Assembly (NCBI GenBank): GCA_019638675.1
Contig: JAHBTE010000001.1
Coordinates: 838,605 to 902,604, forward strand
Source of the DNA: Fimbriimonadaceae bacterium
Lineage (GTDB): Bacteria; Armatimonadota; Fimbriimonadia; Fimbriimonadales; Fimbriimonadaceae
DNA: 64,000 nucleotides
Direction: 5' to 3'
The notes beneath the pieces were generated by a model, which searched no databases, was not told where the DNA came from, and saw only the letters and a list, made by a program, of their open reading frames with translations. The translations under genes were made by a program, and so were the position numbers. Shown here in pieces: positions 1-64,000 of this stretch; positions within the stretch are counted from its first letter, which is position 1, and every line of letters starts with the position of its first letter.

Positions 1-1
1 A

Positions 2-67
2 AGGAAGGCCCAAATGAAACTACGGTTGAATCTCGACTGGTGTTTGCCTGATACCAAGAAAGAATAG
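2..67 (+). CDS. Possible C-terminal tail of a gene entering from the left
   Basis: A frame open from the window edge ends at a TAG at 65-67 and would encode about 21 residues, including a Leu/Asp/Trp/Cys stretch and a charged DTKKE end. It would converge on glcF, whose stop lies 12 bases further on. Nothing in 21 residues allows a family call, and an internal ATG at 14 could equally be chance. Low confidence: it may simply be intergenic sequence. Confidence 0.2.
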   Translation, partial: RKAQMKLRLNLDWCLPDTKKE

Positions 68-78
68 AAAAGAGTTCC

Positions 79-1284
79 TTATTCCCGAAGTCCGCTGAAG
101 GAAGATTCCAGTAGCTCTAGCGTGTGCAAAACGCGGATCGGATGATGGTGTTCTCGGTTCGCTTGTTCGATCCACGCGTGGCACCCGGGATTGCCAGTGG
201 CAAGGATTTGGGCACTAGCATTTGCAACGTTCGCCCATTTTCGATCTAAGAGTTGCCGCGCCATTTTGGGTTGGAACACGTTGTAAGTACCCGCCGATCC
301 GCAACATACGTCGGCTTCGGCAAGGGGAACCAAATTCACGCCCGGGATCGCTGAAATCAACTCTTTCGGAATCGAAGAAATCTTCTGCCCATGAACAAGG
401 TGGCAGGCTTCGTGATACGCCACATTCGTCGGAATTACCCCTTTCGACTGCTTAAGGTGATCCACCAGGCCATGTTGATGGAGGAATTCGGTTGCATCAA
501 ACGTGCGCTTGCCGAATTCAGTAAGTCCTTCACCAACAACACTGCCATATTCTTTGATCGTGCTTCCGCATCCAGCTGAGTTGATAATGACGGGCAGATC
601 ATCCGGCATGGAAGCCGCTAGTGATTGAGCTTGATCTTCCGCATCCTCCAGATATCCACTATGGGCATGAAGCGCGCCGCAGCATCCGCTTTTAGTGGGG
701 ATGACTTCGATTCCCACGCGGCGGAGCAGTCGCCTGGTTGCCTCGTTGACTCCAGGATACAAAACCCGCATCACGCATCCCTCTAATAAATAGACTTGAC
801 CTTTAATGGGGGGAGGACTCGATTCGTCAAGCGCGGGCCAGGCGGATTCGGTAGGAAGTTGCGGCGTATCTGCTTCGGGGAGTTGTCCACTGAGCAGTTT
901 TGATAGCAGTGCGGGTGGCTTCCGGGAAGGAAGTAATCCTCCCAGGGCAAATTGAAACCTTGCCAAAGTCGGATTTGTGATCGAATCTAATAACCCTTTT
1001 TGAAATTTACTTTTGCCTTTGATCTCATCTCGGGCAATCTCGATGATTTTGCCGTACTGCACACCCGATGGACAAGCGGTTTCACACGCACGGCATCCAA
1101 GACAAGTATCGAGTGCGGCTACTGTGCTGGGAGAATAATTCTCAGCCGCATGAGCTTCTTTTGCAAGAGTGATTCGCCCTCTCGGCGACTGGCTCTCGTC
1201 ACCTGTGATGAGAAATGTGGGGCACGATTCTAAGCAAAAGCCACAGCGGATGCATTGCGAGGCGAGATCATCAAGCTGTGGCAT
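79..1284 (-). CDS. glcF: Glycolate oxidase iron-sulfur subunit (GlcF-like)
   Basis: 401 aa, the usual GlcF length. Two ferredoxin-type 4Fe-4S motifs are visible: CIRCGFCLESCP at residues 11-22 and CLGCRACETACP at 61-72. Two CCG cysteine-rich modules follow (GCCGALHAH near 200 and CCGSAGTYN near 329), the paired CCG-domain arrangement of GlcF and heterodisulfide-reductase-like subunits. In the family it passes electrons from the FAD subunits GlcD and GlcE, which oxidise glycolate to glyoxylate, towards the respiratory chain. Neither partner is adjacent here: the upstream neighbour is an SPFH gene on the other strand, and the sequence runs out on the downstream side. A lactate-oxidising LutA-type role is an alternative, but the N-terminal double ferredoxin domain favours GlcF. 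Confidence 0.88.
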   Translation of the reverse strand: MPQLDDLASQCIRCGFCLESCPTFLITGDESQSPRGRITLAKEAHAAENYSPSTVAALDTCLGCRACETACPSGVQYGKIIEIARDEIKGKSKFQKGLLDSITNPTLARFQFALGGLLPSRKPPALLSKLLSGQLPEADTPQLPTESAWPALDESSPPPIKGQVYLLEGCVMRVLYPGVNEATRRLLRRVGIEVIPTKSGCCGALHAHSGYLEDAEDQAQSLAASMPDDLPVIINSAGCGSTIKEYGSVVGEGLTEFGKRTFDATEFLHQHGLVDHLKQSKGVIPTNVAYHEACHLVHGQKISSIPKELISAIPGVNLVPLAEADVCCGSAGTYNVFQPKMARQLLDRKWANVANASAQILATGNPGCHAWIEQANREHHHPIRVLHTLELLESSFSGLRE

Positions 1285-1299
1285 GACATGATTTTACAA

Positions 1300-1326
1300 T
1301 TGAAAAGGCTTGAACTCAGATATAAT
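1300..1326 (+). promoter_or_regulatory. Candidate sigma-70-type promoter ahead of the SPFH leader
   Basis: TTGAAA at 1300-1305 and a perfect TATAAT at 1321-1326 with a 15-base spacer. The spacer is shorter than the optimal 17, but the -10 box is exact. Transcription would start near 1333, giving a leader of about 185 nt before the ATG at 1520. Confidence 0.45.
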
Positions 1327-1330
1327 TTCT

Positions 1331-1510
1331 GCTCCAGGCGAGCTGTTTATTGACTCAGCTCATCATTTATTGGTACCCCTGGAAAACGTAGGCTGATACC
1401 TAGCGAAAAAACTGGCTGGACTGCCTGATTACAATAAAGAGATTCCAAGCTTTGCGAGCCGCTCACGAGTGGGTTCCCGCAGAAGAATTCCGTAGTCAGG
1501 TATCCGGCGT
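1331..1510 (+). ncRNA. Structured leader RNA candidate upstream of the SPFH gene
   Basis: Several complementary segments fall between the candidate promoter and the ATG at 1520. CCAGG 1334-1338 pairs with CCTGG 1378-1382 and encloses a GAGCTG/CAGCTC hairpin (1340-1345 with 1356-1361). A small TAGG/CCTA hairpin follows at about 1389-1402. A long imperfect stem pairs 1416-1432 with 1492-1507. The last arm ends 12 bases before the start codon, so the fold could control ribosome access. I do not recognise a known riboswitch class. The size is near that of 6S RNA, but the 5' and 3' ends do not obviously pair. Its existence as RNA is inference. Confidence 0.35.
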
Positions 1511-1519
1511 GATAGAAAA

Positions 1520-2269
1520 ATGGATAATTCAACGACAATCGGATTAGTTGCTGGGGGATTTTTATTAATCCTCACGGTTATCTTGAATCTGGAATACCTC
1601 TATGTTTGGCCAGGATATGTAGCCGTCAAGTTTTCCAAAAGCGGCACTAAGATTCTCCAGCCTGGAAATTGGCTCAGGTGGAAGAAGGAAGCAATTCACA
1701 CGATTTTTTTGGGAACCAACAGCATGTGGGTTCCTTCACAAGAAATTCAGACGGCCGACAAAATTGCAGCACGGTACAGCATTTCTGTAGAGTACAAAAT
1801 CTCGGATCCGATCGCGGCTTTAAACGCCGGCAACAAGGTTGGCGACTCTGTATGGCCATCGGACGAAGAGCAACAGATAGTGCCGCTTTACCGGTTCGTT
1901 CAAGCCCAAGTGAGAACCGTGATCGCCGCCAAGACTTGTGAAGAAGTTCGCGAACAATCTGAACAGATTGGCGTGGCAGTTTTAGAACTGCTTCAGCCAG
2001 AGTTTGAGAAATGGGGCCGTGCTGTTTCGCGGGTCGTTTTGATGGATATCCAGCTTCCCGCTTCAATCAAGAATGCCCAGCATCAAGCCGAAACGGAGCG
2101 AATTCTTGCCGCCGCGTCGTTAGAAAAGGCCCGCTCAGAAGTTGCTTCTTTGCGAGCTCTTGCCAACGCGGCCAAAATGATTGACGACAATCCTAATCTT
2201 GCGGTGCTTCGCAAAATCCAGGCCATTGAAAGCTTGAAATCGGGATCAGTTCGCTTAGATTTGGATTAG
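1520..2269 (+). CDS. SPFH/Band 7 (prohibitin/stomatin-like) membrane protein
   Basis: 249 aa. An N-terminal hydrophobic helix (about residues 6-27) is followed by a Band 7-type domain with alternating beta segments such as RYSISVEYKISDP near residue 90. A helical, Ala/Glu-rich region with a QAETERILAAASLEKARSE segment lies near 190-210, as in the coiled-coil arm of SPFH proteins. Family members oligomerise at membranes and organise lipid domains or membrane proteases. No NfeD-type partner gene is next to it. Its stop meets the convergent ankyrin gene within one base. The leader upstream is unusually structured. The family call is firm; the cellular role is not known. Confidence 0.8.
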   Translation: MDNSTTIGLVAGGFLLILTVILNLEYLYVWPGYVAVKFSKSGTKILQPGNWLRWKKEAIHTIFLGTNSMWVPSQEIQTADKIAARYSISVEYKISDPIAALNAGNKVGDSVWPSDEEQQIVPLYRFVQAQVRTVIAAKTCEEVREQSEQIGVAVLELLQPEFEKWGRAVSRVVLMDIQLPASIKNAQHQAETERILAAASLEKARSEVASLRALANAAKMIDDNPNLAVLRKIQAIESLKSGSVRLDLD

Positions 2270-2270
2270 C

Positions 2271-2774
2271 TCAGTTCTGAATCTTCTGCAATGTTTTCAG
2301 GAAGTCGAACGTTTCCTTTGCCATTTCTCCGCCCATTTCTGCGTGGCGGATCAGCGAAATGCCGTGCGGTCCTTTGCAGTTGATCATTTCGGGATAACGG
2401 GCAAGAACGGGTTTGACGATGTCGAGGTGACCGAGCATTGTTTCGACAAACAAGTCGGTTCGTGCGCCGGATTTAATCAGAAACTCAGCTATGTCGCGGC
2501 GACCCATGTGGCCAGCTCCGCCGATTCCCGCTTCAAAATCGCCGTTTTGATGGTCCACCGTGGCATTGAGCAAGGTCGGATGTTCCGCGAGGAGTTCCTG
2601 CGCTCTTTCGAGTTTGCCATGGCAGGCACCAACAAATTCCTTGACCAAATCGTAGGGGAGTGGCGGTTTGCGGTCTTGAGGCTCGTTAAAGTTTGCGGTG
2701 ACGATAGTTGGCATTGTGATAATGGCTCCAGTAGCAACGGTGATGAGGTCGCGTCGCGAAATCGAATTCTTCAT
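2271..2774 (-). CDS. Exported ankyrin-repeat protein with Tat-type signal
   Basis: 167 aa. The N-terminus has SRRDLI at residues 5-10 followed by a hydrophobic stretch, a twin-arginine export signal. The mature part shows ankyrin-like helices: AGGAGHMGRRDIAEFLIKSG, then RTDLFVETMLGHLDIVKPVL, then a partial third unit. Such short ankyrin domains mediate protein contacts; no enzymatic motif is visible. It lies 33 bases downstream of the AraC regulator on the same strand, so co-transcription is plausible. The specific partner or role cannot be read from sequence. Confidence 0.7.
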   Translation of the reverse strand: MKNSISRRDLITVATGAIITMPTIVTANFNEPQDRKPPLPYDLVKEFVGACHGKLERAQELLAEHPTLLNATVDHQNGDFEAGIGGAGHMGRRDIAEFLIKSGARTDLFVETMLGHLDIVKPVLARYPEMINCKGPHGISLIRHAEMGGEMAKETFDFLKTLQKIQN

Positions 2775-2807
2775 GACGCTATTCTATGTGGAGTTATCGG
2801 TGAAAAA

Positions 2808-3608
2808 TTATCTAATTCGCGCATTTTTCGGCGTGTAGCCAAACTGCCGTTTGAACTGCGCGGAAAACGTGGGGTAGCTCGCAAACCCGCATTTGAGAGC
2901 GACGTTTTCCAACGGGGATGTTGAGGTTTGAATATAGTATCTCGCCAAGTTGAGGCGGTTTTGGAGGTGATATTGCGAAGGTGACACACCAACAAACTCA
3001 TTGAATTGCCGCCGAATCTGCGAATTGCTTAGCCCCATGTACTCCGAAAGGATTTGCGGAGCAAACGGATCATCTAGGCGGGTGTTGAGTACATCGAGCG
3101 CGGTATTAAGTGGTTGGCTGAATTCCACAGGCGTTTGTAATTCCTCTGTTAGCTCATCAGCAATTCGTGCGATTTCTGACTCGGATTTACCTTGCTGGAT
3201 TTTTGCGCGTAGGGTTTGCAGTAACTCAAATACGGAATCCGAAGGAGTGTAGATTTGCCGACCTTGAGGAAACGAAATACTATCTGGCCATACAACAACG
3301 ATCACTTCTGTATTTGTGGCTGGGTGCTTGGCGTAATCTGTCCTTTGCTCATCACGGGCAAACACCGCTGTTGCTTCAGTAATCGGGATAGAAAACGCAT
3401 TCAGCTGAATGGTTCCGGTTTCGCCTTTTGACCAATGAAGGCGGCTTTTCTCTGCCGTCTCTAAGCTGTAGTCAGTCAAACGCATTCCTTGAAACAATAC
3501 GATGTGAATCTGGCTCGGCAGAGTGAACTCGCGGAAAAGAGTGCCTGTGGCGACAAGGTGTTGCCGAGATGGCTTAGCCGAATCTTCTGGTTTTGGTGAT
3601 TGAGCCAT
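2808..3608 (-). CDS. AraC-family transcriptional regulator
   Basis: 266 aa. The C-terminal 100 residues form the double helix-turn-helix of AraC/XylS proteins, with an SEYMGLSNSQIRRQFNEFVG first unit and an ALKCGFASYPTFSAQFKRQF second unit ending in the usual FGYTPKNAR. The N-terminal 150 residues look like a beta-rich sensing domain but match no ligand-binding family I can name. An ATG at 3606-3608 starts the gene, about 100 bases from the divergent tRNA-Arg. The likely target is its own neighbourhood, including the downstream ankyrin gene, but this is inference. Confidence 0.85.
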   Translation of the reverse strand: MAQSPKPEDSAKPSRQHLVATGTLFREFTLPSQIHIVLFQGMRLTDYSLETAEKSRLHWSKGETGTIQLNAFSIPITEATAVFARDEQRTDYAKHPATNTEVIVVVWPDSISFPQGRQIYTPSDSVFELLQTLRAKIQQGKSESEIARIADELTEELQTPVEFSQPLNTALDVLNTRLDDPFAPQILSEYMGLSNSQIRRQFNEFVGVSPSQYHLQNRLNLARYYIQTSTSPLENVALKCGFASYPTFSAQFKRQFGYTPKNARIR

Positions 3609-3705
3609 CCTTTTCGCGTTCTACCTTCTCGCTTGGGCGATTAGTTTCAGTTGATGGTTAGGAGAATAGGCAGTTCTAGTTCAGGTTGGTACACTCTTCG
3701 CTTGT

Positions 3706-3781
3706 GGCCCCGTAGCTCAGTGGATAGAGCAACGGCCTTCTAAGCCGTTGGCCGCGCGTTCGAATCGCGCCGGGGTCGCCA
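3706..3781 (+). tRNA. tRNA-Arg (anticodon UCU)
   Basis: A full 76-base cloverleaf. The acceptor stem GGCCCCG (3706-3712) pairs with CGGGGTC, the D arm is GCTC...GAGC, and the anticodon stem ACGGC/GCCGT encloses loop CTTCTAA, giving anticodon UCU (reads AGA). The T arm is GCGCG-TTCGAAT-CGCGC, the discriminator is G and the CCA end is encoded. The 3' end directly abuts the stop codon of the convergent kinase gene at 3782. Confidence 0.96.
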
Positions 3782-4288
3782 CTATTTTAATAGCTTGCTT
3801 ACTGATTCTTGAATGCTCGACGTACCATCCAAAATCATATCCGCGAATTGACGGGTTGGTTCAATATATTTGGCGTATGCAGGCCGAGCACAGGCGAGAT
3901 AATAATCCGCGACTTCTTGTGGAGTTCCTCGGCTCGGCGAATCGCGTAGCATGCGCCTGATCGCCCGAATGTCGTCCGGGCAATCAACATAGACTTTGAG
4001 GGTAGCTAGTTCCCGAAATTCAGAATAAAAGAGCCCGAAGTGGCTGTCAATAATCCGCGGCACAGGAGTGTTTTCAATCATCTGGAGTGCGGCTACCAAA
4101 TCAATAGTCTCGGGGTGATTGCAGTCAAAAACCAACTGACCGTTGACTTCAATTTTTGGCCCGTTCGGGTCATCCCGGCGGAAAAACTGATCTAATGGGA
4201 TGTGGGTTGCGCCACGTATGGCTTCCGCCAACGCCCGCGCGATCGTAGATTTTCCGGAACACGATCCGCCTGCGATCAGTATCGTCAC
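3782..4288 (-). CDS. Small P-loop nucleoside/uridine kinase-like protein
   Basis: 168 aa with a Walker A motif GGSCSGKST at residues 7-15, followed by a THIPLDQFFRRDDP segment typical of uridine kinase and related enzymes, where the acidic residue positions substrate. A DSHFGLFYSEFREL segment and a CPDDIRAIRRMLRDS region resemble the LID of nucleoside kinases. The substrate is not determined. Its ATG overlaps the stop of the upstream kinase gene by four bases, so the two are translationally coupled. Its stop lies immediately next to the tRNA-Arg 3' end, leaving no room for a separate terminator. Confidence 0.65.
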   Translation of the reverse strand: MTILIAGGSCSGKSTIARALAEAIRGATHIPLDQFFRRDDPNGPKIEVNGQLVFDCNHPETIDLVAALQMIENTPVPRIIDSHFGLFYSEFRELATLKVYVDCPDDIRAIRRMLRDSPSRGTPQEVADYYLACARPAYAKYIEPTRQFADMILDGTSSIQESVSKLLK

Positions 4289-4806
4289 TTTAATCCAGCC
4301 ATAAACTCATCCAGTTCTTCGGGTGATGAAATTGTAATTGTTTTCTCCGCGTACGGCTTCAAATCTTCCAGAAGCTTGGGTTTGATCTCGGTTTCTACCC
4401 GCCACAAAGATTGGCACATGAGCTTATTCACATCGCGCAGGTCGCAATCATCTCGTCCCCCCAGCCGTTTTGCTCCGAGGTGAGCCGCGATCTGTCGCTC
4501 CATTGCCCACCAATAGTGAATCCAAAGTGGAAAGTCAACAAAGATGATCTGGTCGGCGGCGGCAAACCGCTCCTGAATCGTGTCGTACGGGCCAAATCCA
4601 TCGATCAACCAGCGGGGTTGAGTAATCATGTTCTGGATTTGTTGCCGTACCTCGTCTTCCGGCGGGCGCACCCAGTTTGGGCCGAATTGAACCTGGTCAA
4701 TTTCAAACCAAGGGACTTTGAGGTGTTCGGACAATTCTTTGGAAAGAGTGGATTTGCCTCCACCTCCGTTGCCGATGACGGCAATTCGATTAACGCCTTG
4801 AAACAT
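4285..4806 (-). CDS. P-loop kinase of the topology-modulation (FlaR-like) / adenylate-kinase-like group
   Basis: 173 aa. Walker A GNGGGGKST at residues 12-20 is followed by PWFEIDQVQFGPNW and a later PRWLIDGFGPYDT. The motifs D-x-x-x-(W/P)-x-P-x-W and R-W-(I/V)-x-(D/G)-G are characteristic of small AAA_17 proteins labelled DNA topology modulation protein. A paralogue sits at 45693-46271 with the same layout. The family is probably a nucleotide or small-molecule kinase; the historical topology label has little biochemical support. Coupled to the next kinase by an ATGA overlap. Confidence 0.65.
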   Translation of the reverse strand: MFQGVNRIAVIGNGGGGKSTLSKELSEHLKVPWFEIDQVQFGPNWVRPPEDEVRQQIQNMITQPRWLIDGFGPYDTIQERFAAADQIIFVDFPLWIHYWWAMERQIAAHLGAKRLGGRDDCDLRDVNKLMCQSLWRVETEIKPKLLEDLKPYAEKTITISSPEELDEFMAGLK

Positions 4807-4852
4807 TCCTCAAGAACTTAACTGGTGCTTTTCGGCAAATCGTTCCACGATA

Positions 4853-5731
4853 TCAGCCCTTCAACCCGCTCGTCGCAATGCCCTGAATGAACTGTCGTTG
4901 CGTGAAGAAGAACAGGATGATGACGGGGGCAACAACCATAGTTGATGCCGCCATTTGCAGGTGAATAGGTGAGCCTCCTGCCTGACCCTTGAAGTTCTGC
5001 AGACCAAGCGCGAGAGTAAATGTTTCCTGAGATTGCAGATAGAGCAACGGGGCGAGAAAGTCGTTCCAAGCCGCCATAAAGCTGAATAAAGCAACTACCG
5101 CGAGAGCAGGTTTTGCCAGCGGAAGAATCACCTTGGCAAAAATCCCCCATTCCGAACAGCCGTCAATCTTTGCCGCTTCCGAAAGCTCAAATGGGATCGT
5201 GCGGAAAAACTGTCTCAGCAAAAAGATGTTGAATGCTCCGGCGAACCACGCAGGAATCCAAAGCGGTCGAAATGTGCCAATCCAGCCGAAATCTTTATAC
5301 ATTGCGTAAAGAGGCACCATAAGCACCGGGAAAGGAATCATCATCGTTGCCAAGGTAACCGAGAAGGCCACATCTCGCCCTGGCCATTTCAGCCGAGCAA
5401 ACGAGTAAGCAACGATCGCATTGCTGATAACCGCGCCAGCGACTACCAAAATGCACACGATCAAGCTATTGCGGGCATAGATCAGCATGGGCGGAACTCC
5501 GCCAAGTTGATCTGATTGGTAGTTAAACGCGGTGCTGTAGTTTTCCCACTCGATGGGAGTTGGAATGAACTGGGGCGGGAATGAGCCAGCTACCTTTTCA
5601 GTACTGAGCGATGTCGCAATCATCCACAGAAGCGGAATAAGAAAAACGATGGACAGCAAGGCCAGCACAATGTGAAGGATTCCCACACTGACGAGGTTTT
5701 GCTGTTGTAATGTTCGTGTCCGTTTTGCCAT
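4853..5731 (-). CDS. Sugar ABC transporter inner-membrane permease, MalG type
   Basis: 292 aa from the ATG at 5731, chosen because a longer in-frame start at 5788 would run into the preceding permease gene. Six transmembrane segments are evident, and the cytoplasmic EAA loop that docks to the ATPase reads EAAKIDGCSEWGIFAKVILP. It is the last gene of a three-gene operon (binding protein, MalF-type, MalG-type) belonging to the CUT1 carbohydrate uptake family. No ATPase gene is present, so a shared MsmK/UgpC-type ATPase encoded elsewhere is expected. Confidence 0.9.
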   Translation of the reverse strand: MAKRTRTLQQQNLVSVGILHIVLALLSIVFLIPLLWMIATSLSTEKVAGSFPPQFIPTPIEWENYSTAFNYQSDQLGGVPPMLIYARNSLIVCILVVAGAVISNAIVAYSFARLKWPGRDVAFSVTLATMMIPFPVLMVPLYAMYKDFGWIGTFRPLWIPAWFAGAFNIFLLRQFFRTIPFELSEAAKIDGCSEWGIFAKVILPLAKPALAVVALFSFMAAWNDFLAPLLYLQSQETFTLALGLQNFKGQAGGSPIHLQMAASTMVVAPVIILFFFTQRQFIQGIATSGLKG

Positions 5732-5741
5732 CGCTAAATTC

Positions 5742-6641
5742 TTAATTCGCCTCGTAGTGAACTTTTTTGTCCATGTATTTCCTTGCAAAGAACGTCAGAA
5801 TGAAAATAATCAGGAACATAATCCAGCCCATTGCGCTGGCATAACCCATGTTGTTGTCGCGGAAAGCAGCATCGTAGATGTACATGCTGTAAAAGTAGGT
5901 TGACCGCTCCGGTGCACCGCCGGGGAACATGATGTATGGCTGAGTGAATATTTGGAACGACGTGATGATGCTCATGATCACGTTGAACATAATCACGGGC
6001 GAAAGCATGGGCAGCGTGATCTTGAAGGTTTTGCGGATGGGTGACGCGCCATCCAAATCAGCGGCTTCATAAAGCGCAAGTGGCACTTGCTGGAGCCCGG
6101 CGAGATAGATCACCATCGCATGCCCAACTGTCCAGGTGGACATGATCACGAGCACATTCTTGGCAACGGTTTTGTCGCCGAGCCAATTGGGTTTCGGAAC
6201 CTGAAACAGCCAGTTGTGGTCGTTCAGAACTTGGATTCCGTAGTTGACAATGCCTTTTTCGCCGTTGAACAACCATAACCAGAGAATCGCCATTGGTACG
6301 GCTGGCACCAAAGCCGGAAGGAAGAAAAATGTTCGGTAGAACGCCTGCCCTTTTACTTTTGTATTGAGGAGTAAAGCCAGCCCGATCGCAACGATGGTGC
6401 TGAGAGGCACGGCAAAAATCGCGTAATAAAAGGTGTTTCCTAGGCTCTGCCAAAAAACCTTATCCTTCATCAAGGCTTGGTAGTTTTCTCCGCCGATCCA
6501 AACGGCAGGAGTGAGAACCGTGTATTCCGTGAAGCTGTTATAGAACGCTCTCAGTAACGGATAAAGAAGGAACACGCTGAACCCAATGAACCAAGGTAGA
6601 GCAAACAGCAGGCCAGCCTTTGATTGACTGCTGAGCTTCAT
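5742..6641 (-). CDS. Sugar ABC transporter inner-membrane permease, MalF type
   Basis: 299 aa with an N-terminal helix, a PLLRAFYNSFTEY segment and six predicted membrane spans. The EAA loop reads EAADLDGASPIRKTFKITLP. It forms a heterodimeric channel with the MalG-type gene 10 bases downstream. Its start codon overlaps the stop of the binding-protein gene by one base. CUT1 transporters carry di- and oligosaccharides or glycerol phosphate; the substrate cannot be read here. Confidence 0.9.
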   Translation of the reverse strand: MKLSSQSKAGLLFALPWFIGFSVFLLYPLLRAFYNSFTEYTVLTPAVWIGGENYQALMKDKVFWQSLGNTFYYAIFAVPLSTIVAIGLALLLNTKVKGQAFYRTFFFLPALVPAVPMAILWLWLFNGEKGIVNYGIQVLNDHNWLFQVPKPNWLGDKTVAKNVLVIMSTWTVGHAMVIYLAGLQQVPLALYEAADLDGASPIRKTFKITLPMLSPVIMFNVIMSIITSFQIFTQPYIMFPGGAPERSTYFYSMYIYDAAFRDNNMGYASAMGWIMFLIIFILTFFARKYMDKKVHYEAN

Positions 6642-8011
6642 TAATTCGCCACACTGCCTTTTTCAGGATAGATTCCAAGTGCTCGCTCACGCCGGATGAC
6701 GTTATCCAGCTTGGGCTGCATCCTGTCTTGAACGGCTTGCAGAGCGGCCCTCACGCTGCCTTGATTTTCTTCGGCCTCTATTCTGCCGTTAATCACTTCA
6801 GTCGCTGATTTGATTTCATCCGCCCACTGGGGCCAAATCGGGGTTTTTGGCGTCGAATATGCAGTCGGACTGCTAGCCAAATCTTGGAACAACTCAACAA
6901 ACGGGTTCGGGTGGTTCTTGATGAATTCCTCGCTGACATTGGCAAGGGGAGACTGCTTTTTCTGACCAGAGCAAAGCTTTTCCATCGCGGCCTGAGTCTG
7001 CACATATCTAATGAATTCAAATGCTTCCTTTGGATGTTTTGCGCCCCGCGGAATAACGAGGATGTCCAAATCAATGATTGTGGAATTTGCGAGTTCTGGG
7101 CGATCTTCTGGATAAGGGAATGCGACTGCGCCCCAGTCTAATTCCGGGTTAAATTTTTCGATAAAGTTAGCCATCCACACACCCTGCAACACTGTGGCGG
7201 TTTTGTTATCCATAAAGGCGTTTTGTGGAGATTTAAACGATCCAAATCCTTGCTGGAATGACTGAACGGTTGCCGTGCCGTACCGCTTGGCGAAACTCCC
7301 CATCCAGGTAAACGCTTCGATATTTTCCGGCGTTGTCATGGTGATTTTGGATTCGCCATCCCACAGTTTTCCGCCGAACACTCCGCTCCATGCCCAAGGC
7401 CACCAACCAGGATCGGTCGGTAAGAATCCCATCTTTTTGATGGTGTCTCCGTCTTTCTTAAAAACCATCTCGTCGAGCCGAGTGAGTTCTTCAATAGTTT
7501 TTGGAGGGTTATCGGGATCCCATCCGGCATCCGCAAGCATTTTGCGGTTGTAATGCAAAGCGGTTGAAGCCGGGCAACTCGGCAATGCCCACAACTTGCC
7601 TCGGTACGTGCAGATGTCGTAATACTGAGTGATGTAGTCTTCGCGCTTGATTCCCGCTTCTTGCGCTAACTCATCCAGGGGGATCACGGCATTGTTGTAC
7701 GCATACTGAGCCACGTTCGGGCCGAACAAACCAGCAACATCGGGCGGAATCCCACCACTCGTGGCGAGCATGGCTTTTTGACCGATATTTGTCACGCTCT
7801 GAAAATCGACAAAGATTCGATCTTGGCTTTTGTTGAAATCGTCAACTACCGCGCGCATGGCGTCGGCTTCAAAGTCGCCCCATTTTTCCCAATAGGTAAC
7901 AACGATTCGCCTATCAGTCCGAGGAGTTTTTTTGACTACAGCTTCGCCAGCAAAAACCGCCCAAATAATGGCGATTATTGATAGAGCGGAAACGAATTTT
8001 GCCCACTTCAT
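6641..8011 (-). CDS. Extracellular sugar-binding protein of an ABC transporter
   Basis: 456 aa, first gene of the transporter operon. An N-terminal hydrophobic segment (residues 5-24) leads into VTYWEKWGDFEADAMR, the opening strand of family 1 solute-binding proteins, and GIPPDVAGLFGPNVAQYA is the typical PDV ligand-cleft region. The many Trp residues near PGWWPWAWSGVFGGKLW suit sugar stacking. There is no cysteine lipobox, so the protein is either freed into the periplasm or anchored by its N-terminal helix. That fits a diderm envelope. Confidence 0.88.
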   Translation of the reverse strand: MKWAKFVSALSIIAIIWAVFAGEAVVKKTPRTDRRIVVTYWEKWGDFEADAMRAVVDDFNKSQDRIFVDFQSVTNIGQKAMLATSGGIPPDVAGLFGPNVAQYAYNNAVIPLDELAQEAGIKREDYITQYYDICTYRGKLWALPSCPASTALHYNRKMLADAGWDPDNPPKTIEELTRLDEMVFKKDGDTIKKMGFLPTDPGWWPWAWSGVFGGKLWDGESKITMTTPENIEAFTWMGSFAKRYGTATVQSFQQGFGSFKSPQNAFMDNKTATVLQGVWMANFIEKFNPELDWGAVAFPYPEDRPELANSTIIDLDILVIPRGAKHPKEAFEFIRYVQTQAAMEKLCSGQKKQSPLANVSEEFIKNHPNPFVELFQDLASSPTAYSTPKTPIWPQWADEIKSATEVINGRIEAEENQGSVRAALQAVQDRMQPKLDNVIRRERALGIYPEKGSVAN

Positions 8012-8048
8012 GGCGAATCTAACTAGGTTAGCATGAAGATAACCAGAT

Positions 8049-8861
8049 TTGCTTCACTGGGAACTTCAAAAATTGGCTACACTGCCCCCGGTTTTGGCGG
8101 AGAACTTGATTCCCTATTTGATTGCGGCTGTGGCAGGATTTGGTGCCTCAGCGGTCAATGCGGTTGCAGGTGGAGGAACACTTATTTCGTTTCCTACCTT
8201 AATGGCTTTGGGTTTGCCCGATCGAGTTGCTAATGCAACGAATGCTGTTGCCCTTTGGCCAGGTTCGGCGACCGGAGCACTCGGCTTCCACAAATACTTT
8301 GGTGAAACGAAGTCTCAATTAAAAGCCTTGCTTCCGCCGACGATTATCGGTAGCGTGCTTGGTTCGGTTTTGTTAGTGCAAACCACTGAAAAAGTCTTTA
8401 AGGTGGCCGTGCCTGCCCTGATTTTGCTTGCGACCCTCTTGTTGGCATTCCAAGGGAAGATCAAACAAGCGGCTGAACGAGGAGACTTCAAATTAAAGCC
8501 ATGGCAAGTTGCGGTTCTTCAGTTTCTAGTGTCGTTGTATGGTGGCTACTTTGGCGCGGGAATGGGAATTATGATGCTCGCGATTATGACCTTGTATGAA
8601 GGCTTAGACTTGCATCGCTTGAATGGTCTCAAGAACTGGCTTGCCGTCGTGATCAACTTTGGAGCCAGCGTCGTTTTACTTAGCCAGCGGCTGGTTGATA
8701 TAAAATTTGCAGGGGCTGTAATGGTGGGGGCGTTGTTCGGAGGATATGTGTCGGCGAAATTCGCCCAGAAGATTTCATCAGAGAAACTACGTATTGGCAT
8801 TGTCGTGTATGGATTGGTGATGGTGGGGTACATGGTTTGGAGGGCGGCGGTTGAAAAGTAG
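8049..8861 (+). CDS. TauE/SafE (TSUP) family membrane exporter
   Basis: 270 aa from a TTG at 8049. A TTG at 8106 preceded by GGCGGAG is an equally good start and would give a protein opening directly in the first helix. The sequence VAGFGASAVNAVAGGGTLISFP is the family hallmark, repeated in weaker form as YGGYFGAGMGIMM after the midpoint, which reflects internal duplication. Eight or so membrane helices. The family moves sulfite, sulfoacetate or other organosulfur anions. It overlaps the nucleotidyltransferase gene by 11 bases. Substrate unknown. Confidence 0.85.
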   Translation: MLHWELQKLATLPPVLAENLIPYLIAAVAGFGASAVNAVAGGGTLISFPTLMALGLPDRVANATNAVALWPGSATGALGFHKYFGETKSQLKALLPPTIIGSVLGSVLLVQTTEKVFKVAVPALILLATLLLAFQGKIKQAAERGDFKLKPWQVAVLQFLVSLYGGYFGAGMGIMMLAIMTLYEGLDLHRLNGLKNWLAVVINFGASVVLLSQRLVDIKFAGAVMVGALFGGYVSAKFAQKISSEKLRIGIVVYGLVMVGYMVWRAAVEK

Positions 8862-9612
8862 GTGGGGAGTCGTCATTCCAGCCGGAGGGTTGGTGAAAGA
8901 TCCTCTTGCTACCGCTCTAGGAACCCCTCGCAAAGCTTTGGCGAACATCGGCGGGGCACCATGCATTGTTCGCACCTTGGATGCTGTACACAAAGCTGGA
9001 TTCCGCGATATCGCGGTGATCAGCGGGGAAGATGTCCGCGAAGTCATCGGCGACGAATACTGGGTGCCGGAATCAACGGGTCATATCGAAAACGCAAAGG
9101 CAGGAGTTGAGAAACTTGCCGACTGCGACCGAATTCTTTTCATGCCGGCAGATACTCCTTTTTTGAGCGCGGAGGCGATTCTGCACTTTGTAAACGCGGT
9201 GGACGAGCGGATTGGCGACCACGAGGGCAATTGGTTCGCGGCTGGTTTATGCCCCTACAAAAAATTCTTAGAGGTCTTGCCTGGGTTTGAGCATCCCCAT
9301 ATCAAACTCCGCGATGGCGACTACATGAGTGGAGCTTTTTACGCCACAAGTCGCGAGGGGTTTTTCAACGGAGCGGAGCTATTCAAAGATTTCAGCCGTA
9401 ATCGCAAGAACCAGATTCGGATGCTGCTCAAGATTGGGCTTGTTCCGCTTATCAAATACATCTTCCACCGTGTTTCGATTGCGGATGGGGAAGAGACGAT
9501 GGGCAGGTTTTTCGGCGGATTGGCGGTAGTCGTTCCGGATTGCGACCCTTGGGCGATGGCTGATATTGATACCGTTGACGAATACGACCGCTTGCAACGT
9601 GTCGAAATCTAG
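8851..9612 (+). CDS. MobA-like NTP transferase domain protein
   Basis: 253 aa from a TTG start inside the end of the exporter gene. The opening VVIPAGGLVKDPLATALGTP followed by RKALANIGG is the nucleotide-binding signature of the MobA/GlmU/IspD-type nucleotidyltransferases, and RILFMPADTPFL provides the metal-binding Asp. The C-terminal AMADIDTVDEYDR is the second metal-site motif seen in MobA-like proteins. It could activate a sugar, a cofactor or molybdopterin; no molybdenum cofactor gene is nearby, so no specific role is assigned. Confidence 0.75.
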   Translation: MKSRWGVVIPAGGLVKDPLATALGTPRKALANIGGAPCIVRTLDAVHKAGFRDIAVISGEDVREVIGDEYWVPESTGHIENAKAGVEKLADCDRILFMPADTPFLSAEAILHFVNAVDERIGDHEGNWFAAGLCPYKKFLEVLPGFEHPHIKLRDGDYMSGAFYATSREGFFNGAELFKDFSRNRKNQIRMLLKIGLVPLIKYIFHRVSIADGEETMGRFFGGLAVVVPDCDPWAMADIDTVDEYDRLQRVEI

Positions 9613-10064
9613 CGGATTTGCTCAAGTGCGCTGAGCGTCGCGACCAAAGCGCCAGCCGCTTCACGACCCTTGTTTCCGAGTTTTAATCCCGCGCGTTCAA
9701 GGGCTTGTTCTTGATTTTCTGGAGTTAAAATGCCCCAAGTCACAGGTTTCTTGTGTTCTAACTGAAGCTTCATGAGGGCTGATCCGACATCATGCGCTAA
9801 GAGCTGAGCATGGGTAGTCGCGCCTTGCAAGATGCACCCGAGGGCCACGACCCCATCGTGAGATTCCAGAAGCTTTTGCGTAACGATAGGGATTTCCCAA
9901 GTACCTGGCACTTTCACGACGGTGACTTCGGGGTTGCCAGATGATTTCAAAGTATCAAGCGCGCCATCAAGAAGGGCATTGGTAATGAGCTCGTTCCACT
10001 GGCTGACAACGACGCCGATGCGTTTGCCTTGCGCGGATAATTGACCTTGAATGGAATTGCTCAC
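9609..10064 (-). CDS. ribH: 6,7-dimethyl-8-ribityllumazine synthase
   Basis: 152 aa from the GTG at 10064. A longer in-frame start at 10148 would be nearly on top of prfA and is not needed, as family members are about 155 aa. Signature regions: VVVSQWNELITNALLDGAL, the PGTWEIPIVTQKLL loop, and CILQGATTHAQLLAHDV, whose histidine is the catalytic base. Riboflavin pathway: condenses the 5-amino uracil intermediate with dihydroxybutanone phosphate. It is unlinked to other rib genes here apart from ribF 38 kb away. Divergent from prfA with an 87-base gap; converges with the nucleotidyltransferase by a four-base overlap. Confidence 0.92.
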   Translation of the reverse strand: MSNSIQGQLSAQGKRIGVVVSQWNELITNALLDGALDTLKSSGNPEVTVVKVPGTWEIPIVTQKLLESHDGVVALGCILQGATTHAQLLAHDVGSALMKLQLEHKKPVTWGILTPENQEQALERAGLKLGNKGREAAGALVATLSALEQIR

Positions 10065-10151
10065 GCTTTGAAGTATGGGCGGAAACCGCACAATTGTGCA
10101 GGGGCCGGGGCAGTTTTGAATCCAGCTAGTACACTTCCTTCGCTCCAAATT

Positions 10152-11219
10152 ATGTTAGACAAACTCACTGAGGTCGAAAGAAGGTTTGAACGGGTTCAAG
10201 ACAGATTGCTTGATCCCGATATAGTCAGCGACCCAAAAGAGATGCGCTCGTTAGGAAAAGAGCGAGCGGTATTGGAGCCAATCGTTGGCGTGATCCGCGA
10301 ATATAAATCAACGCTTCAGCAAATAGAAGAAGCAGAAGAATTGCTAGGCGACGCAGAAATGAAAGAGTTCGCCCAAAGCGAATTGGATGAACTTAAGCCA
10401 AAGGTTCCTGAATTGGAAGCTCAGCTTAAAATCATGCTCTTGCCGAAAGATCCGAACGACGATAAGAACGTGATCATCGAAATCCGGCCGGCGGCGGGGG
10501 GAGACGAGGCAGGCTTATTCAGTGCCGAGCTTTTTCGGATGTACACCCGTTACGCCGAGCGAATCGGCTGGAAATACGAGGTCATTGAGTTCGAAGAAAC
10601 GGGAATTGGCGGAGCAAACCGAGTTGTGTTTTCTATCAACGCAGATGGAGCGTTTAGTCAACTCAAACACGAAAGCGGCGTACACAGGGTGCAACGAGTG
10701 CCCGCAACTGAAACTGGAGGCCGAATCCACACAAGTACGGCCACGGTGGCGGTCATGCCGGAAGCCGAAGAAACTGAAATCGAAATCAACGCAAATGATC
10801 TCGAAATTTCTACTTTCCGGTCATCCAGCGCGGGTGGTCAGCACATGCAAAAAAACGAAACCGCCATTCGCATTGTTCACAAACCGAGCGGCATCGTCGT
10901 GACCTGTCAAGACGAGCGAAGTCAACAGCAAAACAAGCTTCGTGCGATGAGTGTTTTGCGAACAAAGCTCGTGGAAGCCGAACAAGAACGAGCCGCCGCC
11001 GAGCGAGGCGAAATGCGGCGTGGTCAAATCGGAACCGGTGATCGAAGCGAAAAGATTCGGACTTACAACTTCCCGCAAGACCGCATTACTGACCACCGCA
11101 TTGGTTTAACAGTTCACGGAGTGCCAATGGTGATGGATGGCGATATGCAGCGGATCATTGATGCGCTGGTTCAAGAGCATCAGGCACGGTTGTTAGCTGA
11201 AGACGAAAACGCCAACTAA
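10152..11219 (+). CDS. prfA: Peptide chain release factor 1
   Basis: 355 aa from the ATG at 10152, the standard RF1 length. The codon-recognition segment HRVQRVPATETGGRIHTSTA contains PAT, the RF1 tripeptide (RF2 would have SPF), so it reads UAA and UAG. The catalytic GGQ is near residues 228-230 in SSAGGQHMQKNETAIR. The residues following GGQ are more divergent than the usual GGQHVNTTDSAVR. No prmC methyltransferase gene follows it. It converges on the NamZ-like gene with a four-base overlap of stops. Confidence 0.95.
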   Translation: MLDKLTEVERRFERVQDRLLDPDIVSDPKEMRSLGKERAVLEPIVGVIREYKSTLQQIEEAEELLGDAEMKEFAQSELDELKPKVPELEAQLKIMLLPKDPNDDKNVIIEIRPAAGGDEAGLFSAELFRMYTRYAERIGWKYEVIEFEETGIGGANRVVFSINADGAFSQLKHESGVHRVQRVPATETGGRIHTSTATVAVMPEAEETEIEINANDLEISTFRSSSAGGQHMQKNETAIRIVHKPSGIVVTCQDERSQQQNKLRAMSVLRTKLVEAEQERAAAERGEMRRGQIGTGDRSEKIRTYNFPQDRITDHRIGLTVHGVPMVMDGDMQRIIDALVQEHQARLLAEDENAN

Positions 11220-12475
11220 TTCCCGTATATCAGATATTTTTTGCTGAGCAACTTAAACTTTGCCAACCCTGGTTGCCATGACTGCAAAATCTCGTCGGGA
11301 GTCTTTCCGGCGATCAAGTCGGCGCAAAATTCATCGGTTCCTGCAAGCTTGCCCATCCAAGATTTGTTGATAAAAGTCGCCCGATTTAGACCTTTTGATT
11401 GCTCAAAAAATGCTGTCACGAGGTGCACGCCAACAGAAACGCTATCCACCTCAGCCGCATCGGTAACTTCGATCTGAACTCCATTCAGATTTTTATTTTC
11501 AAATCTGGGTTTCGAAGACATCCCTTCAATGCTGACGGGTGAGAACTCTAGAGGATTAAACTTAACTCCTTTCAGATTAGCTTGTTTAAGTGATTCGACC
11601 AACTTGCCCGAATCAATAAACTTGGCTCCTAAAGTTCGGAACGGCTCATAAGTTCCGCGCCCTTCGGATGCATTTAGAGCCTCAAACAGGCAAGTGCCGG
11701 GATAAAGGAGGGCGGTTTCAAAGTCAGGGATATTCGGGCTGGGTTTTATCCAGGGCAACCCTGTATCAGGCCAGAGCATTTCTCGCTTCCATCCGCTCAT
11801 TTCTTCAATTTGCAAATCCAGGTCTTCAAGGCCAGGAAGCCATCGCTCGCCTTGAATCATCTTCGCCAGTTCACCGGTTGTTAAGCCATATTGAATGGGA
11901 ATTGGATACTGACCGACGAAAGATTCAAACCCGAATTTGAGGATTGGCCCACCAATTCGCTCACCACCGAGTGGATTCGGGCGATCGAGCACCAGAAACG
12001 GAATCTTTGCCTCAGCCGCCGCTTGCATACACAGACCGAGAGTTGAAATATACGTATAAAAACGTGCCCCAACATCTTGGATGTCGTAAACCAAGATATC
12101 TACATTTTCTAACATCTTCATTGAGGGGCGACGAGTTGATCCGTATAAGCTAAAGACCGGAACCTGAGTCTTTTCGTCTACTGAATCACTTACTTTTGCG
12201 CCAGCATCCGCGAGTCCGCGCAAACCGTGTTCTGGCCCGAAAAGAGCAGTCAGTTTCAAGTTTGGTTGACGATGAATGACATCAATTAAATGCTCGCCAT
12301 TAACCATGGCTGTGTGGTTGGTCACAAGGCCAATCCGCTTGTTTTCAAGTCGAGCAAAGTTACGGTTGGCTAGCACTTGGGCTCCAGTTTGAACCGGATT
12401 CGTTTGCAAAGCAATGGCAACGGCAAAAGTAACAGCAATCACGATCAGGCTAAGTTTACGTCGTTTTCTCAGCAA
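11216..12475 (-). CDS. DUF1343 / NamZ-type exo-beta-N-acetylmuramidase
   Basis: 419 aa from a TTG at 12475, with an N-terminal signal-anchor helix (residues 9-25). Family motifs include LVTNHTAMV, ALFGPEHGLRG, VYDIQDVGARFYTYI and LDRPNPLGGERIGGPIL. Established work on NamZ assigns removal of terminal MurNAc from muropeptide glycans, i.e. peptidoglycan turnover and recycling. The export signal suits a periplasmic site of action. No other recycling genes (nagZ, amiE) are adjacent. The family call is firm and the exact substrate is inferred. Confidence 0.85.
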   Translation of the reverse strand: MLRKRRKLSLIVIAVTFAVAIALQTNPVQTGAQVLANRNFARLENKRIGLVTNHTAMVNGEHLIDVIHRQPNLKLTALFGPEHGLRGLADAGAKVSDSVDEKTQVPVFSLYGSTRRPSMKMLENVDILVYDIQDVGARFYTYISTLGLCMQAAAEAKIPFLVLDRPNPLGGERIGGPILKFGFESFVGQYPIPIQYGLTTGELAKMIQGERWLPGLEDLDLQIEEMSGWKREMLWPDTGLPWIKPSPNIPDFETALLYPGTCLFEALNASEGRGTYEPFRTLGAKFIDSGKLVESLKQANLKGVKFNPLEFSPVSIEGMSSKPRFENKNLNGVQIEVTDAAEVDSVSVGVHLVTAFFEQSKGLNRATFINKSWMGKLAGTDEFCADLIAGKTPDEILQSWQPGLAKFKLLSKKYLIYGN

Positions 12476-12515
12476 CAGTCATGGAATAATGTTCGTCGTT
12501 AAGAACAGATAAGCA

Positions 12516-13106
12516 GTGAATGATTTGGAATGCTTGGAACAAGCAACTGAAGCTTGTGATAAAAGACTAGGAAGACCTCGGTGCCCAGTCGCACACCAAA
12601 AGATTCTTGCTTCTGTATTAGAAGAACTCGAAACAAGCGGATATGATGGCCTGACGATTGAAGGCGTTGCTCACCGCGCACAGGTTGGAAAAGCCACTAT
12701 TTACCGCCGTTGGCACGGCAAATCTGAGTTACTCCTTGATGCACTGCTGGAAACAGCGTGCGAATCAATTGTTTTTCACGAGACGGGTGATTTTCGGGCT
12801 GATCTCAAGCGACAAATGTATGGTTTGGTAGATTTTTTCAATGGCCCTCACCGCAAAGCACTAAAAGCACTCTTTGCTGCAACGCAAAGCGATGAAGAAC
12901 TTGCGGAGAATTTCCGCTCTGCATGGATGATGAAGCGTAAATGCGTGATTCAGTCGGCTTTGCAATCTGAGATCGGGGAAAGCCGCGATGCAGCAGTGAT
13001 TCTAGATATGCTTTATGCGCCGCTGTACTTCCGGTTGATCGTGGGACACGAAGAACTGAGCTACAACTTAGTTGACCAAGTTATCGAATCAGTGCTACCT
13101 GCTTAA
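12516..13106 (+). CDS. TetR/AcrR-family transcriptional regulator
   Basis: 196 aa from a GTG. The N-terminal HTH reads LTIEGVAHRAQVGKATIYRR followed by WHGKSELLLDAL, the canonical TetR recognition helix. The C-terminal domain (residues 85-196) is the ligand and dimer domain and resembles the TetR_C_11-type fold. It converges on the NADPH dehydrogenase gene and diverges from the NamZ-like gene, either of which could be its target. The ligand is unknown. Confidence 0.88.
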   Translation: MNDLECLEQATEACDKRLGRPRCPVAHQKILASVLEELETSGYDGLTIEGVAHRAQVGKATIYRRWHGKSELLLDALLETACESIVFHETGDFRADLKRQMYGLVDFFNGPHRKALKALFAATQSDEELAENFRSAWMMKRKCVIQSALQSEIGESRDAAVILDMLYAPLYFRLIVGHEELSYNLVDQVIESVLPA

Positions 13107-14176
13107 CCAACCGCCCAGCCGTATTGATCTGGCCAAGTTGGAGTTTCACCTAATGCCCTAGCCGCATGGATTGGCCAATATGGATTACGCAACATTTCCC
13201 GTCCCAAAAAGACCATGTCTGCTTGCCCGGCGAGAATAATTTGATTTGCCTGATCTGGTTCAGTAATCGCTCCTACCGCTCCACTTAAACAGTCTGTTTG
13301 AAACTTTATGGCTTCGGCGATAAACACTTGATAACCCGGGCCAACCGGAACTTGTGCGTCGGCTACGGTGCCGCCGCTACTGCAATCAATGAGGTCAACT
13401 CCGAGAGGTGCGAGGTCTTTGGCTAAGCGAACTGAATCCTCAAGCGTCCAGCCTCCTTCCGTCCAATCGGTGCCGGAAATTCGCATAAATAAAGGCTTTG
13501 ATTCAGGCCACATCTTGCGAACATCTTTCACGAGTTCGTGGTGCAATCGAGTTCGATTTTCAAACGGACCGCCGTATTGATCAGTGCGTTGATTGCTGAT
13601 GGGTGAAAGGAATTGGTGGAGCAAATAACCATGCGCTGAGTGCAACTCTATTACGTCGAATCCCGATTCTAATGCTCGATGAGTTGCGTCAACAAATGCT
13701 TGCTTCACACATTCAATTTCCGCCATTGTCAGTTCGTGCGGCACGGGAGTGTCGGCTTTAAATGGGATTGGTGATGGCGCATTCCGAGCACTTGGATATT
13801 CCTCTAATGGAATGTATCCACGCACTGGTGACCAAGGGCGATAGGTGCCAGCTTTCCGCCCAGCATGAGCCAGCTGGATTGCGCTCACTGCTCCCGCCTG
13901 ATGAATTGCGTTGGTAACCTGAGTTAGCCCAGGAATATGATCATCCGACCAAATTCCAAGGTCTTGCGGAGAAATTCTTCCTTCAGGAAGAATCGCCGTC
14001 GCCTCAGTCATGACTAACCCGCAACCGCCGGCGGCACGGCTCCCTAAATGCTGAATGTGAAAGCTGTGAGCTTTGCCATCTTGGGCATCACAAGAATACA
14101 TACACATCGGCGAAAGCCCAATGCGATTTCGTAATGTGACGCCTCTGATTGTCAGGGGCGAAAACAGGTGAATCAC
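13103..14176 (-). CDS. namA: Old Yellow Enzyme-family NADPH dehydrogenase (NamA/YqjM-like)
   Basis: 357 aa FMN-dependent ene-reductase. Visible features: LFSPLTIRGVTLRNRIGLSP, the short SPMCMYSC entry of the YqjM class with its redox-tuning Cys, IELHSAHGYLLHQFLSP with the His pair-type substrate site, and the C-terminal ADMVFLGREMLRNPYWP phosphate-binding end. It reduces activated alkenes, quinones and nitro compounds and commonly acts in electrophile detoxification. Its ATG overlaps the stop of the 5'-nucleotidase gene by four bases, so they form an operon. The convergent TetR gene is a possible regulator. Confidence 0.9.
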   Translation of the reverse strand: MIHLFSPLTIRGVTLRNRIGLSPMCMYSCDAQDGKAHSFHIQHLGSRAAGGCGLVMTEATAILPEGRISPQDLGIWSDDHIPGLTQVTNAIHQAGAVSAIQLAHAGRKAGTYRPWSPVRGYIPLEEYPSARNAPSPIPFKADTPVPHELTMAEIECVKQAFVDATHRALESGFDVIELHSAHGYLLHQFLSPISNQRTDQYGGPFENRTRLHHELVKDVRKMWPESKPLFMRISGTDWTEGGWTLEDSVRLAKDLAPLGVDLIDCSSGGTVADAQVPVGPGYQVFIAEAIKFQTDCLSGAVGAITEPDQANQIILAGQADMVFLGREMLRNPYWPIHAARALGETPTWPDQYGWAVG

Positions 14177-15729
14177 GTCGTTTTGATTCGCCCTTCGTTG
14201 GTCATTTTCACAGGAGTATTGGACTGGAAGTATTCAATCAGTGCTTCCAAATCAATAAACCCAGTGTCAATTCTTGTCCCCTTAGCGTTCTTAAGAACCT
14301 CATGACCATCACCTCCGCCGACGGTGAAGTTGCTAACCGTTATTTTATAAGTTCTAGTCGGAACAATGGCTTGACCATTCAGTGATGCAGACTTTAATCT
14401 TTGCCCAGGTGCCGCCGCCGGGTCGAACGTGTAACTAAACCCTTTACTCGGCAAGAGCATTCCACCACCGAGCAGACCAAGTTCGATTGAATCCATGATC
14501 TCTTTACCTGTGAGGTCAATTACAACGAGTGTGTTGCCGAAGGGGCAGACTTCAACCAGACTTCCGTAATTGATTTGACCAGCGGCAAGCGAAGATCGGA
14601 CGCCGCCTGCGTTCCAGAAAGCGGCGACGCTTCCTAATCCTTTCGTTTTTGCCAGAACAGCATCCGCAATCACGTTGCCCATCAATCCCTCACCGGAATT
14701 GAAATCCCAGCGTTGGGAAAGATCATTCTCAAGCTTGGCAATCGGCGTATTCTTTTTCACGTTGATTGGTTTTTCAAACGCGGCGACGAGCGAAGCGACA
14801 AATGGATTTTCGGGCCAAGTGTCATCCACCAAAACCGGGCCGCCTTGCCATCGGGTCAGAACGCCTTTTTCGTTGAACTCAAGTTCAATTTTGCCCACTA
14901 CCTTGCCCCATTCCCATGCAGAAACCACAAGGATCGGCTCGTTGTTCGCATCTTTGCCAACATAAGGATATTCTCCGCGTGAGCCAGTAAATCCTGGGAT
15001 ATCCACCTCGCCAAGAAGTGAGTGGCTGTGTCCGCCGATGATCATGTCAATGTTCTTGAACTTGCTTGAAAAAGCGATCTCCCGCTCAATCCCCGCGTGT
15101 GATAGCAAGAAGATTTTATTAATCCCTTGTTTTTTCAGGTTATCTGCTTCGGTTTGAATGCTTTTTTGGAAGTCCAAAACTCGAATGGTTGGGATTGGCA
15201 AAATGACTTGCATCAACTCATCTGGCACGCATCCAATCAAGCCGATTTTTTCACCACCGACTTCCATGACCGTTGATTTTTTGATGTACTTCTCAAGTTC
15301 TGGCTCTTTGCTCAGGTCAAGGTTAGCCGCGAGTAACGGGAATCGAGCCAATCGTGCGAAGTTGGTGAGCGTGGCAATGCCTTTATCAAATTCGTGGTTA
15401 CCAACTGCCATTGCCTGGTAACCAACCAAGTTCATGAACGCCAGGTCGGCTAATCCATCATATTCGTTGAAGTAAAGAGTTCCTTGGAATACGTCGCCAG
15501 CATTAAAGAGCACTGGGTTGACAGACTCCTCTCGCAGTTTGAGGATTACCGAAGCTTGTCGTGCGTAGCCGCCTACTGACTTGCCTTTTACAACCACTGG
15601 CTCGATATGAGAATGGAGGTCGTTGGTGTGCAGAACGGTCATAGTAAAAGACTTGGCTTCCTGCGCCCAACCCAAGGCGCCTAACGAAGCTAATCCACCA
15701 ATCACCAGCAAACGATTCAAAAACTTCAT
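14173..15729 (-). CDS. Secreted 5'-nucleotidase / 2',3'-cyclic phosphodiesterase-type metallophosphatase
   Basis: 518 aa from the ATG at 15729 (a GTG one codon earlier is also in frame). Signal peptide at residues 1-24, then metallophosphatase motifs TVLHTNDLHSH, LFNAGDVFQGTLY, AVGNHEFDKG and MIIGGHSHSLL that bind the dimetal centre. The C-terminal 5_nucleotid_C domain includes AAFWNAGGVRSSLAAGQINY and TVGGGDGHEVL for base recognition. UshA/YfkN family: releases phosphate and nucleosides from nucleotides in the periplasm. Start of an operon with namA. Confidence 0.9.
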   Translation of the reverse strand: MKFLNRLLVIGGLASLGALGWAQEAKSFTMTVLHTNDLHSHIEPVVVKGKSVGGYARQASVILKLREESVNPVLFNAGDVFQGTLYFNEYDGLADLAFMNLVGYQAMAVGNHEFDKGIATLTNFARLARFPLLAANLDLSKEPELEKYIKKSTVMEVGGEKIGLIGCVPDELMQVILPIPTIRVLDFQKSIQTEADNLKKQGINKIFLLSHAGIEREIAFSSKFKNIDMIIGGHSHSLLGEVDIPGFTGSRGEYPYVGKDANNEPILVVSAWEWGKVVGKIELEFNEKGVLTRWQGGPVLVDDTWPENPFVASLVAAFEKPINVKKNTPIAKLENDLSQRWDFNSGEGLMGNVIADAVLAKTKGLGSVAAFWNAGGVRSSLAAGQINYGSLVEVCPFGNTLVVIDLTGKEIMDSIELGLLGGGMLLPSKGFSYTFDPAAAPGQRLKSASLNGQAIVPTRTYKITVSNFTVGGGDGHEVLKNAKGTRIDTGFIDLEALIEYFQSNTPVKMTNEGRIKTT

Positions 15730-15843
15730 CACGATAAGGTTGGTATACCCGTGGAAATTACTGGGGTTTGCGCCTGTATGTTAATTAAGTGCGAAATCTC
15801 CCCTATAGATTTAACTTTCTAGTCCGAAAACCTAAAGTAGATC

Positions 15844-17757
15844 ATGATAGTTGAACTGGGCGTTCGTTTAGGTTTGGCGGTAACGGTGGTGGCGTGTTCG
15901 CTTCTGCTGAAACAGCCAGCCGGAGAAATTGGATGGCAAGCTCCAACAGTTTATTCGCTGATTGCGCTCGCAGTCTTCGGGCTGGATAAATATAAGCGGC
16001 GCAACAGTGGCGTCGCTGGATTTGTCGCGGTGTTCGACGCTCTATTTATCGCAACAGTTTTGAGTGCCACCGGTCAGCTTGATCGATTTGGATTCCTAGT
16101 TTTGGCTCCGATGATGTGGGCGACCGGTCGGTACGCAACTGATGCTGCCGCAATGGCCCCGCTTGTCGCCGCTTCGGTCATGGTCACCAGCAACTTCTTC
16201 GGCGGCCCTGGTTTCACCTTGCCGATCATGATGCACACGTTGGGAATATTGGTCGTTGGATTGCTCACTAATCACTCTAAAGTCATCCACAAAGAAACCC
16301 AGATTCCGGTCGAAGTCACCCGGGAAATTGAAGTGGAAAGTGAGGGCTCCATCCGTATGAAGGAGAGCTACGCGACCCTCAAAAACCATGTCAAGGAACT
16401 AGAGCAATCCACAAAAAAAGAACGTCTTGGGATGAAGCTTTGGGCGGTGGCAAACAGTGCCAACGAGAACCCATTAACCGCACTCGCATCAAAACTGCGT
16501 GAAGAAGCAGTGGTAGAAGGCGTGATTTTCTACACTCTTGATCCAGAAGAAAGAAAGTTTGTTGTCAGTAGTGTGAGTGGCAAAGTTCCATCGCAAGCTC
16601 GGGAATCGTCGCTCAGCCTCGCGAAAGGCTTGAGCGAAGCACAAATGCGTGATCGGTTAGATCGACAGCTGAGTGAATTGCGTGATCCCGAACGAGCCGT
16701 AAAATGTGCGAGTTTGATCCTCAAGAATCAAGGCAAACCGTGTGGGTGCATCGGGCTGTTTGAAGCCTCTCCACCTGCATTGATGGCTGGAATAGATGCT
16801 CTCAAAGTTGTAACCGAATATCTTGGCGGGCTCCTCGCTCAGATTCTTAAGAAGGAAGATGAGTCGCGAAGACTACGAGAAGCAGAAATCCTGTACGGCG
16901 TGGCTTCGGTCACTATTGGCGCAGAAAGCCAGCAGGGATTAATTGCTCGTGTTATCCGAGAAGTCGGAGCCGTGATTGATGTTGATCACCTTGCGGCGTT
17001 CATGTTGGACGGCGATTCTTCCACTATGGTCAGCTCTTACGGAGCAACCCACCGGGTGATGGAAGACCTTTCATTTGCCTACGGCCCGGGGCAAGCAGGA
17101 TGGCTGATGACCGGATCGCCGGAAGTTATTGCTCCCGATGCGTTAGAAGATGACCGAATTGATAAAACGATTGCGCTCAAAAACCGAATTGGTAGCTTTG
17201 TACTCCTCCCCATCCTCAATGGAGATCAAGCAATTGGCTACGTCACCGCTTCCACAAACCGAATTGCTGGAATCGACAGAGCACGCCTCGAAACCCTCCG
17301 CGCTGTGGTTGGAGAACTCGGTCAAGCGGTTATTCGACAAAACGGCGGTTCGGCAATCCAGCATGGCGTAATGACCCCGCAGGAGTTTTTCGCTTCTGTG
17401 CGAGATGGTGGAGCAGGTCACTTTGTTTACTTCGACATTTTGAATCGTGAGTCATTGATCAAAGAATTTGGACAGCCGGCGATAGATGCCGCAATGCGAA
17501 AGATCACTCACCGTCTGCGCGGCAAGCTCCCAACTTCGGGCGGTTTGTGCCGACGCGACGAAGGGGATTTTGTTGCCTATCTTTCGGGCATGACCAACGA
17601 CAACGCTCAGGCGTGGGCGAACGACAATGCGGCGATGGTGAACGGTCTCAGGTTGACCACTCCCGACGGGCGACTCAAGATTCCGATGAATGTTCGCGCA
17701 AAGGTCGCGCCGTTTAGCCCGCAAAAACGCCAGGTTTCTCAGGAGGTCGCAAGTTGA
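15844..17757 (+). CDS. Membrane sensor with two GAF domains and a degenerate GGDEF domain
   Basis: 637 aa. Five or so N-terminal membrane helices (residues 5-150) resemble a MASE-type sensor. A coiled coil follows at about 165-200, then GAF-like domains near 195-330 and 350-495. The final 120 residues fold pattern-wise like GGDEF: GHFVYFDILNRESLIKEFG aligns with the D-x-D-x-F-K region and LCRRDEGDFVAYL with the R-x-GGDEF-F loop. The active-site loop is EGDF rather than GGDEF, and the metal-binding Asp context is altered, so it is unlikely to make c-di-GMP. It may act as a receptor or scaffold. It stands alone, 86 bases before a TPR gene. Confidence 0.65.
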   Translation: MIVELGVRLGLAVTVVACSLLLKQPAGEIGWQAPTVYSLIALAVFGLDKYKRRNSGVAGFVAVFDALFIATVLSATGQLDRFGFLVLAPMMWATGRYATDAAAMAPLVAASVMVTSNFFGGPGFTLPIMMHTLGILVVGLLTNHSKVIHKETQIPVEVTREIEVESEGSIRMKESYATLKNHVKELEQSTKKERLGMKLWAVANSANENPLTALASKLREEAVVEGVIFYTLDPEERKFVVSSVSGKVPSQARESSLSLAKGLSEAQMRDRLDRQLSELRDPERAVKCASLILKNQGKPCGCIGLFEASPPALMAGIDALKVVTEYLGGLLAQILKKEDESRRLREAEILYGVASVTIGAESQQGLIARVIREVGAVIDVDHLAAFMLDGDSSTMVSSYGATHRVMEDLSFAYGPGQAGWLMTGSPEVIAPDALEDDRIDKTIALKNRIGSFVLLPILNGDQAIGYVTASTNRIAGIDRARLETLRAVVGELGQAVIRQNGGSAIQHGVMTPQEFFASVRDGGAGHFVYFDILNRESLIKEFGQPAIDAAMRKITHRLRGKLPTSGGLCRRDEGDFVAYLSGMTNDNAQAWANDNAAMVNGLRLTTPDGRLKIPMNVRAKVAPFSPQKRQVSQEVAS

Positions 17758-17839
17758 GACAAGAATTCAGCAGGAATGACAGGTACATGGAGGCCGTCAT
17801 TTGGGATAGAGTGTTATCAAGGCGGCCCAACTCCAGCTC

Positions 17840-18367
17840 TTGGTGTGGTGGTCGGTTGTGAAGCCGCCAATTGGATTAGAAACTTGCCTGCCTAAGCGGC
17901 GTGAATCGCGAAGGTTTGTTTTGCAAGAGAGGAATTTGAACTTAATGATGCAATCTTTTGATTGGCAGGGCGCGTTGGAATCGTGTTCGGAAGTCCTGAG
18001 GGACGACCCCGATCACCTCGGTGCGCTCGAAACGTTGGCAAAGGCCCAGTGGCTAGGCGGTCAGTACAAAGAAGTGATCGTCACCACCAATCATTTGCTG
18101 CGTCTCAATCCTCACGAGCCGGGATATCGATATACGCGGGGAATGGCATATTTGTCTTTAGGCCAACTTCACCGATCTGCCGAAGATTTACGACGAGCTT
18201 ATCTGCAAAGCGGGAATCCTGCTTTCAAAGCCCAAGTTGCCTCTGCGCTGGATGCAGTTGAATTGTGGTTAGAAGAAGGTACCGAGATTCGCAAAGGCGA
18301 GCGACGAGCCGCCCAGATTCCAGATATGTACCAATCCCATATCATGGGATCGGTTCTGATCCACTAG
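17840..18367 (+). CDS. TPR-repeat protein
   Basis: 175 aa from a TTG; a GTG at 17858 and the ATG at 17945 are also possible starts. The longer forms are favoured because the segment RRFVLQERNLNLMMQSFDWQ supplies the first helix of a TPR. Three tetratricopeptide-like units follow, with DWQGALESCSEVLRDDPDH, QYKEVIVTTNHLLRLNPHE and YLSLGQLHRSAEDLRRAYLQ. No signal peptide. TPRs bind partner proteins; the GAF-domain sensor immediately upstream is the obvious candidate, but that is inference. A strong hairpin terminator follows. Confidence 0.6.
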   Translation: MVWWSVVKPPIGLETCLPKRRESRRFVLQERNLNLMMQSFDWQGALESCSEVLRDDPDHLGALETLAKAQWLGGQYKEVIVTTNHLLRLNPHEPGYRYTRGMAYLSLGQLHRSAEDLRRAYLQSGNPAFKAQVASALDAVELWLEEGTEIRKGERRAAQIPDMYQSHIMGSVLIH

Positions 18368-18382
18368 GATAAATAAACGATA

Positions 18383-18420
18383 ACACGCCACTGATCAAAT
18401 GAATCAGTGGCGTGTTTTTT
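18383..18420 (+). terminator. Intrinsic terminator between the TPR gene and metK
   Basis: A perfect 13-bp stem, ACACGCCACTGAT at 18383-18395 pairing with ATCAGTGGCGTGT at 18403-18415, with a 7-base loop and six T from 18415. It serves the rightward TPR transcript best. On the other strand the stem is followed by a weaker T-rich stretch and could also stop metK transcription. Confidence 0.88.
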
Positions 18421-18430
18421 GTTTGGCCAG

Positions 18431-19564
18431 TTAGCTCTTAAGGGCGGCGGCTGGCTTTGTATCTTCCCATGGGAAAGATGCGTTACCGAAGTGGCCGTTC
18501 TTTGCGGTTGGCAAGTAGATCGGTCTTCGCAAGTCAAGATGCTTGATAATTCCCGCCGGGGACATATCGAAGTTGTCTTTGATTCGGTCGGCAATCGTTT
18601 GGAGGTCAATGGATTCCGTTCCAAATGTTTCCACGTTGACGCTGACTGGCTGTTCAACGCCAATGGCATAGGCTAGTCCGATTTGAGCTTTTTCGGCTAA
18701 TCCTGCCGCAACCACGCACTTTGCGATGTGGCGTGCCATGTAAGCCGCCGATCGGTCAACTTTAGTAGGGTCTTTGCCGCTGAATGCACCGCCACCGTGA
18801 GGGCAAAGCCCGCCGTAGGTGTCAACAATGATTTTGCGTCCGGTGAGTCCGGTGTCGCCTTCTGGTCCACCAGTCACGAATCGTCCAGTTGGGTTGATAT
18901 GGAAGGTGATATCGCCTTTTACAAACTTGGAGTATTCGGTGAGAACCGGATCAATGACTTCCGTTCGCACAATGTCGCGGATGCTGTTTTCAACATCGGG
19001 CGAATGTTGTTGGCTGAGAACAATCGCGTTGATTTCAACCGGCATTCCATTTTCGTAAGTAACAGAAACTTGGCTCTTGGCATCTGGGCGCAAGCCGAGG
19101 GAAGGTTTTTCCCGTCGGATACTCGCGCTGCGTCGGGTGAGAGCGTGAGCAACTGCGATAGGCAGAGGCATCAGTTCGGGGGTTTCGGTGGTGGCCAAGC
19201 CGAACATCATGCCTTGGTCACCTGCTCCACCGCGATCAACGCCCATTGCGATGTCGCGGCTTTGTTCATGGATAGCCACCATAACGCCGCAAGTGCCGCC
19301 ATCGAATCCGAGATCGGTGCTGACGTAACCGACATCTTTGATGGTTTGCCGAACCAACTGGGCAACATCTACATAAGCGTTGTGGGTGCTGAGCTCACCA
19401 GAAACAACTGCAAATCCGTGTCCGACCATGGTTTCAATCGCCACGCGAGCCATGGGGTCTTGAATAAACACTGCATCTAGGATCGCATCGGAAATTTGAT
19501 CGGCGAGTTTATCGGGGTGGCCTTCGCTCACGCTTTCGGAAGTGTAGATGTGTCGGTATGCCAT
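18431..19564 (-). CDS. metK: S-adenosylmethionine synthetase
   Basis: 377 aa, standard length. Motifs: [20 protein letters not shown] (ATP site), [10 protein letters not shown] (the conserved GAGDQG methionine/ATP loop), [19 protein letters not shown] and [19 protein letters not shown] near the centre. It makes SAM from methionine and ATP. The gene is monocistronic, between a strong terminator and a divergent gene. The region before the ATG contains G-run hairpins and no visible Shine-Dalgarno sequence. I could not match the leader to a known SAM riboswitch class. Confidence 0.97.
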
Positions 19565-19589
19565 TTCAGGTCGGGGTCAGGATACCGAA

Positions 19590-19631
19590 GGGGGGTCAAA
19601 CCCCCAAGGGTCCGCAGCGAGCGGGGATTGC
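19590..19631 (-). promoter_or_regulatory. GC-rich hairpin leader of metK
   Basis: On the minus strand the 100 bases before metK contain a CCGC/GCGG hairpin followed by a GGGGG-TTTGA-CCCCC hairpin (19591-19605), then a C-rich run up to the ATG with no purine-rich ribosome site. The arrangement could be a translation-control leader. None of the SAM-I, SAM-II or SAM-SAH consensus features that I know can be found, so the element is listed only as a candidate. Confidence 0.25.
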
Positions 19632-19663
19632 TTGAGTAGGCATTCGGGTGTAATACTTGGGCT

Positions 19664-20137
19664 ATGGCAACCCAAAAAGTCATTCAAAAAGCTGTTGGAT
19701 CTTGGAAAGGAAAATCCAAACTCAACCTTCCTTGGTTGCCAGAAGATAAGCGGATCACCAAATCCGAATCCAAACTTCATGTTGATTTAGACATGAAGCA
19801 CACATTTGCAACGATTACTTATACGTGGGTGTTTGAGGGAAAAGTCGAAGAGGGCTCGATGCACATTTGCAGTGCTGAAAAGAGCAAAAAGACAAGCATC
19901 GGTTGGGTGGATAGTTGGCACCAGAACTCAAGTGTTCTTCATCTGACTGCGGACGAATTCAATCATGACTTGGTTCGGGCGACTGGCAGTTATCCAACCG
20001 GAGATGGCAGTCCAGACTGGGGTTGGCGCATTGAATTGAGCATGCCGAGCGACGATACGTTCCTTTTGAAAATGATCAATATGCCGCACGGTGAAAAAGA
20101 AGAATGGGCGGTTGAAGCGACTTATAAACGCGAATAA
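19664..20137 (+). CDS. DUF1579-like lipocalin-fold protein
   Basis: 157 aa, no signal peptide. The opening QKAVGSWKGKSKLNLPWLPE and alternating beta strands (FATITYTWVFEGKVEEGSMH, WRIELSMPSDDTFLLKM) suggest an eight-stranded barrel of the DUF1579/lipocalin kind, where a G-x-W near the start closes the barrel. Function is unknown; related proteins have been described as ligand-binding. Divergent from metK with a 99-base gap; followed by the flagellar block 107 bases later but not obviously part of it. Confidence 0.45.
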   Translation: MATQKVIQKAVGSWKGKSKLNLPWLPEDKRITKSESKLHVDLDMKHTFATITYTWVFEGKVEEGSMHICSAEKSKKTSIGWVDSWHQNSSVLHLTADEFNHDLVRATGSYPTGDGSPDWGWRIELSMPSDDTFLLKMINMPHGEKEEWAVEATYKRE

Positions 20138-20244
20138 ATCGGCTCCAAAACTGTACTTTTTTCACACTTAGGTTCAAAACCTCAAGTAGATTGCGAGGTT
20201 TCGCCCCTTAGCATCCTCGTATTTATACCGATGACCATAACAGG

Positions 20245-20976
20245 ATGCAAAGAGGTCTTTATTCTGCGGCGTCGGGAATGTCGGTGGCGGACAAGTGGCT
20301 GGAAACAATCAGCAACAACTTAGCCAACGCTTCTACAACCGCATACAAACGAGATGCAATCGTTTTTAACGAGGGCTTCGAACGCATGATGTCCGCAGGC
20401 GGCGGCAAGGGTGATCCAATTGGAAAACTCGGCGCCGGCCCAATGGACAAAGGCCGATACACCATTTGGGATGCGGGAATGTTGGTTCCAACCAGCAATC
20501 CGTTCGATATCGGGTTTGCAACTGCTAAAGGCGCTTTCAAAGTACAGACCGAACAAGGCGAATTCTATAGCCGATCGGGCGCGCTTACTTTGAATGACGA
20601 TCGCGAACTCACCACAAAGTCCGGTGAGCGACTCCTCGACGCAAGCGGAAACTCAATCGTTATCCCAACCGGAGGACAGCTTTCTATTACTGAAACTGGA
20701 GAAGTTTCTGTAGACGAGCAAGTTATCGGCAAAATCGCAGTTTACGATGGAGAGTTCATCAAGATTGGTGGCGACCTCTATACATCCAATTCCGCTAAAG
20801 AATTGGGTGAAGGCGAATACGCCATTCAGCAAGGATTCATTGAATCCAGCAACGTAAACGCAATCGAAGAAATGATCTCCATGATCAAATTGAATAAAGC
20901 ATTTGAGATGGCTCAAAAGTCAGCTCAAAGCCAAGACGAATCAACAGAACGGTTACTCCGAATCCTTCAAGGCTAA
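20245..20976 (+). CDS. flgF: Flagellar basal-body rod protein FlgF
   Basis: 243 aa proximal/distal rod-type protein. N-terminal D0 helix MQRGLYSAASGMSVADKWLE with the SNNLANASTTAYKRD rod signature. The central exposed domain is shorter and more divergent than in FlgG, and the C-terminal helix SSNVNAIEEMISMIKLNKAF ends the rod fold. First gene of the flagellar block; FlgF sits between the proximal rod and FlgG. The other rod genes (flgB, flgC, fliE) are not in the window. The call as FlgF rather than a second FlgG rests on order and on its shorter, divergent middle. Confidence 0.88.
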   Translation: MQRGLYSAASGMSVADKWLETISNNLANASTTAYKRDAIVFNEGFERMMSAGGGKGDPIGKLGAGPMDKGRYTIWDAGMLVPTSNPFDIGFATAKGAFKVQTEQGEFYSRSGALTLNDDRELTTKSGERLLDASGNSIVIPTGGQLSITETGEVSVDEQVIGKIAVYDGEFIKIGGDLYTSNSAKELGEGEYAIQQGFIESSNVNAIEEMISMIKLNKAFEMAQKSAQSQDESTERLLRILQG

Positions 20977-21099
20977 TTCAATACTGGCCAGGTGAGCTGA
21001 GGTTCATCTGAAGTGGCTGCATTCGACGGATTGAAAATGCAGAAGAAAGCAAGGAAGGCGCGGTGAACCAAAGACAAACAAAGAGAGAAATCCGCCCTT

Positions 21100-21888
21100 A
21101 TGATGAGAGCATTAAATACAGCGGGAACCGGAATGGTTTCCCAACAAATGAACTTGGACATCATTGCCAACAACTTGGCAAACGTCAACACTGCTGGCTT
21201 TAAAGGTCAGCGTGCCGAATTCCAAGACCTGATGTACCAGACTTACCGCGCATCTGGTGCCTCGACCCAAGGCGAAGCGCGTTTGCCCCAATCCGCACAA
21301 ATCGGTTTGGGTTCACGCTTTTCCGCTTCGGCAACCCTTTTCACCACTGGTTCAATGAGCAACACCGGCAACGTGCTGGATATTGCGATCAACGGTGACG
21401 GGTTCTTTCAAGTGCAGTTGCCGGATGGAACAACTGCCTACACTCGCGACGGGTCATTCAAAACAGATTCAAACGGATTAGTGGTGACCAGCGACGGTTA
21501 TCCGCTGGTTCCAAATATTACGATTCCAACTGGAGCTCGAGCACTTACGATTTCAGGCGAAGGCTACATCTCAGGAATTCTGCCGGGCAACAACGACCCA
21601 GAAGAACTTGGGCAAATTCAAACCGCGATGTTTACCAACCCAGCTGGTTTGACCAGAGCGGGACAAAACCTTTTTAAAGGCGGCGGAGCCAGCGGGGAAG
21701 CGCAGGTTGTTACCCCTGGACAAGAAGGCAGTGGCACCTTGCTTCACATGATGCTGGAAGGCTCTAACGTGCAGGTGGTTGAAGAGATGGTTAAGATGAT
21801 CACCGCTCAACGCGCTTACGAAATCAACTCGAAAGCGATTCAAACCTCCGACGACATGCTTTCGGTTCTGAACAACCTGAAGAGGTAA
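21100..21888 (+). CDS. flgG: Flagellar distal rod protein FlgG
   Basis: 262 aa. N-terminal MMRALNTAGTGMVSQQMNLD with DIIANNLANVNTAGFKGQRA, the exposed domain INGDGFFQVQLPDGTTAYTR ... VVTSDGYPLVPNITIP, and the C-terminal GSNVQVVEEMVKMITAQRAY. Length and motifs are those of canonical FlgG. It forms the distal rod that the P and L rings surround. It is separated from flgF by 123 bases that contain nested complementary segments. The flgA gene begins five bases after its stop, and that FlgA carries a copy of this protein's exposed domain. Confidence 0.95.
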   Translation: MMRALNTAGTGMVSQQMNLDIIANNLANVNTAGFKGQRAEFQDLMYQTYRASGASTQGEARLPQSAQIGLGSRFSASATLFTTGSMSNTGNVLDIAINGDGFFQVQLPDGTTAYTRDGSFKTDSNGLVVTSDGYPLVPNITIPTGARALTISGEGYISGILPGNNDPEELGQIQTAMFTNPAGLTRAGQNLFKGGGASGEAQVVTPGQEGSGTLLHMMLEGSNVQVVEEMVKMITAQRAYEINSKAIQTSDDMLSVLNNLKR

Positions 21889-21893
21889 TTCTG

Positions 21894-23117
21894 ATGCTCG
21901 CGACAATTCTTAGTCTCGTTCTTGGCAGCACTATCGCCACCCCAATTCAGGTGGATGGCGAGGGCTACATGAGGTTCGCCCAAGGTGACCAGATTGTGTT
22001 TGCAAAACACACTGAACTCACTTGGTCGGCCGGAAAGGTCATCAGCACCGATGGCTTGCCTGTATGGCCGCTGGTGAAAGTAGAGCGAGAGCCCCGAGAG
22101 TTGTCGGTAGATTTGCAAGGGCATATCCAAGCCGTTTACTCAAACGAAGTCATCGAAGTGGGAAGATTAGTTCTCTCGATCTTCCCAGATGATATTCGCC
22201 CGGTAGTCAGCGGCAAGTTCTTAAAGATTTATGGCGATTCAAAGCTAGTTGAGCCAGGTGAAGGTTTAGCTGGAGTTATCCGCCCGTGGAGTTCTCAAAA
22301 GGCGGAAGAAAGCTACGTTCGAGTTCACCTCGACCCTGAAGAATCTCCAGTAAAAACGCAATCTGATTCAATCACTCAGATCAAAAAGGTCGCTAAGACT
22401 GATCATATCGCTGATGAAGCCTGGATCAAGAATGGCGGGATTGAGATCGCTTTCCCTGACATCTCTTCGATGTCTGGCACTGACATCAAGCTGGGCGACG
22501 TAGCTGATATCTATGCGTCAGAAAGCCAACTGCGCGTATTAGCGGAAATCAGCTTGGGCAATGCCCCAACCTTTGGTGTGCCGCGAGTTTTAGATCGCTA
22601 CATCATCAATAGCCGGTTAAAGGCCGCCGGATTTGATGTCGCGAAGGTGCGCATTTCTGGCCCGGTACGAATTCAAATTAAACGGGTTGGTCAAACCATC
22701 ACCCAGCAAATGTTTATCAATACAGCCATCGCAAGCATTAGCGAGCAGTACCCCAGCTTTGAGCCGGAAACCACAAAACCTGTGCCCGACTTAGAAGCAC
22801 CAGAGGGAACCCTTGACTTGCGTGCTGAACAGCCGTTGAAGTCGGGAAGCAATCTCTCGGTTACCGTGGTTGCGTATGTGGATGGCAAGCGTGTGAATTC
22901 CCGCACATTGACATTTGTAAACAAAAGCGTCCCTCTCACGATTAGCAACGGCGACACCGTCACCGTGATCGTGATCAGCCGGGATGTTCGGGTGGAAAGC
23001 ACCGCCAAAGTTAAAAAAGTAGATCGAATTACTGGTCAAGTGACCGTTGAGCTAGCCACTGGAAAAGAACTGGTCGGCAAGCTTAACAAAGAAGGAAAAG
23101 TAGAGGTTCAATTATGA
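21894..23117 (+). CDS. flgA: FlgA P-ring chaperone with a FlgG-like N-terminal domain
   Basis: 407 aa, much longer than the usual 220-250 aa FlgA. A short signal-like helix (1-15) is followed by residues 18-125 that align along their length with the exposed domain of FlgG: VDGEGYMRF / INGDGFFQV, ISTDGLPVWP / VTSDGYPLVP, RELSVDLQGHI / RALTISGEGYI, EVGRLVLSIFPD / ELGQIQTAMFTN and LVEPGEG / VVTPGQEG. The D0 helices of rod proteins are absent. Residues about 160-407 are FlgA proper: IKLGDVADIYAS, LGNAPTFGVPRVLDRYIINS and the C-terminal SAF-type end ITGQVTVELATGKELVG. FlgA binds FlgI in the periplasm before P-ring assembly. The domain fusion is read directly; its purpose is inference. Confidence 0.88.
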   Translation: MLATILSLVLGSTIATPIQVDGEGYMRFAQGDQIVFAKHTELTWSAGKVISTDGLPVWPLVKVEREPRELSVDLQGHIQAVYSNEVIEVGRLVLSIFPDDIRPVVSGKFLKIYGDSKLVEPGEGLAGVIRPWSSQKAEESYVRVHLDPEESPVKTQSDSITQIKKVAKTDHIADEAWIKNGGIEIAFPDISSMSGTDIKLGDVADIYASESQLRVLAEISLGNAPTFGVPRVLDRYIINSRLKAAGFDVAKVRISGPVRIQIKRVGQTITQQMFINTAIASISEQYPSFEPETTKPVPDLEAPEGTLDLRAEQPLKSGSNLSVTVVAYVDGKRVNSRTLTFVNKSVPLTISNGDTVTVIVISRDVRVESTAKVKKVDRITGQVTVELATGKELVGKLNKEGKVEVQL

Positions 23118-23734
23118 AAAAATGGATTGTTCTAGCATTAGCTAGCGTCGTGAGTCTGAGCTGGGCAACGGAAGCCGGCACAGAATCACAAGACCCGACC
23201 GGAAAATCGAACGCTGGTTCGATCTATGAAGGTCAAGTTAAGAACCCTTACATTGACCAAGTGGCGCGGGCAAAAGGCGACATCGTTCTGATCGTTATTG
23301 ATGAGCGCTCTGCTTCAAACTTCGCGGCCAGCACTCAAACCGCAAAAGGCGACTCGACAACTGTTAGTCCAAACATTCTCACTGGCTTGCTGACTCAGCT
23401 GTTTGGGCCGCTTTCTAATAGTGCGACGAGCACAACCAATGGAACCGGTTCTACAAACCAAACCGCAAAGATGTCGGCAACGATGAGTGCGATTGTTAAA
23501 GATGTTCTGCCAAACGGCAACATGATTATTGAAGGCAGTCGCTCGCTGGTCACCAATAAAGAGACTCAAACCTTTGTTCTCAGCGGCATTATCCGGGCGA
23601 CTGACATCACCCCGCAAAACACAATTTCGAGCACCAAAATCGCCGAAGCCGAAATCAAGATGGAAGGCAAAGGCCAGGTGAGTGAACGACAGCGAAAGGG
23701 AATCCTAACGCAAATCTTGGATTGGTTGTTCTAA
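23114..23734 (+). CDS. flgH: Flagellar L-ring protein FlgH lacking a lipobox
   Basis: 206 aa. Signal peptide MKKWIVLALASVVSLSWA, then the conserved L-ring body: GSIYEGQVKNPYIDQVARAKGD, IVLIVIDERSASNFAAST, MSAIVKDVLPNGNMIIEGSR and SGIIRATDITPQNTISSTKI. Canonical FlgH is an outer-membrane lipoprotein with an acylated Cys at the mature N-terminus. This protein has no cysteine anywhere and a normal signal-peptidase I-type site instead. Overlaps flgA by four bases and flgI by one, so tightly coupled. Otherwise the fold segments are intact. Confidence 0.92.
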   Translation: MKKWIVLALASVVSLSWATEAGTESQDPTGKSNAGSIYEGQVKNPYIDQVARAKGDIVLIVIDERSASNFAASTQTAKGDSTTVSPNILTGLLTQLFGPLSNSATSTTNGTGSTNQTAKMSATMSAIVKDVLPNGNMIIEGSRSLVTNKETQTFVLSGIIRATDITPQNTISSTKIAEAEIKMEGKGQVSERQRKGILTQILDWLF

Positions 23735-24948
23735 TGAAGAATTCGTTTTTGAAACTCGTCTCGTTTGCGGCATTGTTGGCTGTTTCGACAGTTGTATTTG
23801 CCCAGAACGGTTCAGCGACTCCTGCGGATGAAAAAGCCGCGATGAAGGCCGCTCAAGATGCTGCCCAAAAGCGCGAAACCGCGATTCGGCAAGCTGAATC
23901 CAACGGTGTTGCGGTAGAAATTGCCGCTATCGGTGGATTCCGAGGCGCCCGATCCAACACGATCATGGGCTACGGTTTGGTCGTTGGTTTAGCTGGCACT
24001 GGCGACAGTAAGCAAGTTTCGGCGACTTCAACTGCTCTTGCAAATGCGCTTACCCGATGGGGAACTTTGGTTGACCCATCTAAGTTCACCAGTAAAAACA
24101 TCGCGATTGTGAGTGTTACTGCAGAGCTTCCAGCATTTGCGGCTCCTGGCAGAAAGATTGACATTACTGTGCAGAGCATTGGTGACGCAAAGAGTTTAGA
24201 AGGCGGATTCCTTCTGCCAACTCCTCTCGGAACCATGTACGACACCAATCTCTCGTTTGCGATTGCCAGTGGATCACTCAGCATTGGAGGATTTAACAGC
24301 GGCAGCAACGGCAGTTCTATCCGAAAAAACCACGCAACGGTTGGTCGTGTGCCAGACGGAGGAGATATTCAACGCGGAGTCGACACCCAATTCGTTTTTG
24401 GCGACGGGTTCCTTTACTTAGACTTAGATCAACCTGATTTCACCACGGCTCAGCGAGTGCGTGACCAGATCGCAAAAAGCTTTCCTGGCCTTGGCGTTAC
24501 CGCGATAGACGCAGTGACCATCGCAATCAAACTACCGAATGCAAAAGACGCGGTAGACGTGATCAGCCAAGTTCAAAAGCTGGAAGTTTATGCAAACACT
24601 GAACCAACGATTGTGATCAACGAACGAACCGGAACTATCGTGATCGGTGGCAACGTCAAGCTTGGCCCTGCATTGATCGCCCACGGTTCGCTTCGCGTGC
24701 AGATTGACACCGAATTCATCACAAGTCAGCCTCTTCCGTTTAGCCAAGGGCAGACCACTGTAACCCCGGTTTCGCAGGTCAACGCAAGTGAACAAATCCC
24801 GCAGGTTGTGGTAGTTGCTCCCAACGCAACTCTGGATGACCTCGCAAAGATTTTCCAAGCGATGGATGTTTCCGCCCGAGACATCATTGCGATCCTCCAA
24901 GCACTGGCGGATCAGGGCGCGCTCAAGGCAAGGATTCGAATTCAATGA
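23734..24948 (+). CDS. flgI: Flagellar P-ring protein FlgI with an N-terminal helical extension
   Basis: 404 aa from the ATG at 23734, overlapping the flgH stop by one base. Signal peptide to about residue 24 (VVFAQ). Then some 35 residues rich in Ala, Lys, Glu and Gln that look helical (DEKAAMKAAQDAAQKRETAI), then the standard P-ring domain beginning IGGFRGARSNTIMGYGLVVG LAGTGDSKQ and ending DIIAILQALADQGALKARI. In ordinary FlgI the mature protein begins almost directly with the IKDL...GVRxNQLIGYGLVVGL segment. The extension is unusual and lies where FlgI would face FlgA or the rod. Confidence 0.95.
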   Translation: MKNSFLKLVSFAALLAVSTVVFAQNGSATPADEKAAMKAAQDAAQKRETAIRQAESNGVAVEIAAIGGFRGARSNTIMGYGLVVGLAGTGDSKQVSATSTALANALTRWGTLVDPSKFTSKNIAIVSVTAELPAFAAPGRKIDITVQSIGDAKSLEGGFLLPTPLGTMYDTNLSFAIASGSLSIGGFNSGSNGSSIRKNHATVGRVPDGGDIQRGVDTQFVFGDGFLYLDLDQPDFTTAQRVRDQIAKSFPGLGVTAIDAVTIAIKLPNAKDAVDVISQVQKLEVYANTEPTIVINERTGTIVIGGNVKLGPALIAHGSLRVQIDTEFITSQPLPFSQGQTTVTPVSQVNASEQIPQVVVVAPNATLDDLAKIFQAMDVSARDIIAILQALADQGALKARIRIQ

Positions 24949-25397
24949 CAGTCAACATTAAACCAATCCGCGCGGATTTCGCCGCTGGACTGCGACAGGA
25001 ATTGGATCGCCGGCTCGGCGCTCCCGGTTCTGAAGTTCGCAAAAGGCTGGAATGCGTCTACGGAAGCCTAATGACCGAAGGGAAGCTTGATCTCGACAAA
25101 TTGCCGAATAAGGCGAAAGCCGATCTGCTCAAGCTCCAAAAGGCAAGTGAAGACTTTGAAGGATTCTTCGTGAAGAAGCTCTTGGCGCAAATGCGCTCAA
25201 CCAGCTTCAGCGAAAAATCAAGCCCGATGATGGACTTTGCCAAGGAAGGGATGGATGACGCCATCGCCGGACAAGCGGCAAAAGGCCACGGATCAATCGG
25301 CATCGCTCGAACAGTTTTTCTGGCTCAGGGTCTGCGCGTTGTGCAAGATTCTGCCGAGCCTCTGACCAAATCTGAAACCAAACCAACAAATTCGTAA
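24945..25397 (+). CDS. flgJ: Flagellar rod-binding protein FlgJ (N-terminal domain only)
   Basis: 150 aa. The Rod-binding domain is visible at LQKASEDFEGFFVKKLLAQM followed by RSTSF and MMDFAKEGMDDAIAGQAAKG, the FlgJ N-terminal signature. The C-terminal glucosaminidase domain found in enteric FlgJ is absent, as in many non-gammaproteobacteria, so peptidoglycan opening must use another enzyme. Overlaps flgI by four bases. Confidence 0.88.
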   Translation: MTVNIKPIRADFAAGLRQELDRRLGAPGSEVRKRLECVYGSLMTEGKLDLDKLPNKAKADLLKLQKASEDFEGFFVKKLLAQMRSTSFSEKSSPMMDFAKEGMDDAIAGQAAKGHGSIGIARTVFLAQGLRVVQDSAEPLTKSETKPTNS

Positions 25398-25418
25398 CAC
25401 ATACACTGGGAAACCTCA

Positions 25419-25898
25419 ATGGCAAAAGTAACCAAAGAACTGGAACAACTCTGGAATGCATGGCTCAAAACCTCTGATGAACTGGTCGCAACTCTGCACC
25501 AACAAACAGCAGCTTTGACAATGCGCCAAGTCGAACGGATTGAAATGCTTCAACCTACTCTCGACGGCATGATGGATCAAATGCAAGCAATTGACGATAA
25601 AGCGGCGGCGTGCGCGAAAGGGCTGGCCGAAGAACTAGGCTGTGAGCCCAGTCTTCGAAGTCTCGTGCAGGTGCTTGAAAAAGCCGAAGCGCAGCATATC
25701 CAAGCTTTAGCAAATAAAGTCATCGTTGCCGGACGCAATGTTCAACGAGTGATTGATAAGAACAAGGCACTCATTGAAAATGAACTTGCCTATGTCAATG
25801 GGTCAATGACCGTGATTGTAAATGAGTCGCAAAAAGCCGAAGGTCCATATGCTCCGCGCAGAAGCCAAGCAAATGTACTAATGAATCAGGCTGCTTGA
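25419..25898 (+). CDS. flgN: FlgN-type flagellar export chaperone
   Basis: 159 aa, entirely helical by pattern, with a long heptad-like central region (ELVATLHQQTAALTMRQVER, IQALANKVIVAGRNVQRVID). FlgN proteins hold FlgK and FlgL in the cytoplasm for export. The position directly before flgK and flgL is the strongest evidence, as sequence conservation in this family is low. Confidence 0.75.
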   Translation: MAKVTKELEQLWNAWLKTSDELVATLHQQTAALTMRQVERIEMLQPTLDGMMDQMQAIDDKAAACAKGLAEELGCEPSLRSLVQVLEKAEAQHIQALANKVIVAGRNVQRVIDKNKALIENELAYVNGSMTVIVNESQKAEGPYAPRRSQANVLMNQAA

Positions 25899-25925
25899 TA
25901 CCGACAATTTTACTAGGAGTCAATC

Positions 25926-27311
25926 ATGTCAGGTCCATTTCTCGGCATTAACATGGCATCGCAGTCGCTGCGGAACTTTCAGCGCGCGATTGATACAGCG
26001 GGTCACAACATTGCGAATGTGAACACCCGTGGGTATACGCGCCAAACCGTGGATTTCACCACGATGCCAAGCCTGCATTACTACAGTAATGGCACGCATT
26101 ACTTAGGGCAAGGCTCACTGATCAGTTCAATCAACCGTATCCGCGATGGTTATCTGGATACCAGTTTGAACAACGCGACGAGCCAGCAAAGCAAATACAA
26201 TACATTGGCGACGAACCTTCGGCGGATTGACCAAATCTATGGCGAACCATCTGATACAGGCATCAGCCAGGCGTTGGATCGGTTCTTCAACTCGTGGTCT
26301 GGTTTAGGTTCAAATCCATCCGGAACGGCGGAACGAGCAGAAGTTCAGCTCTCGGGTCAGGTGCTAACCGACCGTATTCGCAGTCGGTATGCCGACCTCT
26401 CAAATCTGGCGTCGAATCAGACTTTGCAAATCAACTCTACGGTTGCTCAAATCAACAACCTGGGCGGCCAAATTGCAGCTTTGAACCGTCAAATCACCAC
26501 TGCCTTGGCATCTGGTGGGTCACCAAACGATTTGATGGATCAGCGAGACCTGGCGATTGCCGATCTGAGCAAACTCACGAATATTTCCAAGGAAACTTTC
26601 CCCGACGGAAGTTATGCTGTTTACGCTTCGGGATTTACTCTCGTTCAAGGATCAGCGGCTAGAACATTTCCATCCACTTTCGATGAAGCGGCCGGGACAT
26701 TTACCGATGGCACGGTGACTTACAACATTCGAGGTGGATCACTTGCCGGACATTTGGGAGGATTGAACGAAACGAACTCCCAGATGACTAACCTCGACAA
26801 TCTTGCAAACGAATTGCGGACTCAGGTCAATACCACGCACATGACAGGAACAAACGCGCTAGGGAACACCGGCGTGAACTTCTTCAACGATGTGTTGGTG
26901 CCACCGCAAACGGGCGCGATTGATTTTAATTTGAGCATTGAAGTCAAATCCGATCCGAATGCGATTGCGGCTGGTTTAACCGGTGATGCGGGTGACGGTT
27001 CACTTGCGCATCTGTTTGCGGGAATGCGAGATTCCGCGCAGGTTGCCTTGGGGGGACGTTCCTTCACAAAGTTCTTTACCGACATCGTTTCAAAAGTGGC
27101 AAACGATGGCAACTACTACCAAAACGCCGCGGATACAGAATCGGCGGTTATGACTCAGATTTCTGAGCAACAGCAAGCCATCAGCGGAGTGAGTGTTGAC
27201 GACGAAATGGCGAACTTGATGAAATTACAACGTTCATACCAAGCCGCCGCGCGGGCTTTGACATTGTTCGACCAAGTGACCGAAGATTTGATCGGGATGC
27301 TGAGACGGTAA
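25926..27311 (+). CDS. flgK: Flagellar hook-associated protein 1 FlgK
   Basis: 461 aa. The N-terminus has INMASQSLRNFQRAIDTAGH and NIANVNTRGYTRQTVDF, the rod/hook/HAP signature. The middle has the FlgK-specific helical domain (RDLAIADLSKLTNISKETFP), and the C-terminus has GVSVDDEMANLMKLQRSYQA ending in DLIGML. FlgK forms the first hook-filament junction ring. It is at the short end for FlgK because the variable outer domain is small. Ribosome site AGGAG lies ahead of the ATG. Confidence 0.93.
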   Translation: MSGPFLGINMASQSLRNFQRAIDTAGHNIANVNTRGYTRQTVDFTTMPSLHYYSNGTHYLGQGSLISSINRIRDGYLDTSLNNATSQQSKYNTLATNLRRIDQIYGEPSDTGISQALDRFFNSWSGLGSNPSGTAERAEVQLSGQVLTDRIRSRYADLSNLASNQTLQINSTVAQINNLGGQIAALNRQITTALASGGSPNDLMDQRDLAIADLSKLTNISKETFPDGSYAVYASGFTLVQGSAARTFPSTFDEAAGTFTDGTVTYNIRGGSLAGHLGGLNETNSQMTNLDNLANELRTQVNTTHMTGTNALGNTGVNFFNDVLVPPQTGAIDFNLSIEVKSDPNAIAAGLTGDAGDGSLAHLFAGMRDSAQVALGGRSFTKFFTDIVSKVANDGNYYQNAADTESAVMTQISEQQQAISGVSVDDEMANLMKLQRSYQAAARALTLFDQVTEDLIGMLRR

Positions 27312-27322
27312 GGAGATAGAGA

Positions 27323-28207
27323 ATGAGAATTAGCACAGGTTATCAATTCGAAACTTACACGAACAACATCCAAAAAGCGCAGTCGGCGTACTTCAAAGTA
27401 CAGAAGCAGATCGCGACTGGACGGCAGTTTGAATCGGCAAGTGAAGATCCACTTCTCGCCCATCTTTCGATGAATTCTCGTCAGCTCAAAATGCGCTTTG
27501 AGCAGTACGACAAGAATCTTCGTAACGCAAAGGATTATCTCGGCAACAGCGAACAAGCTCTCGGAGAAATCAGCGATCTACTGAACCAAGCCTCTGTTTT
27601 CGCAATTCAGGGAGCTTCCAGTGCACTTGATCCTTCTGCGGCTCAAAGCCTTGCTGACCAAGTGGATGCGCTCCAAGATAAATTGGTACGCCTGGGCAAC
27701 AAACAAGGTTCTCAGGGCCAGTACATCTTTGCTGGGCAGAAATCTAACACTAAACCGTTCACTGAAATCGGAACGACTTTGCAATTCAACGGCGACGATT
27801 TGCCGATTCTTGCCGAAGTCCGATCGAGTGAATACATTCGGGTGAACGGACAAGGCATGGATGTGGCCATTGCCAACGTTTACAACGAGTTGGAAACGCT
27901 TAAAGCCAATCTGCAAAGCCACGACATTATCAAGCTTTCAGATGAAAGCGTGGCGAACCTCAAAACCTTACGCGACCAGATTGTAGGATTGCGCTCGAAT
28001 ATGGGGGCACGGCTTCAGAATGTCCAGCAACTCGAAACCGAAAACACGCGCAGAATCGACGATTTGACCGCCGAAATATCTGGTTTTGAAGAAGTTGACA
28101 TTACCGAGGCTTATGTTCGGTACCAACAAGCCGAAAATGCTTATAGTGCGGCTTTGCAAGTAGCAAGCCAAGGCATGGGGCTGAGCCTCATGGACTTTAT
28201 GAGATGA
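27323..28207 (+). CDS. flgL: Flagellar hook-associated protein 3 FlgL
   Basis: 294 aa flagellin-like junction protein. N-terminal helix MRISTGYQFETYTNNIQKAQ, then QKQIATGRQFESASEDPLLA, the typical S-x-x-D-P flagellin/FlgL segment, and the GQYIFAGQKSNTKPF hallmark of FlgL. The C-terminal helix ends YSAALQVASQGMGLSLMDFM. Sits between FlgK and the filament. Preceded by AAGGAGAT 8 bases before the ATG; overlaps fliW by four bases. Confidence 0.93.
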   Translation: MRISTGYQFETYTNNIQKAQSAYFKVQKQIATGRQFESASEDPLLAHLSMNSRQLKMRFEQYDKNLRNAKDYLGNSEQALGEISDLLNQASVFAIQGASSALDPSAAQSLADQVDALQDKLVRLGNKQGSQGQYIFAGQKSNTKPFTEIGTTLQFNGDDLPILAEVRSSEYIRVNGQGMDVAIANVYNELETLKANLQSHDIIKLSDESVANLKTLRDQIVGLRSNMGARLQNVQQLETENTRRIDDLTAEISGFEEVDITEAYVRYQQAENAYSAALQVASQGMGLSLMDFMR

Positions 28208-28668
28208 TGACCAGTAACGCGATTGAAACAACGCGCTTTGGAATGGTGGAGTTCACGACTGAGGATGTGGTGACTCTCCGCGATGGCCTGCTTGGCTTTC
28301 CGCAAAACCAGCGCTATATCGTGATCCAGCATAAGGAAGGGAGTCCTTTTTGCTGGCTCCAATCAGTGGAGTCAGGGGACTTGGCCTTTTTGGTCGTTGA
28401 TCCAGGGCACTACGTGACCGATTACGCTCCCGAAATGCCGGAGCAAGTGGCGACAGATTTACAACTCAGTGAAGAAACGCCTCGACTCGTCTATACTATT
28501 GTGACGATTCCGAAAGGTAAGCCAGATGATCTGACTCTGAACCTTGCGGGGCCGATCTTGATCAACGCAGAATCAAGGCTCGCTCAGCAAGTGGTTGTGG
28601 AAGACAATCGGTACCCGATCAGGTACAAGGTGTTTGCTTCAGGAAGCGACGGTAGCCAGGCAGCTTAA
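28204..28668 (+). CDS. fliW: Flagellar assembly factor FliW
   Basis: 154 aa, usual length. Motifs: [40 protein letters not shown] and the C-terminal [20 protein letters not shown]. FliW binds flagellin and, when free, binds CsrA and relieves CsrA repression of flagellin translation. The csrA gene directly follows, giving the classic FliW-CsrA-Hag partner-switch arrangement. Flagellin is not in this window. Confidence 0.95.
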
Positions 28669-28706
28669 CACAAGCTGCCAGCGGCAAGCCATGGAGGGTA
28701 GAGCCT

Positions 28707-28913
28707 ATGCTGGTACTGACGAGAAAAGTCAACCAAAGTATCGTTATCGGAAACGAAATTGAAGTCGTTGTATTAGAAGTTCGCGGCGAACAAGTTCGGA
28801 TCGGCATTCGCGCGCCCCGCGATGTTGCTGTTCACCGGAAAGAGATTTTCGAACAGATTCAGGAAGAGAACGTCTCCGCATCGGAAACGGATGTCAGCGA
28901 CGTTCCTGATTAA
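28707..28913 (+). CDS. csrA: Carbon storage regulator CsrA
   Basis: 68 aa. Opens [20 protein letters not shown] and continues [27 protein letters not shown], the standard RNA-binding dimer. The C-terminal tail of about 15 acidic/serine residues is where FliW binds in Bacillus-type CsrA. The Shine-Dalgarno segment ATGGAGGG contains a GGA core like a CsrA target, so autoregulation is plausible. Last gene of the flagellar block. Confidence 0.97.
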
Positions 28914-28960
28914 ATAGCTTGATTTATTGCAGGTGCGCCGGTATATTTTCAACTGGTGAC

Positions 28961-30139
28961 ATGAAGATGTATTCTGCGCTCCTGGCTGGGTTGATTTTAA
29001 ACGGATGTTCTTCTCCGTCCAATCCTATCCCTTCAATAGAAGATCCAACCATTGCTCATAGTTTCGAACCTTATTTTATTAATAATCTTAAAGTCCGCAG
29101 AGAGGTGAAAGGGTGGAATGAATACACAGTTCCTTTCAAAACCACTCGGGCAGAAAGACAAAGAACTTTTAACCAGTTGTGGGTTGAAACCAGAAAACTT
29201 CCTTCAATTGAAGAACTGCCTAAGGGAACAGAACGCTCGCTAGCTAAAGTAGCCGACCGGGTTGAAGGCGTCTACCGTCGCTTGGTTCCTAAAACCTGGT
29301 CGCCGGCAGACAAAGCGTTTGCGCTTTACAAGCTGTGCGGGTTTTGGGGAGTCAGGAACGTATTTTACAAATACGATCTGTTAAAACTTTTAGGAACCCC
29401 TGAATGGAATAAGCAAGTGCCGACTATGTGGTCTACCTATCAAGAATTGGATGAGCCAGGAGGAGTCTGCGCAACTTTTGTTGGTACTTCAACTGCATTG
29501 GCTCAGGAGATATTAAAAAGGAATACCGAACTCTCAGGGTGGTTGATAGCTTACATACATATTGATCTAGGCCCCACCTCATCCAGTTCTCCGAATCACG
29601 CGATTATGACTCTGAGGGATCCTGAGGGTTATTATGTTTCGCTAATGGATGTGACGATGATGAGGGAAGTATTACGTGATAAAAGCATCCGGTCAGCCCG
29701 TAAGGGTTTGATTACGGATCCAGATTATGAACCTTCTTGGTACGATCAGCAAGGAGGCACTCAAACTGTTTGGGAAATGGAGATTCAGCTTACACGAGGA
29801 ATGCTTGGCAGAGCTGCGTGGACGGACTCGGACGGATATAAAACGGGTATCTCTCGAACTAAGGAGGAGCGTGATGCGTGGTATGCAAAAAATGGAAGAA
29901 AAAAAGTAGGCGATACATACGAGGGAGTTCCAAATCCAAAGCATGTACTTACTACTCGAGGGCTTGCTGCATATGAAGACGGTTATTCACGATATGTTAT
30001 TAGTCAATATGTGGGTGGAGGTGCTGCTAAGAAGTGGTGGGCCAGTACTGAAACAGCAAAAAGAAGAAACGAAATCAGTGGGCTGAAACACAAATATTTT
30101 CTTGAAGTCGACAGTTTTAACAAAACGATTGGTCTATGA
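28961..30139 (+). CDS. Lipoprotein with a transglutaminase-like Cys-His-Asp arrangement
   Basis: 392 aa from the ATG at 28961; an earlier in-frame start at 28919 would destroy the signal peptide. The lipobox LNGC follows a short hydrophobic core, so it should be membrane anchored. GGVCATFVGTSTALAQEIL, then NHAIMTLRDPEGYYVSLMDV, places Cys, His and Asp in the order seen in transglutaminase-like cysteine peptidases, although I cannot confirm the fold. Trp and Tyr are frequent. Codon use looks more A+T-rich than in the flagellar genes. Not obviously part of the flagellar operon despite its position. Confidence 0.5.
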   Translation: MKMYSALLAGLILNGCSSPSNPIPSIEDPTIAHSFEPYFINNLKVRREVKGWNEYTVPFKTTRAERQRTFNQLWVETRKLPSIEELPKGTERSLAKVADRVEGVYRRLVPKTWSPADKAFALYKLCGFWGVRNVFYKYDLLKLLGTPEWNKQVPTMWSTYQELDEPGGVCATFVGTSTALAQEILKRNTELSGWLIAYIHIDLGPTSSSSPNHAIMTLRDPEGYYVSLMDVTMMREVLRDKSIRSARKGLITDPDYEPSWYDQQGGTQTVWEMEIQLTRGMLGRAAWTDSDGYKTGISRTKEERDAWYAKNGRKKVGDTYEGVPNPKHVLTTRGLAAYEDGYSRYVISQYVGGGAAKKWWASTETAKRRNEISGLKHKYFLEVDSFNKTIGL

Positions 30140-30142
30140 CAT

Positions 30143-31006
30143 TCACGGCTGTGCTTCACCCGCCCAATTCCACAGCCGCTGGACGTTGACTTCGTGCATC
30201 GTGTCAGCTTCCGGAGTCTCGACGACAATCGGAGTCCTCTCAAACCGAGCGTCGTGCACTAAGCATCGGAACGCGGTTTCGCCAATTTCGCCCTCTCCCA
30301 AATGGTTGTGGCGATCCACTTTGGTTCCCAGAGCTTTTTTGCTATCATTACAATGGATGACTTTGATGACATCACAGCCAATCAAGCGGTCGAACTCGGC
30401 AAACGTAGCTTCATAGGTTTCTTTGGTGCGGATATCGTAACCCGCTGCAAAGATGTGGCAAGTATCCAGGCAGATTGCAAGATTTTTCGGGCTTTTTGTC
30501 AGTTCAAGAAGCTTGGCGAGATGTTCGAACTTGTAGTTCAGCGAAGATCCTTGGCCAGCGGTTGTTTCCATAAGCAGAGTGACTCCATCTGGAATTTCGT
30601 TGAGCAATCCGATGGTCTGCTCCGCAACCATTTGAAGTCCAACATCTTCGCCCTGGCCCATGTGTGCGCCCATGTGCGAAACGACGTACGGAATTTTGAG
30701 TTCGGCGCATCGTGTGAGTTCTCGGGTGAGAGCTTCGCGGGACATCGCTTGCTTTTCAGGGTCAGGAGCGCAAAGATTGATGAGATAGCTGTCGTGGCTC
30801 ACCATCGCCTGGGGGTCGATCCCGGTTTCCTGAATCGCTGCGGCGAGTTTTTCGCTTGCATCTGGAGCTAAGGGTTTTGACTTCCATTGCTGGGGTGACG
30901 AAGTAAAAATTTGAATTGCCGTACACCCGATAGCTTTGCCTCGGCGGACGGCATCCGGGAGTCCTTTTCCGGTTGGCATATGGGCTCCAATGAGGGTGGC
31001 AGGCAT
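30143..31006 (-). CDS. nfo: Endonuclease IV (AP endonuclease)
   Basis: 287 aa from the ATG at 31006. A longer in-frame start at 31180 would pass through a terminator and is rejected. Family motifs: GAHMPTGKGLPDAVRRGKAI, QIFTSSPQQWK, SHDSYLINL, METTAGQGSSLNYKFEHLA, CLDTCHIFAAGYDIRT and KVIHCNDSKKALGTKVDRHN HLGEG; the His, Asp and Glu residues bind three zinc ions. It incises DNA at abasic sites in base-excision repair. Confidence 0.95.
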   Translation of the reverse strand: MPATLIGAHMPTGKGLPDAVRRGKAIGCTAIQIFTSSPQQWKSKPLAPDASEKLAAAIQETGIDPQAMVSHDSYLINLCAPDPEKQAMSREALTRELTRCAELKIPYVVSHMGAHMGQGEDVGLQMVAEQTIGLLNEIPDGVTLLMETTAGQGSSLNYKFEHLAKLLELTKSPKNLAICLDTCHIFAAGYDIRTKETYEATFAEFDRLIGCDVIKVIHCNDSKKALGTKVDRHNHLGEGEIGETAFRCLVHDARFERTPIVVETPEADTMHEVNVQRLWNWAGEAQP

Positions 31007-31042
31007 GGATTTTAGGTTACCTATCAAAAGGTGAAGGGGCGC

Positions 31043-31073
31043 AAAAAATCCCCAAGACATTGCTTGGGGATTT
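31043..31073 (-). terminator. Intrinsic terminator after the PEP-CTERM gene
   Basis: On the minus strand an AAATCCCCAAG stem pairs with CTTGGGGATTT across a six-base loop and is followed by a run of T. It lies between the PEP-CTERM stop at 31095 and the start of nfo at 31006, so nfo needs its own promoter or readthrough. Confidence 0.85.
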
Positions 31074-31094
31074 CTATAGTTTTGAATTGGTGTT

Positions 31095-31688
31095 TTACTT
31101 GCGTTTGCGACGAGCGGCCGCAAGCGCGATCCCGCCCAACACAAGCAGAGATGCTGGTTCTGGAACAGGTGCCCCTGCAATTACGTCCCCTTGTCCGTTT
31201 CCAATCCCAAGATCGTACGTTACATCATCAAACAGTGTCGCGCTGAAGTCAAATGTGGTCATTACTGCGATGTACTGGGTGTTTGCTGTGAGCGCAATTC
31301 CACTAAGTGTTGAGCGTCCAGAATTGCCGGAAAAATACGAGCCGGATAGAACGTTTAGGGTAGCACTCGAATCATCATTTCCTGCAAGGAAGTTGACTGT
31401 CGCATCGCCGGAATTAAATGACGGGGTGTAAAGCAGCAGGTAAGTATCAGCACTGGGGTTACTTGTGCGAATCGCCATTTCAACGTCGTACGTGCCTGAC
31501 TGCGTGACATAGAAATCAAAAGAATGGTAATTGACTTCTAGTCCGCTAAAGTCAATCGAACCTGATTCATCAACACGATCGAAGACTGGATCATTAAAGG
31601 TCAAGACTTGGTTGTTCAGCACTAGGTTTGTCGCAAACGCTGAATTGCTAACCGCAATTGCAAATGCTGTGATTGCTAATTTTTTCAT
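31095..31688 (-). CDS. PEP-CTERM sorting-domain protein
   Basis: 197 aa from the ATG at 31688, giving the signal peptide MKKLAITAFAIAVSNSAFA. A beta-rich body with pre-peptidase-like features (SFDFYVTQSGTYDVEMAIRT, DTYLLLYTPSFN) resembles carbohydrate- or surface-associated domains. The C-terminus PVPEPASLLVLGGIALAAAR RKRK is a textbook PEP-CTERM signal: the PEP motif, a membrane helix and a basic tail. Such proteins are cut by exosortase and sent to the surface or the extracellular matrix. No exosortase gene is present here. Confidence 0.9.
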   Translation of the reverse strand: MKKLAITAFAIAVSNSAFATNLVLNNQVLTFNDPVFDRVDESGSIDFSGLEVNYHSFDFYVTQSGTYDVEMAIRTSNPSADTYLLLYTPSFNSGDATVNFLAGNDDSSATLNVLSGSYFSGNSGRSTLSGIALTANTQYIAVMTTFDFSATLFDDVTYDLGIGNGQGDVIAGAPVPEPASLLVLGGIALAAARRKRK

Positions 31689-31814
31689 TGGGAAAGTTCC
31701 TCTCAACACCCGAGCAAAGCCGGGCGGCAACCCCAATATACATATATGGATTGTTAAGACGGATGGTAAAAATACGGGGTTGGGTAATTATTTATGAAAC
31801 TACTTGTATCGATA

Positions 31815-32606
31815 TCATTCACTTAACAGATGCTGGATTAAGTTCAAAAAGTCATCCCTAGCGTATTTTTCGAGCCACGGTTCATGGCCGCAGTCAGGAA
31901 GTTCCACATATTCCAACTGCGGAATATGCGGTTTTAAATCGTCGTAGATCAGTTCGCCAGGATGAGGGTCTTGACGGCCCTGAATAAGAGTGACCGGGCA
32001 GGCGATGGATGCAAATCTAGCCGGCTCAATGCCTTCTGACTGTAAGCGCATGGCGTCTCGCCACGTTTCCGCATGCCCATCTGGGTCGAGTTCTGTGCCG
32101 GAATCAGGAAATGGGTCAGCTATTGGTGAGTGGGCTTGGAGAGAAGTTGCGTATTCAGCATAGGCTCTGAATGCGGCTTGCCGCTCAATATCTGACCCAG
32201 CATTTGCAACCGCCGCTTTTAACTCTGCCTTGCGAATCGGGTCGGTTCTTTCATTGATGCGCCTTTCATATTCCGCTCTGCTTTTGGTTGAGTATGTGCC
32301 GCATCCCACTAAAATCAGTCTTCGGCAAAGGTGAGGAAACTGGCTCGCAAAAGACAGCGTCAGCATCGCTCCCCAAGAGTGTCCAAGAATATTGGAGGGT
32401 TCTTGAATAATTGCCGCCATGTCGGCAACGTGCTGGTTAACGGTTAGTGGAACCTTGCCGGAGTATCGTTGCAGGATTTCGCGGGGTCGAAGTTCAATGG
32501 GCAACGCATTCGATAACCCGTGCAAAGATCCTTGCGCGCCTGGCCCGCCATGAATCAGGAACAGTTTTGGCGGCAAATTATCTTCGGCCAAGGCTGGTGC
32601 TAGCAC
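31815..32606 (-). CDS. Alpha/beta hydrolase, proline iminopeptidase-like (S33)
   Basis: 263 aa. HGGPG near residue 20 is the oxyanion-hole motif of prolyl iminopeptidases, GHSWG near 74 holds the nucleophilic serine, and CGHEPWLEKYA near the C-terminus supplies the histidine; an Asp follows IQGRQDPHP. The cap domain between them is helical. It could remove N-terminal proline from peptides or hydrolyse esters. Divergent from the phosphohexomutase gene with a 40-base gap. Confidence 0.78.
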   Translation of the reverse strand: MLAPALAEDNLPPKLFLIHGGPGAQGSLHGLSNALPIELRPREILQRYSGKVPLTVNQHVADMAAIIQEPSNILGHSWGAMLTLSFASQFPHLCRRLILVGCGTYSTKSRAEYERRINERTDPIRKAELKAAVANAGSDIERQAAFRAYAEYATSLQAHSPIADPFPDSGTELDPDGHAETWRDAMRLQSEGIEPARFASIACPVTLIQGRQDPHPGELIYDDLKPHIPQLEYVELPDCGHEPWLEKYARDDFLNLIQHLLSE

Positions 32607-32646
32607 AGGGTCAGTTTATCTGAGACGGGTACCCTGAACACCAATC

Positions 32647-34002
32647 ATGGGGCAGTATTTAGCGTGCTTTAAAGCGTACGACGTGCGAGGCAAAGTTCCG
32701 AGCGAATTGAATCCGGAAGTGGCGTACGCGATTGGTCGCGCATATGCCCAAAAAACCGGCGCGAAAACCGTTTGCGTTGGATACGATATTCGCCTCACCG
32801 GGCCAGAACTTGCGGAATCTCTCAGTCGTGGCCTCAATGAAGAAGGCTGCAATGTCATCGATTTAGGCATGATTGGCACAGAAATAGTGTACTTTGCAAC
32901 CGCTCATTACGGTTACGATGGCGGCATCATGATTACGGCGAGCCACAATCCGCCGGAATACAACGGTATGAAAATGGTGCGGCAAGAAAGCCGTCCCATC
33001 AGTGGTGACACTGGCCTTTACGACATTGAAGAATTGGCGCACAAAGTGCTTCAGGGTGGAGTTCCTGTGGGAACGGGTGGCGGTTCAATCACCCAAAAGG
33101 ATTGCTACGCCGACTTTGTTCAGCACCTGCTCAAAATCTGCCCTGAGAGTGAACTTAAAGATTTCAAGGTTCTTGCCAGCCCAGGAAATGGCGCGGCGGG
33201 AATTGCCATGGAAGCGTTGATGCCCCACCTGCCGTTGCAAGTGACCAAGATGATGTTCGAGCCGGATGGTCACTTCCCGAACGGAGTGCCAAATCCGATT
33301 TTGGAAGAGAGCCGTGCACCAGTCGAGGCAGAGCTAGCGAAAGGCGGTTACGACCTCGGAATTGCATGGGATGGGGACTACGATCGGTGCTTTTTGCTAG
33401 ATGAAAAAGGCAACTTTATCGAAGGATATTATATAGTTGGGCTTCTCGCCCAAGCGATTTTGGTTGACAATCCGGGTGCGACAATCATCTACGATCCGCG
33501 CTTGATGTGGAACACGCTGGAGATCGTTGCGGAATCAGGTGGTCGAGCGGTGATGTGCAAAAGCGGTCACGCCTTCATTAAAGAAAAAATGCGCGCTGAA
33601 AACGCGGTTTATGGTGGAGAAATGAGCGCTCACCACTACTTCCGCGATCATTGGTATTGCGATAGCGGCATGATTCCGATGTTGCTTGTTCTCAAGCTCA
33701 TGGCGAAAACCGGCAAAACGTTAGGCGATCTCGTGGGCGCGATGATCGAAAAATTCCCCTGCTCCGGTGAAGTGAATAGTACGGTGGATGATGTTCCGAC
33801 TGTGTTAGCACGCGCCGAAGCCGCATATCCAGGAGGAATTGTGGATAGAACCGACGGCATTAGCATCGAATTCCCGGAATGGCGGTTTAACCTTCGTGGA
33901 AGCAATACCGAACCAGTGATTCGTTTGAACGTAGAAACGCGGGCTGATGCCGATTTAATGCGCTCTAAAACACAGGAATTACTTGCGCTTATCCGCGCAT
34001 AG
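32647..34002 (+). CDS. manB: Phosphomannomutase / phosphoglucomutase
   Basis: 451 aa alpha-D-phosphohexomutase. FKAYDVRGKVPSELNPEVAY opens the fold; the phosphoserine loop is TASHNPPEYNGMK, the metal loop DGDYDRC, the sugar-binding loop GEMSAHHYF, and the phosphate-binding loop FNLRGSNTEPVIRLNVE. GEMSAHHYF is the form seen in ManB/AlgC dual-specificity enzymes. Supplies mannose-1-phosphate or glucose-1-phosphate for polysaccharide synthesis. The gene symbol is a best fit; glmM is excluded by the sugar loop. Confidence 0.88.
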   Translation: MGQYLACFKAYDVRGKVPSELNPEVAYAIGRAYAQKTGAKTVCVGYDIRLTGPELAESLSRGLNEEGCNVIDLGMIGTEIVYFATAHYGYDGGIMITASHNPPEYNGMKMVRQESRPISGDTGLYDIEELAHKVLQGGVPVGTGGGSITQKDCYADFVQHLLKICPESELKDFKVLASPGNGAAGIAMEALMPHLPLQVTKMMFEPDGHFPNGVPNPILEESRAPVEAELAKGGYDLGIAWDGDYDRCFLLDEKGNFIEGYYIVGLLAQAILVDNPGATIIYDPRLMWNTLEIVAESGGRAVMCKSGHAFIKEKMRAENAVYGGEMSAHHYFRDHWYCDSGMIPMLLVLKLMAKTGKTLGDLVGAMIEKFPCSGEVNSTVDDVPTVLARAEAAYPGGIVDRTDGISIEFPEWRFNLRGSNTEPVIRLNVETRADADLMRSKTQELLALIRA

Positions 34003-34059
34003 CTAGTTCGCAAGCGAATTGTATTCAGGACTAAGTACCCAGTGATTCTAACAGGGTCC

Positions 34060-34208
34060 GGGGAGCCTCTTGTAGTTGGACCATAATTACATCCGGTGGA
34101 GAGTGTAACTCTCTACTGGAGACGCAATTTGGAGGCGTCGCCGAGCCGAGGGTGTTTGGGCTTGGTTCTCACAGGGAACTTAAGGAAAGTTGTGAGGAAC
34201 AGCTCCCC
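34060..34208 (+). ncRNA. Multi-hairpin structured leader RNA of the SLH porin gene
   Basis: A 149-nt segment closed by GGGGAGC (34060-34066) pairing with GCTCCCC (34202-34208). Five helices lie inside: TGTAGTT/AATTACA (34071-34077 with 34085-34091); a 12-bp stem 34093-34104 with 34108-34119 around a GTA loop; GACGC/GCGTC (34121-34125 with 34135-34139); CCGAGCC/GGCTTGG (34141-34147 with 34159-34165); and TTCTCACA paired with TGTGAGGAA with one bulge (34166-34173 with 34191-34199). A closed multibranch of this density in a 5' leader is the form of a riboswitch or stable regulatory RNA. It matches no class I know. Ligand and function unknown. Confidence 0.5.
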
Positions 34209-34238
34209 TATTCGGGTTGAGCGATTCATTCATTTGGC

Positions 34239-34259
34239 GTTTCCCCTCTTAGGAGAAAC
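34239..34259 (+). promoter_or_regulatory. Hairpin sequestering the Shine-Dalgarno site of the SLH porin gene
   Basis: GTTTC at 34239-34243 pairs with GAAAC at 34255-34259, and CCT pairs with AGG across a CTT loop with a single C-A mismatch. The AGGAG ribosome site (34251-34255) is inside the 3' arm, ten bases before the ATG at 34269. Opening of this hairpin would be needed for translation initiation. Confidence 0.55.
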
Positions 34260-34268
34260 AAAACAAAA

Positions 34269-36155
34269 ATGAACAAAACACTTAAGCTCGCTCTGAGCGC
34301 AGTTTTGGGCGTTGCGCTGGTTACCCCAGCTCTCGCACAAGACAATTTCCCGGATGTTCCGGAAAATCATTGGGCGTATCAAGCACTCAAGAATCTCAAG
34401 GACAAGGTTCTGTTCGGCTACACCGACGGTTTCTACCGCGGTACCCGAATGACCAGCCGCTACGAGTTGGCTGTTGCTCTTGACAAGCTCTGGAAGGCTA
34501 TGCAGTCTCAGTTCGATGGCGTTAACGCTAAGATCAAGGCTCTTGAAGGCCGACCAACTGGTGGCAACGGTAACGATCCTTCCTTGCAAAAGCAAATCGA
34601 CGATCTGAAGGCTGACGTTAACAGCATGAAGGGTTGGAAGAGTTCAATCGACACGATGCAACGACTCGTGAAGGAATTCGAACCTCAACTCCAACAACTC
34701 GGCGTTGACGTAAAGGGCATGAAAGACGAAATCTCCGATATGAAGAAGCGACTGGACGACCTCGAAGGTCGAACCACCGCTATCACCATCGGTGTTGAAG
34801 CAAACATCTTGATGCTTGCTGGTCACAGCAATGATGACAACTTCGGACTTGGCCACGACGGTCGAATTTGGGGCGAAGGCGACGATGACTACAATGGCGA
34901 TCCTGTCGGAATGGACAAGGATTTCAGCGTGTTCCACGAAGCTTACATCACCTTGAAGGGCGGTAAAGAAGGCGAACCACAATTCGATGCGGTTCTACTT
35001 GCTGGAAACGGTCTTGATACACTCGGTCTTTACAACTGGAACGTTGGCGATGACTTCGATGATGATTGGACTTCAACCGTCGGAATTATTCGAGCGGCAG
35101 TAACCTTCAATGGCGAACTCGTCGGACAAGGCATGAAGGCAGAACTTGGTCGCGTAAGCCACAAAGTTAGCCCTTACCTGTTCCAACGAACCAGCTACAC
35201 CAAGGACTACTATAAGCAAGATTGGCGCGACAACGGTGAGTGGACATTCGATGGTGGAATCGTAGATTTCAACTTCGGTGCTGTTAACCTAACCGTTTTC
35301 GGCGGAAACATTGGTGATCGCTTCGCTAGCGATGACTACATGGATCTTGCCTACATCCCATTCGGCGGTGAGCAAATTGATCGCGTACTTGGTATCCAAC
35401 TTGGATTCCCAATTGGCGAAATGGGTGGAATCAACCTCGCTTACTTGTTCCAAAACAGCAACGACCTCGTAGGTTTTGCAGGCGCAAGCGGACCAGCTAA
35501 CCGAATGAACACCTATGGTGCAGACGTTAACCTGAAGTTCGGCAACGTTCACTTCTACGGTACATACGGCAAGACCAGCTTCAGCGAAAACTCAAGCAAC
35601 GTTCTTGACGATGAAAACACTGCATGGGATGTTGCTCTTGGTTACCACGGTAACAACTGGGGCGCTAAGGTTGGCTATCGAGTAGTCGAAGCTAACTACA
35701 TGGCAGCTGGTAGCTGGGGCCGAGTCGGTACCTGGTACAACCCAACCAACGTAGAAGGCTTCAACGCTTCTCTGCACTTCATGCCAAGCAGCGACTTGAC
35801 CCTCTGGGGCAAGTTCGAAATGCTTTCTGGTAATGACAACGCGTTCAGCGGTTACTTGGGCGAAGACGATGATGCAACCAGCCTCATCTTGGGCCTCAAC
35901 TACAAACTGAGCAACTACTTCGACCTTGGTCTTAAGTACGAAAACTACGACTTCAAGTTCGATGGCGGAACTCCAGATCCGTTCCAACGATGGTACACCC
36001 TGATGTTGGGCTACAACATGTCGAAGAACTCTTCGATCATGTTCACCTACGCTTACAGCGATGCTGACGGCAAGGGTGTTGGCGTTCCTGGACAACCAGG
36101 TAGCGGCCGATTCCAAGGTGGCCTCTTCGGCACCCAAGTCAAGATTAAGTTCTAA
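34269..36155 (+). CDS. SLH-domain outer-membrane porin
   Basis: 628 aa. Signal peptide 1-23 (ALVTPALAQ), then one SLH domain at about 26-75 (DVPENHWAYQALKNLKDK, RGTRMTSRYELAVALDKLW). A coiled coil follows at 80-170, with repeated LKADVNSMKGW / VKGMKDEISDMKKRLDDLE segments. The rest is a beta-barrel of about 450 residues with aromatic strand ends, finishing GLFGTQVKIKF with the C-terminal Phe of outer-membrane proteins. Such SLH porins in cyanobacteria, Deinococcus and Negativicutes bind peptidoglycan-linked polymer and fasten the outer membrane. Codon use is strongly biased, as for an abundant protein. Regulated by the structured leader. Confidence 0.9.
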   Translation: MNKTLKLALSAVLGVALVTPALAQDNFPDVPENHWAYQALKNLKDKVLFGYTDGFYRGTRMTSRYELAVALDKLWKAMQSQFDGVNAKIKALEGRPTGGNGNDPSLQKQIDDLKADVNSMKGWKSSIDTMQRLVKEFEPQLQQLGVDVKGMKDEISDMKKRLDDLEGRTTAITIGVEANILMLAGHSNDDNFGLGHDGRIWGEGDDDYNGDPVGMDKDFSVFHEAYITLKGGKEGEPQFDAVLLAGNGLDTLGLYNWNVGDDFDDDWTSTVGIIRAAVTFNGELVGQGMKAELGRVSHKVSPYLFQRTSYTKDYYKQDWRDNGEWTFDGGIVDFNFGAVNLTVFGGNIGDRFASDDYMDLAYIPFGGEQIDRVLGIQLGFPIGEMGGINLAYLFQNSNDLVGFAGASGPANRMNTYGADVNLKFGNVHFYGTYGKTSFSENSSNVLDDENTAWDVALGYHGNNWGAKVGYRVVEANYMAAGSWGRVGTWYNPTNVEGFNASLHFMPSSDLTLWGKFEMLSGNDNAFSGYLGEDDDATSLILGLNYKLSNYFDLGLKYENYDFKFDGGTPDPFQRWYTLMLGYNMSKNSSIMFTYAYSDADGKGVGVPGQPGSGRFQGGLFGTQVKIKF

Positions 36156-36178
36156 GCTTGATCTTCAACTAACGGAAC

Positions 36179-36210
36179 AAGCCCTCACTCTTCGGAGTGG
36201 GGGCTTTTTT
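36179..36210 (+). terminator. Intrinsic terminator after the SLH porin gene
   Basis: AAGCCCTCACTC pairs with GAGTGGGGGCTT around a TTCG tetraloop, with one mismatch in the stem, and is followed by six T. It ends the porin transcript 24 bases after its stop. Confidence 0.92.
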
Positions 36211-36268
36211 ATGGCAAACGTCACCGTTAAGCCATTTCATTCGTTTAATAATTTGTAGGAAAAAAGAA

Positions 36269-36733
36269 ATGAAGCCAAATCGTCGCTTAGTCAGAGGGTA
36301 TCGACCCAATCTTCGTGTTTTAGTAGCCGTTGCCGCAGTTATGGGTTTGACCGCGGTTGGTATGCCGCAAATCAGAGAAATCATCAAGATTCTTGGTGTT
36401 GGTGCGGCGGTTAAGCAATTCGGACCGGACATCAACAAAGCGATCAACGGGTTAACGGGGCACAAAGATGATAATAAGTCATTTACTAAGGTGGTTCCTA
36501 TCATCACAATCGGACTCAACACTCGAGGTGCTATTGGTGCCGCCCAGGTTATGGGCGCCAAATCCAATGTCGAAAAGGTCAAATGCGTTGCATCCCCTGA
36601 AGGTGGCCTGTTTGGAGATGAAATCCGAATCCGGGCTTTGATCCCCGTTGCAACCGATAACCCCACCGATGCCAAGAATCTGAAAGCAGTTGATGGCGTG
36701 GGCGTTAGCGGCATCGTTGACTTAAAACTCTAA
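36269..36733 (+). CDS. Small membrane-anchored protein of unknown function
   Basis: 154 aa from the ATG at 36269, preceded by TAGGAAAAAAGAA. The N-terminus is strongly basic (MKPNRRLVRGYRPNLR), then a hydrophobic helix VLVAVAAVMGLTAVG, then a soluble region with VVPIITIGLNTRGAIGAAQV and a beta-like C-terminus EIRIRALIPVATD. No catalytic motif is seen. I do not recognise the family. It lies between a strong terminator and the tricorn-like protease gene and so has its own promoter. Confidence 0.6.
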   Translation: MKPNRRLVRGYRPNLRVLVAVAAVMGLTAVGMPQIREIIKILGVGAAVKQFGPDINKAINGLTGHKDDNKSFTKVVPIITIGLNTRGAIGAAQVMGAKSNVEKVKCVASPEGGLFGDEIRIRALIPVATDNPTDAKNLKAVDGVGVSGIVDLKL

Positions 36734-36794
36734 CGACACAAAAACATAAAATTGTGAAGCATTAGGCGCATGATTCCGAGTAGAACTAGGAATC

Positions 36795-39700
36795 ATGCGC
36801 CTTAGCAATTTTGTACTTGCATTGACCACTGTGCTGGCATCCGCGGCGGCTATCGCCGCACCCAACGAAATCAAACGAACGGTTGATCCAGCAATCTCTC
36901 CCGATGGATCAACCGTAGCCTTTATCTGGCAAGCGGATGTGTGGACAGTCCCCTATGGCGGGGGCAAAGCTACTCGTTTGACAGTTAACGAAGCCATTGA
37001 AGGATTCCCCATTTGGTCACCTGATGGCAAAAAGATCGTTTTTTACAGCAACCGTTACGGAAGCCAGGACATCTTTTCGATGGACGCGGATGGTTCAGAT
37101 GTTAAGCGCCTGAATTACGAAAGCTCCAACGAATATCCTAACTCGGTCAGCAAAGATGGTTATGTGTACGGATACACATCAGCTTGGGGAAGGTTAGACC
37201 TCTTTAGAGTTCCGCTTACGGGCGGGGATATTGTGCGGATCTCCGACCACCCCCTCGAAATGGAGTTTTATGCATCGGCTTCACCCGATGGATCTCGATT
37301 AGCATTTAACACGGGTGGGAGTCCTTCTCATTGGCGCAAACAAGGACAATCGGGCGCAAATACGGCCGAAGTATGGGTCGCAAAAGCTGGGGCTCCTCTC
37401 ACAGGATTCAAGCAAGTCACGCAAAACGATAAGCTAGATATGAACCCGGTATTTATTTCCTCTAACGAAGTAGTGATGATGTCTAACCGTGACGGGGCTC
37501 ACAACATTTATCGTTTGAATGTTGATTCAGGGAAGGCAACCAAGATCACAAACTTTACAGGCGGAACCATTAGAAGCTTGAGTGCAACCGCAAACCGCGC
37601 CGTATTCCAGAGAAACTCAGAAATCTATTCGCTTGATCTCGCCACCGGAAAAGCTGAACCGATGTCAATTTCTGCTCCTTCGGATTCTCGCAGAATGACA
37701 GTGCAGGAATTTGCCAGCTCTAATGGGGCGAGTGAATTCTCTGTAACTCCCAATGGCAAGTTGATGATGATTGAGTTCAGAGGCGAGCTTTTCTATCTTC
37801 CTGCTTCGGGTGGAACCACTCGCCAACTCACAAACAACGTCCGTCCCGATTCAAATCCTCAATGGATTGATGACGAAACGGCAGTTTGTGTTTCTGCGCG
37901 AGAAAAGAGCAAGCGTTCACTCTACACCCTGAAAACGGATGGCACAAGTTCACTCCTCTATTCTCACCCGACTTTGGATACATTTTCGCCTTTGCTCAGC
38001 CCGGATCGAAAATGGATTCTGTTTGTTCAGGGTAACCGCGATGTCATGGTTATGTCGAGTAGCGGCGGAACGCCGGTCAAGGTCTTTGAAGGAGATATGA
38101 GCTCAGTTGCGGCTGGGTTCCCTGTGTACTCATGGGCGGCTGACAGTACACATATTGCGGTCATGCGCCAAGAAACCCGCTCAACTGGCCTCTATCTAGT
38201 TAAACGTGATGGATCAGATGCGGTTCTAGTTACTCGAGTTGGGAAAGGTGCTAACCGACCAGTCGTGAGCCCTGACCTGAAGCATTTCGCGTTTTCGGCG
38301 GTGGAAGGCAATGACTACAGTGAAATCCGAAACAGTGACAGCTATATGTATGTCGTTGACTTGGTTCCGCAGCCCGTAACTTATAGTGAAGACGACTTAG
38401 ACAAAATGGGAGCAACCCCTCCGGCCGAAGGATCTCCTGAACTAAAGATAGAGCGGAATGCCCTTGAACTCCGTCGTCGAAAGCTGAGGTTCGAGCCTAT
38501 AGGTTACTGGAACGGTGCCAGGGGAAGTGAAGTCTACGCAAACGTTGACGGTGCATTCGTCACAGTCAACTTGGCGAGCGGTTCCACCCGACCCGTACCC
38601 GGAGTCACCGGATTAGTCGGAGATGTGCTCGTTTCAGGGGGAAGGACGTACATCAATCAGGGTGGAAGGATATCAGTACTGACTCCGGCAGGGGCTCAGC
38701 CGATTAACTACAACGCAGTGATGAAAGTAGATATGGCGGCTGAAGAATCTGCTCTGTTTGAGGAAGCGTGGTGGGCATTAGACCGCCACTTTTACGACCC
38801 CAAAATGCATGGAAAGGATTGGGAAGGCGTTCGCAAAGAGTTTGGCGCTATTGTTCCTTACTGCACCAGTCGCCAAGACTTCTACGATTTGATGGGTGAA
38901 ATGGTAGAGCGACTCGACAGTAGTCACCAAGGTTCTACATCGAGTGAAACGTTCCGTCCCTCCGTAAACGAAACAACTGGCGTATTCGGAGTTGAGTGGG
39001 ATTGGTCGGCACTAAACAGCGGCCGTTACGTGGTTGATCGCGTTTATCCCGGTACTCCTGCTGACCACCCAGACAGCAAATTGATGAAGGGTGATCAAAT
39101 CATCAGTGTGAATGGCAAGGCAATCGGCAACAAGCAGTCGCTTTCCGAACTGATGAACGGTCAAGTAGGCAAAAAAGTGAGTCTAGTGGTTCGCCGAAAC
39201 GGAAGTGACGTAGCGGTCATGATCAAGCCGATTCCAGGTCAGCTCATGTCTCCAATCACTTACCGAACTTGGGTGAATGACAACAAAGAAATAGTTGATC
39301 GCCTGAGTGGCGGGCGCTTGGGCTATATCCACATTCAGGGAATGGATGAGGCAAGTCTGGATACATTCTTACGTGAAATAGATACGGACTTGGAGGGCAA
39401 AGATGGCTTAGTTGTTGATGTTCGCTACAACGGTGGAGGCTACACGAGCCATATTATCCTCAACATCATGCGCAAAGAGCCCTGGCTGATCCGCACAAAT
39501 CGAGATATGCCCGGTATGAAGTTCAGCGAGAACATTTATCGTGGTAATGCGCTTGAGCTTCCGGCGGCTTGCTTAACCAACGAGTACTCATTCAGCAACG
39601 CGGAAATCTTTAGTGAAGGTTTCCAGCGTATGAAGCTTGGCCCGGTGGTCGGCGAACCAACTGGGGGCGGAGTAATTGGGACATCTGCATGGAGTCTGTG

Positions 39701-39884
39701 GGATGGTGGCGCGATTAGAATGCCAGCCAGCGGAGCCTATGCGATCAATGGTGAGAACCTAGAAGCAAATGGACGCAAACCGAACGTAGATATTCCGTGG
39801 GATGTGAACGCTTACCGAGCCGGACACGACACTCAATTAGAGCGGGCGGTTTCTGAGTTGATGAAAAGGCTTGGCCCTGGTTAG
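36795..39884 (+). CDS. Secreted tricorn-like protease (beta-propeller, PDZ, S41)
   Basis: 1029 aa with a signal peptide to about residue 21 (AAIAAP). Residues 25-500 carry WD40-like TolB-type repeats (DPAISPDGSTVAFIW, FPIWSPDGKKIVFYS, YASASPDGSRLAFN). The tricorn C1 helical domain includes FEEAWWALDRHFYDP, a PDZ domain spans about 735-815 (VVDRVYPGTPADHPDSKLMK), and the S41 domain has YNGGGYTSHIILNIM and NEYSFSNAEIFSEGF with the nucleophilic Ser. Tricorn degrades oligopeptides; the export signal puts this one in the periplasm. Length is right for the family. Confidence 0.92.
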   Translation: MRLSNFVLALTTVLASAAAIAAPNEIKRTVDPAISPDGSTVAFIWQADVWTVPYGGGKATRLTVNEAIEGFPIWSPDGKKIVFYSNRYGSQDIFSMDADGSDVKRLNYESSNEYPNSVSKDGYVYGYTSAWGRLDLFRVPLTGGDIVRISDHPLEMEFYASASPDGSRLAFNTGGSPSHWRKQGQSGANTAEVWVAKAGAPLTGFKQVTQNDKLDMNPVFISSNEVVMMSNRDGAHNIYRLNVDSGKATKITNFTGGTIRSLSATANRAVFQRNSEIYSLDLATGKAEPMSISAPSDSRRMTVQEFASSNGASEFSVTPNGKLMMIEFRGELFYLPASGGTTRQLTNNVRPDSNPQWIDDETAVCVSAREKSKRSLYTLKTDGTSSLLYSHPTLDTFSPLLSPDRKWILFVQGNRDVMVMSSSGGTPVKVFEGDMSSVAAGFPVYSWAADSTHIAVMRQETRSTGLYLVKRDGSDAVLVTRVGKGANRPVVSPDLKHFAFSAVEGNDYSEIRNSDSYMYVVDLVPQPVTYSEDDLDKMGATPPAEGSPELKIERNALELRRRKLRFEPIGYWNGARGSEVYANVDGAFVTVNLASGSTRPVPGVTGLVGDVLVSGGRTYINQGGRISVLTPAGAQPINYNAVMKVDMAAEESALFEEAWWALDRHFYDPKMHGKDWEGVRKEFGAIVPYCTSRQDFYDLMGEMVERLDSSHQGSTSSETFRPSVNETTGVFGVEWDWSALNSGRYVVDRVYPGTPADHPDSKLMKGDQIISVNGKAIGNKQSLSELMNGQVGKKVSLVVRRNGSDVAVMIKPIPGQLMSPITYRTWVNDNKEIVDRLSGGRLGYIHIQGMDEASLDTFLREIDTDLEGKDGLVVDVRYNGGGYTSHIILNIMRKEPWLIRTNRDMPGMKFSENIYRGNALELPAACLTNEYSFSNAEIFSEGFQRMKLGPVVGEPTGGGVIGTSAWSLWDGGAIRMPASGAYAINGENLEANGRKPNVDIPWDVNAYRAGHDTQLERAVSELMKRLGPG

Positions 39885-39890
39885 GAAAAG

Positions 39891-39920
39891 TGATGGGGTG
39901 AGATTGATCTCACCCCATCA
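39891..39920. terminator. Bidirectional hairpin terminator
   Basis: A perfect 14-bp stem TGATGGGGTGAGAT (39891-39904) and its complement (39907-39920) with a two-base centre, between two convergent genes. T-rich sequence follows on both strands but is short, so it may work in both directions with moderate strength. Confidence 0.75.
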
Positions 39921-39925
39921 TTACA

Positions 39926-40558
39926 TTATTTGAAGAATTTGCTAACTTGCCCGTCACCCATGGGTGGTTCGAATGGTTTGCCGTCTAGTTTAAAGAGGAT
40001 TGAGGTTGCCTCGCGGTCGTACAAATACCATTCAATTTCCTCGGAGTCATCAGAAATACCTTTGTACCATTGATCGTGAAACACCGAGACGGTTTCTAGT
40101 TTGTGCATCTTGCCCTTTGCGCCGTATTCACCTTCGGTATCTTCAAATTCGGACTTCATAGTTTCTGAATAGACGGCAGTAGCCAACCGCCGTCCAGCAA
40201 TAAACGATGTGATTTTGCGTTCGAGCTTGGCACCTTCAGGCACGTTGACTTTTTGAATTGAGAGAATAGCTTGCCCTTCTTCAATAGCCGAGAGATAGTC
40301 TCCTTCGTCCTCGGTACTATCATCATCAATTTCGCCATCTAGCATAGGCAGCATTGTAAAGTACTCGTGAATTATGGGATCAGCTTTTTCAACGTCAGAA
40401 TTGTAAATAGCTTCTGTAAGCACTGAATACCGCGATTCAATCGCTTTTCTCGCGGCGGCGACTTCGGTTTTTTCGTCGAATGGTTTGAGTTGGATTGTGG
40501 CTACTGCGGCAAGTGAGAGCAGTGATGCGAAAATTGAGATTGAAGAGGAAATTTTCAT
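39926..40558 (-). CDS. Exported protein of unknown function
   Basis: 210 aa from the ATG at 40558, which begins a signal peptide MKISSSISIFASLLSLAAVA; the longer frame to 40657 lacks sense as a start. The mature part has a helical opening AARKAIESRYSVLTEAIYNS, then an acidic DGEIDDDSTEDEGDY linker and a beta-rich end. The layout resembles NTF2/SnoaL-like domains, a resemblance shared with the protein at 47663-48121. No catalytic residues can be named. Confidence 0.6.
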   Translation of the reverse strand: MKISSSISIFASLLSLAAVATIQLKPFDEKTEVAAARKAIESRYSVLTEAIYNSDVEKADPIIHEYFTMLPMLDGEIDDDSTEDEGDYLSAIEEGQAILSIQKVNVPEGAKLERKITSFIAGRRLATAVYSETMKSEFEDTEGEYGAKGKMHKLETVSVFHDQWYKGISDDSEEIEWYLYDREATSILFKLDGKPFEPPMGDGQVSKFFK

Positions 40559-40734
40559 GTTGTGAAGTGCCGAGCATATCGTGTATAACAAAGCCAGTTC
40601 AACTGAGCGTGAGCAAATTTTGCTCTGGTTTCTGTAGCAACTAACAAATGAATGCAAGATTTGATCAAGTGAATCAAGGATTTTACGAAACTAATAACTA
40701 AGTTTATTGGATACCCTTATACAGAGGCAAACTC

Positions 40735-41340
40735 ATGAAACGATCAGTTTTAATAGCCCTTGCATGTGGGACGACCTTAGTTGGAGGAGTATTTGCGTTT
40801 GCACAAAACTCAACTTCGACTAGCAATAGCCAGACTTCTAGTGGAAATGCGACGGCAAGTAGTTCTTCCCGTGCTCAGGCTTCAAGCGGAGGCCAGCATG
40901 GGGGATCATTTGGCGGCGGTCATATGGGATTTGGCGCAGGATCAGGTTCCGATGGTTCAAGTATGAGTACAGTCCGGGGGCCAGTGTGGGTGATTAACTG
41001 GGAGCAATCCAAAGATGCCGACTCGATGAATAGTGCTCAAGAAATTGAAATGAAGCATGAAAAATGGGTCAAGGAAGTCTTTTATGCTCGCGGGATCATG
41101 ATGGAAGGATTCTTTGAAAATGGTGGTCGGATGGCACTAGTCAGCGGCGCTTACGAAGTCGCTCAGTCGGTAGCAAATGATTCTCCGCTCACCAAATCTG
41201 GCCTTGCCACCGCAACTGTGAACAAGTGGAACGTTACTCATTCCTTTATGCAAGTCGCTGGTCAAACGGCTTCGGCTCCACGCGTAAGTGGTCAGGAAGT
41301 GCCACCTCGGGCTGTTGGATCAGGTGGCGGAAACAACTAA
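40735..41340 (+). CDS. Secreted YciI-like domain protein with a Ser/Gly-rich linker
   Basis: 201 aa. Signal peptide 1-23 (VFAFAQ), then about 60 residues of Ser, Thr, Asn, Gly and Gln with a GGSFGGGHMGFGAG tract, then a YciI-type domain: EMKHEKWVKEVFYARGIMME with the family's conserved His, GGRMALVSGAYEVAQSVAND and SPLTKSGLATATVNKW. YciI proteins are normally small cytoplasmic ferredoxin-like dimers; an exported one on a flexible linker is unusual. Function unknown. Confidence 0.6.
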   Translation: MKRSVLIALACGTTLVGGVFAFAQNSTSTSNSQTSSGNATASSSSRAQASSGGQHGGSFGGGHMGFGAGSGSDGSSMSTVRGPVWVINWEQSKDADSMNSAQEIEMKHEKWVKEVFYARGIMMEGFFENGGRMALVSGAYEVAQSVANDSPLTKSGLATATVNKWNVTHSFMQVAGQTASAPRVSGQEVPPRAVGSGGGNN

Positions 41341-41969
41341 GATTTCTGCGACACGTTTTGGGTGTAAAGGCTAGCTGATAGGTCGAGCAGATATAACTTG
41401 AGCAATTCTTGGATTTGTGGGTCGTCAATATTCTTGGCGACCCAGACATTGCCCTTGATGATTGGTTGAGTGGCGAAACTGCCCGCTTCTTCATGGGTGA
41501 ATTGAAGCAGAAGCATGGTTTCCTTATCCAGTAATACACGCGGACGATAGTTATTTCGATCAATTTGATAATGAGAACTTGTTTGAATGCTAGTAGCTCC
41601 CGGGATGGCCTTGGCCGATTTGCCGTAAAGAGTTGGTCGCTCGAAAGTTGCTTCATCGCCGTCTTCGCTAATCACTCTGCACTTGAGGCGAGACTTCTGC
41701 ATTATTAGAAATGTAATTACTACACCGACGAATCCAAAGAGCGGCACGATTGCTGAAGAAAGTGGGGAGAGTATTACAACTGTGAAAAAAATTAGAATCG
41801 AACCAAATATGATTGGCAGGTTGTAATTGTTTGTGGCACATAATTCTATTTCAACCGTTCCGAGCTTCCTCATTCGAGCCAATGTTCGATCTGTAACTTG
41901 CGGCTCCTCCTTGTCATCGGGAACAAATGACATCGCTTTCGGGATCAGAGGGCGGCGTGGATTAGTCAA
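41337..41969 (-). CDS. Membrane protein of unknown function (two helices)
   Basis: 210 aa. A cytoplasmic N-terminal region ending in an ARMRKLGTVEIELCATN segment, two adjacent membrane helices (NLPIIFGSILIFFTVVILSP and AIVPLFGFVGVVITFLIMQK), then a soluble domain of about 110 residues. Last gene of the cdaA operon, coupled to the GNAT gene by a four-base overlap. I do not recognise the family. Confidence 0.6.
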   Translation of the reverse strand: MTNPRRPLIPKAMSFVPDDKEEPQVTDRTLARMRKLGTVEIELCATNNYNLPIIFGSILIFFTVVILSPLSSAIVPLFGFVGVVITFLIMQKSRLKCRVISEDGDEATFERPTLYGKSAKAIPGATSIQTSSHYQIDRNNYRPRVLLDKETMLLLQFTHEEAGSFATQPIIKGNVWVAKNIDDPQIQELLKLYLLDLSASLYTQNVSQKS

Positions 41970-42739
41970 AATTGATCGCTCATAAACATCTGTGGGACGT
42001 TGGGAAAGTTACGTCCCATTAAGAGCAGATGGTGTTGTTCGTTGATTAAAGGCACTCCAAGCATCTGAGTCATAGATCGCAGGCCGTACCATTCAGAATT
42101 GTTTAGAAGCGGCCATTGAGCCGGCTGATCGGTTATGATCGCTTCTCTGCAGATGGTAGTTTCGCTGGCAATATAGCCACCCGGAGCGGAATAGCATTCT
42201 CGGAAGACAAAGTTCCAATACTTCCAACGGCGGTCATCTCTATGAAGTCGCATTGGATGCGCTTTAGCCCAATTTGCGTATTTTTCTTGTACTTGAGCAA
42301 GCGGTAGGGCTGGTTGGTGAGGCAAGGCGCATGGAGCATTGATATTGCCTTTAATAACTTCATCCAAGGTCGTAAATCCGCAACGTTGGTACAAAACTTC
42401 GTTGTGAGCAAACAGGATCGCCGCACCTTCGTTATTCTTATCTGCTTCTTCCAGAACTACTTCTAAAAGCTTCTGCCCTAATCCTTTTCCTCGGTGCTCA
42501 ATGAGAGTGCCAACACCAGCTATGCCGATTGCGTTTCCGAAACCGAAATGGAGCGGCGTTGTCGTGAGAATCGAAGCCATTTCACCATCTAGAAACAAGG
42601 CCCATTTTCGCCGAATGTCAAAGAACGGCTCGCTGTAAAAAACCGTACCAGCTCGACCGTTGTCGAGTTCAAAAACCGTGCATAGTAAATCAAGAAACGC
42701 GGGAGATTCGTGTTCTTGAATAGGACGGATTTCGATCAC
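41966..42739 (-). CDS. GNAT-family N-acetyltransferase, Eis-like
   Basis: 257 aa. The acetyl-CoA site is GVGTLIEHRGKGLGQKLLEV, with V-x-T-x-x-x-x-R-G-x-G-x-G, and the following EGAAILFAHNEVLYQRCGF matches the Eis-type continuation in which the second half forms another GNAT-like fold. Substrate unknown. It lies 23 bases after ybbR in the c-di-AMP operon; whether this is functional or only positional is open. Confidence 0.78.
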   Translation of the reverse strand: MIEIRPIQEHESPAFLDLLCTVFELDNGRAGTVFYSEPFFDIRRKWALFLDGEMASILTTTPLHFGFGNAIGIAGVGTLIEHRGKGLGQKLLEVVLEEADKNNEGAAILFAHNEVLYQRCGFTTLDEVIKGNINAPCALPHQPALPLAQVQEKYANWAKAHPMRLHRDDRRWKYWNFVFRECYSAPGGYIASETTICREAIITDQPAQWPLLNNSEWYGLRSMTQMLGVPLINEQHHLLLMGRNFPNVPQMFMSDQF

Positions 42740-42762
42740 GTGGGTACCTGTTTCGTGCTGTT

Positions 42763-43674
42763 TTACCGCTTCTTTACGCGAATTGTAACCATTACAGTCA
42801 TTGGTTCGACTGATGACTTTTGGGGAACTACTAACTTTGCTTTAACATCTTTGTTAGCCCGGATGCCTTCAAGCGAAATTGGCTCGGTGACTATAACAGT
42901 TACTCCACTAATTGTTTCGGTTTCGCCTGATATTTCTACCTTTTGCGGGTTCACCAATATTTCTGTGATCTCAAAACCAGGTGCGGGAGAACCGCTCCAA
43001 TCGACAATGACCGGCACCGGACGTGAGGCCATGCTAACCGAAAATGATGCGGCAACGGTTACTTTAGGAGGATCTGCGATCATGGAAGGTACGGGATTTC
43101 CTTGTGCATCCAATATTTCGACAGGAACCGAAACACTGACTCCCGGACGCGCTCTTGTTAAATCAAGAGTGACCTGAACACTGGCAACCTGCTTAAAATA
43201 GCTTTCAGGGCCGGAGATACTAACTTCTGCAGGTTGGCATACAGCGTTGCCGTAAGCCAAACCATCTGGCGGTGCACCTGTAGGAACAACCGACAAGGTT
43301 TTCATGGTGCGGCTCACATTCTCTGCAGTGATTTGCAAGGTTTGAACCTTGGGCCTGAATGTTAGGCCGCTATTGGCCGGTGCTCGCACTTGCACCGCAA
43401 AGTTTGCTTGGCCGGCCTTGATTCGTTCTAGGTTGACAAATGCTTCTACAGTAGCTGTGTCGAGCTTGTCCAAATCGGCAAGAGTTCCTGAGGCAACAAT
43501 TGTCACAGCATCTGGAGCGGAAAAAATCGCAAGGTTTTCCGGTTTGTTTTCTAATGTCAGCGGGATACTAAATTCTCGTTCGCGACCCGGTTCGAACATC
43601 GGTTGAACTTGAACCCACAACGCGACGGAAATGATTAAGCTTGCGACTAGAAGTAAGACATTTTCGCGCTTCAT
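42763..43674 (-). CDS. cdaR: YbbR-domain regulator of diadenylate cyclase
   Basis: 303 aa with an N-terminal membrane helix (VLLLVASLIISVALWVQVQP) and three repeated YbbR beta modules, recognisable at FSIPLTLENKPENLA, PTGAPPDGLAYGNAVCQPAE VSISGPESYF and VIVDWSGSPAPGFEITEILV NPQKVEISGE. CdaR binds CdaA at the membrane and modulates c-di-AMP production. Overlaps cdaA by four bases, the conserved order. Confidence 0.9.
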   Translation of the reverse strand: MKRENVLLLVASLIISVALWVQVQPMFEPGREREFSIPLTLENKPENLAIFSAPDAVTIVASGTLADLDKLDTATVEAFVNLERIKAGQANFAVQVRAPANSGLTFRPKVQTLQITAENVSRTMKTLSVVPTGAPPDGLAYGNAVCQPAEVSISGPESYFKQVASVQVTLDLTRARPGVSVSVPVEILDAQGNPVPSMIADPPKVTVAASFSVSMASRPVPVIVDWSGSPAPGFEITEILVNPQKVEISGETETISGVTVIVTEPISLEGIRANKDVKAKLVVPQKSSVEPMTVMVTIRVKKR

Positions 43675-44537
43675 GGGGTTGATGCTTCCTCCTCAGGGGC
43701 TGTGGCTTTTTTGCGCTTTAGACGGCGGCTCCTTGCAGTTTCACGATCTACGATCAGCTCTTTTGTAAGCCGTTTACGAAGGGGTTCTCCTGTCTCAACG
43801 TGGATTAATTCACCCTCAATCGCCAGATGAACTGTGCCTCGTTCTTCACTCACTATTAGAACAACTGCATCGGATTGTTCGCTCATACCGATCCCCGCCC
43901 TGTGCCTCATGTGATATTTATCGCCGATTTGGCTCGATTCACTCATGGGCAGGCGGCAGGCGGCGGCAAGGACTTCATTCCGCCGAACAATCACTGCGCC
44001 ATCGTGGAGAGGGTTGCCTTCGTAGAAAATTGCTCCAAGCAATGGAGCTGTGATATCAGCATGAACCGGTATTCCGTTCTCGGCGATATCGTCAAGCCGA
44101 GTGGTTCGCTCTATGACGATAAGAACCCCGGTTCGGTCAGCAGCCATTTCTTCAGCCGCCTGAGAAATCTGCTCGATGACCGTTTCCTCAGCGGAAGATT
44201 CACCGCCAATCAGCCGTCCCGACCAGAGGCCGAATTTTGCAAACCCATCAATAGCTTGCCTAAGTTCAGGCAAAAACAGGATAACCAGGGCCACTGGGGC
44301 GAGCAATGTTGCTTTGTCAAGAATCCAGTGGAGAGTTCGTAACCCAAGTGTTTCGCTCAGAGCCAGCGCGGCAACAAATACGCCGATTCCAAGAACAACC
44401 CGCCACGCCCGAGTGCCTCGCACAAGCTTGAGCAAGCGGTAAGTCAGGTACGTGACAAGAAGAATGTCTACGACGTTAACTACACCGCGCCAAGATGGTT
44501 CAAAAAGAACCCCGAGTCGGCTCAGAATTTGCTCCAC
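43671..44537 (-). CDS. cdaA: Diadenylate cyclase CdaA
   Basis: 288 aa. Three N-terminal membrane helices (residues 20-105), then the DAC domain with IFYEGNPLHDGAVIVRRNEV, holding the catalytic DGA motif, and KYHMRHRAGIGMSEQSDAVV, holding RHR. It makes c-di-AMP from two ATP. The product commonly controls potassium and osmolyte transport and cell-wall balance. First gene of an operon with cdaR, a GNAT enzyme and a membrane protein. Confidence 0.95.
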   Translation of the reverse strand: MEQILSRLGVLFEPSWRGVVNVVDILLVTYLTYRLLKLVRGTRAWRVVLGIGVFVAALALSETLGLRTLHWILDKATLLAPVALVILFLPELRQAIDGFAKFGLWSGRLIGGESSAEETVIEQISQAAEEMAADRTGVLIVIERTTRLDDIAENGIPVHADITAPLLGAIFYEGNPLHDGAVIVRRNEVLAAACRLPMSESSQIGDKYHMRHRAGIGMSEQSDAVVLIVSEERGTVHLAIEGELIHVETGEPLRKRLTKELIVDRETARSRRLKRKKATAPEEEASTP

Positions 44538-44563
44538 GGGAACGTTTTGCAGTTTAACCCAGT

Positions 44564-45724
44564 TTGGGCCTGAGCGAACCTACTTCATTGCGCCAAAATG
44601 GGCCAGTGGACAGGGAAGAAGGCGAATCTCAACAATCGAAGCGGACGTTAGAGGAACTCCGTGCCGAAATTGATCAAGTTGACCAGCAGTTGATTCAACT
44701 TTTGGAAGATCGTGTTGGGCTGGCGAGGGAAATTGGTGCGGTCAAGGGTTTAGATGACCGTCCATTTTTCACGCCAGAGCGCGAACGTCAAATCTACGAG
44801 AAATTACGCCAATCAGACTCCGACCAATTAAAGCCCGATCAACTTATTTCCATATTTCGCGAAATAATATCTGCCGCGCGGGCGGCGGAACGCCCTTTGC
44901 AGGTCGCTTACTGGGGCCCGGAAGGAACTTTTTCTCATCAAGCGACCATCCAGGTGTTTGGGCGTAGCGTTAAGCACGAACCAGTTGCGAACATTCGTGA
45001 AGTGTTTCTTGCGGTTGAGCGTGGGCAAGCAGACTATGGAGTCGTGCCGATCGAGAATTCGGTAGCCGGGATCGTGCCGGAAACGCTGGATATGTTCCCT
45101 CATACTCCAGTCAAAATTGTTTCCGAGACGTTTTTAGATGTTCACCACCACCTTGGCTCAGTAGCGGAAAAGATTGATCAAATTCAACGAATTTATGCTG
45201 GCCCTCAGCCAGCCGCGCAATGCAGACAATGGATTCATAACCACCTGCCCAACGCAGAAATCGTCGAGATCGTACCAACCGCGATGGCGGCGATTCGGGC
45301 ATCTCAAGATCCCACAGGGGCGGCAATCGTTAATGAAGTCAGCCTTAGCTTATACGGGTTAACAGCGTTGGCCGAACATATCCAGGATAGCGCCAACAAT
45401 CGAACGAGATTTGTAGTACTTGGATTTAATGAACCTGCACCAAGTGGCAACGACAAAACCTCATTGATGTTTAAGTTAAAGAACCGCCGTGGCGAGCTTT
45501 ATCGGGTTCTTGGATGCTTCGTTGAGAACAATGTCAACCTCACGATGATCGAATCTCGCCCTGACCCTCGAAGCACATTCCAATACATGTTCTACGTCGA
45601 TATGGATGGTCATCGCAATGAGCAGCATGTGATGCGGGCGATCAACGATTTACGCAGTGTGGCAATTGAAACCGTTATCCTAGGTAGCTATCCTAGCTAC
45701 GACGAAGGGCTTCAGAGTTTGTAG
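44564..45724 (+). CDS. pheA: Bifunctional chorismate mutase / prephenate dehydratase
   Basis: 386 aa from a TTG; a GTG at 44606 is an alternative start. Residues about 28-105 are an AroQ chorismate mutase (LRAEIDQVDQQLIQLLEDR, IFREIISAARAAE). From 112 is the dehydratase (QVAYWGPEGTFSHQA, VPIENSVAGIVPETLD, NNRTRFVVLGF with the TRF motif), then an ACT domain with GELYRVLGCFVENNVNLTMI ESRP that should bind phenylalanine. Makes phenylpyruvate from chorismate. Its end overlaps the convergent P-loop gene by 32 bases. Confidence 0.95.
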   Translation: MGLSEPTSLRQNGPVDREEGESQQSKRTLEELRAEIDQVDQQLIQLLEDRVGLAREIGAVKGLDDRPFFTPERERQIYEKLRQSDSDQLKPDQLISIFREIISAARAAERPLQVAYWGPEGTFSHQATIQVFGRSVKHEPVANIREVFLAVERGQADYGVVPIENSVAGIVPETLDMFPHTPVKIVSETFLDVHHHLGSVAEKIDQIQRIYAGPQPAAQCRQWIHNHLPNAEIVEIVPTAMAAIRASQDPTGAAIVNEVSLSLYGLTALAEHIQDSANNRTRFVVLGFNEPAPSGNDKTSLMFKLKNRRGELYRVLGCFVENNVNLTMIESRPDPRSTFQYMFYVDMDGHRNEQHVMRAINDLRSVAIETVILGSYPSYDEGLQSL

Positions 45725-46271
45725 TTCCGCGTATCCGGTTCAGCCAAACTTCGGTTTCTCTGGGATGGCGAAACCGGTGGTTGATCTTGCTCTTATCAGG
45801 ATGGGTGAAATACTCCTCGCAGCGTTTATGGTTTTTGCCATGAGTGGTGATCATCCACCACAAAATAGACTGTTTTGTAAAGAACTGTGACCATAACCGC
45901 TCCTGTGAGTGGCCCCACAGCATTTCACGTTTCGCTCCTCGTCGAACTGTTCTTTTCAAAAGTTGCCAGAACACCACCCAGAACGGGTAATCGAGCCAGA
46001 TTAAAGTATCGGTTCTAGGATCAATATGGTGTCGAATGCGGGTGAAGCCGCCGCAGATCACCCACCTTGGTTGGCTTGTCGCCTGGTCAACAAGCTGGGC
46101 AAATTCATCATCTGGGGTCTCTGTCCAGTTGGGACGCCAGAACAAGGCATCAAGCTCAATATGAGGAATTTCTAGAGCAACACTAATGTTATGTGCGAGC
46201 GTCGTCTTACCGCTTCCGGATGTTCCACGAACCGCGATTCGTTCCCCAATAAGCGGCTGAGCTTCACCCAC
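45693..46271 (-). CDS. P-loop kinase of the topology-modulation (FlaR-like) group
   Basis: 192 aa. Walker A GTSGSGKTT at about residues 16-24, then IPHIELDALFWRPNW and PRWVICGGFTRIRH, the same layout as the protein at 4285-4806. The following segment DTLIWLDYPFWVVFWQLLKR and basic LID region also match. Probably a small-molecule kinase of unknown substrate. Lies eight bases after the 437-aa gene on the same strand, so an operon is likely. Confidence 0.7.
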   Translation of the reverse strand: MGEAQPLIGERIAVRGTSGSGKTTLAHNISVALEIPHIELDALFWRPNWTETPDDEFAQLVDQATSQPRWVICGGFTRIRHHIDPRTDTLIWLDYPFWVVFWQLLKRTVRRGAKREMLWGHSQERLWSQFFTKQSILWWMITTHGKNHKRCEEYFTHPDKSKINHRFRHPRETEVWLNRIRGTTNSEALRRS

Positions 46272-46279
46272 AAAGCTCT

Positions 46280-47593
46280 TTATACACCTTCATTTGAGAC
46301 AACACCATCTTTCAGGCGCAAAATAATATCCCCATTGGTCTCGCCATCTTCATCAATTCCATTGCTGCCGCGACCAAAAATCTGGAATCCGCCTTCAATA
46401 ATCACGTAGTTAAATGGATCGCCGGTCATCGGGTCGCTTGTTGAAATCGAAAGCTCGCCCAAACTGCTAGGAAGCTGGTTCGACTTATGAAACTGGACAA
46501 AAAGTTTTCCTGCGACCTTAGCGAGTTTATATCTCACTTCAAGGGCGGCGGCGGAGCGTATGCGGTGTTCGTTCCACTCTGCAATTGCGCTAGGCACAAT
46601 CCGACTGGGAGTTTTTTGCTCCTGAAATCGTTGCACGGCCTCTAAATAAGCTTCGTTAGAGGCAATCGTGTCTGGGTAAACAGCACGGACGGTTCCAATG
46701 GCTCCCATCCAGAATTCAGTCATTCGTACGGCCGCCGCTTTTTGAAACGCCTCTCCTCGAAGCGATAACTTCGCGCCGGCGAAAATCCGGTTTTTGTGCG
46801 AATCTGGTTCTGAAAGAACGACGATTGATCGCATTGCTTCGCCTTCTAGGTTGCGAACAACATTGGGCGCAGTCTTACGATTTTCGATAAAAGTGTTGTA
46901 CTGGCTAACAATTTCTGCCCGGTCACCGTAAAGGAACATGATCTGCTCAGACGCTGTGAGTGACATTGTTTCGAGCAAAGAGTGGAGTGCCAATCCATCC
47001 AGCCCAGAATCTCGGGAAATGTGCTGGCCAAGCTTCCGAATAGAATCCAAGGTTGAAAATGCTTCACTTGCAGTGCCGACTCTTGCCTGACTAATTGCAT
47101 AAGAGCAAGTTAGGCGGCTGACATCAATAATCGTGTGGTAATTAGGTTCAAATGGGGATTCGCAAGAAGCCCAATCCCGTTCAATGTTGCTATCGGATTT
47201 ATTCGCCGCTCGTTTGTATAACTCGATAATGGGCTTGGCAGATAGGACAATTTCAGCAGTTTCGGAGTCTTGGGTTTCCGAGGGCAGAGCATAAGCTCGC
47301 AAGTGGTTTTGAATCTTTGCCCGCTCATCAACATCGATGGCTTGCCATTGTTTATTGAGTTCAATGAGCAAAGGAGCCGCGTCATTGCTTTTGTTCGGCA
47401 AATCAATTCGCAAAAACTCGGCTGGCTCAGTTGGAATCTGTTCGGTCGATGCATCGGCCAGTACTTGCTCGTATCTGTCCGCTGTCATATACAAATCAGA
47501 ATAAAGCCACCCGGCAGACCCTAGCACGGCGACGACTGGCACTGCTAAAGCAGTGTACAGCCCAATCAGCACCCCCCGTCGCGCGAAAATCAT
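46280..47593 (-). CDS. Membrane-anchored protein of unknown function
   Basis: 437 aa. One N-terminal membrane helix (residues 9-30), then a long helical periplasmic region. The C-terminal 60 residues read LGELSISTSDPMTGDPFNYV and GSNGIDEDGETNGDIILRL, a layout I associate with pseudopilin-like C-terminal ends in planctomycete-type proteins, where a beta hairpin is followed by an Asp-rich, calcium-like loop. No enzyme motif is seen. Possibly a surface or secretion accessory protein. Confidence 0.6.
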   Translation of the reverse strand: MIFARRGVLIGLYTALAVPVVAVLGSAGWLYSDLYMTADRYEQVLADASTEQIPTEPAEFLRIDLPNKSNDAAPLLIELNKQWQAIDVDERAKIQNHLRAYALPSETQDSETAEIVLSAKPIIELYKRAANKSDSNIERDWASCESPFEPNYHTIIDVSRLTCSYAISQARVGTASEAFSTLDSIRKLGQHISRDSGLDGLALHSLLETMSLTASEQIMFLYGDRAEIVSQYNTFIENRKTAPNVVRNLEGEAMRSIVVLSEPDSHKNRIFAGAKLSLRGEAFQKAAAVRMTEFWMGAIGTVRAVYPDTIASNEAYLEAVQRFQEQKTPSRIVPSAIAEWNEHRIRSAAALEVRYKLAKVAGKLFVQFHKSNQLPSSLGELSISTSDPMTGDPFNYVIIEGGFQIFGRGSNGIDEDGETNGDIILRLKDGVVSNEGV

Positions 47594-47662
47594 ACGTACC
47601 TTTTTCGCAATTATCGGTACTTATTTTTTGTGTCGTTACACTATTTGTGTGACGAACTTATC

Positions 47663-48121
47663 TTAATTATTGGGGAGAGATTGCGCGCTCACCGAGGTAA
47701 TTCTCCATCTCGGCTCTGGCACGAAAAGCCACTTAAACCCGTTTTCCTTTTTTAGCTCAATATTGACTTCGGGAATCGTATCATTAAAGTCAAGCCCAAG
47801 GTAGTTAACGGTAACCGAGACTGGAGAAACTACACGCGCTGTTTCACCTTCAATCTGCGGGGCTGGATCAAGAATGACGATAACTGGTTTGGCCTGGTGA
47901 ATCATTTTGGAAATATCGTAAGTGCTTGTTGCCTCGCCTCCATAAGTAAATGTTCGGCTGAGGTGATCGAGAACCGGGCTTGGTTTGCCTTCTCTTGCTG
48001 CGGTTGTAGATTCATCCAAGGCCCGCTGGATTAACTCCTTGTCGTTCGGAGCAAAAACGTAGCCACTAACAAGAACGCCGATAAGTGCCAACACTGGCAC
48101 TGCGATGAGAAGTTTTTTCAT
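47663..48121 (-). CDS. Small exported NTF2-like protein
   Basis: 152 aa. N-terminal membrane or signal helix (LLIAVPVLALIGVLVSGYVF), then KELIQRALDESTTAAREGKP and alternating strands (ETARVVSPVSVTVNYLGLDF, WLFVPEPRWRITSVS), the helix-then-sheet pattern of NTF2-like domains. No active-site residues can be named. Similar in plan to the protein at 39926-40558. Confidence 0.55.
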   Translation of the reverse strand: MKKLLIAVPVLALIGVLVSGYVFAPNDKELIQRALDESTTAAREGKPSPVLDHLSRTFTYGGEATSTYDISKMIHQAKPVIVILDPAPQIEGETARVVSPVSVTVNYLGLDFNDTIPEVNIELKKENGFKWLFVPEPRWRITSVSAQSLPNN

Positions 48122-48160
48122 ACCCGTTTGCTTACAAGACGTGAAATTAATTAAAAGCGT

Positions 48161-49075
48161 TTAGGGGGTCACTATCTGGCGGGTCTGATCAACATCAATT
48201 GCCATTTGTGCTTTTAGGTCTTCAATTGAATCGAACCTGGCCTCATCTCGCAATCGAGCATGAAAATCGAGGTTAATGGTTTGCCCATAGAGAGATTCGC
48301 CAGGGTAATCCAAAAGGAACGCTTCTATTGAGCGCGATTCGCCCCCGACGGTCGGTCGTACACCGATGCTGGTCGCCGCTGTGAAACTACCGAACTCTGT
48401 GTGTGCAGTGGCTGCGTAGATTCCGTTCTGGGGAACGATTTGATCAGAAAATCGCGCTAGATTTGCAGTCGGATATCCCAAAGTTCGGCCAAGCTGCTGG
48501 CCCTGAACAACGACCCCCTGCAATTGAAACGGTCGCCCTAAAAGCTGCTTCGCGGCATCAAAATCTGCAGAAATAATGGCCTTACGGATTTCGGAGCTAC
48601 TCACCCTTAAGCCGTGAATCGAAACAGCATCAATGACTTCGCAACTAATGCGTTGCTTCAGCCACTCCCCATTTCCAACCCGGTTGTGACCGAAGGCAAA
48701 ATCGTGCCCCACCACCATTGACTTAGCGTGCAGATGGTTGATCAGGATCTTTTGGAAGAACTGCTCTGCTGGACAGTCGGCAAGCTCCTGGTTGAATTCT
48801 AGAATCACACAAGCGGATGGGCCAAGGGCTTCGATTTGCGCGAGGTTTTGGCGAAGTGTGTTTATGGAGTGCGGTACACGGTCTGGCGCAAGAATTGCCG
48901 CCGGGTGGCGGTCAAAGGTGAGAATTACACTGGCGAGATGCTGAGCCCGGGCAACCTCCACCGTTCGCCGGATCAACGCCTGATGACCAAGGTGAATGCC
49001 ATCGAACGTACCGATGCAAACCACCGCTCCCGGCCATTCTGCGGCTAACAGATCCTCGCCAAAATTCAACAGCAT
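48161..49075 (-). CDS. ribF: Bifunctional riboflavin kinase / FAD synthetase
   Basis: 304 aa from the ATG at 49075; an ATG at 49114 is also in frame and would give 317 aa. The FAD-synthetase half has AVVCIGTFDGIHLGHQALIR with the G-x-F-D-G-x-H-x-G-H nucleotide site, and VVGHDFAFGHNRVGNGEWL. The kinase half has LGRTLGYPTANLARFSDQIV PQNGIYAA, with the PTAN metal motif, and SIEAFLLDYPGESLYGQ. Converts riboflavin to FMN and FAD, a step beyond ribH. Confidence 0.94.
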   Translation of the reverse strand: MLLNFGEDLLAAEWPGAVVCIGTFDGIHLGHQALIRRTVEVARAQHLASVILTFDRHPAAILAPDRVPHSINTLRQNLAQIEALGPSACVILEFNQELADCPAEQFFQKILINHLHAKSMVVGHDFAFGHNRVGNGEWLKQRISCEVIDAVSIHGLRVSSSEIRKAIISADFDAAKQLLGRPFQLQGVVVQGQQLGRTLGYPTANLARFSDQIVPQNGIYAATAHTEFGSFTAATSIGVRPTVGGESRSIEAFLLDYPGESLYGQTINLDFHARLRDEARFDSIEDLKAQMAIDVDQTRQIVTP

Positions 49076-49194
49076 GTCTGCTCTAGATTCTACTGGTTCA
49101 CCGATTTGATTCATCGGGCAATTGAACGGTTGGAACGAATCGCGACACTCATGTGTTAGGCGGAGGAAGGGTCTAACTCCCGCCGGAGACAAAT

Positions 49195-50076
49195 ATGAAG
49201 TTGCTCAGTTGGTCAATGATTGGATTAAGTTTCGTACTAGTAATCGCAGGGTGTAGCGCGCAAGAAGCAGAATATGCCGATTACACGGCAAGTAAGACGG
49301 CTGCTGACTCAGGTTCACCAGCCGAATCAATGGCAGGGTTCCAAGCCCAAAATAGTCAGCCTCGAAATAATCGCCCCGCTGAACCAGTGAAAATGAATCG
49401 CGCCGTGATCCGCGAAGGCAAAATGACGGTTCGAGTCAAGGAGGTTGAGCAAGCCGAACGGGATATCGTCAAGTGGATCAATGGATTAGGCGGATATGTG
49501 GATTCTTCAGCTAGCCAAAACTACGGCGAAGCAAACCCCCAAGTCGTGATGAATCTGCGGATTCCGATAGGACACTTCGATGATGTTATTGACCAGATGG
49601 CTGATCGAGGCAAGATTATTTACAAACAACTTTCATCCGAAGATGTGACAGAACAGTTGATTGATATCGCCGCTCGCCTGAAAACCCTGCGCTTAGAAGA
49701 GGATCGCTACCTCGACCTTATGAAGCAAGCTAAAGGGTTGGAACAGATTTCTTCGGTGCAGTCAAAACTTTCCGAAGTGCGAACCCAAATTGAGCAGATT
49801 GCGGCAAAACAAAAGGCGTTGGGAGAACTCACGGCACTTTCTAAGCTGGAACTCACTATTACTCAAGATGCCGTTACAACCCTTGCGAAAGCGGAAGATA
49901 AGGCTTGGGCGAATCAAGCCTGGGGCGAAGCAACTGCGAGCGCCAGTGCATTCTTCAAATGCGTGGCAACCATGGTGATTTGGCTTGCGGTTTATTCGCC
50001 TGCATTCTTGGTGATTGGTGGGGCTGGGTTCCTTGGCTGGAAGCGGTACAAGAAAACCGATCCAAAGTTGAGTTAA
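49195..50076 (+). CDS. DUF4349 lipoprotein
   Basis: 293 aa. Lipobox VIAGC at the end of the signal peptide, a disordered Ser/Asn/Pro linker (about residues 40-65), then the DUF4349 core IREGKMTVRVKEVEQAERDI, GGYVDSSASQ, MNLRIPIGHFDDVIDQM, a long coiled coil (LEQISSVQSKLSEVRTQIEQ) and a C-terminal membrane helix. Both ends would thus be membrane-associated, as is typical. Function in the family is unknown. Confidence 0.85.
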   Translation: MKLLSWSMIGLSFVLVIAGCSAQEAEYADYTASKTAADSGSPAESMAGFQAQNSQPRNNRPAEPVKMNRAVIREGKMTVRVKEVEQAERDIVKWINGLGGYVDSSASQNYGEANPQVVMNLRIPIGHFDDVIDQMADRGKIIYKQLSSEDVTEQLIDIAARLKTLRLEEDRYLDLMKQAKGLEQISSVQSKLSEVRTQIEQIAAKQKALGELTALSKLELTITQDAVTTLAKAEDKAWANQAWGEATASASAFFKCVATMVIWLAVYSPAFLVIGGAGFLGWKRYKKTDPKLS

Positions 50077-50888
50077 TCAATCGTCCAGGTCATTCCTGTT
50101 TCGCCGACCGTGAACCAGGAATCCTCGACAATTTTGCGCTCGGGCGATTGTCGCCAAAGAGGGTTGGAATGATTCAAATGAATCAAAGTGATTTTGTCGG
50201 AATATTTTCTGAGGTCACGGACGGTATCCCGCACAAACGGATGTGGTACCCGGCTCAAATCACGACCGGGTAATTCGCTCGGATAGAAAAACGTTGCATC
50301 GAGAAGCAGGTGGTCGTTCTTATCGAGAATCGTATAAAAATCACCCGATTCGAGTGGCCAGTAATCAATGTCAGGGCAATAGAACATGGATTTGTTATCA
50401 CCAATAATGTGATAAGCGTAAGTTTGCGTGAACTCGGCTCGGTGAGGAACTACGGTGGGAGCAACTTGGACATCACCAATCTTGGTTAGCGAACCAGCAT
50501 AGATTTTGTGGCAAGCAATATTGTCGTTCAAAATCAGTTGTCGCCACGGTTCGTTTTCAAACAGAAAATCTGCCATGTGGTTACTGCAGTAAACGGGGAG
50601 AAGCTCGGAGTTCATGGCTTCCTTGCCTAAGAACATCAATCCTGTGTAATGACCGATGTGCGCGTGGGTGAGAAATAACCCGGCAAGCTTAAGATGACTG
50701 AGCGGTTGAATCGCTTGTTGAAATTGAGGCGGAGCGTCAATCAGCCAATAGCGATATTCAGCTTCATCAATAATCGCCAGGCAAGCGGCAGCACTGGATG
50801 GCAGTGATTTGTCGGAGCAGTTCACGCATTGGCAACCTGGCTGAGGGAACCCTCCATCCTGAGCAACGCCGAGTAGCCTCACTTGCAT
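50073..50888 (-). CDS. PqqB-like metallo-beta-lactamase-fold hydrolase
   Basis: 271 aa. MQVRLLGVAQDGGFPQPGCQ followed by CVNC gives the Cys-x-Cys-x-x-Cys entry of PqqB-like proteins. LTHAHIGHYTGLMFLGKEAM corresponds to the metal-binding loop, but with Gly where the usual HxHxDH has Asp. Late residues LLLDATFFYPSE and LIHLNHSNPLW complete the site. PqqB hydroxylates a tyrosine during PQQ synthesis. No pqqA, pqqC, pqqD or pqqE gene is in the window, so a stand-alone hydrolase or oxygenase is as likely. Ends four bases into the DUF4349 gene. Confidence 0.75.
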   Translation of the reverse strand: MQVRLLGVAQDGGFPQPGCQCVNCSDKSLPSSAAACLAIIDEAEYRYWLIDAPPQFQQAIQPLSHLKLAGLFLTHAHIGHYTGLMFLGKEAMNSELLPVYCSNHMADFLFENEPWRQLILNDNIACHKIYAGSLTKIGDVQVAPTVVPHRAEFTQTYAYHIIGDNKSMFYCPDIDYWPLESGDFYTILDKNDHLLLDATFFYPSELPGRDLSRVPHPFVRDTVRDLRKYSDKITLIHLNHSNPLWRQSPERKIVEDSWFTVGETGMTWTID

Positions 50889-50953
50889 AAGTCGCGTGAT
50901 TTTACTGGCAAGACTCCGATGAACTTACACTGAATCCCTGCGTTTGGCTGGAT

Positions 50954-51883
50954 ATGGCACTTGCGGCTTGTTTATTGGTACTGGGAATGCCCCCCAAAGT
51001 TGAAACTCGAACCCTGGAGGCAGAGGGCCACACGTGGGAGTACGTGTTTGCAAAACCAACCGCAAAACCCAAGGGTTTGATTATCGCAATGCACGGGGCG
51101 GGAGGTAGCGGCCCGCAGTTCAACGAAAGTGCGCTTTGGGCCGAAAAAGCGACCAAAGCCGGATTTGCCGTGGTATTACCGAGCGGACAGCCTTCGCGAG
51201 CCAACGTCGAACCAAATTTCCGAACCAACCCCCGAACCTGGAATTCTGGTCAACTAAACTCCCGTTCGCCAAGAGCAAGGATCAATGACATGGCTTTTTT
51301 GGACAAGCTGGTGAAGACTTGCTTTAAAGAAACAGGCGAAGTGCCGATTTTCGTAAGCGGTCATTCTAACGGAGCGGGGATGTCTTTTCGAGTGGCTTAT
51401 GAATGGTCTGACCGCGTTGCTGGAATCGGCATTATGAGTGGTTCAATTGCCTTAGACCTTAAACAGAAATCAAAAAAGCAAATCCCCACCTACTGGCTGG
51501 TTGGTGAAAAGGATCCATTAACTCCTTTTGAAGGAGGTACGACTAAGCTTGAAATTTGGGGGGCGCAAAAGGAAAACGAAAGCGTGCTTTCGATGTTGCA
51601 AAAGTGGGCTGACTGGCAGGGCATTACTTCCGAGCCAATGGGAGGAATGGCGCAATTTGGTAACTCAGAACCTTTTGCTAAAGTTGGCTACTGGTACCGA
51701 TCTTCTGAAAAAGGAGATATTTTGATCTTTCTCTATAAAATTTTGGGTCACGGTCACGCTTGGCCGGGAGCTAACAAAAACGAGCTTCCGCAAGCCATCG
51801 TCGGGCCGAACGTTTCTAAGTTGGATGCCACCACTGAGTTCATCAAGTTCTTTGAATCGCAACTCAAAAAACCGTCATCGTAG
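50954..51883 (+). CDS. Secreted alpha/beta hydrolase, PHB-depolymerase / feruloyl-esterase-like
   Basis: 309 aa. A short hydrophobic N-terminus (MALAACLLVLGMPP) probably acts as a signal. The oxyanion motif AMHGAGGSGPQFNESALWAE, GHSNGAGMSF with the catalytic Ser, VGEKDPLTPFEGG with the Asp, and GHGHAWPG with the His match the LpqC-type esterase group. Such enzymes cleave polyesters or feruloyl esters. It stands alone between convergent and divergent neighbours. Confidence 0.8.
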   Translation: MALAACLLVLGMPPKVETRTLEAEGHTWEYVFAKPTAKPKGLIIAMHGAGGSGPQFNESALWAEKATKAGFAVVLPSGQPSRANVEPNFRTNPRTWNSGQLNSRSPRARINDMAFLDKLVKTCFKETGEVPIFVSGHSNGAGMSFRVAYEWSDRVAGIGIMSGSIALDLKQKSKKQIPTYWLVGEKDPLTPFEGGTTKLEIWGAQKENESVLSMLQKWADWQGITSEPMGGMAQFGNSEPFAKVGYWYRSSEKGDILIFLYKILGHGHAWPGANKNELPQAIVGPNVSKLDATTEFIKFFESQLKKPSS

Positions 51884-51943
51884 TCATTCTGGCGTTACCA
51901 TTCTGCGCGGGTCCTTGCCCCGGCGTAGGATAGAATTGAACCG

Positions 51944-52867
51944 ATGGCCCAGCGCCTGCCCGAGTGGCTGACGATCCGACTTCCGCGACCGGACACGATC
52001 AAAGAAGTAGAACAAATGATGCGGGGGAAGAACCTGCATACAGTGTGCGAAAGCGCGCGATGCCCCAACTTGCCCGAATGTTGGAGTAAAAAAACCGCCA
52101 CATTTATGATCCTGGGCGACACCTGCACCCGAAGCTGTGGCTTCTGCGCGATCAAGGTAGGCAAGGGATTAGAACTCGACCCGTTCGAGCCGCTGAATGT
52201 AGCTAAAACCACCAAAGACCTTGGCCTCAAGCACGTTGTCGTTACCAGCGTTGCGCGTGATGACCTGAAGGATGAAGGGGCCGGGCAGTTCGCTAAAACC
52301 ATCAACGCCTTGCACAAAGAACTTCCGCATGTGATCGTGGAAGTCCTCACCCCCGACTTCAAGGGCAAAGAAGAGTGCATCCGCACAGTGTGCGAAGCGC
52401 ATCCAGAGATTTACAACCACAATATCGAAACAGTTGAGCGATTGCACACCATCGTCCGCCCGCAAGCAAAATATTCCCGCACGATGCGGTTGCTAGAAAT
52501 GGTTAAGGAAATCGACCCGACGATCTACACCAAGTCAGGCATCATGCTTGGCCTCGGCGAAACCAAGGATGAAGTCGTCAAAACTCTCCAAGATTTACGC
52601 AACCTTGGGGTTGACGCAATCACGATTGGGCAATACCTGCGCCCAACGATGAAGCACCTTCCGGTTGTCGAGTACATCCACCCGGACGTGTTCAAAGAGT
52701 ACGAAGTGATCGGCGAGGAAATGGGTTTTGCCTTTGTCGCCAGCGGGCCGTTCATCCGCAGTTCGTATAACGCGATCGCGTTTAGCGAAAAGGTGATGGC
52801 CGAGCGTCTTGAGCGCGCGGGCTACGTTGCTCCGGAAGCGACGAACCAGCTTCGGGTTTTGCAGTAG
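51944..52867 (+). CDS. lipA: Lipoyl synthase
   Basis: 307 aa radical SAM enzyme. The auxiliary 4Fe-4S cluster cysteines are in TVCESARCPNLPECWSKK, the radical SAM cluster in GDTCTRSCGFCAIKVG, and the C-terminal SGPFIRSSYNA holds the Arg-Ser-Ser-Tyr motif that ligates the auxiliary cluster. It inserts two sulfurs into protein-bound octanoate. No lipB is adjacent. Followed by a palindrome-rich intergenic stretch. Confidence 0.96.
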   Translation: MAQRLPEWLTIRLPRPDTIKEVEQMMRGKNLHTVCESARCPNLPECWSKKTATFMILGDTCTRSCGFCAIKVGKGLELDPFEPLNVAKTTKDLGLKHVVVTSVARDDLKDEGAGQFAKTINALHKELPHVIVEVLTPDFKGKEECIRTVCEAHPEIYNHNIETVERLHTIVRPQAKYSRTMRLLEMVKEIDPTIYTKSGIMLGLGETKDEVVKTLQDLRNLGVDAITIGQYLRPTMKHLPVVEYIHPDVFKEYEVIGEEMGFAFVASGPFIRSSYNAIAFSEKVMAERLERAGYVAPEATNQLRVLQ

Positions 52868-52913
52868 TTTGGGATCGACCTTTATTCGTCCCTGGAATCA
52901 GTTGGTTTAGCTT

Positions 52914-53010
52914 CTCCCCACAAGATTGGGGGGAGATTGAGAGAGGGGTTGTTGCAATATAGATTGCCTTTTGGTCAACCCCGCCCTGCCCTCCCCAAGC
53001 TTGGGGAGGG
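52914..53010. repeat. REP-like pair of G/C-run inverted repeats
   Basis: Two inverted repeats in the gap after lipA. CTCCCC (52914-52919) faces GGGGAG (52930-52935), and a perfect 22-bp palindrome centred at 52999/53000 begins CCCTCCCCAAG. The G-rich arms resemble each other and are in inverted orientation, like paired REP/BIME elements. They could also serve as terminators for the convergent transcripts. No other copy is seen in this window. Confidence 0.5.
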
Positions 53011-53022
53011 AATCCTTGAGAT

Positions 53023-53868
53023 TCAAGGTTTTGTCGCCCACTCAGGGGGAGAGACTTCCTCAAAAGTGTTGGGGTTTAAGTCGGCGATCAGCTGAGGCTC
53101 GTCTTCGGGGAAGTTCGCCCACGCATAGAGGCAACCTTTATCGTCAAAAACCAGGCGCCCGGCATTATCGATGTCTATCCAAAGTGGGTGTCCACCTGTG
53201 GCGGTTATTCTTAATATGGAAGTGCCACTTGCATCGAATACCTCGGCGCAACTCTTTTGATACTCTTCCCGTAAAACAATTTTTCCAGAAGTTAGATTTT
53301 TCTCATAACGGAAGGCAGGGATTTGTTTTGGCTCCATGAAACTAAAAAACAGCTTGGAGAATGCTCCTTTTTTCTGTGAGCTCTTAGTGGAATATTCCTC
53401 AACTTGAGTCCAGCCTCTCTTTTCTAGAATGGAATTGCGATCCATTTTAAACACGCAATGGGCAAGATTTACTTCACTGGCAGAAAGGCCACTGTTGATT
53501 TTTATATTATTCTTTGCATTGATGGTTAAGAATGCTTCCCATAACCCCAGTGCTGTAAAGTAAGGTGGGCGACTAACTGCGATCCACCGATAAAGATCTC
53601 CCCTAACATGCTCCGGCCAAAATCCATTCTTTTTCTCGGACTTGTATCGATAATCTGCCGCCATATAGGCGACGAATTTGGCATCATCGGAAACCAAAGC
53701 GTGGCGCGTGTGCACTTTAGCCTTGAGCCACTGCCCTGGCGTAACAATATCAGTATTCAAATCCCAAAGCAACATTTGCGTATATTTGCTCGGCCCGCGG
53801 CGAAAGATCACCGCCTTGTTTGCCCCGCGCGCAATCACGCCATCGATACGACAGTAAGACTCGCTCAC
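53023..53868 (-). CDS. Conserved protein of unknown function
   Basis: 281 aa, no signal peptide. It opens CRIDGVIARGANKAVIFRRG and continues with a WDLNTDIVTPGQWLKAKVHT segment and LVSDDAKFVAYMAADYRYKS, a propeller-like beta pattern. I have a general sense that this opening is conserved in proteins scattered across several phyla, but none with an assigned role that I can name. Its start overlaps the stop of the DUF1801 gene by one base, so they are probably co-expressed. Confidence 0.65.
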   Translation of the reverse strand: MSESYCRIDGVIARGANKAVIFRRGPSKYTQMLLWDLNTDIVTPGQWLKAKVHTRHALVSDDAKFVAYMAADYRYKSEKKNGFWPEHVRGDLYRWIAVSRPPYFTALGLWEAFLTINAKNNIKINSGLSASEVNLAHCVFKMDRNSILEKRGWTQVEEYSTKSSQKKGAFSKLFFSFMEPKQIPAFRYEKNLTSGKIVLREEYQKSCAEVFDASGTSILRITATGGHPLWIDIDNAGRLVFDDKGCLYAWANFPEDEPQLIADLNPNTFEEVSPPEWATKP

Positions 53869-54275
53869 TATGTCGTCTCGCCTTCGATCTCTTTCACCCG
53901 GTGAAGCAGTTTCTCAACCTCGTCCAAATTCAAATTGGCGAGCTTTGATGTACGGATACAGCTTTTGCCGACAGTAGCTTTGCCGATCTTATCCTTTGCT
54001 TCTTCTGCCAAATACTTGCCGTTTTCGGTGCAACACACATACAGGCTCAGGCCGGTTTTGTTGGAAGTCAACCCGACATGGAACCACTCGCCGGCGCAGG
54101 TTTTTCCTTGATACCGATACCGCCCAAACCCCATGAAGTTGCCGAACATCGCACGTTCGTATTTAGGCAAGACTTTTACGATGAGGTCGTAAAGCGGCTG
54201 GAGTTCTGCTTGCTTTTCGGGCGGCAGGGAAGCCATGTATTCCTCGTGGGTAGCGAATGCAACTGTCGATTTCAT
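53868..54275 (-). CDS. DUF1801-family protein
   Basis: 135 aa. EYMASLPPEKQAELQPLYDL IVKVLP and a GNFMGFGRYRYQGKTCAGEW segment are typical of DUF1801 (YdhG/YjbR-like alpha-beta) domains; the FHVGLTSNKTGLSLYV strand pair follows. Family members are small, cytoplasmic and of unknown function. Coupled to the 281-aa gene downstream. Confidence 0.75.
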   Translation of the reverse strand: MKSTVAFATHEEYMASLPPEKQAELQPLYDLIVKVLPKYERAMFGNFMGFGRYRYQGKTCAGEWFHVGLTSNKTGLSLYVCCTENGKYLAEEAKDKIGKATVGKSCIRTSKLANLNLDEVEKLLHRVKEIEGETT

Positions 54276-54303
54276 ACAGATAGTTTAATAGAAACCGCTC
54301 GTA

Positions 54304-54699
54304 TTATTCGACCCGTTGTGCCTGAAGGAAAAATAATGATTCTGGCGCGCCGCCGTAAATATCAAATCCTTGGAATCCGTTATCCGTGCGTTCAATATTC
54401 AAATGCGCTTCATAGGAATATGGCGGAATTGCTCCGTCGAAATACAGATTAAGTGTCCGTCGGTTGGTCACGTTTCCCGTAATGGTTACCGAAGTTGTAG
54501 GATTAGTTGATTGGGGGTTGACGAACGTGCCTTCGCCGGTGATGACATCGTTCGACTCGATGTTCAGAGTGAAATCGTATTGCTCATACAGTCTGCTGAG
54601 AACAACGGAATAGTTGCCGATTGGAAACGCCGGAGCGCCGCTTCCACCGCCTCCGCAGGCGGTGAGTAATAAAAGGGGTAGCAGTAGTAAAGCTTTCAC
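54304..54699 (-). CDS. Small lipoprotein of unknown function
   Basis: 131 aa. A signal peptide of pure Leu (MKALLLLPLLLLTAC) with lipobox LTAC and a glycine-rich linker GGGGSG directly after the Cys. The mature part is beta-rich (YDFTLNIESNDVITGEGTFV, TNRRTLNLYFDGAIPPYSYE). It may be a lipid-anchored beta sandwich. No family recognised. Confidence 0.65.
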   Translation of the reverse strand: MKALLLLPLLLLTACGGGGSGAPAFPIGNYSVVLSRLYEQYDFTLNIESNDVITGEGTFVNPQSTNPTTSVTITGNVTNRRTLNLYFDGAIPPYSYEAHLNIERTDNGFQGFDIYGGAPESLFFLQAQRVE

Positions 54700-54744
54700 A
54701 GAAAGATGGACGATTTTGGATTCAGGTTAAGTTCCGGCAATAAA

Positions 54745-55410
54745 TTAATCAGTTCGTGCGTCTTTCAGAAACTTCACGTGACTATCCAAAAACAAACGAT
54801 TCCTGCCGCCGAAATGAACTCCTTTGCCGCGTAGCTCAACGGGAATAGTTGTGTTGGTGCGAGGGAAGTAAGGGTCAACCGCGAGTTCAGTGTCGGCAAC
54901 GCCTTCGGGGATTCCGATAAACGGGTTCGCCGCTGCTTGCAGATCGGAAACCGCCTGCTCTGGCGACTTGCCCCAGAAATTGTCTTGCGGAACCGGGTCG
55001 GTGATTTGGTCGAATCGCCAGAACCAGTAATTCGTACCGTTTTGGGTCACCCTGATCTCGTTTTTCCAAATCGCTTCGGTGCTTGGACAACTATGAACAC
55101 CTTTCGTTTTATAGGGCGCAAGCGGTTCTAAAAGCCAGCCTGATCTTGGGTCGCTGGGAGGCCAGGTTGTCCACGGTTTGAACCCGCCTTCAGATGTGAG
55201 TTTTAAGTCGCGTCGGTCAGGCATTCGGTCATCGTAATCGCCCAAATACAGCATCCAAGCCGTGCCCAGTTGCCTGAGATTGCTTGTGCAAGTGGTTTTC
55301 TTAGCGGCCTCTTTTGCGCGGGCAAATACTGGAAACAGGATAGCGGCGAGAATTGCGATAATCGCAATGACAACTAGGAGTTCTATCAAAGTGAATCCCG
55401 CTCGGCGCAC
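54745..55410 (-). CDS. Prepilin-type protein of the DUF1559 / H-X9-DG group
   Basis: 221 aa. The N-terminus is a classical type IV prepilin signal: RRAG followed by [20 protein letters not shown], cut after Gly by prepilin peptidase. [21 protein letters not shown] segment follows, then a variable domain ending [19 protein letters not shown], a variant of the H-X9-DG ending with Asp-Ser. Such multi-copy pseudopilins are typical of Planctomycetes, Armatimonadota and Verrucomicrobia. No secretion genes are adjacent. Confidence 0.88.
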
Positions 55411-55449
55411 AAGGAATTTGACGCAGAGCGGGATTCGGTCGTTCGTTAA

Positions 55450-55980
55450 TTATTTCGTGTAGGTCATGGAAACCGCATTCAGATACTGACCATCCATGCG
55501 GAATTTTACAGAAAGACCGATCTTGTTTTTTCCTTCGTTTGAGTAGGTGATCTTGAACTTGGTTTTTTGGCCAGGCATCATAGGGTCATCCATTTCTTCG
55601 CTCCAGAGCACAAGGTATTTACCTTCAATGTAGCCAGTGCATGGCATAGCATAAGAAGCCATGTTATCGAACCAAGTGCCTTCAAACTTTTTGGACATTG
55701 GGTTGTAGGTCAGCATCATGCGACCATTCATGGTTCCCATCGGCCCCATTGAATAGTCACCCGTCCAGGCAACCCATCGACCGAGTTCCATCGCGCAATT
55801 TGCGCTACCGGCGATTTTCATTTCGCCCTCACCCGCAGGGTTTAGGCCCATGCCGGTGCCTTTCCACTTGCCCATCATCCATTTGATTTGGTCAAGCTCC
55901 TTAGGAGGGGTAAAGAAGTCCATGTTCGGGTCTTGGGAAGTCATTCCAAGAACGAGGCTGAGCGACAGTGTTGAAATCAT
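55450..55980 (-). CDS. DUF1579-family exported lipocalin-like protein
   Basis: 176 aa. Short signal (MISTLSLSLVLGMTS), then LDQIKWMMGKWKGTGMGLNP with the family G-x-W, Met-rich strands (TGDYSMGPMGTMNGRMMLTY) and a barrel continuation FEGTWFDNMASYAMPCTGYI. DUF1579 proteins form a beta-barrel of unknown ligand. The protein at 19664-20137 is a more distant relative without a signal. Confidence 0.78.
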   Translation of the reverse strand: MISTLSLSLVLGMTSQDPNMDFFTPPKELDQIKWMMGKWKGTGMGLNPAGEGEMKIAGSANCAMELGRWVAWTGDYSMGPMGTMNGRMMLTYNPMSKKFEGTWFDNMASYAMPCTGYIEGKYLVLWSEEMDDPMMPGQKTKFKITYSNEGKNKIGLSVKFRMDGQYLNAVSMTYTK

Positions 55981-56071
55981 TGCGGTTCTAGTCTATCGTC
56001 GAACGGAGACAATTGCAACCGACAAAATAAAACATAAAAAATTTCTCAATTGAAACTTATCTTGTGTGGTG

Positions 56072-56099
56072 TCCCTACCTTTTCTTCAAAAGGTAGGGA
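56072..56099 (-). terminator. Hairpin downstream of the M42 peptidase gene
   Basis: TCCCTACCTTTT (56072-56083) and its perfect complement (56088-56099) around a four-base loop, 13 bases beyond the M42 stop. No T run follows on the minus strand, so its terminator role is uncertain; it may instead stabilise the mRNA end. Confidence 0.45.
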
Positions 56100-56112
56100 T
56101 TCGTAGCCTCAC

Positions 56113-57186
56113 TTAAAGAACGCGAGGCGTAAAGTCGGTTTCGGGAGTAACCAAAGCACAGTACCCCGCCATCAGTTGAGCCGTGTGCTCCACGTCTGCC
56201 AGGCTGAGGAGTTCGCAAGGGGTGTGCATATACCGCACGGGGCAACCGACCAATCCAGTAGCCATTCCGCCCCCGCTAACCTGCATGGCGTTTGCGTCTG
56301 TGCCAGTTCCGCCTGGTTCTGCAGAAATTTGGAACGGAATGCTTTCCGCTTCTGCTGCTTCCATCAGCATCTTAAAAACGATTGGGTTGATATTGGCACC
56401 CCGGGTCACGGTTGGCCCTTTGCCGATGTCCGCTACGCCATATTTGGTTTGACTGAGGCCAGGGTGGTCGATGGCAAAGTCAACGTCAATGGCGAGCCCA
56501 GTTTGTGCGCCGATCCACCCAGCCGCAGTTCGGGCTCCGCGAAGACCAACTTCTTCCTGAACCGTAGCAACCGCATAAACACCAACTTCGTTGTGCAGGC
56601 GCCCCGATTCGCTGAGCATTCTCAGAGCTTCTGCAACGATAAATGAACCCACTCGGTTGTCAAAAGCGCGAGCGACAGCTCGGTCGCCCATCAGCATTTG
56701 GAATTCGTATTGGTAGGTAGCGCAATCGCCAATGGTGACGTACTTTTCGGCTTCTTCTTTACTGCTTGCACCGATGTCGATGTACATATCGCTCAGCTCG
56801 GGACGCTTATCTTTTTCACCTGATTCGAGGAGGTGGATTGGCTTACGGCCGATAACACCGGGAACGCGCTCCTTGCCATGGACAAATACGCGATTTCCAA
56901 GAGGAACCATCGTGTCATGACCACCAATTCCACGGAAGTAAAGGAACCCTTTGTCATCAATGTAATGGATTTGGAATCCGATTTCATCCATATGCCCAGC
57001 GAGCATGATTTTGGTCGCTGCATCTGGGTTGAGGATTGCCGCTACGTTTCCGTGTTGATCTGTCACAACTTTGTGAGCAAACTGATTGGTGTAATTTCGG
57101 TACACCTCGGCGTTGCGCTCTTCATAGCCAGAAGGCGAAGGCGTGTTGCAGAGGTTCTTAAGGAATTCGAGGGATTCCGGACGCAT
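56113..57186 (-). CDS. M42-family aminopeptidase (glutamyl aminopeptidase/FrvX-like)
   Basis: 357 aa. IMLAGHMDEIGFQIHYIDDK GF supplies the first His-Asp, GDRAVARAFDNRVGSFIVAE the bridging Asp, VATVQEEVGLRGARTA the catalytic Glu pair, GLAIDVDFAIDHPG the Asp, and MHTPCELLSLADVEH the last His. All five dimetal ligands are present. Cobalt or zinc enzymes of this family form 12-subunit tetrahedral cages that trim peptides. The intact length makes it active by prediction. Confidence 0.9.
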   Translation of the reverse strand: MRPESLEFLKNLCNTPSPSGYEERNAEVYRNYTNQFAHKVVTDQHGNVAAILNPDAATKIMLAGHMDEIGFQIHYIDDKGFLYFRGIGGHDTMVPLGNRVFVHGKERVPGVIGRKPIHLLESGEKDKRPELSDMYIDIGASSKEEAEKYVTIGDCATYQYEFQMLMGDRAVARAFDNRVGSFIVAEALRMLSESGRLHNEVGVYAVATVQEEVGLRGARTAAGWIGAQTGLAIDVDFAIDHPGLSQTKYGVADIGKGPTVTRGANINPIVFKMLMEAAEAESIPFQISAEPGGTGTDANAMQVSGGGMATGLVGCPVRYMHTPCELLSLADVEHTAQLMAGYCALVTPETDFTPRVL

Positions 57187-57231
57187 GGTTATGACTTTAC
57201 CAGCCGGAAAACTCGAATCGGGCCGGGAGTA

Positions 57232-57945
57232 TCACGAGGATTGTTCGCGCGATGACCAGCTTTTTCGCAGAGTGAATCCGGTGAGTACAAGAGAAAATAT
57301 CACCCATGCAAAAGCCCAGGCTACATCGGGAATGTACGTGGCCTGCTGCATGATCAGTGCATCGGAGTGAGCATCAGTTGTCGCAGTGATCTCAAATAAT
57401 GTGAGCACTGCTTGAAACGCCGTGAGCGACATTTGGATACCTAATAATTTCACTGCAAACTTGATGTTGTCGCCTTTTAGGCTTGTCGCAAGGAGCCAAA
57501 GGGCTGGTATCCAGAACAGGGCACTCAGCACGCCAGCAATATCCCCGCGAACTAGCAATATGAGGGAGAGCCCCAGGAGGATTGACAAAGTTTTGAGTGC
57601 GGTTCGAGCTTTCTTCTCAGCCCGACCGCTCAGGATTAGGATTGAGCCAAGTATTGCCGTACCCATGTAGCCAGCACTCCCGACGAGGATCGCGTTTCCG
57701 CCCAAGATTGGCGTGACACCGCTTCCATCGGCAAACACAAGGATTCGCTCAGGGATTCCGCCTGATGCCAATGCCGCCAGCGCGTGAGCTAATTCATGGA
57801 AATGGGTGTTGAGATAAATCAGCGGCAGAATGGCGATCCGCAAATACGGAACCGCCCACAGCAGAATGCTAGCGGCGGAGGCCAGAAGAAGGAGCTTTTG
57901 CGATTTAGTCAGATGCGCTCCGATTTTGCTTTTCGATTCGGTCAA
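57232..57945 (-). CDS. M50B-like membrane metallopeptidase
   Basis: 237 aa from a TTG. THFHELAHALAALASGGIPE carries the HExxH zinc site within a membrane context, and VGSAGYMGTAILGSILILSG matches the following helix. Four more helices follow. The M50B-like family includes SpoIVFB-related proteins, but this short form lacks a clear third ligand motif (no N-x-x-P-x-x-x-L-D seen), so activity is uncertain. Its start overlaps the upstream gene by 41 bases. Confidence 0.7.
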   Translation of the reverse strand: MTESKSKIGAHLTKSQKLLLLASAASILLWAVPYLRIAILPLIYLNTHFHELAHALAALASGGIPERILVFADGSGVTPILGGNAILVGSAGYMGTAILGSILILSGRAEKKARTALKTLSILLGLSLILLVRGDIAGVLSALFWIPALWLLATSLKGDNIKFAVKLLGIQMSLTAFQAVLTLFEITATTDAHSDALIMQQATYIPDVAWAFAWVIFSLVLTGFTLRKSWSSREQSS

Positions 57946-58465
57946 CTTTATTTTCTTTTAAGTAAACCGTCATGTTGTCGTAAACAAGATAGTGGGTGCC
58001 GTTATCATCTGACCAAACTGAAGAGTTTGACCAACCGAAAACTTCCTCAAATATTTCGCGCGATTCTCCAATGTAGGATTCGGGATTCTTCCCTTTTGTA
58101 ATTGTGCTCATTCCGGCGACCGGATCGTTAACGTAGGCAGATGGAATGAGAGGTAGAGCAATACCGCTTATTAATAAAAGCACTGAAATCACTTTTGTTG
58201 TGAGCGGTAGCTTTCCTTTTGTTTGGTAAATTTTCGCAATCCCAAAGCACGAGATTGCTAAACAAATCAGAACAGCAGGAACGACTGCTAGAAACTGATA
58301 CTGGGCAAAAGCGCCGATCAATGAATTCCTAGCAGAAAAAATCAGAAACGCTTGATGTGCAGCCGCTACCGTACCAAGTAGCCCGCTAAAGAGGATCAGG
58401 TGGTAACAACGTGAAAGCCACACTTTTTCTTGGCGTGATTGAGTTGAAAGAGGATTTTCTTCCAT
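57905..58465 (-). CDS. Membrane protein with a BamE/SmpA-like C-terminal segment
   Basis: 186 aa. Three or so membrane helices (residues 22-115), then about 65 residues ending YIGESREIFEEVFGW ... HYLVYDNMTVYLKENKVDRI. The order short helix, G-E/x-P/S motif, then paired strands ending in an N-K-V-x-x-I segment resembles the SmpA/OmlA (BamE) fold. The neighbour at 58502-58876 has the same arrangement. Function unknown. Overlaps the M50B gene by 41 bases. Confidence 0.5.
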   Translation of the reverse strand: MEENPLSTQSRQEKVWLSRCYHLILFSGLLGTVAAAHQAFLIFSARNSLIGAFAQYQFLAVVPAVLICLAISCFGIAKIYQTKGKLPLTTKVISVLLLISGIALPLIPSAYVNDPVAGMSTITKGKNPESYIGESREIFEEVFGWSNSSVWSDDNGTHYLVYDNMTVYLKENKVDRIEKQNRSASD

Positions 58466-58501
58466 TCCAAATACCAGTTACGACGATAAACGACAGAAGG
58501 T

Positions 58502-58876
58502 TTAAGTGGCACCTATGTAGATTCTAATCACAACACCATCTTTGAAATACAAATACGTATAGTGGTTGTTGCCAAGGTAGTAATTCCAGGCTTCATCAAT
58601 CCCATATTGAGGTTCTGGATCTGGTTCCAATGAATCTTTCCAAGAATCAACTGCCTCGTTATGTTGAGCCTCTGAAAGTACTTCTTGGGGTTCACCAAGT
58701 TTAGCCTTGACTTCAGTTGCTGTCTTGCCCGCTAGTCTGGCTACTCCTGTAACCCGGTGCAAATCCTTGAAATGAACTAGCCACAGAAGCCCAAATAAAC
58801 TAAGTAAACATATTGTAGCGAGCACAATAACTTCGAAATTCGATAATGAATTCTTTCCGAGCCAAGATGATTTCAT
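58502..58876 (-). CDS. Small anchored protein with a BamE/SmpA-like domain
   Basis: 124 aa. One N-terminal membrane helix (VIVLATICLLSLFGLLWLVH), then AGKTATEVKAKLGEPQEVLS, the G-x-x-x-x-x-V-x-x-x-L-G-x-P motif of SmpA/BamE-like domains, and a strand pair YTYLYFKDGVVIRIYIG. The ATG follows directly on a 12-bp hairpin whose 3' arm contains the likely ribosome site. Function unknown. Lies 36 bases upstream of a gene with the same kind of C-terminal segment. Confidence 0.55.
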   Translation of the reverse strand: MKSSWLGKNSLSNFEVIVLATICLLSLFGLLWLVHFKDLHRVTGVARLAGKTATEVKAKLGEPQEVLSEAQHNEAVDSWKDSLEPDPEPQYGIDEAWNYYLGNNHYTYLYFKDGVVIRIYIGAT

Positions 58877-58918
58877 TTCTCTTAGAACGATGCAGCTGCA
58901 TGCAAAGTTCTAAGAGAA
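58877..58918 (-). promoter_or_regulatory. 12-bp hairpin between pdxS and the following small gene
   Basis: TTCTCTTAGAAC (58877-58888) and its perfect complement (58907-58918), with an 18-base loop that itself contains a TGCAGCTGCA palindrome. On the minus strand it lies five bases after the pdxS stop and ends exactly at the ATG of the next gene, with AAGAG in its 3' arm as ribosome site. Could be a terminator of pdxS or a translation brake on the next gene. Confidence 0.6.
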
Positions 58919-58922
58919 GTGC

Positions 58923-59837
58923 TTACCAACCGCGGGTAGCGAGTTGCTCTTGCTCTGGCAAGGTCGAACAGTTGATGCCGACCATCGCTTCGCCAAGATT
59001 CGTGCTGATTTCCGCCAGCTTCTTGGCGTCGTTGTAGAAGAGCACAGATTCGACAATCGCGCGTGCCCGTTTAGCGGGATCACCGCTCTTGAAGATGCCA
59101 CTGCCCACAAACACGGTTTCGGCACCGAGCTTCATCATGAGTGCAGCGTCGGCCGGAGTAGCAATTCCGCCCGCGCTGAAGTTCGGCACCGGCAGTTTGC
59201 CGAGCCGCTTGACTTCGCGGATCAATTCAAGCGGAGCTTGGTGCTCTTTTGCAAGAACGAACAACTCATCTTCACGCGCATTTTGAACTGTGCGGATTTC
59301 GCTCATGATCGTGCGCATGTGACGAACAGCTTCGATGACGTCGCCAGTACCAGCTTCGCCTTTCGTGCGGATCATTGCCGCACCTTCGGCGCATCGGCGG
59401 AGGGCTTCACCTAAGTTGCGCGCTCCACACACGAACGGGATCGTAAACGCATGCTTATCTACGTGGTTAGCGTGGTCAGCCGGAGTAAGGACCTCACTTT
59501 CGTCAATAAAATCTATTTCTAGCGCCTGTAAGATTTCCGCTTCGACAAAATGACCGATTCGGCACTTCGCCATGACGGGGATCGAAACGACTTCCTTGAT
59601 GCCCAGGATCATTTCTGGATCGGACATGCGCGCAACTCCGCCATCTCGCCGAATATCGGCCGGAACGCGCTCTAGCGCCATAACTGCGACTGCGCCTGCA
59701 TCTTCGGCGATTTTGGCTTGTTCTGGATTAACGACGTCCATGATGACGCCACCCTTTAGCATTTCGGCGAGGCCGACTTTTTCGCGCCAGGTGTTCGGTG
59801 CGGGGGTGGAATTTGCAGTGCCGTTGGTCGTGCTCAT
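58923..59837 (-). CDS. pdxS: Pyridoxal 5'-phosphate synthase subunit PdxS
   Basis: 304 aa. [40 protein letters not shown] is the highly conserved opening with the catalytic Lys and Asp, [18 protein letters not shown] holds the second Lys, and [20 protein letters not shown] is the phosphate site. Makes PLP from ribose 5-phosphate, glyceraldehyde 3-phosphate and ammonia from the PdxT glutaminase. pdxT is not adjacent, although it usually follows. Confidence 0.96.
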
Positions 59838-59948
59838 TTCAGTTCAATCCAGATTCAAAAAGTGGCGTGCCACTGCTGGAAAGTGTACATCTGGCATATG
59901 CTCACCAGGCAGGACGGGGGATACTAAGTCCCGTGAGGGCGCAGTCGT

Positions 59949-61049
59949 TTGGAATTTAAGATCACTGAACGAATGATTGCGGCTCTTGCGGCGGCAGAGT
60001 CAGTGGGAAATTCTGCTTCGGCCATTGCGCGATTAGCCAAAGAATTTGGCGACGCAGAAGCAAGATGGGCGGTTACTCAATGGGAATTGCGCCGTCGCGG
60101 GGCAGAGAAGTTTGGACGTGCTCGCGAGATGTTGTTCACCCGCACAGGGCTGGAAATGGCGACTCATGAACTGGTTGCCCAGTACCATGCATCACTGTTT
60201 CCAGATGGCTATTTGGTTGCCGATCTAACCACTGGAATAGGAGCAGATTTAATCGCTTTGGCTAACCGTGGGTTGGTTGTCGGGTACGAACTTGACCCCG
60301 AGCATGCGGCTTATGCTCGGCACAACTTGCAGATTCACGACTTTGATGGGGAAGTGATCCAAGCCAATTCTGTATCAGAAAAACTGTTCGCCGACTACCT
60401 GTTCGCCGACCCGGCGAGACGGAAAGAAGGTCGCAAATTGTCTGCGGAGGAGTACAGTCCGCCGCTGGATAAGCTCATTGAAATCACAAAATCTGCAAAG
60501 GGTGCGGTTATCAAGCTCACCCCCATGTTGCGAGACGAAGTGATTGATGAACTTGGCGGCAACCGAGAATTCGTCAGTTTTGGAGGAGAATGTAGAGAAC
60601 TCCTACTCAGATTCCCCGGTGATGGCTCTACCCATGCAGTACATATTGAATCTGGTTCGCGGTTGCAACAAGAAGAATTGTATGAATCGGTTGACGAACC
60701 AGAGAAGTTCTTTTATGAAGCCGATCCGGCCGCGATCCGAGCGCATTGCCTCGGCAACTTCGAAATGCCGGCTCTAGGAGATTCAAATGGCTACCTCACC
60801 TCTGAGCAATCAGTTGATTCGGTTTGGCTCACTCGGTACGAAGTGCTTTGGTCAGGATCGTGGAGAGCGAAGGCAGTTCGAGAAGTCATGGCGAAAAATG
60901 GCTGGAAACCAACCGCAGTTAAAAAGCGCGGGGTTGATGTGGAGCCAACCAGAGTGATGAAAGAACTTCGCGGACTTACCGGTGAGAGTGTGATCCTCGC
61001 GATTTATCCCAACGGAGCAAAAGCCTGTGTGGCAATTTTAAGAAAATAA
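59949..61049 (+). CDS. THUMP-like-domain SAM-dependent methyltransferase
   Basis: 366 aa from a TTG; later ATG codons are possible. The Rossmann core is seen at YLVADLTTGIGADLIALANR with the SAM glycine loop, GLVVGYELDPEHAAYARHNL and DYLFADPARRKEG, where the D-P-A-R-R motif takes the place of the catalytic NPPY. C-terminal RELRGLTGESVILAIYPNGA is the THUMP-like end. The family was annotated as class I methyltransferase of unknown substrate. Confidence 0.8.
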   Translation: MEFKITERMIAALAAAESVGNSASAIARLAKEFGDAEARWAVTQWELRRRGAEKFGRAREMLFTRTGLEMATHELVAQYHASLFPDGYLVADLTTGIGADLIALANRGLVVGYELDPEHAAYARHNLQIHDFDGEVIQANSVSEKLFADYLFADPARRKEGRKLSAEEYSPPLDKLIEITKSAKGAVIKLTPMLRDEVIDELGGNREFVSFGGECRELLLRFPGDGSTHAVHIESGSRLQQEELYESVDEPEKFFYEADPAAIRAHCLGNFEMPALGDSNGYLTSEQSVDSVWLTRYEVLWSGSWRAKAVREVMAKNGWKPTAVKKRGVDVEPTRVMKELRGLTGESVILAIYPNGAKACVAILRK

Positions 61050-61058
61050 AGTGCCCTG

Positions 61059-61091
61059 TTGACATATTATATAACAGTATGGTTATATAAC
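61059..61091 (+). promoter_or_regulatory. Promoter with two TTATATAAC operator candidates for the ArsR gene
   Basis: TTGACA at 61059-61064 and an AT-rich -10 region within 61082-61091. The nonamer TTATATAAC occurs at 61067-61075 and again at 61083-61091, a 16-base period; its core is self-complementary. Initiation seven or so bases past the -10 box would fall at or next to the ATG at 61095, giving a nearly leaderless message. Confidence 0.55.
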
Positions 61092-61094
61092 TAA

Positions 61095-61460
61095 ATGGTT
61101 GCAAATACATGGCAAGAATCACCGCTTGATGCGGTGTTCGCGGCGTTGGCGCACCCGGTTCGGCGCGAAATCGTTCGCCGACTCAAAACCGGAATGGCCT
61201 CCGTCAACGATTTCTTGAGTGTATTTGAGATGAGCGGCCCTGCGATCTCTAAACATCTCAAAGTGCTGGAAGATGCGGGTCTTGTTCGGGTGGTGCAGGA
61301 TAAACAGACTCGTTACCGAGCCCTCAACGCCTCGCCGCTCGCGGAAGCAACCGATTGGTTGGAGGAGTACCGGATTTTTTGGGAAGGGAGCTTTGACCGG
61401 ATGGAATCAGTAGCACGTGAGCTAGAAGCAGAGAGAAACAATGATCAAAGTAGCAGATAA
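61095..61460 (+). CDS. ArsR-family winged-helix regulator
   Basis: 121 aa. LDAVFAALAHPVRREIVRRL and SVNDFLSVFEMSGPAISKHL KVLEDAGLVRV are the ArsR/SdpR-type DNA-binding wing. There is no metal-site cysteine in the usual alpha-3 position, so it belongs to the non-metal SdpR-like group that is often paired with AHSA1-domain genes. Overlaps the downstream fusion gene by 20 bases. Probably represses its own operon through the TTATATAAC repeats. Confidence 0.9.
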   Translation: MVANTWQESPLDAVFAALAHPVRREIVRRLKTGMASVNDFLSVFEMSGPAISKHLKVLEDAGLVRVVQDKQTRYRALNASPLAEATDWLEEYRIFWEGSFDRMESVARELEAERNNDQSSR

Positions 61461-62373
61461 CGAAATGGCGATGGAGCGGCTTGTGCCGTGCGGGATTGAT
61501 TTGATGCCCCGGCTTTGGTCGGATCCCGCATTACTCAGCCGATGGTGGGGGCCAGAAGGGTTTAGCACCACCACCCACAAAATAGATTTCAGAACGGGCG
61601 GGGAATGGGATTACACCATGCATGGCCCAGATGGCAAAGATTACGGCAACTTCATTCGTTACACCAAAGTGGATGAATCCGGCATTGAATACGACCATTT
61701 TGGAACCGGCGAAGACGCCCACGCGAGCTTTAAGGCAGTGATCACGTTTGAGGAAGTCACGAAAAGTGTCACCCGGGTGATTTTCAAAATGGTGTTTGAG
61801 GATGCAGAAACGAAGCGTCAAATCTGCGACGAATACGGCGCGGCTGAAGGACTACGAGAAACCACAGGCCGACTGGTTCGAGAAGGTCAGCTAATTGCCG
61901 AAGTTGATGCCGCCTGCAACAGTCTGGAGCAAGCGGTCGCACGGATGAAGCGGGCCGTTGACCGAATGCCAGCTGATAAGCTCAATTGGTCGCCTGGCGA
62001 GTCGGCGCGAAGTGTGATCCACCTTGTCGCTCACTCCGCTTGGTCAATTGACTGGATTCGTTCAACCCTAGGTGGCAAACCATATCCTGGCGCAACCACT
62101 GCCGACGGCGACCGGGCGATGCGGGAATTTGAGATGGGCTTTACCGAAATCGAACCTGCTTTGGCCCTGCTGGACAAGAATACAAAAGGCTGGCTGAACT
62201 ATGCCAGATCGCTGACGGTTGAAGATTTGGATCGAATCGTTGATATGCCGTTCAATTTGGGGCAAGTTTCAGTTCGCGATGTTCTGCTTGCCGCCGCTTG
62301 GCATACCAACGACCACTGCGCTCAGATCGAATATATCCAGACGATTCTGGGCGACCGCGACTGGGGGTTCTAG
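61441..62373 (+). CDS. Fusion of an AHSA1 (SRPBCC) domain and a DinB-like domain
   Basis: 310 aa. Residues about 10-145 are an AHSA1/SRPBCC domain (LWSDPALLSRWWGPEGFSTT, EWDYTMHGPDGKDY, FIRYTKVDESGIEYDHFGTG); residues about 160-310 are a DinB-like four-helix bundle (KLNWSPGESARSVIHLVAHS, VLLAAAWHTNDHCAQIEYIQ TILGDRDWGF) with the three His that would bind metal. Both domains are commonly seen as separate genes after an ArsR regulator; here they are one polypeptide. Substrate or ligand unknown. Confidence 0.8.
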   Translation: MIKVADNEMAMERLVPCGIDLMPRLWSDPALLSRWWGPEGFSTTTHKIDFRTGGEWDYTMHGPDGKDYGNFIRYTKVDESGIEYDHFGTGEDAHASFKAVITFEEVTKSVTRVIFKMVFEDAETKRQICDEYGAAEGLRETTGRLVREGQLIAEVDAACNSLEQAVARMKRAVDRMPADKLNWSPGESARSVIHLVAHSAWSIDWIRSTLGGKPYPGATTADGDRAMREFEMGFTEIEPALALLDKNTKGWLNYARSLTVEDLDRIVDMPFNLGQVSVRDVLLAAAWHTNDHCAQIEYIQTILGDRDWGF

Positions 62374-62966
62374 CCGCTCAGAAAACTCTTGATTGCAAGA
62401 ATGTCTGCTTGAACCAGGTTGTGACCGGATTCAATCATTTTGAGAGTGGTGTCAGCACCTGATTCGTTGAAAATACGGGCCATGTGCTGACCTTGTTCCG
62501 GCGGGCAGATTTGGTCAGTAATACCAACGTGAAGTTGCACTTTAACGTTTTGCAAATTGAGGTTGGGTGCTTGCGTTGGCAGGAACATCGGGCGGAGCAG
62601 AACTGCTCCGCTGAGAATCCCTTGATTTGTGAGCAATAGATTCGATGCCATATTGGCCCCGTTACTGTAACCTAACGCGATCACGTGTTTACTTACGATT
62701 TCTGGTCGTGTTTTTAACCAAGTGGTCAGCTCTTCGGTGCGGAACGCCAAGTCGTCGTAATCCAGTTTCCCTTCCGCGAATCGTCGGAAATATCGGTTCG
62801 CTCCATGTTCCGAAACTTGTCCTCTTACTCCTAAAATCGGAAAGTTTGGCGCGATATCTTGGAGAATTTGGGTAAAGGCATGCTCGTCTCCGCCGGTTCC
62901 GTGCAAGCCCAAGATGACGGGTCTGTCGTCATCGCCCGGCGTGAACGAAAAGTGAAATTCGCTCAC
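62370..62966 (-). CDS. Carboxylesterase/phospholipase-family hydrolase (MhqD-like)
   Basis: 198 aa. PVILGLHGTGGDEHAFTQIL is the oxyanion-hole entry, ALGYSNGANMASNLLL the G-x-S-x-G nucleophile elbow, THE LHVGITDQICPPEQGQHMAR region supplies the Asp, and ESGHNLVQADI the His. The family includes Bacillus MhqD. It is encoded four bases into the stop of the VOC dioxygenase gene, the same pairing as in quinone-responsive mhq loci. Probably removes quinone or hydroquinone breakdown products, by inference. Confidence 0.8.
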   Translation of the reverse strand: MSEFHFSFTPGDDDRPVILGLHGTGGDEHAFTQILQDIAPNFPILGVRGQVSEHGANRYFRRFAEGKLDYDDLAFRTEELTTWLKTRPEIVSKHVIALGYSNGANMASNLLLTNQGILSGAVLLRPMFLPTQAPNLNLQNVKVQLHVGITDQICPPEQGQHMARIFNESGADTTLKMIESGHNLVQADILAIKSFLSG

Positions 62967-63934
62967 TTTTTGCCTCTAGGAAAGTGGATTCCGGTCGGGC
63001 CGACGAACTCTGGAAGTCCAGCCGCTACTGCGTCGCGTTGTGGTTCTAACCAAGGCGGAAGTTGCAAGCTCGTACCAAGCTCTTCTGCCGATTCATTGAC
63101 CGTATTGCCTGGGTTATCTGTAGCGATTTCAAACAGTACACCGCCTGGCTCTCGGAAGTAGATGCTGTGGAAGTAAGTGCGGTCGATGATCTCCGTGGGG
63201 CGTTGCCCTGCATTCATGATCTGCTCGCGAACCACTTCGTGTGATGGATCATCGGCAACTCGGAATGCAACGTGATGAGTGATGCCAGTTCCCATGCGGC
63301 CAAACGGAACTTGTGGGCTTTGGGGAATCTGAATGTACCGCCCAAATGTGGAATCCGTGAAATTTGTTTCGTATAATTTTACGTCGTTTTCCTCTCCTTT
63401 TAGGCTGTAATCCATTGTTTCGGTGAGAAGCTTTTCCGTTGATTCCGGGCGAGCGGAAAGGAGGCGCACATGGTGGAATCCGTGGATTGCAAACGAAGCA
63501 GGGATTTCTCCGTAGTTCGCATCGGTGGCGGGAGTATCAATACTTTCAACCAATTGGATGATCATCTCATCTGGGTCGAGCAGAGTAAGCGTGGGGAAAC
63601 CGAATTCAATCGACTCATCCGCCTCGATTCCCGCGGCGGAAAGGCGGAGTTTCCAAAAATCGAGCGATCCTTTAGGAACAGCAAACGAAGTGGTGTCGGC
63701 TTGGCTAACCCCGGTCACTCCGCGTGGAGCGGAGGGCCAAGGGAAAAAGGTCAGCAAGGTGCCAGGTCGCCCGAGCCCGTCGCCGTAATAAAAGTGGTAG
63801 CTGCTCGGATCATCGTAATTGATGGTCACCTTCACCATCTTCATCCCCAGCGTTTTGGCATAAAAATCTACGTTTGCCTGCGGGTCGCCGCACATGCTGG
63901 TCACATGGTGAATTCCGAGAATTTGGTTAGTCAT
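62963..63934 (-). CDS. VOC-family ring-cleaving dioxygenase (MhqO-like)
   Basis: 323 aa with two glyoxalase/extradiol modules: GIHHVTSMCGDPQANVDFYA and SFAIHGFHHVRLLSARPEST, with metal His residues in IHHVT and FHHVR and the Glu in PGGVLFEIATDNPG. TGITHHVAFRVADDP is the His-His signature of the MhqO/LinE group. It cleaves substituted hydroquinones. Opens a two-gene operon with the hydrolase; a 9-bp inverted repeat lies 36 bases upstream. Confidence 0.86.
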   Translation of the reverse strand: MTNQILGIHHVTSMCGDPQANVDFYAKTLGMKMVKVTINYDDPSSYHFYYGDGLGRPGTLLTFFPWPSAPRGVTGVSQADTTSFAVPKGSLDFWKLRLSAAGIEADESIEFGFPTLTLLDPDEMIIQLVESIDTPATDANYGEIPASFAIHGFHHVRLLSARPESTEKLLTETMDYSLKGEENDVKLYETNFTDSTFGRYIQIPQSPQVPFGRMGTGITHHVAFRVADDPSHEVVREQIMNAGQRPTEIIDRTYFHSIYFREPGGVLFEIATDNPGNTVNESAEELGTSLQLPPWLEPQRDAVAAGLPEFVGPTGIHFPRGKK

Positions 63935-63969
63935 TAGGAGTTCCTACGCATGATCATTATTGGTATTAC

Positions 63970-63995
63970 GAGACCTATCGTTTCGTATAGGTCTC
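63970..63995 (-). promoter_or_regulatory. Inverted repeat upstream of the mhqO-like gene
   Basis: GAGACCTAT at 63970-63978 faces its exact complement ATAGGTCTC at 63987-63995 across an eight-base centre, within the promoter region of the mhqO-like operon. Its size and spacing suit a dimeric MarR- or TetR-type operator. No regulator gene is visible before the window ends. Confidence 0.55.
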
Positions 63996-64000
63996 ACTAA

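What the first reader, a model, noticed from the sequence alone, without database searches (positions are those of the whole stretch)
21894..23117. FlgA P-ring chaperone carries a copy of the FlgG rod protein's exposed domain
Seen: residues 18-125 of this 407-aa FlgA align throughout with the exposed domain of FlgG, whose gene ends five bases earlier. Matching blocks are VDGEGYMRF with INGDGFFQV, ISTDGLPVWP with VTSDGYPLVP, RELSVDLQGHI with RALTISGEGYI, EVGRLVLSIFPD with ELGQIQTAMFTN, and LVEPGEG with VVTPGQEG. The rod's D0 helices are missing. The normal FlgA domains follow. Known: FlgA is a periplasmic chaperone for FlgI, and the P ring assembles around the FlgG rod. Inference: a rod-mimic domain could template or cap FlgI before it meets the real rod, or dock the chaperone to the growing rod tip. 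I know of no described FlgG-FlgA fusion.
Basis: partly seen in the sequence, partly recalled or inferred. Interest (0 to 1): 0.78.

Follow-up and report, generated by a model that had tools for sequence, protein, structure and literature searches.

The report
Ring chaperone carrying a rod domain
In one group of little-studied bacteria, the helper protein that builds a bearing ring around the flagellum's drive shaft carries a diverged copy of the shaft protein's own outer domain, which may tell the helper where to put the ring.

Summary
Residues ~15-134 of this 407-aa FlgA form a complete, diverged FlgG-type D1 domain, joined by a disordered linker to a FlgA core. A profile of 42 relatives hits Salmonella FlgG (E=5.9e-15) and Salmonella FlgA (1.9e-7); the predicted domain matches FlgG D1 at Z 16.3. 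By my count, 76 of 99 genomes of its order with any match have the fusion, and none of 97 matching genomes elsewhere in the phylum. The FlgA domains form one clade, are under purifying selection in the two pairs that could be measured, and were apparently lost two or three times. It is an old paralogous domain, not a recent copy. It has lost most of FlgG's near-invariant charged residues and gained conserved basic ones; net charge rose from about -6 to -1. That argues against simple mimicry of the acidic rod surface that FlgI binds, though acid at two key positions is kept in about two thirds. I favour a rod-addressing role, inferred and untested. The client FlgI is extended at its N-terminus in the same clade. 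I found no published description.

The parts
21894..21935 (+). FlgA residues 1-14: short hydrophobic leader (MLATILSLVLGSTI), no Lys/Arg after the initiator; presumed export signal
   Evidence: pLDDT under 50 at 1-4 and 7-10
21936..22295 (+). FlgA residues 15-134: FlgG-type D1 domain
   Evidence: BLASTP; Pfam/NCBIfam; PDB profile; model and fold match; shuffle control
22296..22415 (+). FlgA residues 135-174: linker, pLDDT under 50 at 136-164, variable in length among relatives (0-62 aa, median 18), rich in Pro/Thr/Ala/Val/Ser
22416..23114 (+). FlgA residues 175-407: FlgA chaperone core; residues 348-407 correspond to the C-terminal (D3) domain that binds FlgI in Salmonella; stop codon 23115-23117
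   Evidence: 3tee E=1.9e-7; 3vjp Z 9.9
21100..21888 (+). flgG, distal-rod protein with D0 and D1 parts; its own D1 (residues 91-222) is 21370-21765
   Evidence: D1 limits from PMC5288503
20245..20976 (+). flgF, proximal-rod protein
23114..23734 (+). flgH, L-ring protein; overlaps the end of flgA by 4 bases
23722..24948 (+). flgI, P-ring protein, client of FlgA; has Lys at both positions that I equate with Salmonella Lys-63/Lys-95; likely start at the ATG at 23734
23800..23907 (+). flgI residues ~27-62: N-terminal extension typical of this clade, predicted helix 34-61
24945..25397 (+). FlgJ-like rod-binding protein
   Evidence: Rod-binding E=7.4e-5, 23.7 bits, just below the 25.1 cut-off

Best explanation
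This is a FlgA P-ring chaperone that, in an ancestor of a Fimbriimonadaceae-containing clade of Armatimonadota, gained the outer (D1) domain of a FlgG-type rod protein at its N-terminus without the rod-forming D0 helices. SHOWN by sequence, predicted fold and phylogeny: the domain's identity, its monophyly, purifying selection on it, and a disordered tether to a FlgA core. INFERRED: it came from a duplicated flgG, which sits next door; the C-terminal FlgA domain still binds FlgI, as in Salmonella; and the rod-type domain, now with conserved basic residues where the rod is neutral or acidic, docks on the acidic surface of the assembled FlgG rod. It would thus be a built-in address that brings FlgI to the rod and times P-ring assembly there. 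It would help without being indispensable, since some lineages have lost it with the operon intact. Confidence that it is a FlgG-D1/FlgA fusion: 0.97. Confidence in the rod-addressing mechanism: about 0.4, given below.
For: Domain identity. Retention: fused in 76 of 99 order genomes with any match, 0 of 97 matching genomes elsewhere in the phylum (my count). One clade, 100/100. Purifying selection on D1: 0 nonsynonymous against 19 synonymous differences in the pair L001/L002 (dS 0.27), omega 0.04 in L004/L005; two more distant pairs were saturated. D1 and the last domain (346-407) are the most conserved parts (32% mean pairwise identity each; 25-27% for the rest of the core, 14% for the linker). 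Charge: net D1 charge -1.2 against -5.9 for FlgG of fused genomes; less negative in 37 of 40 paired genomes; basic residues at FlgG positions 104 (38/41), 172 (35/41), 200 (30/41), 215 (26/41), 108 (25/41), 111 (24/41), against at most 4 of 43 in FlgG of fused genomes at each. The rod surface is acidic (D109, D154, E203) and FlgI is thought to bind it through Lys-63/Lys-95 (PMC8298488, PMC5288503; passages). Those FlgI positions are Lys or Arg in 38/41 fused genomes each. FlgA has been proposed as a FlgI 'pilot', the sorting mechanism being unknown (PMC4895218, Discussion).
Against: No interaction has been measured or modelled; only single chains could be folded. Acid is kept at positions 109 (27/41) and 154 (26/41, more often than in FlgG of fused genomes, 14/43), which would suit FlgI capping instead. 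The window's own protein has Gly and Gln there, and Asp at the position (115) where most relatives are basic. Where the basic residues lie in three dimensions was not examined, as no coordinates were available. Near-invariant FlgG residues are lost (D94, D117, K121, D123); if they serve rod packing, which I did not test, docking by the rod's own contacts is unlikely. G046, G126 and G127 lack the domain with flgF-flgG-flgA-flgH-flgI in place, so it is not essential.
Confidence: 0.4

Rival explanations
1. Rod-mimic cap or template: the D1 domain occupies the rod-binding inner face of FlgI (Lys-63/Lys-95) until FlgI is handed to the real rod, preventing premature ring closure.
For: FlgG-type D1 fold. 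Positions 109 and 154, which face FlgI in Salmonella, are acidic in 27 and 26 of 41 FlgA D1 domains; 154 is acidic more often than in FlgG of fused genomes, 14/43. The FlgI positions are Lys or Arg in 38/41 each.
Against: Net charge of D1 is -1.2 against -5.9 in FlgG; position 203 is never acidic (0/41) and is hydrophobic in 38/41; 34 of 41 have a basic residue at 108 or 111, flanking 109. That would set like charges against each other.
Confidence: 0.25
2. The D1 domain was recruited for another partner or for stability: for example peptidoglycan near the ring, FlgH, or the N-terminal extension of FlgI, which is long in the same clade.
For: The conserved basic residues could serve any acidic partner. 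FlgI is extended in the same clade: median 41 aa in 34 family-f1 fused genomes and 17-34 aa in 5 f5/f3 ones, against 1-12 aa in 19 unfused; in the window FlgI the extension is a predicted helix.
Against: The two D1-lost f1 genomes L083 and L084 keep long FlgI extensions (41 and 50 aa), and one unfused genome (L088) has a long Pro-rich extension, so the traits are not strictly coupled. Residues 1-11 of Salmonella FlgI lie in the P ring's outer-rim domain (PMC8298488 section 7), not the rod-facing one.
Confidence: 0.25
3. A neutral or decaying fusion without a function of its own.
For: Absent in G046, G126 and G127 with intact operons.
Against: Retained in 76 genomes, omega of 0 and 0.04 in two pairs, and 9 of 120 D1 columns at 90% or more identity.
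Confidence: 0.08
4. Chance resemblance, frame error or assembly artefact.
For: Weak single-sequence library hits.
Against: 300 shuffles reach at most 22.3 bits against 37.4; the same architecture in 76 assemblies; fold match Z 16.3.
Confidence: 0.01

Closest known systems
FlgA, flagellar P-ring chaperone of Salmonella (3tee, 3vjp, 3vki; PMC4895218)
   Same: C-terminal domain fold (348-407 against 139-198, Z 9.9 over 59 residues); profile match E=1.9e-7; gene beside flgH-flgI
   Different: Salmonella FlgA has domains D1-D3 only (PMC4895218) and no FlgG-type domain. Here a 120-residue FlgG-type domain and a linker precede the core, which is itself divergent.
FlgA of Thermotoga maritima (3frn)
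   Same: FlgA with an extra N-terminal domain, D0, residues 17-84 (PMC4895218)
   Different: Its aligned range 17-283 falls on residues 182-407 of this protein (Z 7.1, rmsd 9.0, 120 residues), so its extra domain more likely corresponds to part of the core here than to the FlgG-type domain. The weak match does not settle it.
FlgG distal-rod protein, D1 domain (6jf2, 5wrh, 7cbm)
   Same: Complete D1 fold, FlgG 91-224 against FlgA 14-139, Z 16.3; most fold glycines and Pro-138 kept
   Different: No D0 helices; most near-invariant charged residues changed; joined to FlgA. FlgE's D1 is tied on fold (Z 15.6); sequence favours FlgG (E=5.9e-15 against 6.7e-8 for FlgE).

Membership tests
FlgA / ChapFlgA P-ring chaperone | C-terminal ChapFlgA (flgA_cterm) domain | tested here: met
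   A1 profile hits 3tee E=1.9e-7; fold Z 9.9 to 3vjp; TIGR03170 in 28 of 42 and PF13144 in 18 of 42 at E<=0.001; the window protein alone is below the curated cut-offs
FlgA / ChapFlgA P-ring chaperone | Gene beside the P-ring and L-ring genes | tested here: met
   flgF-flgG-flgA-flgH-flgI order in the window; flgA followed by flgH and flgI in most fetched loci
FlgA / ChapFlgA P-ring chaperone | Sec signal peptide | tested here: inconclusive
   Hydrophobic leader present, but only 3 of 41 fused FlgA have Lys/Arg in residues 2-6, against 16 of 26 unfused (some unfused starts chosen by hand); no signal-peptide predictor was available
FlgA / ChapFlgA P-ring chaperone | Binds FlgI through its C-terminal domain | not testable with these tools
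   Shown for Salmonella in PMC4895218; no complex prediction available
FlgE/F/G D1 domain (PF22692) | D1 sequence family and fold | tested here: met
   29 of 42 members at E<=0.001; two of 8 genomes of the genus have the FlgA domain over Pfam's cut-off (G004, G005); fold Z 16.3. The window protein alone is below cut-off
FlgG rod protein (as a whole) | N- and C-terminal D0 helices that form the rod | tested here: not met
   No Flg_bb_rod or Flg_bbr_C match in FlgA, both present in the neighbouring FlgG; no helix before residue 175 in the model

The most novel reading that the evidence does not exclude
A P-ring chaperone that carries its own piece of the drive shaft as an address tag: the rod-derived domain, recharged from acidic to near-neutral with conserved basic residues, recognises the finished rod and delivers FlgI to it, while FlgI itself is extended by a new N-terminal helix in the same clade. 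Ring placement would then be written into a chaperone by taking a domain from the structure that the ring encircles.
Probability: 0.35. Interest if true: 0.78.

Novelty: new variant of a known kind. Interest (0 to 1): 0.62.

Why it matters
How FlgI, free in the periplasm, finds the rod at the right time is open; the structural paper on FlgA calls the sorting mechanism unknown and suggests that FlgA may be a pilot (PMC4895218, Discussion). A natural FlgA that carries a rod domain turns that into a direct test: does the extra domain bind rods, FlgI or neither? It is also a clear case of a structural part of a machine being copied onto the helper that assembles the neighbouring part, kept across a large clade. 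Current family models would not name it: the single protein scores below the Pfam and NCBIfam cut-offs for both halves.

Tried and rejected
Recent duplication or gene conversion from the neighbouring flgG: rejected, because the FlgA D1 domains form one clade apart from FlgG.

Electrostatic mimicry of the rod as the whole story: weakened by the charge counts. My first grouping of FlgG put three FlgG from fused genomes (L034, L095, L096) with the unfused; one search repeats the counts with the right grouping, and the report uses.

A leader without Lys/Arg as a hallmark of the fusion: not claimed, because many unfused FlgA of family f2 also lack it (several of these starts were chosen by hand or by pattern).

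Fusion elsewhere. A ChapFlgA scan of 397 relatives (207 with a match) pointed to 41 genomes of other phyla; 0 of these 41 showed a fused protein (32 of 41 gave any match). Sweeps of the phyla of five of those genomes showed none among 1, 8, 2, 4 and 345 genomes; only 1, 5, 0, 2 and 26 gave a match at the strict thresholds used, and rang nowhere and so shows nothing. Matches there that span both parts have stop codons inside, as expected of neighbouring flgG and flgA genes. This is a sample, not a survey of all bacteria. The genome-contig scan returned only the near-identical ACE_ARM8 locus.

Coupling of the FlgI extension to the FlgA domain: not strict.

The fold list also shows Tudor and hot-dog thioesterase matches to parts of the core, and weak SPT5 matches; read as common small folds.

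Full report
WHAT IS THERE. The window holds flgF (20245-20976), flgG (21100-21888), flgA (21894-23117), flgH (23114-23734), flgI (23722-24948) and a FlgJ-like gene (24945-25397) in one direction. Residues 18-129 of the 407-aa FlgA align with FlgG 95-214 (BLASTP E=3e-8 for that pair, 23% identity). The domain scores 37.4 bits, against a best of 22.3 in 300 shuffles; against FlgF it scores 19.6 bits, within the shuffle range. Single-sequence library scans are weak but agree: Pfam LlgE_F_G_D1 E=0.0013, below its cut-off, and NCBIfam FlgG E=0.0011.

FAMILY-LEVEL PROOF. I fetched FlgA from relatives and aligned 42 fused proteins (A1), 42 of the 76 found later; the contig-truncated L034 was left out, and the near-duplicate L002 was dropped from residue counts (hence 41). 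The profile hits solved Salmonella FlgG at E=5.9e-15 over FlgG 92-228, hook FlgE at 6.7e-8, and Salmonella FlgA 3tee at E=1.9e-7. Member by member, 35 of 42 match NCBIfam FlgG, 29 of 42 match Pfam D1, 28 of 42 match flgA_cterm and 18 of 42 match ChapFlgA at E<=0.001. The AlphaFold2 model has mean pLDDT 86.6 and pTM 0.50, with a confident domain from about 11 to 130, pLDDT under 50 at 136-164 and a confident core from about 175. VIA-align gives FlgG 6jf2 Z 16.3, rmsd 2.2 over 125 residues (model 14-139, FlgG 91-224), with FlgE's D1 tied at Z 15.6, and FlgA 3vjp Z 9.9 over 59 residues of the C-terminal domain. FlgG D1 is residues 91-222 (PMC5288503, passages), so the whole D1 is present and no D0. 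In this genome four places carry the domain family; by position three are FlgG, FlgF and FlgA, and the fourth, in a 425-aa frame elsewhere on the chromosome, is presumably FlgE.

DISTRIBUTION AND HISTORY. In the phylum sweep (291 genomes, 196 with a match, which may be FlgA, FlgG or both) I counted by eye uninterrupted fused proteins in 76 genomes; a few of these end at contig edges. They are 70 of the 73 family-f1 genomes with any match, 5 of 6 in f5, and 1 of 1 in f3. None was fused among 18 matching genomes of f2, 1 of f4, or the 97 matching genomes outside the order. The other three f1 genomes are G126 and G127 (FlgA without the domain) and G128 (a weak match only). The match list was cut at its weak end; a fused protein would score high. 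Listed matches outside the order that span both parts have stop codons inside, and in the nine outside loci that I opened flgG and flgA are separate neighbouring genes, so adjacency is probably ancestral. The closest named genome is Fimbriimonadaceae ACE_ARM8, 97% identical. In a tree of 139 D1 domains (41 FlgA, 57 FlgG, 41 FlgF; few columns, bootstrap not settled) the FlgA domains form one clade, 100/100. In a quick FlgH+FlgI tree of 64 genomes the fused lineages f1, f5 and f3 are contiguous next to f4, f2 and the other classes, and four changes are needed. That is one gain and two or three losses if the root lies among the other classes. The losses are G046 (f5) and G126/G127 (f1), each with flgF-flgG-flgA-flgH-flgI in place. 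In other phyla I found none: 0 of 41 genomes, and 0 in the samples, with the limits told under Tried and rejected.

SELECTION. In the pair L001/L002 the domain has 0 nonsynonymous and 19 synonymous differences (dS 0.27); in L004/L005 omega is 0.04. Two more distant pairs are saturated. The domain and the last domain of the core are the most conserved parts (32% mean pairwise identity each); the linker is the least (14%).

HOW IT PROBABLY WORKS. In Salmonella, FlgI Lys-63 and Lys-95 lie close to the rod, whose surface acids are FlgG Asp-109, Asp-154 and Glu-203 (PMC8298488, passages and section 7; the acids also in PMC5288503). Window FlgG matches Salmonella FlgG without a gap over residues 3-259, so the numbering carries over. 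In FlgI both positions are Lys or Arg in 38 of 41 fused genomes (I placed the Salmonella numbers by their 32-residue spacing, the Salmonella FlgI sequence being recalled). In the FlgA domain, 109 is acidic in 27 of 41, 154 in 26 of 41 and 203 in 0 of 41. FlgG of fused genomes has 33, 14 and 15 of 43; FlgG of 14 unfused genomes has 10, 10 and 5. FlgG's near-invariant D94, D117, K121 and D123 are mostly gone from FlgA. Basic residues stand at 104 (38/41), 172 (35/41), 200 (30/41), 215 (26/41), 108 (25/41) and 111 (24/41). Net charge is -1.2 against -5.9, and less negative in 37 of 40 paired genomes. So the fold is kept while the surface is remade towards basic. That argues against straightforward mimicry of the acidic rod and for binding to something acidic. 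The rod surface is the obvious candidate, given the domain's origin and FlgA's job. In this reading the C-terminal domain holds FlgI (shown for Salmonella, PMC4895218), the linker gives reach, and the D1 domain finds the rod. This is inference. The retained acids at 109 and 154 keep the capping model alive, and binding elsewhere is possible.

THE CLIENT CHANGED TOO. FlgI in the same clade has an N-terminal extension between signal peptide and first conserved block: 28-61 aa, median 41, in 34 f1 fused genomes; 17-34 in 5 f5/f3 fused; 41 and 50 in the two D1-lost f1 genomes; 13 in the D1-lost f5 genome; 1-12, median 4, in 19 unfused. Three genomes escaped the search pattern: L006, L010 and the unfused L088, which has a long Pro-rich extension. 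In the window FlgI the extension is a predicted helix, 34-61. The traits share a clade but are not strictly coupled.

NOVELTY. No paper in the held library turned up that describes a FlgG-type domain in FlgA, by the searches. I saw search listings only, apart from four papers seen in part: PMC8298488 (passages, section 7), PMC4895218 (abstract, part 1 of the Results, Discussion), PMC5288503 (passages) and PMC9254593 (passages). Most subscription journals are not held. It is a new variant of a known chaperone. Interest 0.62: surprising architecture, old and selected, with an open question made testable; held back because the mechanism is untested.

Noticed in passing
23800-23907 (FlgI residues ~27-62): FlgI carries an N-terminal extension, predicted as a 28-residue helix (34-61); in most family-f1 relatives it ends in an AE..G(V/I)-like motif. 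It is absent or very short in 19 unfused relatives but long in unfused L088.
   Followed up: partly
21894-21935 and relatives: The leader of fused FlgA is short and nearly always lacks Lys/Arg (3 of 41 with one in residues 2-6) and runs almost directly into the first D1 strand; in six of 42 the invariant glycine is already residue 17-19. Several unfused f2 proteins also lack the charge.
   Followed up: partly
L083 (G126), L084 (G127), L047 (G046): Apparent secondary loss of the D1 domain: FlgA of about 260 aa with a Lys/Arg-bearing leader, in otherwise intact flgF-flgG-flgA-flgH-flgI clusters.
   Followed up: partly
23114-23734 (FlgH): This FlgH has no cysteine at all (read), whereas FlgH is described as carrying a lipid-modified cysteine (PMC4895218), so the L ring may not be lipid-anchored here.
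   Followed up: no
FlgA residues 179-267: Fold match (Z 9.4) to 3g74, a protein of unknown function from Eubacterium ventriosum; it may be a stand-alone relative of a FlgA domain.
   Followed up: no
FlgG position 154 in fused genomes: Position 154, acidic in 10 of 14 FlgG from unfused genomes, is acidic in only 14 of 43 FlgG from fused genomes, while the FlgA domain is acidic there in 26 of 41.
   Followed up: no
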